In this document: positions 1 to 30,630 of the stretch, one piece after another
Position numbering within the stretch: the first letter of the stretch is position 1
Layout of the letters: every line of letters starts with the position of its first letter
IMG/VR virus record: IMGVR_UViG_3300037493_005297
Location: 1 to 30,630 of that record
DNA from: a virus
Direction: 5' to 3' (one strand)
DNA: 30,630 nucleotides
Program-made: the position numbers and the translations under genes
The notes under the pieces: model-generated
Database searches by the model: none
What the model saw: only the letters and a program-made list of their open reading frames with translations
Told to the model about the DNA's origin: nothing

Positions 1-11
1 CGCGTCAGCCC
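1..11. repeat. Left copy of 11-base terminal direct repeat
   Basis: The first 11 bases (CGCGTCAGCCC) are identical to the last 11 bases of the window. The repeat lies about 1.2 kb upstream of the putative small terminase gene, which is where cos sites usually sit. It may be a cohesive-end sequence present at both ends after fill-in, or an overlap left by circular assembly. Confidence 0.6.
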
Positions 12-21
12 CTCGTCCTTT

Positions 22-51
22 TTGCGCTCTCCGAAAAAAATGAACTATAGG
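22..51 (+). promoter_or_regulatory. Candidate promoter for the packaging genes
   Basis: An unusually A/T-rich stretch holds TTGCGC (22-27), an 18-base spacer with a run of seven A, and TATAGG (46-51). The -10 matches 4 of 6 consensus bases and the -35 matches 3 of 6. A start about 7 bases downstream would fall at the ATG at 58, so the transcript would be nearly leaderless. The AGGGA inside the -10 region could instead be the ribosome-binding site of the same gene. Weak evidence. Confidence 0.3.
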
Positions 52-57
52 GAACCC

Positions 58-1215
58 ATGAAGCCTGCCCCCCCTCCCGCCGCCGAGTACGTCGCCGTCG
101 CTTCCCTTCGTCCGTGGGCGAAGAACCCGCGGAAGAACGACCCTGCGGTCAAGGCCGTTGCCGACTCGATCAAGCGGTTCGGCTTCGGCGCGCCCCTCAT
201 CGCCCGTCGCGAGAACGGCGAGATCATCGCGGGGCACACGCGCCTCAAGGCGGCCATCAAGCTCGGGCTCATCGAAGTTCCCGTGCGCTACCTCGACCTG
301 TCGGAGGCCGAGGCGCACGCGCTGGCGCTTGCCGACAACAAGGTCGGCGAGCTCGCCGAGTGGGACGACGCCGCGCTGGCCGACGTGCTCCGCGACCTCA
401 CCGCCGCCGCCGTGAGCGTCGAGGGACTCGGCTTCACCGCGGAGGAGATCGCGGCACTCATCGGCGGCGGCGACGACCCGAGCAACACGCCGGACCCCGG
501 CGCCCCCGAGGTCGAGGAGGGGCCGGCGCATTCGGTGGTGGGGGAGGTCTACGAGCTAGGGCCGCACCGGCTGGCGTGTGGGGACAGCTACGATCGAGCC
601 CTTGCCGCCAAGCTGCTTGGGGACGTGCGCCCCTCCATCCTCATGACAGATCCGCCCTACGGCATCGACGCGAGCAAGATGACGATGGGCTTCGGGCAGT
701 CCAGCAAGGCGCGCACCGACCGGCTCTCGTCCGTCGCGCGGGGGGACGTCGCCCGCCCTGACGTTGGCCCCTTTCTGGCGGCTGCCGAGTGGCAGTGTGT
801 GTGGGGCGGCAACTACTTCGCGGACACCCTCCCGCCTACGAACCACTGGCTGTGTTGGCACAAGAAGAACGACGTGCGGTCGTTCTCCGAGTTCGAGTTG
901 GCGTGGACGAACTACGGGCGGCAGGCGCGACACCTCTCGCACCACTGGAGCGGCAAGGTCAAGGAGCACATCACGCAGAAGCCGCTCCCCGTCATCGTGT
1001 GGGCGCTCCAGCAGTGTCCTGACGAGAGCGCAGGCGCGGCAGTGTATGACCCGTTCGGGGGATCTGGCACCACGCTCCTCGCGTGCGCCGTGACCAACCG
1101 GATCGCGTACCTCTCCGAGCTCTCCCCCCACTACTGCGACGTGATCCGCCGCCGTTGGACCCGGTGGGCGAAGGAAGCCGGTCAGGAACCTGGACCGGGG
1201 GCGCTGGATGGCTAA
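58..1215 (+). CDS. ParB-like nuclease domain fused to beta-class DNA methyltransferase
   Basis: Predicted SAM-dependent DNA methyltransferase (adenine-N6 or cytosine-N4) with an N-terminal ParB/sulfiredoxin-like domain at about residues 10-100, including GHTR at 59-62. The catalytic motif DPPYG is at 198-202 and the SAM-binding motif DPFGGSGTT at 331-339. Catalytic motif before SAM motif is the beta-class order. I chose the ATG at 58 because AGGGA lies 5 bases upstream; in-frame TTG (22) and ATG (40) starts also exist. It is 385 residues, as usual for phage ParB-methyltransferase fusions. The next gene overlaps its end by 8 bases. A likely role is modifying phage DNA before packaging to evade host restriction; target sequence and target base are unknown. 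Confidence 0.9.
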   Translation: MKPAPPPAAEYVAVASLRPWAKNPRKNDPAVKAVADSIKRFGFGAPLIARRENGEIIAGHTRLKAAIKLGLIEVPVRYLDLSEAEAHALALADNKVGELAEWDDAALADVLRDLTAAAVSVEGLGFTAEEIAALIGGGDDPSNTPDPGAPEVEEGPAHSVVGEVYELGPHRLACGDSYDRALAAKLLGDVRPSILMTDPPYGIDASKMTMGFGQSSKARTDRLSSVARGDVARPDVGPFLAAAEWQCVWGGNYFADTLPPTNHWLCWHKKNDVRSFSEFELAWTNYGRQARHLSHHWSGKVKEHITQKPLPVIVWALQQCPDESAGAAVYDPFGGSGTTLLACAVTNRIAYLSELSPHYCDVIRRRWTRWAKEAGQEPGPGALDG

Positions 1216-1693
1216 GCGCGTCACCCGCTCGGAGTCCTCGGCCCTCGAAGACCAGGCGAAGGAGATCGAGAGCCAGGTCCGCAAGTTCGACGCGCTTACG
1301 GCGGCGGCGGTCAAGGCCGAGCAGATGTCGGCGGCGGTCAACGCGGCGGCGAAGGCAACCGACTTACGGAAGTCGCTCGCGCGACTACGAGGCGAGATCG
1401 AGTGCATCGGCCTGACGAGCCCGACCGAGCGCCTGGATCGACTACATCGCGCCGCCGCCGCAGACGGTTCGTGGGTGGCCGCCGCTCAACTCTATCGGCA
1501 GCTCGAAGAGGCGCGCCAGAAGGCGAAGGACAACCAGACACCGGATGCTGATCGAATGACTGACGAGCAGCTCCTCTCGATCATCGTCGCCGCGGTGGCG
1601 TCCATGCCGCCTCAGCACCTCGAGCGCATCGAGGACGCCGTAGAGTTGAGGCGCTCGGGCAAGGTGGTTCGGATGACGAGCGGCGGCGCGTGA
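1208..1693 (+). CDS. Putative terminase small subunit
   Basis: A 161-residue, strongly helical and charged protein. The first half is an alanine/lysine/glutamate-rich probable coiled coil, and the middle contains GSWVAAAQLYRQLEEAR. Small terminases bind the packaging start site and present DNA to the large subunit, and are typically of this size with helical DNA-binding and oligomerisation parts. The assignment rests mainly on position: it lies upstream of the large terminase in a packaging cluster, separated by one methyltransferase gene. It overlaps the upstream gene by 8 bases, and its TGA overlaps the GTG of the next gene. No diagnostic motif is visible, so another DNA-binding protein is possible. 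Confidence 0.5.
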   Translation: MAKRVTRSESSALEDQAKEIESQVRKFDALTAAAVKAEQMSAAVNAAAKATDLRKSLARLRGEIECIGLTSPTERLDRLHRAAAADGSWVAAAQLYRQLEEARQKAKDNQTPDADRMTDEQLLSIIVAAVASMPPQHLERIEDAVELRRSGKVVRMTSGGA

Positions 1694-2865
1694 GCCGCCC
1701 TCGTCTGTTCGCCGAGCTGCCGGCCGGGCTCGCGTCCGTCAGTCTCCGTCTCCACGGCGGGCCGAACTGTCGCCCCCCGATCTCGCGGATGGGCAACAAG
1801 GCCGGGTACGCCGAGGTCATCCTCGCCGCCCTCGGCCTCCGCTCGGGCCAGGGCGCCGGGCGCTACCTATGGGCCGAGGCCGACCCCGACGTGGCCGCGC
1901 TCCTCCGCTGCTACCCTGACGCCGACATGCTCCGACGCGTGGCCGAGATCATCCGCGGGTGGAAGGACGAGGAGCCGCGGGCGCTGTGGGAGCGGCTGCG
2001 GGGGGAGCGGAAGGCGCGTCCTCGGCTCGATGCGGAGGGGACGGCAAGGTGGGTCTACGAACTCGCGCGCACCCATCAGGGCGGTGGGGGGTTCGCCCCG
2101 GAAAGCTACGACGACCCAAGCCGCACCGGATGGCCGGGCAACGGACCGCCGCGCGCCGAGTTGGCCGCCCGCTGCCACCGCCTCGCCGAATACGCCGCCA
2201 TCGTCTCCGGCAACCGCCTCGTCAACATGGCCGGCCCCGCGCTCATGAACACGGGCAACGGGGGCACGCGGCACGGTGGGGAGTTCGCTACGCCGGTGGG
2301 GGATGTGGCGGCGGCGTTTGAGCGGGTGGCGGGGGAGGTGGGTGCCACGCTGTTTCTCCAGCATGGATCGTTCAGCGGGATGGGCATGGACCACGGCATC
2401 GGGAGGCCAGAAGGCGGGCCGGCTGGCAACATGGAGGGGCTGCGCCCGTCGCTCGAAATCGTCCACGATGCAGTCGCGCGCATGGCGAACGGCTGGCCCC
2501 CCGTCCTCGTCCTCCCCCGCATCCCCGAGGCCGCCGACGTGGCCGCCTGGATGGGGACGCCGGGCGACCTGGAGGGCTGCGTCGTCTACATGGATCCGCC
2601 CTACGCGGGGACCACGGTCTACGCGGCGATGCTCGGGCGGGACGAGGTAGTCAGGCACGCGAGGGCCTACGCCGAGCTCGGCGCGACGGTCGCCATTTCC
2701 GAGGCCGAGGTCGTGATCCCCGAGTGGTGCGCCGTCGAGATCACGGCCGGCCGGAAGGGGCAGAAGCGGACCTTCAGTAAACAGCAGGCCGAGTGGGTGA
2801 CGATGAACCGGGAGCCGGCGCATCGTGTCGCGACGCAGCCGGCGCTCTTCGCGGTGAGCGCGTGA
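1690..2865 (+). CDS. Dam-like DNA adenine methyltransferase
   Basis: A 391-residue protein resembling the D12/Dam class of N6-adenine methyltransferases. A glycine-containing segment MGNKAGY (residues 34-40) corresponds to the N-terminal motif of Dam enzymes, and the catalytic motif VYMDPPYAG lies at 299-307, followed by TTVYAAML. SAM motif before DPPY is alpha-class order, opposite to the fusion methyltransferase at 58-1215. The region between (about 100-270) is probably target recognition and is long. The GTG start overlaps the preceding TGA, and its own TGA overlaps the GTG of the large terminase, so the three are likely translationally coupled. Function as an adenine methyltransferase is well supported; specificity is not. 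Confidence 0.88.
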   Translation: MSRPRLFAELPAGLASVSLRLHGGPNCRPPISRMGNKAGYAEVILAALGLRSGQGAGRYLWAEADPDVAALLRCYPDADMLRRVAEIIRGWKDEEPRALWERLRGERKARPRLDAEGTARWVYELARTHQGGGGFAPESYDDPSRTGWPGNGPPRAELAARCHRLAEYAAIVSGNRLVNMAGPALMNTGNGGTRHGGEFATPVGDVAAAFERVAGEVGATLFLQHGSFSGMGMDHGIGRPEGGPAGNMEGLRPSLEIVHDAVARMANGWPPVLVLPRIPEAADVAAWMGTPGDLEGCVVYMDPPYAGTTVYAAMLGRDEVVRHARAYAELGATVAISEAEVVIPEWCAVEITAGRKGQKRTFSKQQAEWVTMNREPAHRVATQPALFAVSA

Positions 2866-4247
2866 GTCTCTCCGCGCTCGCATCCGCCGCGCACGTTCTC
2901 GGGCAACGGGCGCACGCTGACCCGCTCGCGTACTTCCGCCCGACGCCGCCGCAGCTCCGCTTCCTTCAGAGCGCGAGTCAGATCAAGCTCTTTAGGGCCG
3001 GCAACCAGGCGGGAAAAACTTGGGCCGGTGTCGCCGACTGCATTTGGCGCTGTCTCGGGCGTCACCCGCACACGCTTGTCAAGTCGGCGCCCATCGAGGC
3101 CTGGGTCGTCGTCGTGAGCTGGGAGCAGTCGCTGTCGATCCAGGGCAAGATCTGGCAGCTCCTGCCGAAAGACGAGATCGAGTCGGATTGCGAGTACACC
3201 CCGGGCAAGGGCTTCCGTGGAAAAGTGCCCATTGTAAGGTTCAAGAACGGAAGTTTTCTGCGTATCCGAACCGTAAACCAGGGCGTATTAGCGCTCGCCG
3301 GTAGCACAATCGACTTCTGTTTGATCGATGAACCGCCACCTGAGGCCATCTGGTCCGAGCTCGCCGCCCGCGTCCTACGCCAGCGGGGCCGCATCGCGAT
3401 CACGCTCACGCCCATCGGCCTCCCCCTCGGGTGGCTTCGCGCGCTGGTCGACGCCGGTGAGGTCGAGGACATTCACACGCCGCTAACGGTGGAGGGCACG
3501 ACGCCCATTGGCGGGCGCCCGTTGCTCCGTGCCGAGGACATCGCGCGCCTTGAGGCCCAGGTCCTGCCGATGGAGCGAGCCCAGCGCATCCACGGCGAGT
3601 GGGAAGCCGGCTTTACCGAGGGCCGGGTGTTCCTCCAGTTCGATCCGTTGACGATGGTTCGAGACGAGGCGCCGGCCGGCGAGGCACAGATCGCCATCGG
3701 CATCGACCACGGGAAGGAGTCGGGCGCACAGACGGCGGTGATGGTCGCCGTGACCAGGTCGCGCGACAACGAGCCGCGCATCACCGTGCTCGACGTGGTG
3801 AGCTCGAACGGGATGACGACACCGGAGGACGACGCCGCACAGATCCTCGGGATGATCAAGAGGGCCGGGCTTCGGTGGGAGCAGATCGACCGCTGGGTCG
3901 GCGACCGCGCCGCCGTGTCGCGACGGGGCGGCGCGCTCAAGAGCAACGCCCTCCTCGTCCAGGCGTTCGAGAAGACCCTGAGGATCCCTATCGGCACTTG
4001 GCCGGGGAGGATCCATACCGCGTACAAGCCGGCCGGCTCCGTGTTCCACGGGTACCGGGTTCTCCAGGCGAGCATGTTGCGCGGCGATTTCGTCATCCAT
4101 CCGCGTTGCAAGCGTCTGATAGACGACCTCGGCAAGTTCGACGGGCGCGCGGCGAGCGATCACAAGCACACTATCGACGGGCTACGGTACGCGCTCGAGC
4201 TCGTGACCCGCCGGCAGTATCAGCCGCAACTCCTCCGCATCGGATAG
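2862..4247 (+). CDS. terL: Terminase large subunit (ATPase-nuclease)
   Basis: The packaging motor that pumps DNA into the prohead and cuts it. Visible motifs in the 461-residue protein are: Walker A AGNQAGKT (46-53), Walker B CLIDE followed by PPPE (153-160), coupling motif TLTPIG (181-186), and an RNase-H-like nuclease domain starting at GIDHG (280-284) with WVGD (345-348) and DHKHTIDGLRYA near the C-terminus. The chosen start is the GTG at 2862, overlapping the upstream TGA; an in-frame ATG at 2793 would overlap the methyltransferase by 73 bases and lacks support. The bases around 3225-3330, encoding the Walker B region, are visibly AT-richer than the rest of the gene. Confidence 0.95.
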   Translation: MSLSALASAAHVLGQRAHADPLAYFRPTPPQLRFLQSASQIKLFRAGNQAGKTWAGVADCIWRCLGRHPHTLVKSAPIEAWVVVVSWEQSLSIQGKIWQLLPKDEIESDCEYTPGKGFRGKVPIVRFKNGSFLRIRTVNQGVLALAGSTIDFCLIDEPPPEAIWSELAARVLRQRGRIAITLTPIGLPLGWLRALVDAGEVEDIHTPLTVEGTTPIGGRPLLRAEDIARLEAQVLPMERAQRIHGEWEAGFTEGRVFLQFDPLTMVRDEAPAGEAQIAIGIDHGKESGAQTAVMVAVTRSRDNEPRITVLDVVSSNGMTTPEDDAAQILGMIKRAGLRWEQIDRWVGDRAAVSRRGGALKSNALLVQAFEKTLRIPIGTWPGRIHTAYKPAGSVFHGYRVLQASMLRGDFVIHPRCKRLIDDLGKFDGRAASDHKHTIDGLRYALELVTRRQYQPQLLRIG

Positions 4248-4255
4248 GATGACGC

Positions 4256-5803
4256 ATGTACGCCACGATGACAGCTCCGATGCCGCCCGCTCCCGGCAAC
4301 CCCGACGAGGCCCGCCGCGTCGAGCACGAACGCCATCGTTACGCGATGATGGAGGGCCGCTGGCAACCCATCCTCGAGGGCTACATGGAGACGCAGCTCG
4401 GCAGCGTGCGCCGGGCCGCGATGGGTCTGGTCGACATCAGCTACTGTGCGTTGCGGACCACGTCCTACGAGCTCGCCACGCTCTACGACGCCGAGCCCGA
4501 CGTCAAACACAACCAGCTCGCGTCCCCCAACATCGACCGCCTCGTCGGCTCGGCGGGCGCTATCGCGCGCTCGGGCCTCTGGTCGCAGATGTCGCGCTTC
4601 CAGGCGTACACGCTCGCGCTCCGTGAGATGTGGATGCGCGCCGATGTCGAGGACGGGCGCCTCGTCTATCGGCCGGTGCCGCCGCATATGACGATGGCCG
4701 AGGCCGACCCGGCGCGCCCCAACGTGCCGACCTTGTTCGGTGAGCTCCGACTCCGTCAGATCGAAGCGAAGCTGATGTGGACCTTCGAGGTGTGGGACAT
4801 CCGCGACCCCGCGCGCCCGACGTACCGGGTACTCGAGGCGCTCGACGGCTGGCTCGGCGGACGCGACTTGACGCGCCTGGTTCACGGCGCCACCTACGAC
4901 GGCGTCGACTACCCGGCGTCCTGGCGTCGGGCGAACGGGACGCCGATCATCCCGGCGATCCTCTACCACGCGAGCACCTACGGGGACCGCCTCTTCGACC
5001 CGTTCGCAAACATCGAGCTTTACACGGGCTCGCTGCAACTCGGGCTCTTCTATTCGTACCTTGCTCACTGCATCCGTGACGCGTCCTACCCGCAGCGCTA
5101 CGCCGTCGGCGTCCGTGTCGCGGGCATGGACGCGTCGGACCTCGGGAGCCGGGCCGCGCGTAGCGAGGTGACGACGGACCCGACTACGATCCTCATGCTT
5201 GATCCGATCTCCGAGACGAGCCAGGCGATGCTTGGACAGTACCAGGCCGGCGCGGACGTCGAGAAGCTGGAGGCCGTGATCGCCAGTGTGGCTCACAGAT
5301 TGGCGACGGACGCCGGCCTCTCGCCGTCCGAGCTTCAGCGCACGTCGGGCTCCGCGCGCTCGGGCTACGCCATCTCGCTCTCCCAGGAGGGCAAGCGGCA
5401 GGCACAGCGCCGGTACATCATGCAGTTCCGCGCGTCTGACGAGGCGCTCGTGTCGCTGTCGGCGGTCTTGTTCAATCGGTGGACCGAGGCTAACAGCGAG
5501 CCGAGCAACTACCCCGAGGGCGGGTACTCGGTCATCTACCGCGAGATCCCGTTGTCTCCGCAGGAGATGGAGGCGCGTCGTAAGCACGTCCTCGAGATGC
5601 TCGCGGCCGGGCTCATGTCCGAGGTGGACGCGCTCCGTTTCTTCGGCTCGCTGTCGGAGCAGGACGCTATCGCCCAGCTCGCCGCGATCCGCACCATGAA
5701 GGGGGCACCGTCGCCGACGACGGTAGAAGGAGAAAGCCCGCCCCCGGCGACGGCGCCCGCCGCCGACGTATCTCACGCCGAGGCGATGGCGGACGTGGGC
5801 TAA
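4256..5803 (+). CDS. Portal protein
   Basis: A 515-residue protein directly after the large terminase and before scaffold and capsid, the standard place and size for the dodecameric portal that forms the DNA channel at the head vertex. It opens with a long helical region, has a mixed core (for example DPFANIELYTGSLQLGLFYSY), and ends with a low-complexity Pro/Ala/Glu tail after QDAIAQLAAIRTMKG, as many portals do. The ATG at 4256 follows AGGAT by a few bases; a second in-frame ATG lies at 4268. I see no fused head-maturation protease. The assignment rests on position, length and general resemblance. Confidence 0.85.
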   Translation: MYATMTAPMPPAPGNPDEARRVEHERHRYAMMEGRWQPILEGYMETQLGSVRRAAMGLVDISYCALRTTSYELATLYDAEPDVKHNQLASPNIDRLVGSAGAIARSGLWSQMSRFQAYTLALREMWMRADVEDGRLVYRPVPPHMTMAEADPARPNVPTLFGELRLRQIEAKLMWTFEVWDIRDPARPTYRVLEALDGWLGGRDLTRLVHGATYDGVDYPASWRRANGTPIIPAILYHASTYGDRLFDPFANIELYTGSLQLGLFYSYLAHCIRDASYPQRYAVGVRVAGMDASDLGSRAARSEVTTDPTTILMLDPISETSQAMLGQYQAGADVEKLEAVIASVAHRLATDAGLSPSELQRTSGSARSGYAISLSQEGKRQAQRRYIMQFRASDEALVSLSAVLFNRWTEANSEPSNYPEGGYSVIYREIPLSPQEMEARRKHVLEMLAAGLMSEVDALRFFGSLSEQDAIAQLAAIRTMKGAPSPTTVEGESPPPATAPAADVSHAEAMADVG

Positions 5804-5860
5804 CAAGGTTCTCAGACAACAGGCACGGCTCGAAGGGGCCGCCGAAATGAAGGGGTACTG

Positions 5861-6418
5861 ATGAGCGAAGAAGTGAGCACCGAGACGACCGATCAGACCG
5901 CCGCAGCCGCGCGCATCCGGCAGCTTGTCGCGCGTGTCAAGGAGCTCGAGGGCCGCGTGGTCGAGCTGGAGCCCGTGGCGGCGTCGGCCGAGAAGTACCG
6001 CGCTCAAGTGGACGAGGTCAAGGCGGCGTCCAAGGCCGAGCGCGAGGCCCTCCGCGTGGAGCGCGAGATCGCGAGCGCCGGGATCACCGACGCCGAGGGG
6101 ATCGAGTACGTCCAGCACGCCTACGGCAAGCTCGCCGCCGAGGGACGCCCTCCCCTGTCGGAGTGGCTCGCGGCCCCTGACGGGCTCCCCAAGGCGGTTC
6201 GCGCGTACCTCCCGGCCGCTACCCCTACCGCGCCCGCGACGACGACCACGGCCACGCCGGCGGCGCCCGTGGTGCCCTCGCCGCGCCCGTCGACGGGGAC
6301 GGTTCCGCAGGCGCCGAGCGAGCCGCAGGGCTGGAGCGCCGAGGCTATCGCGCGGCTGTCGCCGTCCGACTTCCGCGCCAACCGGGAAGCCATCATGGCG
6401 GCGCTCCGCGTGGGTTGA
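5861..6418 (+). CDS. Putative capsid scaffolding protein
   Basis: A 185-residue protein immediately upstream of the major capsid gene. The N-terminal half is a predicted coiled coil rich in Glu, Lys, Arg and Val (about residues 15-70). A Pro/Thr/Ala-rich linker follows (about 118-150), then a short helical C-terminus (WSAEAIARLSPSDFRANREAIMAAL) that could bind the capsid. This helical-linker-basic-tail layout and position match phage scaffolding proteins, which template prohead assembly and are then lost. AAGGGG lies 5 bases before the ATG. A 57-base gap precedes it, and its stop codon lies within the -35 box of the capsid promoter. Confidence 0.72.
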   Translation: MSEEVSTETTDQTAAAARIRQLVARVKELEGRVVELEPVAASAEKYRAQVDEVKAASKAEREALRVEREIASAGITDAEGIEYVQHAYGKLAAEGRPPLSEWLAAPDGLPKAVRAYLPAATPTAPATTTTATPAAPVVPSPRPSTGTVPQAPSEPQGWSAEAIARLSPSDFRANREAIMAALRVG

Positions 6419-6443
6419 CAGATTGTCGCGGCGCGCGTAGTGT
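6415..6443 (+). promoter_or_regulatory. Sigma70-like promoter of the major capsid gene
   Basis: A perfect -35 box TTGACA (6415-6420) is followed by a 17-base spacer and TAGTGT (6438-6443). The latter keeps the three most conserved -10 positions (T, A and the final T). A start would be expected near 6450. It overlaps the scaffold stop codon and precedes a 96-base leader to the capsid start, so it would give extra capsid transcripts independent of upstream read-through. Confidence 0.6.
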
Positions 6444-6446
6444 GGA

Positions 6447-6491
6447 CGTGCGAGGTCATCACCTCGCACGCGCACGGGGTCGAGCTCCCGT
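6447..6491 (+). promoter_or_regulatory. Two hairpins in the capsid mRNA leader
   Basis: Bases 6447-6456 and 6461-6470 form a perfect 10-bp stem with a four-base CATC loop. A second, weaker hairpin pairs 6474-6479 (ACGGGG) with 6486-6491 (TCCCGT). The first begins at or beside the predicted transcription start, where 5' stem-loops are known to protect abundant mRNAs from 5' decay. No T-run follows on this strand, so it does not look like a terminator. Confidence 0.55.
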
Positions 6492-6528
6492 AAAAAGCGA
6501 TAGGCGCGGGTACACCCTCCAATCTGTC

Positions 6529-6534
6529 AGGAGG
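6529..6534 (+). promoter_or_regulatory. Perfect Shine-Dalgarno of the capsid gene
   Basis: AGGAGG sits 5 bases before the GTG at 6540. This is the strongest ribosome-binding site in the structural region and fixes the capsid start at this GTG. Confidence 0.8.
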
Positions 6535-6539
6535 CCCCC

Positions 6540-7463
6540 GTGGCCAACGAAGTCTATTTTACCGGCCTGTCCGGCAACGCCCGTCTCGCGGCGATCCTCA
6601 ATCAGTTCGTCGTGACCAAGCTCACCGACACCGCCTCGTTGGTCAATCACCCGAGCATCACCCAGCTCCGCAGCATGAACGGCTCCGGCTCCACCGTGGT
6701 CCAGGTGCCTGTCGTGTCCTGGGGCGCGAACGCCATGGCGTCCGTGGCTGAGAATGCCAGCGTGGCCAACACCGCGCTGACCACCACCAACGCCAACATC
6801 ACCATCGCGCGCCAGGCGCTTCGTCGTCAGATCTCCGATCTCGCGATGCTCACCGCCACCGGCATCCCGCTCGACGTGACGCTGGAGAACATCGCGGCCG
6901 ACATGGTCCTCGCGTACAACAAGCGCGTGACCACGATGATCGCGGCGCTGTCCTCGGGATTCTCCGCGTCCGTCGGGACGACCACGGTTGACCTCACCGT
7001 CGCCAACTTCTACGCCGCGATCTTCCGGCTTCAGCTCCAGAGCGCGGACGGCATGTTCACCGCGATCCTGCATCCCCAGCAAGTCAACGACCTCATCTCG
7101 TCCCTCCGTTCCGAGACTGGCCCCGGTCAGTACCTCGCGACGAGCCAGGACCAGGTCCAGGCCAAGGGCCCCGGCTTCCGTGGCAACCTGTTCGGCGTGG
7201 ACATCTTCGCCTCGGCCAACGTCCCCACCGCCAACGCGGGTGACGACTACCTCGGCATGATGATCGCCCCGGGCGCCATCGGTGTCGCCACCGCCACCGC
7301 CGCGCCGATGGTCGGCGCCCCTACCCTGCCGTCGCAGTCGCCCATCGTGGTCGAGCTGGAGCGCGACTCCTCCTCCGGCTCCACCATCGTGGTCGGCAGC
7401 GCCTTCGTTGGCGTCGGCGAGCTGGACGACCTCCGCGGCGTCGGTATCCTGTCCGACTTCTAA
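6540..7463 (+). CDS. Major capsid protein
   Basis: A 307-residue protein expected to form the icosahedral shell, probably with the HK97 fold. It follows the scaffold gene, has its own promoter, hairpin leader and perfect Shine-Dalgarno, and is closed by a terminator hairpin: all hallmarks of the most highly expressed virion gene. Codon choice is strikingly uniform (ACC, AAC, GCC, CTC), unlike its more mixed neighbours. The sequence begins NEVYFTGLSGNARLAAIL, contains a long helix in the middle (VTLENIAADMVLAYNKRV) and ends in a beta-rich region. No N-terminal delta domain or protease is apparent, fitting a separate scaffold protein. The fold is inferred, not seen. Confidence 0.88.
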   Translation: MANEVYFTGLSGNARLAAILNQFVVTKLTDTASLVNHPSITQLRSMNGSGSTVVQVPVVSWGANAMASVAENASVANTALTTTNANITIARQALRRQISDLAMLTATGIPLDVTLENIAADMVLAYNKRVTTMIAALSSGFSASVGTTTVDLTVANFYAAIFRLQLQSADGMFTAILHPQQVNDLISSLRSETGPGQYLATSQDQVQAKGPGFRGNLFGVDIFASANVPTANAGDDYLGMMIAPGAIGVATATAAPMVGAPTLPSQSPIVVELERDSSSGSTIVVGSAFVGVGELDDLRGVGILSDF

Positions 7464-7469
7464 GACCAC

Positions 7470-7511
7470 GCGCCCGCGCTCGTAGGGTTATCCTATGGGC
7501 GCGGGCGCTTT
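7470..7511 (+). terminator. Terminator/attenuator hairpin after the capsid gene
   Basis: Bases 7470-7479 (GCGCCCGCGC) pair perfectly with 7499-7508. The stem continues inward through 7480-7487 and 7491-7498 with Watson-Crick and wobble pairs, closing on a 3-base loop. TTTCGCGT follows, so the U-tract is short. It lies 7 bases after the capsid stop and probably reduces, rather than abolishes, read-through into the neck genes. Confidence 0.72.
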
Positions 7512-7529
7512 CGCGTCCGAAGGAGCATC

Positions 7530-8198
7530 ATGGCGGCGACATTCGGGACGATGGGCGGCGGGCAGTTCGAGGGGCGCGCGGCGGCGCGTCCGCAGGTCAT
7601 GCGCGAGTTGGTACGGCTTGAGCCGTCTACCTCGTTCTGGTTCATGCACCATCCCGCGCGCTGGATGTTGGTCGCTGGCGAGTGGCTCCCGTGGCTGTCC
7701 AGGCTCGCCGCAGACCCGGGCGTTGCCAACGTCGACCAGAGCGGCGACACCGCCGCGGCCGAGGTGGCCAAGCGGCGCAAGGGGTGGACGATCATCCCCT
7801 GGGACGCCGAGCCGGGCGGCTACGTCGTCGCCTACGACGGTGTCGCGGGCACGGTACACCTCTCCAAGTGGGAGACGCCCAAAATGGTCGCCGGCCAGAC
7901 GCGCATCCAGGGCGACTCCGACGGCTACTGGGCCTTCTGCCGTCGCCTCGTCGTTGACGGCTACATTGACCTCCCCGACGCCGACTTCATTACGGTTCAG
8001 ATCGAGCAGCAGGAGAAGGTCGTCAACGAGTGGCGCGAGAAGGCCCCGAGCTCGCCGTTCCACCGCGAGGCCCTCCCCAACGAAGAGGCCACGCTTGAGC
8101 GTATGCGCGCCGCGATGGAGCGCCTCTACGCCCCCGTCGTCACCGACGACGAGGCGCCCGCCGCGCCCGCGCCTAAGCCCCGTCGGGGGCGCGCGTGA
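7530..8198 (+). CDS. Hypothetical virion/neck protein
   Basis: A 222-residue protein that I do not recognise. The N-terminal half is mixed, with aromatic clusters (FWFMHHPARWMLVAGEWLPWL, WTIIPWDAEPGGYVV). A central part contains SKWETPKMVAGQ and DSDGYWAFCRRLVVDGYIDLP. The C-terminus is helical and ends in a Pro/Ala/Arg tail. A clear AAGGAG lies 4 bases before the ATG. It is the first gene after the capsid terminator, where phages usually carry head-decoration or head-completion genes; no specific role can be claimed. Its TGA overlaps the GTG of a small downstream gene. Confidence 0.8.
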   Translation: MAATFGTMGGGQFEGRAAARPQVMRELVRLEPSTSFWFMHHPARWMLVAGEWLPWLSRLAADPGVANVDQSGDTAAAEVAKRRKGWTIIPWDAEPGGYVVAYDGVAGTVHLSKWETPKMVAGQTRIQGDSDGYWAFCRRLVVDGYIDLPDADFITVQIEQQEKVVNEWREKAPSSPFHREALPNEEATLERMRAAMERLYAPVVTDDEAPAAPAPKPRRGRA

Positions 8199-8341
8199 GC
8201 GAGCGCGCCGGCTATCGCGAGGCCATGGAGCGGATGCAGCGGCAGCTCCGCGACTCGGGCATGGCGAGCGACAAGGCCCGCAAGGTGGCCGAGGACCAGG
8301 CGCGCCGTGCCGATCAGAAGCAATCCGATAAGGGCAAGTAG
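8195..8341 (+). CDS. Small charged helical protein (48 aa)
   Basis: A 48-codon frame beginning with a GTG that overlaps the previous stop and ending in TAG 9 bases before the next ATG. The product is almost wholly helical and charged, with a motif like MASDKARKVAEDQARRADQK. It fills exactly the space between two real genes in the coupled GTGA style used throughout this phage, which supports its being translated. Small basic helical proteins of this sort occur among phage head genes, but I cannot assign a role. Confidence 0.62.
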   Translation: MSERAGYREAMERMQRQLRDSGMASDKARKVAEDQARRADQKQSDKGK

Positions 8342-8350
8342 GGGGGATCG

Positions 8351-9109
8351 ATGTCGCTCGCCGAGACTGTCTACACCGCCCGCTTTCGGTCGTCGGAGAC
8401 GCTCGAACGCGGGCGTACCCAGACGATCACCTGCCCTACCTCGAGGGCGGGGGCGACGGCGACTCCATCGAGCGGCACGGTCACGATCTACCGGCCCGAT
8501 CAGACCGTGCTCGTCACGGGCGCGGTGACGGTGGCGAGCATCGCCACGTTCTCGGTCACGGGCGCGACGACGACGGCCGAGGCCCTCGGCGAGGGGTTTC
8601 TGATCGAGTGGGTGCTCGTCATGCCCGACGCCGTCACCCATACGTTCCGGCAGGACATGGCCCTCTGTCGGCGAACGCTCTACGGAGTCGTCTCCCAGGA
8701 CGACCTCACGCAGCGGCACAGCGACCTCCCGTCTCTGCTCGGCGCCGCCGCGTCGTATCAACCCTACATTGACGAGGCCTTCTTCACGATCTCGAATCGC
8801 CTCATCGGCGCGGGCCGGCGGCCGTACCTTGTGATCCAGCCGAGCGCGCTCCGCGAGTGTCATCTGATGCTGGCGCTTCACCTCGTCTTCATTGACTACT
8901 CGACCTCGGCCGGCGACGGCGGGCGGTGGCAAGCCCTCGCCGCTCACTACCTGTCGACCTATGAACAGGCCTACGGCGCGCTCAAGTTCACGTATGACGA
9001 GGCCGACGACAACCGCGTCGACCCGACGAAGAAGAAGTCGGCGAGCTCGCAGATTTGGACGAACGGCCGCGGCCTCTCGCACGCGCCCTGGACTCGCTTT
9101 GGCAACTAA
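8351..9109 (+). CDS. Putative head-tail connector/adaptor protein
   Basis: A 252-residue protein. The first part is beta-rich and Thr/Val/Ser-rich (for example SSGTVTIYRPDQTVLVTGAV). The rest is largely helical, including YQPYIDEAFFTISNRLIGAG, ECHLMLALHLVFIDYS and LAAHYLSTYEQAYGALKFTY. The helical half resembles head-tail adaptor proteins that bind under the portal. Position after capsid and before tail genes agrees. GGGGGGA precedes the ATG by a few bases. The assignment is by pattern and position only. The next gene probably starts within its last codons. Confidence 0.6.
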   Translation: MSLAETVYTARFRSSETLERGRTQTITCPTSRAGATATPSSGTVTIYRPDQTVLVTGAVTVASIATFSVTGATTTAEALGEGFLIEWVLVMPDAVTHTFRQDMALCRRTLYGVVSQDDLTQRHSDLPSLLGAAASYQPYIDEAFFTISNRLIGAGRRPYLVIQPSALRECHLMLALHLVFIDYSTSAGDGGRWQALAAHYLSTYEQAYGALKFTYDEADDNRVDPTKKKSASSQIWTNGRGLSHAPWTRFGN

Positions 9110-9542
9110 GACCGTCCGCGAACTTCGCGAGGACGTGACCACGCGGATCCTCACGCTGACGGGCTGGCGTGAGTCGCGCGTGCTCCCGGAGACGTTCGGG
9201 CGCGATGCCGACAGCATCGCCCACAAGGCCTTCATAATTCACGCGGTGACGACGAAAGACCTCCGGCTCTACCGCGGCAAGCCCGCCGAGGGCACGCTGA
9301 CCGAGACGGACCTCGAGGTGCGCTTCTCCTGGCGTATGGTGCCGAAGGACATGAGCACGTCCTACGACGACTCCCTCGACGGCGCCCAGGCCGTGATCAA
9401 CGTGCTCATGGTCTACGACGCCACCTGGCCGAGCTCGTACAAGGTGCAGCTCATCGAGACGTCGCAAGCCGCCACCGATACCGGTGAGTGGGTTATCGGG
9501 TCGATACTCTTCCGCGTCGTCCACAATCTCCCGCTCCAATAG
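9099..9542 (+). CDS. Putative neck / tail-completion protein
   Basis: A 147-residue protein if started at the TTG at 9099, which overlaps the previous gene by 11 bases. A much longer in-frame extension upstream reads as a shadow of the preceding gene, and no ATG or GTG lies near, so the start is uncertain. The sequence begins ATKTVRELREDVTTRIL and contains a beta-rich C-terminal half (YKVQLIETSQAATDTGEWVIGSILFRVVHNLP). Its place between the connector and the tail tube fits a tail-terminator or head-closure role, but no family motif is visible. Confidence 0.65.
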   Translation: MATKTVRELREDVTTRILTLTGWRESRVLPETFGRDADSIAHKAFIIHAVTTKDLRLYRGKPAEGTLTETDLEVRFSWRMVPKDMSTSYDDSLDGAQAVINVLMVYDATWPSSYKVQLIETSQAATDTGEWVIGSILFRVVHNLPLQ

Positions 9543-9549
9543 GTGAACC

Positions 9550-10044
9550 ATGGCTCAGTCAACTGTCATCAAGAACTTTCGCGATGGTACGCTGGTTTTC
9601 ACCGACAACACCGGCACGCCGCTGAGCTTGCCTATCGTCTACGAGGCGGGCGACTTCTCGATTGACAATCTGAACGAAGGCCTTGTCGAGACGACTGCCT
9701 ACCTGGACCGCGGCGAGTTCGCGACCCTCCGCAAGACCAACCGCGTCTTCCCGTCGTTCAGCTTCACCGCGCACTTCACGGACCTCTCCGACGCCACCGA
9801 CAAGCTGCTCTACGACCTCGCCCGCAAGACCGGCGCCTGGGCGGTTGGTGTGTCGACGCTCGGCGCCAACGCCGACGCGATGACCTACAAACTCACTTGG
9901 ACGTGCGAGGGCACGAATTTCGGCGACACCGCCGACCACATCCTCATCCTCAACGATGTGCGCGTCACCGTCTCGATCTCGGAAGGCGACCCCAACTCCT
10001 TCAGCGTGTCGGGCATCGTCTACGGCGCGATCACGGCGACCTGA
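9550..10044 (+). CDS. Putative major tail tube protein
   Basis: A 164-residue, beta-rich protein placed just before the tail-chaperone module and the tape measure, the standard place of the tail tube subunit that stacks as hexamers around the tape measure. The sequence shows alternating hydrophobic strands (FRDGTLVFTDNTG, NRVFPSFSFTAHF, MTYKLTWTCEG, VRVTVSISEGDPNSFSVSG), typical of tail-tube beta sandwiches. AGGTGA precedes the ATG. The TGA overlaps the ATG of the next gene. Strong by context and composition, though no motif is diagnostic. Confidence 0.75.
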   Translation: MAQSTVIKNFRDGTLVFTDNTGTPLSLPIVYEAGDFSIDNLNEGLVETTAYLDRGEFATLRKTNRVFPSFSFTAHFTDLSDATDKLLYDLARKTGAWAVGVSTLGANADAMTYKLTWTCEGTNFGDTADHILILNDVRVTVSISEGDPNSFSVSGIVYGAITAT

Positions 10045-10409
10045 TGTCGACGCGCGTAGTCCAGCTCGGGGCGCACTCGGTGACGCTCCGCACCCCGCCC
10101 TCGTTCGCGCTGGCGCGCGTCGTGTCGTTGGCGCTGTCGCAGTCGCCTCTCCTCGGCCTCGGCGCGGCCCTGGGCGCGTGCTGGGGCGGCCGTCCGCTCA
10201 AGGCCACACTCAAGGCGCACCAGCACGACGCGTGCGCCTACGGGGCCGCTGTGGTGGACGAGCTCCACGCGCTCGGTTTTGCGGAGGCTGAGATCTGGAC
10301 GGCGGCGGGTGCGGCTGTCGAGCTCCTCACGGACTCGACGCCGACGGAGGCGGGCGTAGCAGCCGCGGCGGATTTTACCGGGGCGCCGGTGGCGGCCTCG
10401 ACGCCGTAG
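10044..10409 (+). CDS. Putative tail assembly chaperone (gpG-like)
   Basis: A 121-residue, helix-rich protein between tail tube and tape measure, the conserved site of tail assembly chaperones that hold the tape measure protein before tube polymerisation. The ATG overlaps the previous TGA. Its C-terminal tail is Ala/Thr/Pro-rich. In lambda-like phages this gene is extended by a -1 ribosomal frameshift into a second frame; here the next short gene lies precisely in the -1 frame, and that frame is open from 10292 onward. Assignment is by context. Confidence 0.6.
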   Translation: MSTRVVQLGAHSVTLRTPPSFALARVVSLALSQSPLLGLGAALGACWGGRPLKATLKAHQHDACAYGAAVVDELHALGFAEAEIWTAAGAAVELLTDSTPTEAGVAAAADFTGAPVAASTP

Positions 10410-10411
10410 CG

Positions 10412-10591
10412 ATGGAGATCGGGCTCACCTACTGCGGCGAGCCTGACGCGTTCTACGCGTGGGATGTCGAGGTCCAAGAACGCGTCCTCGGGTGGTGGCG
10501 TGCCAAGCACACGCCGCCGCCCGCGGCCAAGCGGGGCAAGACCGCCGCCGAGGGGGACGCCGCGGCGTTGTCGTTCTGGGGGCTCGGATGA
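10412..10591 (+). CDS. Small gene in -1 frame: possible gpT-like chaperone extension (59 aa)
   Basis: A 59-codon frame starting at ATG 10412, two bases after the previous stop, and ending at a TGA that overlaps the next ATG. It encodes MEIGLTYCGEPDAFYAWDVE followed by a Trp-rich helix and a Pro/Lys/Ala tail. No Shine-Dalgarno is evident, so it is made either by reinitiation or by -1 frameshifting from the previous gene. Short acidic-aromatic second frames of this type are typical of the T part of G/GT chaperones. Confidence 0.55.
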   Translation: MEIGLTYCGEPDAFYAWDVEVQERVLGWWRAKHTPPPAAKRGKTAAEGDAAALSFWGLG

Positions 10592-11154
10592 GCGTCACCG
10601 CCACGGTCGACACGCGCAAGCTTGAGCAAGTGATGAGCGAGCTCCTCGTCCTCGTCGTCGGCGAGGTGGGGCGCACGTTGGTCGACATCGCCGACGACGC
10701 CGAGCACAACGCCGAGGGCAAGTGGTACACCCAGGTTCGCCGTCGCACCGGGAAGACGGGCACGCTGAAGACCGAGCTACGACGTGGGAGCGGCGGCGAC
10801 AAGCTTGAAGCCGTCGTGAGCTCCGAGAGTGAGACAAGCAAAGCGACGTATTTAGTGCATCGCCCCGGCCCGTTGTCGATGCGAAAGAAGAAGGTGCCGG
10901 CGTCCGAGTACGCCGAGATCATGTCCTACTTCCGCAAGAACGGACGGCTACCCGAGGGCATCGTCGCGCGTCGGATAGACGACACGGGCCAACCGATCCA
11001 ACTCTCTCGCGAGGTTCGAAACCCGCTGGCGTCGGACGGGAAGAACCTGTGGAACGAGCTGGCCCGCAAAGAGGGAACGAAGATCATCCTCGCGCGCGCC
11101 GATGACCTCGACGCCGCGATGCAACGCGCCGCCGATAGACTGCGACAAGGATAG
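10588..11154 (+). CDS. HK97 gp10-like putative tail component
   Basis: A 188-residue protein starting at an ATG overlapping the previous TGA; an upstream in-frame extension is a shadow of the preceding small gene. It begins VTATVDTRKLEQVMSELL, an opening like HK97-gp10-type proteins, and contains WYTQVRRRTGKTG. The latter resembles the segment around a conserved basic turn in that family, which acts in tail completion at the neck. It is unusual to find such a gene after the chaperones rather than before the tail tube, so this is tentative. The region around 10830-10860 is locally AT-richer. Confidence 0.5.
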   Translation: MSVTATVDTRKLEQVMSELLVLVVGEVGRTLVDIADDAEHNAEGKWYTQVRRRTGKTGTLKTELRRGSGGDKLEAVVSSESETSKATYLVHRPGPLSMRKKKVPASEYAEIMSYFRKNGRLPEGIVARRIDDTGQPIQLSREVRNPLASDGKNLWNELARKEGTKIILARADDLDAAMQRAADRLRQG

Positions 11155-11162
11155 GGGGGAGC

Positions 11163-13031
11163 ATGGCTACCGTAGATCTCACTGTCGCCGCCGACCTCTC
11201 CGCGCTTCGTCGGCAGCTTGCCGAGATCCCTGGCCTCTCCGCGGACGCCGCGACGAAGATGTCGGCCGAGCTCAACAAGTCGATCAAGAGCGCAGAGAAG
11301 GCCTCGCTAACCGCGGCCAAGGCCTCGAAGGCGGCGGCCGAGGGCGCCAAGGCCTCGGGGCGCGCGGCGGCCGACGCGCTCGACACCGCCGCCGCATCGG
11401 CCACGCGCTTCGGGGACAAGGCCGGCGCCGTCGGCTCGAACGCGGGCAAGCTCGCCGGCATCCTTGACATGCTCGTCCCCGGCCTGGGTGGCGTGGCGCG
11501 TGGCGTGGCCGATGTTGCGGACACGGCCGAGGTGGCCTCTGTCGCCACCAAGGGCCTCGGCGTGTCGATGTCCTCGACGCTCGCCGTCCTCGGGCCCGTC
11601 GCTATCGCCGTCGCCGCGTTGGGCGCGACGTATGTGTACCTGTCTTCAGTTCTGGACGAGGTCGAGGTCAAGAACAAGGCGGCCACGGACGACGCGATTG
11701 CTCAAGCCGAGGCGACGAAGAAGGTTCGCGACCGTAAGCAAGAAGTGTCCGATCTCTTTGAGACTTCCGGGGACGCGGCCAAGGCCGAGGGCATCGCAAT
11801 CCGCAAGGCAAACGAGGCTACAGACGCGTCGTTTAGAGACGCGCTCGCGCGCGCCAAGGACAGCGTACAGCAGAAGAAGGACGCTAAGGCCCAGGCCGGT
11901 CAGGCGTTGAATTCTCCAGAGCTGCAAGCTGCCCAGAAGATCTTAGTAAGCCTCGAAGAAGAGATTGAGCTTACGAAGACCAAGGGAGAGCTCGTCATCA
12001 CTCAGCAGTTCGCGGCACAGAAGGCGGCTAAAGAGACGGTCGAAGTCGAGCTTGCCGCGGCCAAAGCTGCCGGCGCCCGCGCCGCGGCGGAAGCCGCTCT
12101 CGTCGCAGAAGAAGCCGCCCGCGCCGAGGTCGAGCGCGGCATCCTCGAACAGACGCAGAACTACCGCTCGGTACTCACGTCTCTTCAGGAGACGACGCGC
12201 GCGACGAACGACGCGCAACTCGAGGGCGCCGCCGCGATTGAGGCGTCGTTGGCACGGCAGATCGAGAAGGTCAACGAGCTCGCCGCGGCCAAGGTTGAGA
12301 GCGGCGTGGGCGGCACCGAGGAGATCCTTGCAATCGAGGCCACGCGCCTCGAGGCGGTGACGGCGCTCCAGGCTAAAGCCGCCGAGGACATCGACGCTAT
12401 CTATGCGGCATCGTCAGAGAAGCGCACCAAGCAGCGCGGAGAAGAGCTCGCGGCCGAGGCCGCGTTCCACGCACAGAGGACGCAGGCGACGGCGTCTGCT
12501 ACGTCGGACCTGCTCGGGACCACGTCGGACGCGTTCGCCGCGGCGGCCGAGGAGCAGAGCAAGACGAACAAGGATGCCGCTATGGCGATGTTCGCCGCGT
12601 CGAAGGCCGCGGCCGTAGCGCAGGCTGTGGTCAACACGGCCTTGGCGATCAGCTCCGCGAACACGCTCCCGCCCCCGGCCAACTTCATCGCGATGGCCGC
12701 CGCCGGTGTGTCGGGCGCGGTGTCGCTCGCGGCTATCGCCTCGTCCCCGCCGCCGAGCTTCAACGACACGCCTGGCGTTCAGATGATGGGGCAGCGCGGC
12801 AACGTGTCGCTCGCGAGCGGCGACTACTTCGCGGCGGCCCGCTCGCCTACGGAGCTGCAACGCCAGGTGGGCGCGACGGCCGGCGGGGGCGTCTCGATCC
12901 TTCAGGTGCGCCTCGGCCACAAGGTGCTCGATCAGTCGGTGGCGCGCACCATCCAGGAGGGCGGGCGCCTATCGCGTGAGATCTCAACTCGGACGAAGAC
13001 CGGCACGACTGGACACCGGAGCCGCGCGTGA
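11163..13031 (+). CDS. Tape measure protein
   Basis: A 622-residue protein that is almost entirely helical and Ala/Lys/Glu-rich. It has a hydrophobic segment at about 135-165 (MSSTLAVLGPVAIAVAALGA), a long coiled-coil middle and a second hydrophobic part near 520-560 (FIAMAAAGVSGAVSLAAIA). These are the signs of a tape measure, which sets tail length and passes through the tube during infection. At about 0.15 nm per residue the tail would be roughly 90 nm, short for a siphovirus. GGGGGAG precedes the ATG. Part of the coiled-coil section (about 11690-12010) uses more A/T-ending codons than its surroundings, suggesting mosaic exchange. The TGA overlaps the next GTG. Confidence 0.85.
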   Translation: MATVDLTVAADLSALRRQLAEIPGLSADAATKMSAELNKSIKSAEKASLTAAKASKAAAEGAKASGRAAADALDTAAASATRFGDKAGAVGSNAGKLAGILDMLVPGLGGVARGVADVADTAEVASVATKGLGVSMSSTLAVLGPVAIAVAALGATYVYLSSVLDEVEVKNKAATDDAIAQAEATKKVRDRKQEVSDLFETSGDAAKAEGIAIRKANEATDASFRDALARAKDSVQQKKDAKAQAGQALNSPELQAAQKILVSLEEEIELTKTKGELVITQQFAAQKAAKETVEVELAAAKAAGARAAAEAALVAEEAARAEVERGILEQTQNYRSVLTSLQETTRATNDAQLEGAAAIEASLARQIEKVNELAAAKVESGVGGTEEILAIEATRLEAVTALQAKAAEDIDAIYAASSEKRTKQRGEELAAEAAFHAQRTQATASATSDLLGTTSDAFAAAAEEQSKTNKDAAMAMFAASKAAAVAQAVVNTALAISSANTLPPPANFIAMAAAGVSGAVSLAAIASSPPPSFNDTPGVQMMGQRGNVSLASGDYFAAARSPTELQRQVGATAGGGVSILQVRLGHKVLDQSVARTIQEGGRLSREISTRTKTGTTGHRSRA

Positions 13032-14806
13032 TCCTCTACCCCTCCCAGCTCACCGGGCGCCGCGTGCATTGGCTCCTCACCGTCGAAGTCGGCGGCGTCC
13101 TTATGCGGATGGCGTCGGACGAGCTCGACGTGGTCACCGACGACGGCGAGGTGCTCCACTACTGCGCTGGTCTGGATGACATCGAGACGACCGAGAGCAT
13201 CTCTCTGTTCAGCGACTCGTCTGGGCAGCTCTCGGTTCCGATGGAGTTCCTTCCGCCGCCGGGCGTCTCCGTCGCCGAGATGATCGCTCGCGGCGACGAC
13301 CTCTCCGCGGGCCGGGGCGAGCTCGCGCGCTGGGTCGAGGGCACGTCCTACGAGGCCAGGCGCGTCGTCCTCGTTGGCGGCCTCACGGACCCCGAGTACG
13401 GCGACGACGGCGAGGCCGTGGCGACGACGCTCGAGGAGCGCCTCGCGTACACGGAGACGCTCACCGGGGCGCCGTCGCTTGCGGTGAGCGCGGCGACGTG
13501 GGATCACACGTCGTCTCTTCTGGACCAGTGGCTCGACGTGCCGTACCCCATCGTGGTCGGGCGCCCCGGGAAGACGAGCGCCAGCGACTACATCACCGGA
13601 TCGCCGGCGCAGTGGGCAGACCATCGAACTGAAAACCCCGGCGGATGGGGCGGGCGCTCAAGCTCGGTGGGTCAAGTCGTCGTACTCGCAGGGCATCACG
13701 TTAGCGCAAAATATGTGTACCTCAATCACGACGGATACACGGCGGTTGACAAGCGGTTCAAGGTCTTCAACGGCTGGGACCAGGCGGGGCAGCCGGTGGC
13801 GTTCATCGGATGGTACTTGACGACGACGTCGCCTGACGCGTTTGAGTTCGACAATACCTACGCCTACACCTGGTTTGTCGACCCGGATCCGAACACGACG
13901 ACGGGCGGCCCGACGGTGAGCTTTGGATCGCTGTTCGTGGACCTTGAGGCGACGTTCACCGACACTACGCAGACGGCCCTCTTCGTCATCTGGAACGACG
14001 AGGCCACAGTCGACGGCGGTGGCGGTGGCCTTGTCCGCGACGGTGTCACCATTCGCGCCGCCGGTGACGTGCTCGCTTACTTCCTCGGCCTCACGACCAT
14101 CGCGGTCGACTGGGGCCGCCTCGCCGCAGCGACTCCGCTCCTTGCCGCGTACCAGCTCGACGGGTGCATCACCGAGCGCGTGGACGTGTGGCAGTTCCTA
14201 CGGGACGAGATCCTCCCGCTCCTCCCGGTGTCCATCGTGTCAGGGCCGCTCGGCATCTACCCGGTGGTCTGGCGCTACGACGCGACGGCCGCCGACGCCG
14301 TCCTCGTGATCGACGCGGACACGGACGCGAGCATCAGCCGTGACGGGCGCGTGGCCTACGACTCCCAGGACCGCGCCAACCGGCTGTCGTTGGAGTACCA
14401 GTTGTCCTACCGCACGGGCAACTTCCAGACGACGCTCACCTACGGCAGCGAGGCGGACGCCGCCCTCGACTCGGCCGTCACCGAGCATCCGCTATGCACT
14501 TGGTCCCAGGGGCGGACGGGGCGCGTAGTCGAGCGCAGCCTGACGTCGGCGTGGGTCTACGACGAGTCCACGGCCTACGCCATCCTCGAGTGGCAAGCGG
14601 CGGCCTACGCACTCCCGACGCGCACGGTGGCGTACCAGGTTCCCGAGGTTGAGTTCGTGCACGTCGAGCGGGGCATGGTCGCCACGCTCACGGACTCGTC
14701 CATCTACGCGGCCGGCGCGGTGTGTTTGGTGCGAGAGGTAACGACGGACGGGACGGGATACTTGACGCTCACGCTCCAACTGCTCGACTCCCCGTTGACG
14801 AGGTAG
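13028..14806 (+). CDS. Putative baseplate / tail-tip hub protein
   Basis: A 592-residue, beta-rich protein directly after the tape measure, where siphophages carry the distal tail and hub (Tal-like) proteins. The GTG overlaps the tape measure stop. The N-terminus (YPSQLTGRRVHWLLTVEVGG) and the C-terminal part with repeated aromatic strands (ANRLSLEYQLSYRTGNFQTT, FVHVERGMVATLTDSS) suggest a hub that forms the tail tip. An internal stretch around residues 200-340 has asymmetric, more AT-rich codons (13620-13760) and may be an inserted domain. No enzymatic motif is seen. Confidence 0.62.
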   Translation: MILYPSQLTGRRVHWLLTVEVGGVLMRMASDELDVVTDDGEVLHYCAGLDDIETTESISLFSDSSGQLSVPMEFLPPPGVSVAEMIARGDDLSAGRGELARWVEGTSYEARRVVLVGGLTDPEYGDDGEAVATTLEERLAYTETLTGAPSLAVSAATWDHTSSLLDQWLDVPYPIVVGRPGKTSASDYITGSPAQWADHRTENPGGWGGRSSSVGQVVVLAGHHVSAKYVYLNHDGYTAVDKRFKVFNGWDQAGQPVAFIGWYLTTTSPDAFEFDNTYAYTWFVDPDPNTTTGGPTVSFGSLFVDLEATFTDTTQTALFVIWNDEATVDGGGGGLVRDGVTIRAAGDVLAYFLGLTTIAVDWGRLAAATPLLAAYQLDGCITERVDVWQFLRDEILPLLPVSIVSGPLGIYPVVWRYDATAADAVLVIDADTDASISRDGRVAYDSQDRANRLSLEYQLSYRTGNFQTTLTYGSEADAALDSAVTEHPLCTWSQGRTGRVVERSLTSAWVYDESTAYAILEWQAAAYALPTRTVAYQVPEVEFVHVERGMVATLTDSSIYAAGAVCLVREVTTDGTGYLTLTLQLLDSPLTR

Positions 14807-14809
14807 CCC

Positions 14810-17800
14810 ATGGCAAAGACCCAGCCGACCGGCGACCTCCGCGGCGTCCTCATCCCCGAGGCCGGCACCCTCACCGCTACCTATACGGCGACGACGCAGG
14901 CCGGGCCGCGCGCGGGGGCTGTGGTCCCCGATCAGACGACGGGCCTACTGCTCCACGCGAGCGGCACCCTCGATGACAACAGCGAGGCCGCCCAGGGCGG
15001 CACGATGGGGATCACGACGCTGACCGGCGGCAACGTCGGCACGGCCGCGGTTCGATGGGCGTTCTCGGGCGACACACTGCGGAGCTGGGATCCGCCCGTG
15101 ATGATCTCGGGCTGGGAGTACATCGACCGCTCCACGGTGGCCTCGAGGTACGTCGCGCCGCACGTCATTCGGCGCGCGTCGGACGGCCTCCCCGTCGTCG
15201 TCGTGACGAAGAACACGAATGACGTCGTCGTCAACTACGCCGACTCTCTCGGCGTCTGGACCGCTGTCACTGTCGAGGCCACCTCGGCACAGACGCGGGC
15301 GTGCCTTGTCGACCTCCCCAGCGGGCGCCTCCTCTGCCTCTACGTCGTCGCGGCCTCGTCCACGTCGACCCAGGTGCGGATGTCGTACTCCGACGACGGC
15401 GGCGCGACGTGGACGACGGGCGCGAGCTCGGCGCTAATCAACGCGATCACGGTCGCCTCGTCTGCGGTGGTCCGCATCCGCGCGGTCTACCTCGCCGGCC
15501 AGATCTCGATGCTGATTCACTACGTCGACACCGGCCTTGACAAGGTGTACCAGTATGCAAGCTCCGACGGCGGCGCCCGCTTCGTGACGCTCGGGATCGT
15601 CGGCACCTCCGACCGCGGCTATCCCGACATGGTCGTCAGCCAAGGCTTGATCTTCGTCGCGCTCCTCCGCTACGCCGCCGCCTTCTCGCCGGTCACGATT
15701 CAGCCCTGGGTGTACCGGCTGTCGTCGGCAAGCCAGCCCATCTCCTCTATCGAGGGCGTGGAGGCGGCCACCGGCGGCGGCTCCGAGGTGTTCGGCACCT
15801 ACGCCGGGACGGCGTTCACCGCGGGCGAGCTCGCGCTGCTGGCGATGGATGACGGGACGCTCTACGTCTACGGCGTCGACTTCGCGGGCACCGGCACCGG
15901 CGAGGTCATCACCCGTGTAAGCGTTGACCGTGGCGCCACCTGGGATCACAACTGGCGCAACTCGCACGGGGACGTCAACGGGACCGTGGTGCACTTCTCG
16001 GGCATCAACACAACGGCCTGGCGTGACCTGTCGGTGGCTCCCGAGCGCGGGCGCGCGGTCATGGCGCACGCCACGCTCGGCACCGTGACAGGCGACTACA
16101 CCTCGCTCGGCGCTGCCTACCTCGGCGGCTGGTCGACGGTGGGGATGCCGGCGCCGGGTAGTCAGGAGATCTGGGAAGTGGCGGGATGGGATGACACCTA
16201 CGTCCCCATCGACCTCCCCGACGACTCGGGGCCGACGTGGACGCGCAGCTTTACGGGCGCCGCGACCGAGGTGCTTGGTTCCGGTGGCGTGACCATCACC
16301 TCGACGTTCGCCGACCGCGGGCAGTACCTCGCGACGCCAGTGACCACCGGCTACGAGGCCGACGGCGTGATCCTCGAGTATGCGGTCCTCGTCACCTCGG
16401 GCACGGCGACGGCCGAGGTCCGCATCAGCGACGGCACGAACGCGTACGTCACTCGCGTCGACGCGACGACGACCGGCGTAGACCTTCGCGACGTGACGGC
16501 GGGCACGTCTATCGGCACGGTGACGGTGGATTGCACGAAGGGCGTCGTGATCCGCATCGCGGTAGCGAAGGCCGCGGGGGCGTGGTCTACCAACGTCGGC
16601 AAAGTGCGCGCGTGGGTACGCGTCGACGGGCCGTACACGGCCGGCCCGGTCAACCACGGCCCCCGCCAGGACCGCGAGTGGACCTCTATCGGCACGACGA
16701 GCGCGCTTCAGTCGGTCGCCAGCGGCACCAATCGGATCCGCTGGGGCTCCGTTACTCTGGCCTGCACCTCGACCTGGCGCTCGTTCCTCTTCACCGCGGG
16801 GCGCGAGACGGCCGGCAACAACCTCGACTCGGCGGCCGGCACCGCGCGAGGCCACCTCGTTACGCCCGCCGGTAGCCCCGTCCACCTGGTTGACGGGCTC
16901 CGCGTCAACGGCGTCGACGGGCCGACGGTGGCCGGTGACACCTTCACGACGACGGCCGACTTCAGCTATCCGATCAAGGCGATCAACCCGGCCTTCAGTC
17001 CCTCGCCGCGGCGCGTCTGGCGCTCGACGCGCGACAGCTCCGACCACGACATCGTCCTTACCGGCGTCGACCTTGGCGCCCGCTCTGGCGACCTCTACGG
17101 GTTGTACCTCGCCGGGTGCAACTGGAAGACGGCCACGCTCTACCGTGACTCCACGGCCACTAACAAGGTGTGTGACATCGACCTAAGCGCGCAGCTCACC
17201 GGCATGGACTTCGTTCGCAACCGGGGCCTCGTCTACCCGGTGTCGGGGGCGGGCATCGGGATGCCCTTCTACGCGAGCGCTCAGCGCATGGTAGGCGCTA
17301 CCGTGGAGTATGTGTCGACGCTCGCGGGAAACCCGGTGGTGGTCCGCACCGTTGCCGGCAACACCGGCGGCGCGTGGGTAGCAGCTACGGCCGTCGGCTC
17401 CTACGCGTCGACGCGCCTCGATCTGGAGAGCTACGAAACTACCGATCCAACAAGCGGCGTGCTCACGTTGCGGATGCCCTCGGCTGTCATCCTGTTTGAC
17501 GCGCTGGTTGGTACTGATACGCTAATGCTTCGCATCCCCGCCCAAGTGACACCCGACGACTACTTTCAGATCGGGACGATGATCGTCGGGCGCGTGCGCC
17601 TCTTCGGCCGCCAGTACTCTCGCGGGCGCGGGCTCACCTTCACGCCGGCCTACGAGCTCGCCGAGACGAGGAGCGGCACCAGGCGGGGCCGCGTGCTCGG
17701 GCCGACTCGGCGGGCGATGGAGATGAGCTGGGACGACGGCGTCGACACCTCGGGCCTCAACACGCCGGGGTCCGCGCCCGACTACTACGGCCTCGGCTAC

Positions 17801-18094
17801 TCGGGCGCGGACGGCCTCACGGCTATTGCTGACACCGGGCGCACGCTCGCCGGCATCATCGCCCAGACGGGCGGGGCCGTGATCCCGGTCGTCGTCCTAC
17901 CGGCCATCAAGCAACAGACGAGCGCGCCGGGGACCACGGGCATCCAGCTCCTCGATCCCGAGGCGCACCTTTATGGCCGCATCGTGACGCAGACGCTTCG
18001 GGTCGACAGTGACGCGAGCGTCCGCGGGCAGGAGCTCCGTGACCCCGGCGAGATGGTCCAGATCTCCACGGTCATCGTAGAGGAGGAGCTCTAA
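14810..18094 (+). CDS. Large tail protein with sialidase-type Asp-box propeller
   Basis: The largest gene (1094 residues) and a likely receptor-binding tail spike or tip protein. Three Asp-box motifs (S-x-D-x-G-x-x-W/F) are visible: SDDGGATW (194-201), SSDGGARF (251-258) and SVDRGATW (371-378). Their spacing in a beta-rich domain at about 100-450 suggests a BNR/sialidase-like propeller. Asp-boxes are structural turns, not catalytic residues, and I cannot confirm the Arg triad and Glu/Tyr needed for sialidase activity, so the domain may only bind glycan. The middle (about 470-800) looks like beta-sandwich modules, and the C-terminus (GRVRLFGRQYSRGRGL onward) may anchor to the baseplate. A weak AGG precedes the ATG. 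Confidence 0.72.
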   Translation: MAKTQPTGDLRGVLIPEAGTLTATYTATTQAGPRAGAVVPDQTTGLLLHASGTLDDNSEAAQGGTMGITTLTGGNVGTAAVRWAFSGDTLRSWDPPVMISGWEYIDRSTVASRYVAPHVIRRASDGLPVVVVTKNTNDVVVNYADSLGVWTAVTVEATSAQTRACLVDLPSGRLLCLYVVAASSTSTQVRMSYSDDGGATWTTGASSALINAITVASSAVVRIRAVYLAGQISMLIHYVDTGLDKVYQYASSDGGARFVTLGIVGTSDRGYPDMVVSQGLIFVALLRYAAAFSPVTIQPWVYRLSSASQPISSIEGVEAATGGGSEVFGTYAGTAFTAGELALLAMDDGTLYVYGVDFAGTGTGEVITRVSVDRGATWDHNWRNSHGDVNGTVVHFSGINTTAWRDLSVAPERGRAVMAHATLGTVTGDYTSLGAAYLGGWSTVGMPAPGSQEIWEVAGWDDTYVPIDLPDDSGPTWTRSFTGAATEVLGSGGVTITSTFADRGQYLATPVTTGYEADGVILEYAVLVTSGTATAEVRISDGTNAYVTRVDATTTGVDLRDVTAGTSIGTVTVDCTKGVVIRIAVAKAAGAWSTNVGKVRAWVRVDGPYTAGPVNHGPRQDREWTSIGTTSALQSVASGTNRIRWGSVTLACTSTWRSFLFTAGRETAGNNLDSAAGTARGHLVTPAGSPVHLVDGLRVNGVDGPTVAGDTFTTTADFSYPIKAINPAFSPSPRRVWRSTRDSSDHDIVLTGVDLGARSGDLYGLYLAGCNWKTATLYRDSTATNKVCDIDLSAQLTGMDFVRNRGLVYPVSGAGIGMPFYASAQRMVGATVEYVSTLAGNPVVVRTVAGNTGGAWVAATAVGSYASTRLDLESYETTDPTSGVLTLRMPSAVILFDALVGTDTLMLRIPAQVTPDDYFQIGTMIVGRVRLFGRQYSRGRGLTFTPAYELAETRSGTRRGRVLGPTRRAMEMSWDDGVDTSGLNTPGSAPDYYGLGYSGADGLTAIADTGRTLAGIIAQTGGAVIPVVVLPAIKQQTSAPGTTGIQLLDPEAHLYGRIVTQTLRVDSDASVRGQELRDPGEMVQISTVIVEEEL

Positions 18095-18699
18095 TGGCGA
18101 CGACGACCGTGTGTCCGGTGGCGTGGATTCAGATCGGCAGCGCTCAAGCCGACGCGTCCGTCCGCGCGCTCGTCATCTCGGCGGGCTCGGGCGTGACGTT
18201 GACGACGACGACGGCCGCGGGCGTGGCGACTACGACCATCGCGTCCTCGGGCGGCGGCGGCACCCCGGCTACCACGGTCGTCTCGGCGACCAGCTACGGG
18301 CAGGCCACCGTCGTCGGCGTCGGCACCGACTACGCGCGCGTCGATCACTCGCACGGCTCGCCCGCGCTCGGCACGTCGGGGGCGACGGCGTGCGCCGGCA
18401 ACGACGCGCGCCTCGCTGACTCGCGCGCTCCGACTGGCGCGGCGTCGGGTGACCTCGGCGGCACCTACCCATCGCCGACGGTGACCCAGGCGCGCGGCCT
18501 TCGTGAAACGAGCGGGCCGACGACGCTCACCCTCGGCGCCGTGTCCGACGGGCAGATGCTGAAGCGCTCGGGCTCTACCATCGTCGGCGCGTGGCTCGCC
18601 CTCGCGCTCGTCGTCTCACAGGACGGCGCCTATGTCGCGCTCGAAGGGCTCTCCATCGCCTACCCCAACATCATCACCTCGGCAGGTACCGTCGTATGA
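18094..18699 (+). CDS. Short tail fibre protein
   Basis: A 201-residue protein starting at an ATG that overlaps the previous TAA, with AGGAGG at 18081-18086. Fibre-type motifs are clear: DHSHGSP (84-90), NDARLADSRAPTG (103-115) and GDLGGTYPSPTV (119-130). The last two are common in phage fibre and tail-collar proteins and form short linker and trimerisation modules. The N-terminal half is Thr/Ala/Val-rich. It probably attaches to the large tail protein encoded immediately upstream. Its stop overlaps the start of the next fibre-region gene. Confidence 0.75.
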   Translation: MATTTVCPVAWIQIGSAQADASVRALVISAGSGVTLTTTTAAGVATTTIASSGGGGTPATTVVSATSYGQATVVGVGTDYARVDHSHGSPALGTSGATACAGNDARLADSRAPTGAASGDLGGTYPSPTVTQARGLRETSGPTTLTLGAVSDGQMLKRSGSTIVGAWLALALVVSQDGAYVALEGLSIAYPNIITSAGTVV

Positions 18700-19670
18700 G
18701 CCTCGCCCCTCTCGCATGGCGCTACGTCGGCGCCCAAGCGTTTGCCTCTGCTACCGTGGCCTCTGCCCTTGACGCCCTGTTTACCCTCGGCGGCGCGGTG
18801 ACCTACGACGACGCGACGACGCGGACGCCGGGCTCGGGCTCGGCGTGGACGTGGTCGCGCTACCAGAACGCGGGCACGACTGAGGCCTGCTACGCGACGC
18901 CGCCGACCGATACCCTCGGGCTCCGCATCATCCTCGCCGGTGCAGCCGCGCCCCCCTCGCCGGTGCAGACGATGGCTGTGCCCGATGTCGCCGCCGCCGG
19001 CACGATGCACTGCAACGTCGTCAAGAACGCCGGATCGTTCGCGACGTGGAACGCGGCGTCTCCGTTCACGTCGGGGCAGACGTTCGGCTACTGGCGCGCG
19101 TGGGCCTCGGCCTCCGGGGCCGGCACCGTCCGACTGTACGAGGGGACCGAGGCGGTCCTCGTGTTGATCTCGACGGGCGGCGGCAACATTTACGCCGTGA
19201 TCCTCGGGGCGCTCCTCGACTCCGAGAGTCCCGACGTGACGAGCGACGCCGAGAGCGACGGCAAGCTCTACGGGATGATCACGACGGGTCCGACAAACGT
19301 CATCAATAGCTCGATGAACACGGCCGCCGCGTTCCTCGACCATTCGGCGACCAACAGTCAGAACCACGCCGGCATCTTTACGCCGGGGGGGAGCGCGCTT
19401 CTCACGATGAACCGCCGCGCCCCGGCCAACGCGGCGTTGACGACGACGTCGCTCAAGACGCGCTCAGGTCGATACGTCCGCGCCCCCTACGACTACCGTT
19501 CGACGGCCGGCGCACCCAACGACGTGTCACTTGGCCGCCTCCGGGAGATCAGCATGTTCGCGGACGGGAAAACAGGGACGCGGTTGGTGTCAGGCGCGAC
19601 GACCATCGGATACCTCGTCAGTGGATCGACGTCGGCCGACCAGGACGCCGTCATCTTGGCGCACGCGTGA
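18696..19670 (+). CDS. Putative virion tail/fibre protein
   Basis: A 324-residue protein; the ATG at 18696 overlaps the previous TGA, and an upstream in-frame extension is a shadow. Its composition is that of an exposed structural protein: rich in Thr, Ser, Ala and Gly, low in charge, and beta-rich (TFGYWRAWASASGAGTVRLY). The part NSSMNTAAAFLDHSATNSQN onward may be a lectin-like or receptor-contact region. No family motif is recognised. Placed after the short fibre gene and before lysis, it is probably a tail tip or fibre accessory protein. Confidence 0.65.
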   Translation: MSLAPLAWRYVGAQAFASATVASALDALFTLGGAVTYDDATTRTPGSGSAWTWSRYQNAGTTEACYATPPTDTLGLRIILAGAAAPPSPVQTMAVPDVAAAGTMHCNVVKNAGSFATWNAASPFTSGQTFGYWRAWASASGAGTVRLYEGTEAVLVLISTGGGNIYAVILGALLDSESPDVTSDAESDGKLYGMITTGPTNVINSSMNTAAAFLDHSATNSQNHAGIFTPGGSALLTMNRRAPANAALTTTSLKTRSGRYVRAPYDYRSTAGAPNDVSLGRLREISMFADGKTGTRLVSGATTIGYLVSGSTSADQDAVILAHA

Positions 19671-19870
19671 GCCCCGCCGTCGCCTGGGTCGCCGCCGCCG
19701 CCGCCGAGGGGCACACGCCCGCGCGCATCGAGGCGCCGCTCGTCCATCACGCGGACCTCACCGCCGCCGGCTACGCGCCGGAGCCGGCTCGCCTCGACTG
19801 CCCGGGGCACATCGTCGTCACGGACGCAGCCGGCGCCGAGTGGGCGGCCAACCTGCCCGAGACGTGGTAG
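19667..19870 (+). CDS. Small hypothetical protein (67 aa)
   Basis: Starts at a GTG overlapping the previous TGA and ends 22 bases before the next ATG. The product (MSPAVAWVAAAAAEGHTPAR and so on) is Ala-rich with a hydrophobic start, then HHADLTAAGYAPEPARLDCP and a short beta-like end. I recognise no family. Coupled translation with the tail gene suggests a minor virion or lysis-associated role. Confidence 0.6.
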   Translation: MSPAVAWVAAAAAEGHTPARIEAPLVHHADLTAAGYAPEPARLDCPGHIVVTDAAGAEWAANLPETW

Positions 19871-19892
19871 GCTCGCGTGTGTGAGGGTGACT

Positions 19893-20204
19893 ATGCCTAA
19901 CGACGCGCCAAGCTGGTACTCCAAGGCTTTCAAAGTCGAGGGGCCGTCGGGCATCCTTGCGATCCTCCTGACCAGTGGGCTCCTCGGCGTCGGCGCGGCC
20001 GGTGGCGTCGAGCACTTCTCCCAGCCCGCGGACATGGCGGCGGTTGACGCGCGCGTAGATGCGCGCATGGGCGCCGTGATCGAGCAGATGCGCCGCGAGG
20101 CCGCCAGCGCAGCCGAGGCGAGCGAGGCGCTGTCGGGCGCGCGGTACGATGAGATCCTTCGCCGCCTCGACCGGATCGAGCGGCGACTGGACACCACGCC
20201 TTGA
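19893..20204 (+). CDS. Putative holin: one TM segment plus coiled coil
   Basis: A 103-residue protein with one clear transmembrane stretch at about 17-38 (GPSGILAILLTSGLLGVGAAGG), followed by an amphipathic, probably coiled-coil, C-terminal half (REAASAAEASEALSGARYDE, LDRIERRLD). I chose the ATG at 19893, with GAGG 6 bases upstream; an in-frame GTG at 19881 is possible. It lies immediately upstream of the endolysin, whose TTG overlaps its TGA, so a holin role (timed inner-membrane pore) is the best reading. A single-TM protein could also be a spanin-like or antiholin protein. Confidence 0.6.
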   Translation: MPNDAPSWYSKAFKVEGPSGILAILLTSGLLGVGAAGGVEHFSQPADMAAVDARVDARMGAVIEQMRREAASAAEASEALSGARYDEILRRLDRIERRLDTTP

Positions 20205-20641
20205 GCCTCTCTCCGCACTTCTCGCTTGCCGAGCTCACGCGCACGGGCACCGGCATCGCCAACGACCCGGCGCCGTCGCAGGTGGCGGCCCTGACGAGCC
20301 TGTGCCTCCACGTCCTCGAACCGATCCGCGCGCTCCTCGGCGTGCCCCTCCGCGTCACCTCGGGCTTCCGGTCCTCTGCCGTCAACGCGGCGATCAAGGG
20401 GGCCGCTGGGTCGCAACACCTCAAGGGCGAGGCCGCCGACATCGTCCCCGTTGGGATGGACGTAGAGGTGGCCATGGGCCGTATCGTCGCCTCCAAGCTC
20501 CCCGTCGACCAGCTCATCGTCTACCCGCGCGGGGGCTTCCTCCACGTCTCGCACTCTTCGCAACGGGTCCAGCGCGGCGAGCTCCTCCGCAGCGCGGCAC
20601 CAGGTGGTAGCGGCGGGCCCTACTCTCGCTGGACGCCGTGA
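20201..20641 (+). CDS. Endolysin: M15 family zinc peptidase
   Basis: A 146-residue peptidase of the M15A type (D-Ala-D-Ala carboxypeptidase or L-Ala-D-Glu endopeptidase) that cleaves peptidoglycan stem peptides at lysis. The signature SGFRS (54-58) is followed by SQHLKGEAADI (71-81), giving zinc ligands H73 and D80, and FLHVSH (113-118) with H115 as the third ligand. The TTG start overlaps the holin-candidate stop; translational coupling would delay endolysin until the holin is made. There is no signal peptide and no separate cell-wall-binding domain, so export must depend on the holin. Confidence 0.88.
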   Translation: MSLSPHFSLAELTRTGTGIANDPAPSQVAALTSLCLHVLEPIRALLGVPLRVTSGFRSSAVNAAIKGAAGSQHLKGEAADIVPVGMDVEVAMGRIVASKLPVDQLIVYPRGGFLHVSHSSQRVQRGELLRSAAPGGSGGPYSRWTP

Positions 20642-20793
20642 CCGAGCGCGAGCGCATCGCCCGGGAGATGCCGCTCGACCGTGTCCAGCTCGAGGCCCTC
20701 GCCGTCGACGCGCGAGCTCGGGCGCACGCCTCGCGCCTGGAGCGCGTGAGACGCGAGCGCGAGACGCGGGCCGCCGATCACTGGGCCGATTAG
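20638..20793 (+). CDS. Small basic-acidic helical protein (51 aa)
   Basis: A 51-residue frame whose GTG overlaps the endolysin TGA. It reads MTERERIAREMPLDRVQLEA followed by a run of Arg/Glu-rich helix and ends RAADHWAD. There is no membrane segment or lipobox, so it does not look like a spanin. Coupling to the endolysin and fit between neighbours are the only support for its being a gene; its function is unknown. Confidence 0.5.
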   Translation: MTERERIAREMPLDRVQLEALAVDARARAHASRLERVRRERETRAADHWAD

Positions 20794-20817
20794 GCTCTCT
20801 CACCCTCGAGGCCCACG

Positions 20818-21153
20818 ATGCCGACGGTGTCTCTGACCACGCTCCCCACGATCCCCTACGTCTACTCGGCGACGACGACGGCCACCGCCAACAAGTGCCA
20901 AATCATCACGCTCCCAGCCGGCACCCTTGGCTTGACCCTCCACAATCGCGACAAGTCTACGAAGTCCCTTCGTCTTTCGTTCGCGACGGACCTCGTCCAG
21001 GACGGCAACGCGCCGGCCGTGTACTTCACGGTTGACGATCCGGTCCTGCTCGACCTCGGCCCCGCCGCTCGCGTCGGTTTCCCGGCGCCGACGCAGCTTG
21101 CGCTGTTCAGTGACTCGGCGTCCGTGAACTACGAACTGTTGTTTCGCCCGTGA
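20818..21153 (+). CDS. Hypothetical beta-rich protein (111 aa)
   Basis: A 111-residue protein beginning PTVSLTTLPTIPYVYSATTT with a strongly beta-rich sequence (NKCQIITLPAGTLGLTLHNR, LSFATDLVQDG, NYELLFRP). GAGG precedes the ATG. It resembles small virion proteins such as decoration or fibre-associated proteins in composition, but lies after the lysis genes and matches no family I know. Its TGA overlaps the GTG of the last rightward gene. Confidence 0.62.
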   Translation: MPTVSLTTLPTIPYVYSATTTATANKCQIITLPAGTLGLTLHNRDKSTKSLRLSFATDLVQDGNAPAVYFTVDDPVLLDLGPAARVGFPAPTQLALFSDSASVNYELLFRP

Positions 21154-21404
21154 GCGTTGATGAAGTCACCACCCTCGGCCGCTCGCTTGAGCGCCTCGCC
21201 GTCGACCTGCTCCACGCGCTCCGCGATGGCGTCCTGTCGGCTGACGAGCTGGTGCGTCTCGGCTGTGACGTGCCGGCCGTGGTCAAGGCCGCGGCCGACC
21301 TCGCGCGCCCCGACGACGACACGCGAGCCCAGCGCATCAAGGCGGCCCGCGACGTGCGCGTAGCCGCCCGACGTGCGCTCATGCAGGCGCGTCCTCGAGG
21401 CTGA
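21150..21404 (+). CDS. Hypothetical helical protein (84 aa), last of the late operon
   Basis: An 84-residue, mostly helical protein (SLERLAVDLLHALRDGVLSA, TRAQRIKAARDVRVAARRAL) starting at a GTG overlapping the previous stop. It ends tail-to-tail with the leftward gene at 21379, overlapping it by 26 bases with no visible terminator between. Function unknown; the amphipathic helices would suit a small virion or regulatory protein. Confidence 0.6.
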   Translation: MSVDEVTTLGRSLERLAVDLLHALRDGVLSADELVRLGCDVPAVVKAAADLARPDDDTRAQRIKAARDVRVAARRALMQARPRG

Positions 21405-21747
21405 GCAGCGCGTGGGCGACGGCCTCGCCGAGGGGGAAGTCGACGAACGCGGCGCGGGTATGCCAACCGCCGGCGACGACATCCACCAGGCGCACCTCCG
21501 CGTGACGCGTGCGCCAGTCGTCCTCGATCTCGACAACAACGAAGCGGGCGCGGGCGGCGGTGAGCAGGAGGGAGAGCAGCGCCCCGGCCGTCGCGGGGTC
21601 AAGCAAGTCGGGACGGTCGACGGGGAACATGAAGCGCTCGTAGCTTTCGGTCACCCTGAAGCCCTGGTCCACCTTCATGCCCGGCATCCAGCGGAACGCC
21701 GCGGACGTGACGAGGCGGCGGGAGAGGGCGGTCTGAGCCTCGGTCAT
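21379..21747 (-). CDS. WMPGM-type hypothetical protein, paralogue A (122 aa)
   Basis: A 122-residue protein, last in the leftward operon. It starts MTEAQTALSRRLV and carries FRWMPGM, both nearly identical to the paralogue encoded just upstream at 21744-22109. The middle contains DPATAGALLSLLLTAARARF, aligning with DAATVGCLLALVREAYGDPW in the paralogue, and it ends in an acidic LLSLEDAPA-like tail. I chose the ATG at 21747, which overlaps the upstream TGA; a longer frame to 21864 lacks support. Small, often tandem WMPGM proteins occur in phage early regions without known function. Confidence 0.7.
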   Translation of the reverse strand: MTEAQTALSRRLVTSAAFRWMPGMKVDQGFRVTESYERFMFPVDRPDLLDPATAGALLSLLLTAARARFVVVEIEDDWRTRHAEVRLVDVVAGGWHTRAAFVDFPLGEAVAHALLSLEDAPA

Positions 21748-22109
21748 GGCGCACTCTCCAACGCGGCTACCAGCGCCTCGGCTTCGGTATTGCTCCAAGC
21801 AGCACCAGAAGCAGTCACTACATACCAGAGCACTTCCTCTGGGTCTACGCGCGCATATAGCCACGGGTCACCGTATGCCTCCCGCACCAACGCGAGCAGA
21901 CACCCCACCGTGGCGGCATCGGTGACGTCGGGGATGACACGCCACGCCGCATAGTCCCAGGTGTCGCCACCGTCGGGGACGCGGCCCTCCATGCGGAGGT
22001 GGTCGCGCCGAGTCGGCGGGGTAGCGCGCAAACGCAGCATCCCCGGCATCCACCGCCAGCCCTTGCAGGCGACGACGCGGCGGGAGAGGGCGGTTTGAGC
22101 TTCGGTCAT
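21744..22109 (-). CDS. WMPGM-type hypothetical protein, paralogue B (121 aa)
   Basis: A 121-residue protein beginning MTEAQTALSRRVV with WRWMPGM and, later, VTDAATVGCLLALVREAYGD. It ends TEAEALVAALESAP. It shares its first 13 residues (one substitution), the WMPGM motif and the hydrophobic helix with the gene downstream, and the DNA at the two starts is near-identical (31 of 33 bases), so the pair arose by tandem duplication. Its ATG overlaps the TGA of the upstream gene. Role unknown. Confidence 0.72.
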   Translation of the reverse strand: MTEAQTALSRRVVACKGWRWMPGMLRLRATPPTRRDHLRMEGRVPDGGDTWDYAAWRVIPDVTDAATVGCLLALVREAYGDPWLYARVDPEEVLWYVVTASGAAWSNTEAEALVAALESAP

Positions 22110-22675
22110 TTCGTCTCCTCGCGACGGTGCTCGCCGTTCTCAATGGCGTCCGCCACGCCGGCGTACACGTCTTCATGCGCTCCCCACCATCGGGCGTCCG
22201 TAGCCACCCGCCGGATCCACGCCACCACGGCGGCGCGTTCCTCCTGGGTCGCGAGCTCCATGATGCGCGGCACCGCAAGGGCCACGGCGTCGAGGCTTTC
22301 GATCAGCGGCGCGCTGAGGAGCGCATCACGCACCGCGCGGCCTTCGCCAGCGAGGACGGCGCGAAGGGCTTTCAGCTCGGCGAGCTCGCGGAGCACCTCG
22401 GCGTCGTCGTGTACCTCGAGGAGGCCGAGCTCCTCACGGATGGCCTCAACGAGGTCGCGGAGCTGGTCACGCTCGGCGGCGAGGGAGCGCACGGCGTCCC
22501 CTTCCTCGAGCTGGTCGTCCGCGTCCACGCCGGCCTCGTCCAAGGCGGCGAGCACGTCGCGTAGGCGAGCCTCGAAGCCCTCGGCCGCGCGTTCCTCCTG
22601 GGTCGCGAGTTCCATGATGCGCGGCACCGCAAGGGCCACGGCGTCGAGGCTTTCGATCAGCAACGACGTGCTCAC
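22106..22675 (-). CDS. Hypothetical protein with internal 26-residue duplication (189 aa)
   Basis: A 189-residue, strongly helical protein containing the same 26-residue segment twice (6-31 and 124-149), starting LIESLDAVALAV and ending TQEERAA. Between the copies lies a Glu/Leu-rich coiled-coil region (about 40-115), and the C-terminus has VVAWIRRVATDARWWGAHED. The gene seems to be a fusion produced by duplication of a shorter gene's beginning. It starts with a GTG overlapping the upstream stop. No function is recognised. Confidence 0.72.
   Translation of the reverse strand: MSTSLLIESLDAVALAVPRIMELATQEERAAEGFEARLRDVLAALDEAGVDADDQLEEGDAVRSLAAERDQLRDLVEAIREELGLLEVHDDAEVLRELAELKALRAVLAGEGRAVRDALLSAPLIESLDAVALAVPRIMELATQEERAAVVAWIRRVATDARWWGAHEDVYAGVADAIENGEHRREETK
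22233..22307. repeat. 75-bp direct repeat, copy 1
   Basis: Bases 22233-22307 are identical to 22587-22661 except for one C/T difference. The two copies are 354 bases (118 codons) apart and both are read in frame within the gene at 22106-22675. Near-identity at silent positions implies a recent duplication. Confidence 0.92.
22587..22661. repeat. 75-bp direct repeat, copy 2
   Basis: Second copy of the 75-bp repeat, beginning 354 bases after the first. It encodes the N-terminal version of the duplicated protein segment. Recombination between the copies would delete 354 bases and leave an in-frame shorter gene. Confidence 0.92.
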
Positions 22676-22962
22676 GACGCCCCCGCCCGGCTAACGGCCA
22701 CCATGATGTGACGCTCGGTAGTCCCGACGTGGATCGCGGCGAGCATCATCCGCATCCGCTCCGTGAGGGTAGCCGGGCGGGCGCCGAGGTGCGCGGGGAC
22801 GCCGAGCTCGGAGAGCAGGGAGTGAACGCGTGAGAGGTCGTAGACGGCCGCATCGCGCGCGGCCTCGGCTCGCTCGAGCTGAGTGACGGGCGCGCCGTCG
22901 ATGGGAAGGAGCGTAGGCAGCCGCGGCATGCGCTTGCGGCGCGGGCGGGGGGCGTCAGACAA
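22672..22962 (-). CDS. Hypothetical protein with basic N-terminus (96 aa)
   Basis: A 96-residue protein starting at TTG (22962) with a strong GGAGGT 4 bases upstream, which fixes this unusual start. The N-terminus is very basic (RPRRKRMPRLP). A helical part follows (QLERAEAARDAAVYDLSRVH), and the C-terminus includes ERMRMMLAAIHVG. The basic start could bind nucleic acid, but there is no known domain. Its stop overlaps the GTG of the next leftward gene. Confidence 0.65.
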   Translation of the reverse strand: MSDAPRPRRKRMPRLPTLLPIDGAPVTQLERAEAARDAAVYDLSRVHSLLSELGVPAHLGARPATLTERMRMMLAAIHVGTTERHIMVAVSRAGAS

Positions 22963-22995
22963 CGGTACCTCCAGGCTCGGCGAGAAGATGGAGAC

Positions 22996-23253
22996 TCACG
23001 AGAGCACCGGCGGCGCGTCGTCGTCGTCGCCCCTGACCTCGTCGTCGTCGTCGTCGTCGCCCCTGACCTCGTCCTCCTCGACCTCGTCCTCCTCGACCTC
23101 CTCTTCGTCGTCGCCGTTGCGGCAGTCGCCGCAATCGCTCGCGCCGCACGTCGCATCGCCGCAACTGTAGCGGTAGCGCCGCCCGCCGCCGCCCTCGGCG
23201 CGAGCATCAGAGCGCATGTCCTCACGCCCGCCGTCGTAGTCGTAGTCGTACAT
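22996..23253 (-). CDS. Acidic Cys-containing protein with repeat-encoded Asp/Glu tail (85 aa)
   Basis: An 85-residue protein with the start fixed by GAGG 6 bases before the ATG at 23253. It begins MYDYDYDGGREDMRSD. It carries four cysteines in the middle (C31, C36, C41, C44), a possible metal site, and then a C-terminal half made almost only of Asp, Glu, Val and Arg (about 48-79). That tail is encoded by tandem DNA repeats, so its length may vary. Very acidic small phage proteins can mimic DNA and block DNA-binding host enzymes, but this is only a possibility here. The opposite-strand serine-rich frame is a shadow. Confidence 0.6.
   Translation of the reverse strand: MYDYDYDGGREDMRSDARAEGGGGRRYRYSCGDATCGASDCGDCRNGDDEEEVEEDEVEEDEVRGDDDDDDEVRGDDDDAPPVLS
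23017..23100. repeat. Tandem low-complexity repeats in acidic gene
   Basis: A 27-base match occurs at 23017-23043 and 23047-23073 (30-base period, encoding DEVRGDDDDD-like units on the minus strand). It is followed by two exact copies of the 15-base GTCCTCCTCGACCTC (23071-23085 and 23086-23100, five codons each). Both periods are multiples of three, so copy-number change keeps the frame. Confidence 0.9.
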
Positions 23254-23306
23254 AGAAACCTCGCAGAGGTGAGCCGGGGCCGTGACGTGGCCCCGGCGGT
23301 GGTTGA

Positions 23307-23633
23307 TCAGAACGTGACGGCGGCGACGTGCTCGCCGGCGTCGATAGACGCCGCGGCGCGCTCCATCGCCTCGCGCACGGGCGAGAGCGGCCCGGCGAGG
23401 TGGCCGACGCGCCGCAGATAGCCGACGACCTGGGCGCGCTCGTAGCCAGTCGCCGCCAGCCAGGAGAGCTCCCGCGCCTTGGCGCGCGTTGCCCTGTCGG
23501 GCCGCACCTCGGCGAGGGCGTTCGCGAGCACCTCGAGGCGCCTGGCCGCGAGCTCGGGCGCGAGCCCTTGCTTGATCGAGTCGTGTAGATCCCACATCGC
23601 GGCGGTGACCTCGGCAAACGTGGTCGGCTTCAT
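23307..23633 (-). CDS. Hypothetical helical protein (108 aa)
   Basis: A 108-residue protein, mostly helical, beginning MKPTTFAEVTAAMWDLHDSI and containing RRLEVLANALAEVRPDRATR and GYLRRVGHLAGPLSPVREAM. TGGAG lies 4 bases before the ATG. It sits between the SSB-like gene and the acidic gene in the leftward operon, with gaps of about 50 bases on each side. No family is recognised. Confidence 0.68.
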   Translation of the reverse strand: MKPTTFAEVTAAMWDLHDSIKQGLAPELAARRLEVLANALAEVRPDRATRAKARELSWLAATGYERAQVVGYLRRVGHLAGPLSPVREAMERAAASIDAGEHVAAVTF

Positions 23634-23684
23634 GATGCTCCAGAGATAGCCAGGGGCGATGTCGCCCCCGGCGGTGGCAAGGTC

Positions 23685-24146
23685 TTAGAACGGGATGTCG
23701 TCGTCCGTGCCGTCGGGGCCCTGCTCCTGGGAAGCGAGAGCGAACCGGGGGCGCGCGACGGAAGCCACCATGGCGCCTTCGTGGCGGACGACGGACGAGG
23801 CCTCGCAGTAGACTTTCCCGTTGTACTCGGGCTTGGCCTTGAGCGAGAGGATGTAGCTCGACCCCTTGAGCTTCCCGAGCGTGCCGACCTCGTCGTCGGT
23901 GTCGAGGCTGCCCTTGAGGCCCATGGTCTTGAGGTCGCGCTGCAAGCGCCAGACGGCCTTCTCGCTCAGGTACCAGCGCTCCCGGTGAGTCGCGCCGCCC
24001 GCGCCGATGAACCCGATCTCGAAGTAGCCCTTGCCCTCCATCGTCTCGGCGGCGCGGAAGCTCACGACGGAGACGAGGTGGTCCCCGGCCCCGAGGTAGT
24101 CGCTGCTACGGGTGTTCTCGCTGACAGGATTCAGATTGATAATCAT
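23685..24146 (-). CDS. SSB-like protein with acidic DDDIPF tail
   Basis: A 153-residue protein, beta-rich in the first 120 residues (DYLGAGDHLVSVVSFRAAET, SSYILSLKAKPEYNGKVYCE), ending GPDGTDDDIPF. An acidic C-terminal tip with a final Pro-Phe is the hallmark of single-stranded DNA-binding proteins, which use it to recruit replication and repair partners. The body could be an OB fold, or a DUF669-like phage recombination-associated protein, which can also have an acidic tail. Its ATG overlaps the TGA of the Erf gene, matching the common phage pairing of annealing protein and SSB. Confidence 0.75.
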   Translation of the reverse strand: MIINLNPVSENTRSSDYLGAGDHLVSVVSFRAAETMEGKGYFEIGFIGAGGATHRERWYLSEKAVWRLQRDLKTMGLKGSLDTDDEVGTLGKLKGSSYILSLKAKPEYNGKVYCEASSVVRHEGAMVASVARPRFALASQEQGPDGTDDDIPF

Positions 24147-24808
24147 GCGTTTTCCTTTGACACAATAAAGCGGCCCAACTCGATCTTGCCCTTGTCCGTG
24201 CTCAAGTAGTCCAGCACGGCGCGGCGCTGCTCCGAGGTCATCTCGGCAGGATGCGGGCGCCCCTTCGCGACGACGAAGGCCTCCGCGTGCTCGGGCCGGA
24301 AGCCGAGCGCCTCGATGCCCTCGCTGAAGTCAGCCTGAGCGCACGTCATCGCCACCACGGCGAGGGGGGCCGGCGCGGCGGTCGCCTCGATGGAGTGCGC
24401 GTCGGCGTCCTCGATGCCCTCGAGGGGGATGCTGAACGCAAGGACGCACGCGTACTTGTACGAGGCCGACAGGGCCTTCGTGGTGGCCTTGTCGCCGCTA
24501 TCCATGGCCTCGCCGGGGACGCGGACGATGCACCGGCTGTTGTCGACCACGGAGACGAGATCCCATTCCACGTCGAGCACGACGCTGTAGATCGTGCCGC
24601 CCGACTTCGACGCGGCGGCCCGCTCGGTGCGCCCGACGACGCGGGGCGTCATCACGAGGCCGCACATCGGGAGCGCCGACGCCATCGCCTGCATCACGTC
24701 GTCAACGCCGCGATAGGCGAAGCCCTGGGCGGCGTTGCGCTTGGTCTTGCCGATGCCGGTACGGGCGACGTAGGCGGTTACGTTTGAGATGGCTTGATAG
24801 ACAGACAT
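24143..24808 (-). CDS. erf: ERF-family single-strand annealing recombinase
   Basis: A 221-residue protein of the Erf superfamily, which anneals complementary single strands for recombination and genome circularisation. Visible family features are the N-terminal segment AAQGFAYRGVDDVMQAMASA (about 25-45), a central beta region ending in a DSGDKATTKALSASYKYA motif (the conserved part preceding the hydrophobic strand), and CVLAFSIPLEG. The C-terminal part is a likely partner-binding domain. It is first in a coupled pair with the SSB-like gene. The ATG at 24808 shares one base with the stop of the upstream 35-residue membrane gene. Confidence 0.9.
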   Translation of the reverse strand: MSVYQAISNVTAYVARTGIGKTKRNAAQGFAYRGVDDVMQAMASALPMCGLVMTPRVVGRTERAAASKSGGTIYSVVLDVEWDLVSVVDNSRCIVRVPGEAMDSGDKATTKALSASYKYACVLAFSIPLEGIEDADAHSIEATAAPAPLAVVAMTCAQADFSEGIEALGFRPEHAEAFVVAKGRPHPAEMTSEQRRAVLDYLSTDKGKIELGRFIVSKENA

Positions 24809-24915
24809 TAGAGATCCGTGAGTCCGCGGAAGAGGACGTAGGCGACGGCCGGAAAGGCCGCCGCGATGATGAGGTACTGACCGAGGGTTTGGGCGAGATC
24901 AACGAGACGAGTCAT
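24808..24915 (-). CDS. 35-residue single-TM membrane peptide
   Basis: A tiny gene reading MTRLVDLAQTLGQYLIIAAA and ending RGLTDL, with a transmembrane stretch at about 13-29. GGAGG stands 5 bases before the ATG, a better ribosome-binding site than most genes here have, and its TAA overlaps the Erf start by one base. It also overlaps the end of the upstream gene by 17 bases. Possible roles include superinfection exclusion or membrane stress signalling; none is shown. Confidence 0.6.
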   Translation of the reverse strand: MTRLVDLAQTLGQYLIIAAAFPAVAYVLFRGLTDL

Positions 24916-25240
24916 AGGAACCTCCGATGTCGAGCAGGGTGGAGACGAGGCCGGGAAGATCGTGGATGTCGAGCGCGTCGGTGGACAGGCGCAAGATCTC
25001 AGCGGCGCACCAGTCGGGATCGTCGCGGCGCGTGAGGCCGGCGATCCAGTAGGCGCGAGCTCGCCAGGCGTAGAGAGCAGGACTCGACACCGCGGCCTCG
25101 AGGTAGGTGTCGCGGACGATGCGCCCGCTCTCGCGCCGCACCTGCTCACGCCAGGCGCGAAGACCGCGGGCCGCGCCCATCTCGTCGTCGGCGTGGTCCA
25201 TGCTCCAATAGAGCGCCTCGGCCTGACTCGCATACTGCAT
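24899..25240 (-). CDS. First gene of leftward operon, hypothetical (113 aa)
   Basis: A 113-residue protein starting MQYASQAEALYWSMDHADDE, rich in helices and Trp/Tyr/Arg (YAWRARAYWIAGLTRRDDPD). The ATG at 25240 has GGAGA a few bases upstream; a longer frame to 25378 would run through the control region and is rejected. As the promoter-proximal gene opposite an XRE regulator it occupies the position of a lambda-type leftward early gene. There is no helix-turn-helix that I can see, so it is not an obvious repressor. Confidence 0.7.
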   Translation of the reverse strand: MQYASQAEALYWSMDHADDEMGAARGLRAWREQVRRESGRIVRDTYLEAAVSSPALYAWRARAYWIAGLTRRDDPDWCAAEILRLSTDALDIHDLPGLVSTLLDIGGSYDSSR

Positions 25241-25287
25241 GTGATCTCCCGGTTCGGTTGACCGAGGCGAACCGCCCCGGCCCTCAA

Positions 25288-25317
25288 AGCATAGTCCGCC
25301 ACGCCGGGAACGCGCAA
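25288..25317 (-). promoter_or_regulatory. Candidate leftward early promoter
   Basis: Read on the minus strand: TTGCGC (25317-25312), an 18-base spacer, then TATGCT (25293-25288), matching 3 of 6 and 4 of 6 consensus bases. It points into the leftward operon, about 40 bases before its first ATG. The -35 box overlaps the left arm of the palindrome at 25315-25344, so a bound regulator would block it. Confidence 0.45.
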
Positions 25318-25344
25318 GAAGAAACGCTAAACAGTTTCCTCTTT
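25315..25344. promoter_or_regulatory. Imperfect palindromic operator candidate
   Basis: Arms 25315-25325 and 25334-25344 are inverted repeats matching at 9 of 11 positions (core GAAAC/GTTTC), with an 8-base spacer. The site is AT-rich in a GC-rich setting and lies between the divergent genes, 33 bases before the XRE gene. It is a likely binding site for that HTH protein. Confidence 0.55.
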
Positions 25345-25371
25345 GCAACGCGGGGCGCGGCGGGGTAGACG
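25343..25371 (+). promoter_or_regulatory. Weak candidate rightward promoter of the XRE gene
   Basis: TTGCAA (25343-25348), 17-base spacer and TAGACG (25366-25371) fit the promoter layout loosely (4 of 6 and 3 of 6). Its -35 overlaps the right arm of the palindrome, and transcription would start about at the ATG at 25377, giving a leaderless message. A GAGGG just before the ATG would then be untranscribed. Confidence 0.3.
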
Positions 25372-25376
25372 AGGGC

Positions 25377-25607
25377 ATGCTTGACGATGCTCTCTACTTC
25401 CTCCGTCTCGAGGCCGGCCTGACCGTTCTACAGGTGGCTCACGATCTGCGGGTGTCGACCGTGGTCGTCTACCAGTGGGAGCGGGGCGCGTCTCGTCCTC
25501 GACACGCTCACCTCGCCGCGCTCATGCGCCTCTATCGAGCGCGCGAGGACCAGATGGACGAGGTAGCGCACCTTGCCGCGTTCAACGCGTCGCGGGGTAG
25601 TCTATGA
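25377..25607 (+). CDS. XRE-family HTH transcriptional regulator (Cro-like)
   Basis: A 76-residue protein that is little more than one helix-turn-helix domain. It runs ALYFLRLEAGLTVLQVAHDL (helices 1-2), RVSTVVVYQWERGASRPR (recognition helix with the typical YQWERG turn) and HLAALMRLYRAREDQM. The size fits a Cro-like repressor rather than a full CI with a dimerisation domain. It is first in the rightward early operon and reads away from the leftward operon. It probably binds the palindrome at 25315-25344. Its TGA overlaps the ATG of the RusA gene. Confidence 0.85.
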   Translation: MLDDALYFLRLEAGLTVLQVAHDLRVSTVVVYQWERGASRPRHAHLAALMRLYRAREDQMDEVAHLAAFNASRGSL

Positions 25608-26053
25608 GCGCTCTCTACTCCACGATCATCCCCGGGCCGCCGGTGGCCCAGGGGCGCGCTCGGCTGTCGAGGAGCGGGCATCACACGATGCACCCCGCCT
25701 CGAGGGAGTGGCGCACGCGGGCGGTCGCGCACATCCGCGCCGAGCTCGGGCACCGGTGGACGCCGCTTCACGAGCTCCTCGCCGTTGACGTCATCGTCTC
25801 GCTCCCGAGGCCCAAGGTGCGCCCGGCTCTGATCGAGCGCGAGGCGTGGCGAGCGGGCGGGGCAGTCGCGGCGGCCTCGCGAGGTGACGTGGACAACTTC
25901 GCGAAGGCCGCGCTGGACGCGTGCGTTGACGCCGGGCTGATGACGGATGACCACCTGGTCTCCATGCTCACCGTCCGCAAGGTCTACCACGGCGTCTCCG
26001 GCGTTCCCTTCCTCGCGATTGAGGTACGGCCTGACTCCGCGTGGATCGAATGA
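25604..26053 (+). CDS. rusA: RusA-family Holliday junction resolvase
   Basis: A 149-residue endonuclease that resolves Holliday junctions. The signature GDVDNFAKAALDACVDAG (94-111) followed by DDHLV is diagnostic: D95, D97, K101 and D116 have the same spacing as the catalytic D70, D72, K76 and D91 of E. coli RusA. It probably debranches recombining DNA made by the Erf system so that it can be packaged. The ATG overlaps the XRE stop, and its own TGA overlaps the next small gene. Confidence 0.92.
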   Translation: MSALYSTIIPGPPVAQGRARLSRSGHHTMHPASREWRTRAVAHIRAELGHRWTPLHELLAVDVIVSLPRPKVRPALIEREAWRAGGAVAAASRGDVDNFAKAALDACVDAGLMTDDHLVSMLTVRKVYHGVSGVPFLAIEVRPDSAWIE

Positions 26054-26160
26054 GCGCCCAGCTCCCGCTTCTCGCGCCCCCGCGCGACGTGCTCGCCGAT
26101 GCGCGGGCCGTCGCCGAGCGGCACCGGGCGAGCGTCAACGCGCTCTCGGGGCGGCGGTGA
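26050..26160 (+). CDS. Tiny hypothetical protein (36 aa)
   Basis: A 36-codon frame starting at an ATG that overlaps the RusA stop and ending at a TGA that overlaps the next GTG. It reads MSAQLPLLAPPRDVLADARA and then a basic helix ending SGRR. The double overlap with real genes supports translation; function unknown. Confidence 0.5.
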   Translation: MSAQLPLLAPPRDVLADARAVAERHRASVNALSGRR

Positions 26161-26405
26161 GCGAGCGCGGCAACGGACGCTGGCGCACGGCCCTCGAGCT
26201 CCCGCCGGATACCCGCCTGCTGGGGCACGTCCTACACGGCCGCGCCCCCGCGCGGACGCACTACCGCCTCAAGGGGCAGGACGCCGAGGGGCGCGTCCTC
26301 GCGCTGGAGTGCGACGACTGGGGCGCGGAGACGGGCCGGCACTACGTCATCCTCGACCCGGCCGAGTGGCCGATTCTGCGGATGCTCCTCGCCCATCGGA
26401 AATAA
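26157..26405 (+). CDS. Hypothetical protein (82 aa)
   Basis: An 82-residue protein with its GTG overlapping the previous TGA. The sequence has a basic start (SERGNGRWRTALELPPDTRL), a His/Arg-rich middle, and a beta-rich end with RVLALECDDWGAETGRHYVI, finishing ILRMLLAHRK. No family recognised. An in-frame upstream extension to 25947 overlaps RusA and is a shadow. Confidence 0.6.
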   Translation: MSERGNGRWRTALELPPDTRLLGHVLHGRAPARTHYRLKGQDAEGRVLALECDDWGAETGRHYVILDPAEWPILRMLLAHRK

Positions 26406-26498
26406 TCGGGCCCGGTGCCCTTGCGCTGTGAATAGTGGTGCGGTAATCAGAAGGTGTCGGGCGGCGATGAAGCCGGGCGACATCAACCAGGAACTCAC
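26406..26498. other. 93-base gap with weak promoter-like boxes
   Basis: No gene seen here. TTGCGC (26421-26426) stands 17 bases before TAATCA (26444-26449), a poor promoter match facing the downstream genes; the -35 box equals that of two other candidates. AGGA before the next ATG is the ribosome-binding site. Confidence 0.25.
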
Positions 26499-26768
26499 AT
26501 GACCGAGATCACCTACCGCGTCTTCTCCTCTGACCTCCTCGCTTGCGGGCTCACCGACAAGGAGATCGACTACTACGCCGACAAGCTCGCGAAGGTGCTC
26601 GCGAGCAAGCTTGGGAGCATCGGCGCTATCGAGGTGGTCCGCGTCGACCGCGAGTCGGGGGGGCGCCCGGTTCGCATCTGGACCGACAACGACGACCTCG
26701 ACATCTACTCCCTCGAGACGCGCGTGCGCGAGATCGCCAACATCGTCTTCGACGTGGTGGCGTCGTGA
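26499..26768 (+). CDS. Hypothetical protein (89 aa)
   Basis: An 89-residue protein beginning TEITYRVFSSDLLACGLTDK, with helix KEIDYYADKLAKVLASKLGS, strand AIEVVRVDR and an acidic end DNDDLDIYSLETRVREIANI. The ATG at 26499 has AGGA 7 bases upstream and is preferred over the longer frame from 26454. Its TGA overlaps the GTG of the next gene. No family is recognised; the alternating helix-strand pattern suggests a compact alpha/beta fold. Confidence 0.65.
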   Translation: MTEITYRVFSSDLLACGLTDKEIDYYADKLAKVLASKLGSIGAIEVVRVDRESGGRPVRIWTDNDDLDIYSLETRVREIANIVFDVVAS

Positions 26769-26995
26769 GGGGCGGCGCACGCGCCGGCGCCGGCCGGCCT
26801 CGCATCTACGCGGACGGTCTGCGGCGCTCGGTCACGATGACGAGGCGCCATTGGGACGGCCTCGCGCTCCTCGCGCGGATGGTCGGCTCGACTCCGTCGG
26901 GTGTGCTCTGTGCGCTGGTCGAGCAGGCGGTGGCCGATGCGGCGGCGGCGGTGGGCGAAGGGCAGACGCTTGACGCGGACGAGGTAGAGGACTAA
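26765..26995 (+). CDS. Ribbon-helix-helix-like DNA-binding protein (76 aa)
   Basis: A 76-residue protein with a basic Gly/Arg-rich start (RGGARAGAGRPRIYADG). It then has the ribbon-helix-helix pattern: strand LRRSVTMT, helix RRHWDGLALLARMV, turn GSTPSG, helix VLCALVEQAVADA, and an acidic tail. This is the layout of Arc/CopG-type dimeric repressors. The GTG overlaps the upstream stop. It may regulate the replication genes downstream, or bind the repeats near the origin; both are inference. A strong hairpin follows. Confidence 0.62.
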   Translation: MRGGARAGAGRPRIYADGLRRSVTMTRRHWDGLALLARMVGSTPSGVLCALVEQAVADAAAAVGEGQTLDADEVED

Positions 26996-27035
26996 TCTCA
27001 ACATGTCCTCGCCGGATGCGGGCTAGCTACCCGTA

Positions 27036-27074
27036 GCGCGTGGGGAGGGGGTCAAGCGCCCCCTCCTCTCGCGC
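27036..27074 (+). terminator. Strong intergenic hairpin before the nuclease-like gene
   Basis: 27036-27051 pairs with 27059-27074 over 16 positions (14 Watson-Crick, one G-U, one mismatch), including a perfect 8-bp GGAGGGGG/CCCCCTCC core around a 7-base TCAAGCG loop. No T-run follows on either strand, so it may be an attenuator, an RNA-processing site, or an inefficient terminator that insulates the downstream gene. Confidence 0.5.
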
Positions 27075-27104
27075 GTCTCCCCGGCGGCGGAAGGCGGGAC
27101 AGCG

Positions 27105-27746
27105 ATGGAAAATGTACGAAGCCCCAACGCGTTTGGGCGCAGTCAGCAGGCGTGGTCGTTCTGGAAGCAGAAGTATGAGGCCGCACAGAACGAAAAAGAG
27201 ATCCAGGCCGTATTGTCGGAAGAACTTCAGGACGCGGGCTATGCCGTGCATTCTGAAGTCAAATGCGTTCTGCCTTTGGATGGCTCTCGAACCGGCGAGT
27301 ACAAGACTCGTCGGATCGACCTATGGGCGATGCGGCGCCAGCAGGACGGCATTTTTCAGCCGCTCCAAGATCAGCGGATCATGCCGGGCTGTGCCTTTGG
27401 TGTTGAACTCAAGTACACAAAGGAGCATCGGCACATCTCCGACTGGCGCGTCGTTGCTGAACAGGCGAAGAGCGGCCTTCTTGCGTTTGACTGGCATACA
27501 TCGAGTCGTGGCGGGCGTTCGGTTCCGAAGCCGCAGTACATGCTTGTGGCCGATAACACTACGCTTCTACAGGACACGACTATCGATTTAGCAGAGCAGG
27601 AAGGGCAGCTTATGTCTAATGGCTGTTCGATTCTGCATCGAGACAAACACGGCGGGTTGTTTTTCCGAATTCATGTAGCGCGTACCAGCGTGATTGTTGT
27701 GCAGGTCACCCATCATCAGCATCGCGCGCCGTTCGTGCTGCCATGA
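27105..27746 (+). CDS. PD-(D/E)XK nuclease-like protein (moron candidate)
   Basis: A 213-residue protein with a PD-(D/E)XK-type arrangement: acidic residues in the N-terminal helix (E33, E39, E40) and E51, then RRIDLWAM (D72) and GVELKYT (E101, K103), followed by a helix with AEQAKSG. This pattern marks a Mg-dependent nuclease fold. Codon use is visibly different from all neighbours, with many A/T-ending codons (TTT, GAT, TCT, AAA). The hairpin lies upstream and there is only weak ribosome-binding sequence. Its TGA overlaps the primase ATG. A recently acquired gene with an anti-host, anti-competitor or recombination role is plausible; the exact substrate cannot be read. Confidence 0.62.
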   Translation: MENVRSPNAFGRSQQAWSFWKQKYEAAQNEKEIQAVLSEELQDAGYAVHSEVKCVLPLDGSRTGEYKTRRIDLWAMRRQQDGIFQPLQDQRIMPGCAFGVELKYTKEHRHISDWRVVAEQAKSGLLAFDWHTSSRGGRSVPKPQYMLVADNTTLLQDTTIDLAEQEGQLMSNGCSILHRDKHGGLFFRIHVARTSVIVVQVTHHQHRAPFVLP

Positions 27747-28657
27747 GTCTCTTCTCGGTCGTTCGCTGGCGCTCGTCCGTGGACCCGGTCGCCGAGTCGC
27801 GAGCCGAGATGACCTGGCGCGAGATGGGCGAGATGCTCGCGCCTGGCGCGGACCAGTGGCGCAGGTACGAGTCGAAGGCGGACATCCCTGGATGGTCGCC
27901 GGTGGCGTTGCGTGCCGGCGAGGACGGCGTCTATCGTCGTCGGGCTGCGCTGGTTGATACCGTCTCCTGCCTTGTGCTCGACCTCGACGCGGGCGACTCT
28001 GCCGAGGCCGTGGTCGGCGCGTTGCACGGGCTCGCGGCGTGCGTTCACACGACGTGGAGCTACACGGAAGAGCATCCGAAGTTCCGAGCCGTCATCCCGT
28101 TTGACGCGCCCTGTTTGATGCGTTGGTGGAGCGTCGTGTGGTCGTGTGCCGCGCGGTGGGCCACGTCGCGCGGCGTGCGTCCTGACCCCGCGACGAAGGA
28201 TCCGTGCCGCCTCTACTACCTGCCGGCGTGGCCTCCATCGGGGCTCGCTATGTCGAGGTGTCTCGAGGGGGAGCCGCTGTCGTGGCGGCGGCTGATGACC
28301 GACTACCCGGCGCCGAGGGCGCCCGAGCCTCGCGCGCCGCATGATGCGACGGTCATCCAGCAGGCGATCAGCGCGGGCGATGGCGGTGGCGACGTTCGCG
28401 CCGGGCGCTACCTGTCGGGTGTCGAGCGCGGCCTGTCGGCGACTGCCGAGGGCGGGCGCAACGCGGGCGCGTTCCGAGCTGGGGCGGCGCTTGGCGGACT
28501 GATCGCGGCCGGCACGGCGAGTGATGCGGTATGGAGAGGGCGCCTCGTCGGCGCGGCGATGGCGACGGGACTGGACCAGCGGGAAGCGGAGGCGGCAATT
28601 GACAACGGAATTACACGGGGGACGACCGATGGACGAGCACTTCCAGACCGACACTGA
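27743..28657 (+). CDS. AEP-superfamily primase (Prim-Pol-like)
   Basis: A 304-residue protein with archaeo-eukaryotic-primase features: the metal-binding DxD motif VLDLDAG (78-84), HTTWS (102-106), FRAVIPF (114-120) and KDPCRLYYLP (152-161), in the right order for phage Prim-Pol domains. It would make primers, or perhaps also extend DNA, at the start of replication. The C-terminal third (about 200-304) is a helical accessory region, possibly for helicase contact. ATG overlaps the nuclease stop. The helicase gene begins inside its last 29 bases, so the two are probably made together. Confidence 0.78.
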   Translation: MSLFSVVRWRSSVDPVAESRAEMTWREMGEMLAPGADQWRRYESKADIPGWSPVALRAGEDGVYRRRAALVDTVSCLVLDLDAGDSAEAVVGALHGLAACVHTTWSYTEEHPKFRAVIPFDAPCLMRWWSVVWSCAARWATSRGVRPDPATKDPCRLYYLPAWPPSGLAMSRCLEGEPLSWRRLMTDYPAPRAPEPRAPHDATVIQQAISAGDGGGDVRAGRYLSGVERGLSATAEGGRNAGAFRAGAALGGLIAAGTASDAVWRGRLVGAAMATGLDQREAEAAIDNGITRGTTDGRALPDRH

Positions 28658-29900
28658 GCGCATCGCGTTCGGGCGCGCCGAGGTGGACGCGCTCCTCACT
28701 CGCCCCGCGCCGACGAAGAAGGGCGCATCGCCGCCGCTGGCGTGCCTTGAGAATCTGAACATCATCCTGACGCGGGATCCCGTCATCGGCTTCCGCATCG
28801 GGTTCGATGCGTTCCGCAGGGCGCACACATGGGACCGGAAGGCGACGACGGATGAGGAGGAGACCCGCGTCAACACCGAGATCCAGATCGTCTACGGGCT
28901 GCGGTGCCCGACGGCTCTGATGCGTGAGGCGTTCTGTGCGGCGGCGCTGCGGCGCGAGTTCCATCCTGTTGTTGATTACCTCGGCGGCCTCGTCTGGGAC
29001 GGCGTCCCCCGCGCTGACTCGATCCTCCTCCGGTACGCCGGCGCCGCGGACACGGCGTTGAATCGCGCGCTCGGGCGGCGCTGGCTCCGTTCATGCGTGG
29101 CTCGCGTGCTCGAACCGGGGTGCAAGGTCGACACCGTCCTCATCCTTGTCGGCCCCCAGGGCGCGGGCAAGTCGTCATTCTTTCGCGCGATGATGCCGCG
29201 GCGCGAATGGTTCTCGGACACGCCTATCGACTTCAGCCACAAGGACGCCTACGCGCAGATGCAGGGCATCTGGGTCTACGAGCTCGCCGAGCTGGGAGGG
29301 ATGCGCGCCCGCGATGCCGAGACGATCAAGGCGTTCCTCGCCGCTGGCGTGGACCGCTTCCGCCCGCCCTACGCGCGCAACGTCGTGGAGCTCACGCGGC
29401 AGAACGTCTTCGTGGGCTCCACGAATGAGGACGAGTTCCTGGACGACCCGACGGGCGCGCGGCGGTTCTGGCCGGTGCGCGTCGGCGAGGTGGACCTCGA
29501 GGCCGTCAAGGCCGACCGCGATCAGCTCTGGGCTGAGGTCTACGAGGAGATGACGCCTGGCGTCGGCCGGCCTCTCCCGCCGTGGTGGCTGTCGCCAGAG
29601 GAGGACGCCGAGCTCGCCGAGGACCAGGTGGTCTACACGCGCGGCGATCCGTGGGGCGACATCGTCGCGGCGTGGACCTCGCCGCAGCACGTCACCGAGA
29701 TCGGCGTGACGGCCGCCGACATCCGCGACGGCGTCACCGTCGCTCACGTCCTCGGCGCCGTCCTCGCCATCGACGTCGGGCAACAGCACAAGGCCGCGGC
29801 GATGCGCGTGGCCGGGATCCTGACTCGCCTCGGGTGGCGAAAGAAGAAAGGCAGCTTCAACGGGCGTCGGGAGTCGCGCTGGTTCCTGTCGACCTCGTGA
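28629..29900 (+). CDS. VapE-like replicative helicase
   Basis: A 423-residue P-loop ATPase of the virulence-associated E/D5-like type. Walker A GPQGAGKSS is at 175-183, Walker B WVYELAEL at 215-222, and the family signature of sensor Asn and arginine finger STNEDEFLDDPTGARRFWPV at 264-283. The C-terminal region (about 350-423) has winged-helix-like segments (AHVLGAVLAI, AMRVAGILTRLGWRKKKG) that may bind the origin. The ATG at 28629 follows GGGGGA and overlaps the primase by 29 bases; the longer frame from 28521 is rejected. The candidate origin starts 4 bases after its stop. Confidence 0.88.
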   Translation: MDEHFQTDTERIAFGRAEVDALLTRPAPTKKGASPPLACLENLNIILTRDPVIGFRIGFDAFRRAHTWDRKATTDEEETRVNTEIQIVYGLRCPTALMREAFCAAALRREFHPVVDYLGGLVWDGVPRADSILLRYAGAADTALNRALGRRWLRSCVARVLEPGCKVDTVLILVGPQGAGKSSFFRAMMPRREWFSDTPIDFSHKDAYAQMQGIWVYELAELGGMRARDAETIKAFLAAGVDRFRPPYARNVVELTRQNVFVGSTNEDEFLDDPTGARRFWPVRVGEVDLEAVKADRDQLWAEVYEEMTPGVGRPLPPWWLSPEEDAELAEDQVVYTRGDPWGDIVAAWTSPQHVTEIGVTAADIRDGVTVAHVLGAVLAIDVGQQHKAAAMRVAGILTRLGWRKKKGSFNGRRESRWFLSTS

Positions 29901-29905
29901 GCGCC

Positions 29906-29942
29906 TACACCACCTACACCACCTACACCACCTTGCACCACC
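29906..29942 (+). repeat. Left iteron array, TACACCACC x3 plus one variant
   Basis: Copies at 29906-29914, 29915-29923 and 29924-29932 are exact. After one extra T, TGCACCACC (29934-29942) differs at one base. A 9-bp period is close to, but not exactly, one DNA helical turn, so bound proteins would be slightly staggered. Confidence 0.95.
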
Positions 29943-30006
29943 TTTTGGAATAGAGGCTAAGTAGATGAAGATTAGTATATATACTCTATTGGGAAAGGTG
30001 GGGTTT

Positions 30007-30042
30007 GGTGGTGTAGGTGGTGTAGGTGGTGTAGGTGGTGTA
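30007..30042 (-). repeat. Right iteron array, four exact copies in opposite orientation
   Basis: GGTGGTGTA occurs at 30007-30015, 30016-30024, 30025-30033 and 30034-30042. These are reverse complements of the left array. A degenerate copy GGTGGGGTT (29997-30005) precedes them, mirroring the variant copy on the left. Confidence 0.95.
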
Positions 30043-30059
30043 GCTCCGCGAGGCGGACG

Positions 30060-30569
30060 ATGAGCCGCCCGAAGCCCCCGCCCCCGCCCCTGCCGTCAAT
30101 GCCCGCGCCGATCACCTGGGGCCAGTACGTCGCGACACCGGCGCCGCCGCTCGACCTCGGCGGGCGGGTGCGCTGGCGCCTTGTCGGGCCAGGCGTAGAC
30201 AGGTGGTTCAGCTGGCGCACGCGCGAGGCCGCGGTGCGCGACGTCGCCGAGTGGATGCGGGCGACGGGGCTTGACGTGTCGCCGGCGGCGGCGACCCAGG
30301 CGTGGATGGAGTTTCCGGCGCCGTCGCTCACGCTCTCGCCGGGCCTGGTAGAGAGGGCGCCTCGAGACAGGCGGTACTTGCCCGAGCACGACGGGCCGTT
30401 GCCGCCGTGGGCCGTCGTGAACGAGGACAAGGAGCCGCTCGCGTGCATCATCGTCGGGTGTCGACAGCGGATGAACTCTCGCCGGCTCTGCAAAAGCCAC
30501 GACACCATGGCGAGAAGGGCAGGAGTGAGGCACCGTATCGGGCCGTTGTCGTCGGGAGAGGCCTCTTGA
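30060..30569 (+). CDS. Hypothetical protein with C-terminal zinc-ribbon-like motif (169 aa)
   Basis: A 169-residue protein beginning SRPKPPPPPLPSMPAPITWG, with a middle part WFSWRTREAAVRDVAEWM and a C-terminal metal-binding pattern: C129, C134, C144 and H147 (C-x4-C-x9-C-x2-H, ending RRLCKSH). This resembles the small Cys/His modules found near the ends of many phage proteins. GAGG precedes the ATG at 30060. It is the last gene before the genome end and would precede the packaging genes on a circular map. DNA binding is possible; no function is established. Confidence 0.6.
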   Translation: MSRPKPPPPPLPSMPAPITWGQYVATPAPPLDLGGRVRWRLVGPGVDRWFSWRTREAAVRDVAEWMRATGLDVSPAAATQAWMEFPAPSLTLSPGLVERAPRDRRYLPEHDGPLPPWAVVNEDKEPLACIIVGCRQRMNSRRLCKSHDTMARRAGVRHRIGPLSSGEAS

Positions 30570-30630
30570 GGGGGCGGGGGAGGGGCGGAGCCATGGATAC
30601 CTAAAGGCGACCCCCGGACCGCGTCAGCCC
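30570..30630. other. G-rich right end region
   Basis: No gene seen. Several G-runs (GGGGGCGGGGGAGGGG) follow the last stop and might form G-quadruplexes. The last 11 bases repeat the window start. Confidence 0.4.
30620..30630. repeat. Right copy of 11-base terminal direct repeat
   Basis: CGCGTCAGCCC matches bases 1-11 exactly. See the left copy; a true cohesive end or an assembly overlap are both possible. Confidence 0.6.

What the first reader, a model, noticed from the sequence alone, without database searches (positions are those of the whole stretch)
6415..6491. Capsid promoter with a stem-loop placed at the predicted transcript 5' end
A perfect TTGACA, 17-base spacer and TAGTGT are followed at once by a perfect 10-bp stem (6447-6470) and a weaker hairpin, then a perfect AGGAGG. 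A 5' hairpin at the +1 would protect the mRNA, so the capsid gene can be over-expressed relative to its operon.
Basis: partly seen in the sequence, partly recalled or inferred. Interest (0 to 1): 0.6.

Follow-up and report, generated by a model that had tools for sequence, protein, structure and literature searches.

The report
Pseudoknot leader RNA of phage capsids
The stem-loop beside this phage's capsid promoter is part of a small folded RNA that sits at the very start of the capsid message in many uncultured phages and probably controls how much capsid protein is made.

Summary
In detail: TTGACA, 17 bases, TAGTGT, a perfect 10-bp stem (6447-6470), a second hairpin, AGGAGG and the GTG of a major capsid gene. 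It is part of something larger. Relatives carry a conserved 5'-leader RNA: a variable hairpin P1 that begins 6-7 nt after the -10 box in 92 of 92 distinct leaders with a recognised promoter, then a core of two nested stems (P2, P3) whose apical loop pairs with the joining strand (a pseudoknot). Stems and loop pairing covary. The core recurs in phages of 40-70% G+C with different promoter types. Nearly every context found is the leader of a homologous capsid gene. No Rfam 15 family matches at its gathering score. A strong hairpin follows the capsid stop codon in nearly all lineages, so capsid looks like its own transcription unit. In one AT-rich lineage the core's 5' strand also pairs with the stretch beside the ribosome-binding site, more than shuffled or swapped sequence does, which suggests a two-state translational switch. 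Function is inferred; nothing was measured.

The parts
6415..6443 (+). Promoter: TTGACA 6415-6420, 17-nt spacer, TAGTGT 6438-6443; the stop codon TGA (6416-6418) of the upstream ORF lies inside the -35 box
   Evidence: TTGACA with 16-18 nt and TANNNT in 87 of 89 unique leaders
6449..6450 (+). Predicted transcription start (6-7 nt after the -10 box)
   Evidence: Inference from fixed spacing and a purine at nt 7 in 92 of 92 leaders; not mapped
6449..6468 (+).
   Evidence: 22 different arm pairs, 17 of 92 leaders keep it with a G.U pair
6469..6508 (+). P2, enclosing stem of the core: CGCGC 6469-6473 with GCGCG 6504-6508
   Evidence: RNAalifold unaided; swap tests 0 of 10000
6475..6490 (+).
   Evidence: 100% paired in 36 unique cores, third pair GC/AU/UA
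6480..6503 (+). Pseudoknot: loop UCG 6480-6482 with CGA 6498-6500; further loop-joint pair C6485-G6503
   Evidence: covariation at loop/joint positions; CG to GC in L278 and L336
6516..6534 (+). CCTCC 6516-6520 able to pair with GGAGG 6530-6534 (window clade)
   Evidence: most other leaders read lack it
6529..6534 (+). Shine-Dalgarno AGGAGG
6540..7463 (+). Major capsid protein, 307 aa
   Evidence: Pfam Phage_capsid_4 above cut-off; PHROGs major head protein
7470..7508 (+). 17-bp hairpin right after the capsid stop codon, followed by TTTCGCG
   Evidence: -41.2 kcal/mol for 75 nt; counterparts with changed stems in the 81 unique 3' flanks (read by eye) and in nearly all lineages folded
5861..6418 (+). 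ORF upstream of capsid, scaffold position, no family hit

Best explanation
A conserved cis-acting RNA leader of the capsid mRNA. Transcription from the TTGACA/TAGTGT promoter starts at about 6449-6450. The first nucleotides fold into P1, which leaves almost no unpaired 5' end, followed by a compact core (P2 enclosing P3, with the P3 loop paired to the joining strand). P1 most likely shields the 5' end from 5'-dependent decay. The core most likely sets capsid translation: when folded it leaves the ribosome-binding site free; when unfolded its strands can pair with the ribosome-binding region. A hairpin after the stop codon bounds the unit. Shown by comparison: promoter, P1, P2, P3, loop pairing, link to capsid genes, and an alternative helix in one AT-rich lineage. 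Inferred: start site, protection, switching, and what triggers it.
For: Capsid-anchored sampling, independent of the motif: 61 of 63 loci carry the strict core within 110 nt of the start, and of 76 further usable loci 56 match the strict pattern and the other 20 show variants by eye. Pattern-anchored sampling: 116 of 116 viral loci have a capsid-like start downstream, and 111 of 111 ORFs of at least 100 aa match the window capsid. Promoter in 87 of 89 unique leaders. P1 at +6/+7 in 92 of 92. Core pairs on 36 unique cores: 96.5% paired, covariation score above all 500 shuffles and all slides. P2 swap test 0 of 10000 on 46 leaders. Loop-joint covariation, Fisher 2.7e-6 and 8.5e-5 on 36 leaders outside the window lineage. 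Model R2, built from 15 leaders none of which is AT-rich, finds the core at the capsid leader in all 35 AT-rich loci, 32 at E<=0.002. One best match in each of 16 relatives' records, with a second terminal copy in one. RNA folded from 6450 gives P1+P2+P3. Alternative helix in the AT-rich set: -10.7 against -6.7 kcal/mol shuffled, swap 0 of 10000, n=27.
Against: No transcript, half-life or translation data. Sequences are related and the tests are not corrected for phylogeny. In the window lineage P2 hardly varies; 8 of 36 cores have A.C at the second loop-joint pair, and L356, L369, L370 and L470 have G.A there. A general loop-joint swap test is weak, 164 of 10000. The alternative helix differs between lineages: 5' strand in the AT-rich set, P3 3' strand in distant GC-rich lineages (18 of 22 better than shuffled, swap 25 of 5000), and no swap support in the window lineage. 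In the AT-rich set 8 of 27 leaders pair no better than 10% of their shuffles. Eight of 100 unique leaders lack a recognised promoter. Folding of RNA that reaches 30 nt into the gene does not favour P2, though the program cannot model the pseudoknot.
Confidence: 0.6

Rival explanations
1. Pure 5'-end stabiliser: P1 and the compact core only block 5'-end-dependent decay (pyrophosphohydrolase, RNase E or RNase J type), like the ompA or papA 5' stem-loops or a viral exonuclease-resistant fold; there is no switching.
For: P1 begins at the predicted start in 92 of 92 leaders with free sequence. In most lineages read, the core sits close to the -10 box. A 3' hairpin bounds the gene. B. subtilis RppH needs at least two unpaired 5' nucleotides (PMC3997798, passage). 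A viral knotted fold can stop bacterial RNase J1 in vitro (PMC5760640, passages).
Against: Does not explain the conserved loop and joint sequence, nor the lineage-specific complementarity to the ribosome-binding region.
Confidence: 0.3
2. Autoregulation: capsid or another virion protein binds the core and represses or releases capsid translation, as T4 gp32 does at its own leader pseudoknot (recalled).
For: Link to the capsid gene.
Against: Core loop and joint stay recognisable while capsids fall to 33-43% identity, more like a partner conserved among hosts or an RNA acting alone.
Confidence: 0.12
3. Cis-acting antiterminator RNA of the HK022 put type that modifies RNA polymerase near the promoter.
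For: Promoter-proximal stem-loops at the start of a late transcript.
Against: The capsid gene is followed at once by a strong hairpin; alternative pairing to the ribosome-binding region is not expected. No put model was tested.
Confidence: 0.06
4. P1 is a DNA operator (palindrome at +1) for a repressor, not an RNA element.
For: Perfect dyad overlapping the predicted start.
Against: 22 different arm pairs, and G.U pairs in 17 of 92 leaders keep RNA pairing but break DNA symmetry.
Confidence: 0.04

Closest known systems
5'-terminal stabilising stem-loops of bacterial mRNAs (ompA, papA; Emory, Bouvet and Belasco 1992, seen only as reference-list entries in PMC3997798)
   Same: Stem-loop at or within a few nt of the 5' end, high-expression gene
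   Different: Followed here by a sequence-conserved pseudoknot core; phage capsid genes
Riboswitch-type translational switches
   Same: Conserved compact fold and an alternative helix at the ribosome-binding region in some lineages
   Different: No ligand known, no Rfam match, upstream of capsid genes, no match in the genome collection other than 3 chance hits
T4 gene 32 leader pseudoknot (recalled)
   Same: Pseudoknot at the 5' end of a phage mRNA
   Different: Different fold and gene; autoregulation untested here
Rfam GP20-b RNA (RF03003)
   Same: Listed by Rfam as a cis-regulatory RNA
   Different: 12.4 bits against a gathering score of 36.2, E=3: no membership
Exoribonuclease-resistant RNAs of flaviviruses
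   Same: Viral knotted RNA; one stops RNase J1 in vitro (PMC5760640)
   Different: Different topology, here at the 5' end of an mRNA; resistance untested

Membership tests
Sigma-70-type promoter with TANNNT -10 | TTGACA, 16-18 nt, TANNNT | tested here: met
   87 of 89 unique leaders
Sigma-70-type promoter with TANNNT -10 | Mapped transcription start | not testable with these tools
   Only fixed spacing and a purine at nt 7
5'-terminal stabilising stem-loop | Stem begins within a few nt of the 5' end | tested here: inconclusive
   P1 starts 6-7 nt after the -10 box in 92 of 92, but the start site is predicted
5'-terminal stabilising stem-loop | Removing the stem shortens mRNA half-life | not testable with these tools
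   No experiment
Riboswitch | Conserved structured aptamer-like domain | tested here: met
Riboswitch | Mutually exclusive expression platform | tested here: inconclusive
   Clear in one AT-rich lineage, partial in distant GC-rich, not shown in the window lineage
Riboswitch | Ligand bound by RNA alone | not testable with these tools
   No experiment
Any Rfam 15 family | Score at or above gathering | tested here: not met
   0 matches in the whole window and in 14 relatives' loci
Intrinsic terminator (hairpin 7470-7508) | Run of T right after the stem | tested here: not met
   TTTCGCG in the window; not listed by the scan; some other lineages have longer T runs
HK022 put antiterminator | Match to put structure and terminator read-through | not tested
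   No model; only a paper search

The most novel reading that the evidence does not exclude
A new class of viral regulatory RNA: a 5'-terminal pseudoknot, shared by many tailed-phage lineages of very different base composition, that senses a cell or infection signal and switches capsid translation by freeing or covering the ribosome-binding site, with P1 added in one lineage as a 5' cap-like clamp.
Probability: 0.35. Interest if true: 0.88.

Novelty: new variant of a known kind. Interest (0 to 1): 0.72.

Why it matters
Capsid is among the proteins a phage needs most of, and dsDNA tailed phages are usually thought to set its level by promoter strength and ribosome-binding site (general knowledge). 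A covarying pseudoknot kept from AT-rich to GC-rich phages at the 5' end of capsid mRNA would be a dedicated RNA layer of control, testable in a reporter without culturing the phage, and a ready-made 5' element for stable or switchable mRNAs in laboratory bacteria. No paper describing it turned up in the held library and Rfam 15 gave no match at gathering scores.

Tried and rejected
Rejected: (1) perfect covariation of loop and joint within the window lineage: CAA loops also occur with AGCGA, so that pair is not strict; it becomes clear only across lineages. (2) Pairing between the leader joint and the loop of the 3' hairpin: judged by eye not to covary in the relatives read. (3) Shine-Dalgarno hairpin CCTCC/GGAGG as the general device: seen mainly in the window clade. 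(4) Host RNA origin: 3 hits in genome contigs lack P1 and the capsid context. (5) Close cultured relatives: none in the phage collection; DSL-LC06, HTVC112P and HTVC026P have capsids 27-32% identical, capsid starts 15-30 nt after the scaffold gene, and no R2 match. (6) L450 and L452, capsid relatives without a recognisable core. (7) A single alignment of all lineages: MAFFT misplaces P1 and P2, so swap tests were used. (8) P2 3' strand pairing downstream exceeds shuffles in 49 of 60 leaders (60 taken at random of 98), but direct duplex energies of that strand do not, so I do not rely on it. (9) P2 probability for RNA reaching 30 nt into the gene is low in most leaders; RNAfold cannot model the pseudoknot, so this is left open.

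Weak points: the joint motif, the P3 anchors and the P2 ends were placed by hand. L219-L221 were dropped from counts as chance hits. Loci cut at the 5' side were dropped (7, 4 of 80). In one search, L400 and L418 come from contigs that the pattern scan had already found. Three capsid-profile scans kept only the best 80 loci (80 of 241, 80 of 347, 80 of 188), so farther relatives were not seen, and of the loci only 44 leaders were printed.

Full report
What is in the window. The promoter is the only TTGACA-N17-TAGNNT in 30.6 kb, on either strand, and is absent from 100 shuffles. The 10-bp stem is the only perfect one of its kind in the window, but shuffles of this GC-rich sequence give 0.6 on average, up to 6, so a stem alone would not be remarkable. 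The gene is a major capsid protein (Pfam Phage_capsid_4), after a terminase and an ORF in scaffold position with no family hit. The window is a virus record of 30,630 bases. No phage record matches the region by DNA; by protein only three phages match, at about 30% identity.

Conservation of the leader. Capsid-anchored searches of IMG/VR, which do not look at the leader, gave 63 relatives; 61 of 63 carry the strict core within 110 nt upstream, and the two exceptions, L099 and L100, carry a diverged form by eye (the same contigs as L302 and L303; R2 E=0.7 for L302). A second capsid search gave 80 loci, 76 with enough upstream sequence: 56 match the strict pattern and 20 show variants by eye. 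All 116 new loci from it have a capsid-like N terminus downstream, and all 111 ORFs of at least 100 aa match the window capsid at 45-96% identity. The same motif in the genome collection gave three hits without P1 or capsid. In 16 relatives' records the model R1 has one best match each, E from 5e-13 to 0.004, with a second copy at the other end of one record.

Promoter and P1. Of 89 unique leaders long enough, 87 have TTGACA, 16-18 nt and TANNNT. In a larger set, 100 unique leaders, 92 have a recognised promoter. In all 92, P1 abuts P2 (within 1 nt) and begins 6 nt (77) or 7 nt (15) after the -10 box, with G (88) or A (4) at nt 7. Stem length (5-8 bp) and sequence (22 arm pairs) vary while this spacing does not; 17 of 92 keep the stem through a G.U pair (counted from the list). 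Swapping halves between 52 distinct leaders never reaches the observed pairing in 2000 trials (5.58 against at most 4.54). So P1 is an RNA stem fixed to the expected start of transcription. Taken as starting at 6450, the window RNA folds by free energy alone into P1, P2 and P3; taken from 6447, P2 is lost.

The core. On 36 unique cores RNAalifold finds P2 and P3 unaided. With the loop-joint pairs added, 96.5% of cells pair. The third P3 pair is GC, AU or UA. One loop-joint pair is GC in 24, AU in 4 and unpaired (A.C) in 8. Another is CG in 34 and GC in 2. Model R1 from these cores finds the window copy at 67.7 bits, the next match in the window being at E=0.26, and finds distant capsid leaders L362-L364 at E 5e-5 to 6e-4, with L340, L356 and L374 at 0.02-0.04. 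It does not find the L304 type.

Beyond the window's lineage. Capsid profiles led by other members brought leaders of phages of 40-70% G+C, many with TATAAT-type -10 boxes. They lack P1 but show the same core: P2 of many different sequences, P3, a UCGCA-like loop and a joint with AACAGCG. Swapping 3' sides among 46 leaders never reaches the observed P2 (5.39 against at most 4.52, 0 of 10000); an earlier test with 20 distant leaders gave 1 of 10000. Loop and joint change together: UCGC with GCG, UCAC with GUG, UCGU with ACG (Fisher 2.7e-6 and 8.5e-5 on 36 leaders, joint placed by hand). A cruder loop-joint swap test was weak, 164 of 10000. As a held-out check, model R2, built from 15 leaders none of which is AT-rich, finds the core at the capsid leader in 35 of 35 AT-rich loci (32 at E<=0.002); of 46 reported matches over 48 sources 43 lie at capsid leaders. 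It finds none in L450, L452 and the three phage records. A pattern for the UCGCA form gave 23 stretches; 5 are capsid leaders of three kinds and 18 do not look like leaders and are taken as chance. Rfam 15 has no match at gathering scores in the window or in 14 relatives' loci; looser searches gave only weak hits such as GP20-b at 12.4 bits against 36.2.

The other end of the gene. A 17-bp hairpin (7470-7508) follows the capsid stop codon. Strong hairpins with changed stems are visible by eye in the 81 unique 3' flanks of the window's lineage and in nearly all lineages folded, many below -30 kcal/mol. In the window it lacks a T run, so it may be a 3' stabiliser or an atypical terminator. Together with the promoter it makes capsid look like a separate unit.

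Mechanism. P1 has the geometry of known 5'-terminal protective stem-loops; B. subtilis RppH is reported to need at least two unpaired 5' nucleotides (PMC3997798, passages only). The conserved core asks for more. In the AT-rich set, the core's 5' strand pairs with the stretch just before or over the ribosome-binding site: -10.7 kcal/mol against -6.7 for shuffles in 27 leaders, and no swap of 10000 is as good. L431, L417, L409 and L402 do this with different sequences; 8 of the 27 show no advantage at the 10% level. In 22 distant GC-rich leaders the P3 3' strand pairs with the ribosome-binding region better than shuffles in 18 (swap 25 of 5000). In 83 window-lineage leaders it is better than shuffles in 75, but swapping does not matter, so there it may be chance complementarity of CUCC with GGAG. 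I therefore favour a two-module leader: P1 protects, the core switches or tunes translation. The switching step is the less certain one. A pure stabiliser is the main rival; autoregulation by a virion protein, antitermination and a DNA operator are less likely.

Novelty. The kind (structured mRNA leader) is known; this fold, its placement at +1 and its tie to capsid genes were not found in Rfam 15 or in the held papers searched (listings with titles and starts of abstracts; passages read in PMC2864571 and PMC8040213, neither mentioning capsid). Papers outside that library were not searched.

Noticed in passing
window 22-1215: ORF joining a ParB-like N-terminal domain to a DNA methyltransferase (PHROG 498, Pfam N6_N4_Mtase and ParB_N).
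   Followed up: no
L314 1334-1456: Two tandem copies of the leader core before one capsid gene.
   Followed up: no
L322 about 1410-1466: The joining strand of the core appears to hold an extra inserted hairpin.
   Followed up: no
L356, L369-L371, L374, L375; L352, capsid promoter region: DNA palindromes around the -35/-10 region (GTGACACGTTGACACG...CGTGTCAC; GATCGTAT...ATACGATC) that look like operators.
   Followed up: no
L156, L299, L338 leaders: Leaders with intact RNA but no recognisable -35 box.
   Followed up: partly
3' flank of capsid in the relatives: The 3' hairpin's loop is itself conserved (GUGGUUANNCUAC or GUGCUUAUGGUAC), which a plain terminator would not need.
   Followed up: partly
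L069/L102 contig IMGVR_UViG_3300044729_001179: The core occurs at both ends of the record, as expected of terminal redundancy.
   Followed up: no
window 14810-18094: 1094-aa ORF with a weak BNR-repeat match below the Pfam cut-off.
   Followed up: no

Follow-up and report, generated by a model that had tools for sequence, protein, structure and literature searches.

SaPI and PICI origins lie directly 3′ of the rep gene, where two sets of iterons are arranged around an AT-rich region (PMC6092414, PMC7581432), and this layout was described as shared with no other known replicon (PMC6092414). A 2018 study of primase partners listed the VirE (PF05272) ATPases as experimentally uncharacterised, predicted helicases (PMC5862659). 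VirE/VapE helicases are common in phages. Among other initiators, P4 alpha is a primase-helicase whose DNA-binding C-terminus reads short iterons, and P4 also uses a second cis region, at a distance from the helicase gene. In lambda-type origins, the iterons adjoin an AT-rich melting region. The PICI paper mentions P4 alpha with its ori (PMC6092414). The origin of lambda lies within its initiator gene, and the initiator recruits the host helicase via P (PMC5499656). Here we describe a site of about 140 bases, located 3′ of the VapE gene of viral record IMGVR_UViG_3300037493_005297 (30,630 nucleotides, the whole of which is referred to as the window), that is very probably where copying of the phage DNA starts.

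Replication genes and the adjoining repeat arrays

The window carries matches to a terminase large subunit, a major head protein and a tape measure protein, and the record is therefore a phage, not a satellite. Its replication genes and the site that follows them are arranged as follows.

27743–28657, + strand: primase partner, weakly matching the primase segments of primase–VapE fusions
28629–29900, + strand: VapE initiator-helicase (PF05272; Pfam 2.3e-76; 7pds match; AlphaFold mean pLDDT 89.4)
29712–29888, + strand: codons of the C-terminal winged helix, predicted iteron reader (residues 398–456 of the ORF that opens at 28521)
29904–29943, + strand: left iteron array, three copies of CCTACACCA and the variant CTTGCACCA, terminating in ...CACCACCT
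29944–29995, no strand: AT-rich core, presumed melting site (31% GC, the lowest of any 52-mer in the window)
29996–30043, − strand: right iteron array in the opposite orientation, variant GGTGGGGTT and four copies of GGTGGTGTA

The VapE ORF spans 28521–29900 and opens at a GTG (28521); the ATG at 28629 is the likelier start, because the first ~40 residues are of low confidence in the model. When a profile was built from 48 VapE proteins, a single solved structure matched strongly, 7pds (E=1e-102), over the ATPase and the greater part of the C-terminal domain. This entry is titled PriRep1 with dsDNA, with the molecule name ‘Similar to D. nodosus vapE’, and we take PriRep1 to be the Rep of SaPI1. 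The AlphaFold model (residues 50–459) superimposes on 7pds with a Z score of 31.9 over 394 residues, reaching the C-terminus. Profile and model both identify VapE as homologous to PriRep1 of SaPI1, an initiator-helicase of solved structure. The winged helix comprises three helices in the model (398–402, 407–414 and 424–436) and a hairpin (439–456). The preceding gene, at 27743–28657, has a PHROG DNA primase match (9.8e-14) and, by tblastn, matches the N-terminal segment of VapE fusions from phages of Clostridioides and Paenibacillus.

The first repeat begins after the VapE stop at 29900 and three intervening bases; the sequence-only reading had correctly placed the site against the gene and had counted a gap of four. 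Two opposed arrays of a 9-bp repeat (CTACACCAC) bracket the core. Direct reading of the letters bears out the composition given earlier, three exact copies and one variant on the left, one variant and four exact copies on the right. The exact left copies start at 29904, 29913 and 29922 and the variant at 29932, 10 bp after the preceding copy, whereas on the right the variant starts at 29996 and the exact copies at 30007, 30016, 30025 and 30034. The exact copies within each array are 9 bp apart, and the core-proximal copies are spaced by 10–11 bp, not 9. The right array ends at 30042, or at 30043 in the register CTACACCAC/GTGGTGTAG. The arms of the site form a 52-nt inverted repeat that is 87% complementary.

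The AT-rich core in a GC-rich genome was likewise confirmed, with 31% GC in the core against 68% across the window; no other 52-mer in the 30,630 bases is as low. Seven copies of the repeat, in both orientations, fall inside 200 bp, the next best place in the window holding three, and the window contains no exact copy of the 9-mer outside the site. Among 60 first-order shuffles of the window, none reached seven copies and one reached six, without a simple-repeat filter. GC skew, which had been named as a check, gives no switch and no origin signal at the site, in a window that is a fragment only.

Three other features of the window are recorded here. Directly 3′ of the site, positions 30060–30569 hold a 169-aa ORF without a significant Pfam or PHROG match. 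At 22–1215, one phage protein combines a ParB-like N-terminal domain with a DNA methyltransferase domain, and a 30-bp tandem repeat of 3.4 copies lies in a GC-rich stretch at 23016–23117.

Recurrence of the layout 3′ of VapE

The same repeat occurs in the same place in two distant phage contigs, L005/L114 and L018, whose VapE proteins are ~31–32% identical to that of the window. An exact search for the bipolar pattern returned one other viral contig, L005, with its repeats just 3′ of VapE (32% identity in the helicase region), and no match in genome contigs; L018 emerged from a tandem-repeat search, with the repeats again 3′ of VapE. The motif TACACCACCTACACCACC is present in 102 viral contigs, and tblastn detects VapE in two of these only (L005 and L018) in the DNA examined. 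Most of the other contigs carry their copies inside open reading frames and were set aside. We note that a single-protein search of the viral contigs with the window VapE found no relative, whereas an alignment-based search did.

Both L005/L114 and L018 have a second compact opposed iteron pair, CTACACCACCT...AGGTGGTGTAG, around a short AT-rich spacer, which sits between the VapE stop and the main arrays and is absent in the window. In L114, from ~6564 on, and in its relatives L115–L119, the gene of a small HTH-like protein directly follows the arrays, and this protein is a possible second player at the origin. Five further contigs (L021, L028, L051, L069 and L095) have longer one-direction TACACCACC arrays outside long ORFs, with no VapE detected in the DNA examined.

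Opposed arrays of other sequences are seen by eye 3′ of VapE in Corynebacterium phage Dina (TTGTCCC), Caulobacter phage Jess A (GTAACCAC), Staphylococcus phage 2638A (CGTCCCTT/GTGCCTTT), Rhodobacter phage RcJoli (CTCACC) and Paenibacillus phage Jacinda (ACTGCAACA). Pseudomonas phage vB_Pae_U5, also by eye, has TGTCCCAC arrays with one extra gene between VapE and the arrays, and the streptococcal satellite Javan652 has AAACTACA arrays at the same location 3′ of VapE.

For a systematic survey, 174 VapE loci were gathered from viral contigs, genome contigs and phage records. A first test used 71 loci that were non-redundant at 90% identity and had sufficient flank, and located in each the 300-bp stretch with the most copies of a repeat, both strands counted. 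This stretch fell inside the 1.5 kb 3′ of VapE in 53 loci, where length alone predicts 12.3. A stricter score, requiring tandem copies in both orientations, was applied to 57 non-redundant loci; such repeats occur within 1.5 kb 3′ of VapE in 37 of the 57, inside the VapE gene and upstream of it in none, and at 1.5–3 kb in three. The corresponding counts in the redundant set (n=125) are 74, 0, 1 and 11. About a third of the surveyed loci fail the array test. The most common repeat spacing is 9 bp (65 of 123 spacings), followed by 8 and 10 bp. The layout and the spacing therefore recur while the repeat sequence varies. The AT-rich core is milder across the relatives than in the window, with a median core GC of 0.50 against 0.61 at the end of VapE. 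The sequence-only reading had proposed to judge the site by whether its repeats are absent in close relatives, a question that is ill-posed, as the layout is conserved among relatives and the sequence is not.

The survey finds this putative kind of origin to be widespread in ordinary phages, and indicates that the uniqueness claimed for the PICI origin layout (PMC6092414) is contradicted. A literature search, with most subscription journals outside its coverage, found no description of such origins for VapE phages. Opposed 8–10 bp repeats around an AT-rich core just 3′ of VapE provide a rule for finding the candidate origin of many VapE phages, and tie phage replication to satellite replication.

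The winged helix and the iterons differ together

The L114–L120 family, in which the VapE proteins are ~70% identical or more, displays four iteron types when read by eye.

L114: TACACCACC
L115, L117: AAGACAGAT
L116, L118: TGGGACGGA
L119, L120: GGACCATAT

Between L116/L118 and L119/L120, most 50-column blocks of the VapE alignment up to column 700 are 80–100% identical. In the block after column 700, identity between the two types is 64–66%, compared with 96–98% within one iteron type. The DNA identity of the same pairs drops ~100–150 bp before the VapE stop and is low through the arrays. We observe that the winged-helix codons and adjoining iterons of these four loci differ as one block, from the last ~150 bp of the gene to ~+120, and that L120 retains some TGGGACGGA-like copies next to its GGACCATAT type, as if mid-transition.

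Across 101 loci, and with a correction for core identity, VapE segment 420–455 has the strongest tie to iteron identity (0.034, against −0.01 to 0.017 for the other segments), and none of 1000 permutations, which ignore relatedness, reached this value. The sequences are not independent, and between those sharing less than 45% core identity the covariation is weak. In disjoint close pairs, the neighbouring segment 345–419 drops similarly (P 0.0002 and 0.0006). Some near-identical VapE pairs, for example L182/L254, were scored with different iterons, probably through an error of motif calling. The comparison of L116/L118 with L119/L120 is stronger evidence than the 101-locus covariation.

In the L114–L120 family, sharp changes in the winged helix coincide with sharp changes in the repeats, which indicates VapE as the binder; judged from alignments and the model, its C-terminal winged helix is more likely to bind the arrays than the RHH or the XRE protein. 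A further proposal, which we advance tentatively and rate a little short of an even chance, is that a fixed frame of ~9 bp and two opposed sets leave the repeat sequence free, and that the winged-helix codons and the iterons form one cassette, exchanged or evolving together, by which specificity has repeatedly changed while the helicase motor was kept. Such cassette change, if true, may serve to avoid cross-initiation, incompatibility, or capture by satellites with the same kind of origin. The winged helix is a testable candidate reader of the origin, and the survey yields helicases that are close relatives, with most of their differences in winged helix and iterons, which makes them ideal for swap experiments. 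What takes the finding beyond the routine is how widely the rule applies, and that winged helix and iterons appear to change like a cassette.

Proposed origin function and alternative explanations

In the mechanism that we propose, VapE would act as a self-loading AAA+ (SF3/D5-like) initiator-helicase, with its C-terminal winged helix recognising the 9-bp iterons. Each of the opposed arrays would load one oligomer, presumably a hexamer, beside the AT-rich core, with the two facing each other. The core would then melt, the separated strands would be taken by the two helicases, and the neighbouring primase would supply primers for bidirectional replication. We also considered the idea that the 9-bp spacing might match the subunit offset of a helical hexamer. 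The origin role proposed by the sequence-only reading is supported by the homology to PriRep1, the published SaPI/PICI layout (PMC6092414, PMC7581432) and the presence of the same layout in most relatives, and because of these it is the best reading of the site; we hold the explanation as a whole, from iteron reading to bidirectional replication, to be highly likely.

Opposed repeats are typical of operators too, and in the L114 family the site is followed closely by the small HTH-like gene. The arrays might be a regulatory operator with no role as an origin, on which an XRE or RHH repressor, or VapE, controls transcription of the replication genes or of the gene downstream. We consider this improbable: positions 29700–30300 contain no sigma-70-like promoter match, the replication genes precede the site rather than follow it, the iterons change together with the VapE winged helix, and an AT-rich core between the arrays suits melting better than repression. 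An extra regulatory role of the arrays beside origin function is possible. The 52-nt inverted repeat might alternatively be transcribed into an RNA hairpin, either a terminator or a processed RNA, with a very stable predicted fold (−94 kcal/mol, z −10.7). That stability, however, follows from opposed copies of one repeat; the locus has no terminator-like site and no Rfam family match, and extra opposed copies and uneven spacing in L114 and L018 break the single hairpin, whereas the iteron layout and spacing are kept. An RNA function is accordingly very unlikely.

The ParB-domain/methyltransferase protein encoded at 22–1215 would be in keeping with an iteron-based site for partition, incompatibility or packaging. 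Its gene is at the opposite end of the record, the arrays accompany VapE in many phages, and the array sequence tracks the VapE C-terminus, all of which make such a site very unlikely.

Comparison with known systems

A lambda O-type origin was ruled out, as the iterons are not within the initiator gene: the arrays (29904–30043) lie outside the VapE gene and VapE is itself the predicted helicase. P4 alpha with its ori and crr is alike in being an initiator-helicase with a C-terminal iteron reader, a role that is predicted for VapE; P4 alpha is absent among the structural matches listed, which is uninformative either way.

The SCCmec Cch2 operon is a further parallel: direct repeats immediately after it are bound by the C-terminal domain of its D5-type initiator-helicase, and it includes a primase partner (PMC7581432). 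It differs in that just three 5-nt iterons are reported and that the priming partner, CCPol-MP, is a polymerase with a small partner (PMC7581432). The same paper places Cch2 nearest to SaPI5 Rep (PMC7581432), whereas the window VapE is closest to 7pds (PriRep1).

Like the SaPI/PICI origins, the site lies immediately 3′ of the gene of a homologous initiator-helicase (7pds, E=1e-102; Z 31.9 over 394 residues), with its arrays three bases past the stop, and two iteron sets bracket an AT-rich region, as in the published definition (PMC6092414). Published work assigns iteron recognition to the C-terminal domain of Rep; the corresponding winged helix of VapE is predicted and covaries with the iterons. 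Unlike SaPI/PICI, which are satellites, the window is a phage that carries genes of its own for terminase, head and tape measure, which rule out its identity as a PICI, a helper-dependent satellite, and its primase is a separate small gene. In sum, the site is, to judge from its sequence, a SaPI/PICI-type rep–ori replicon, here in a full phage.
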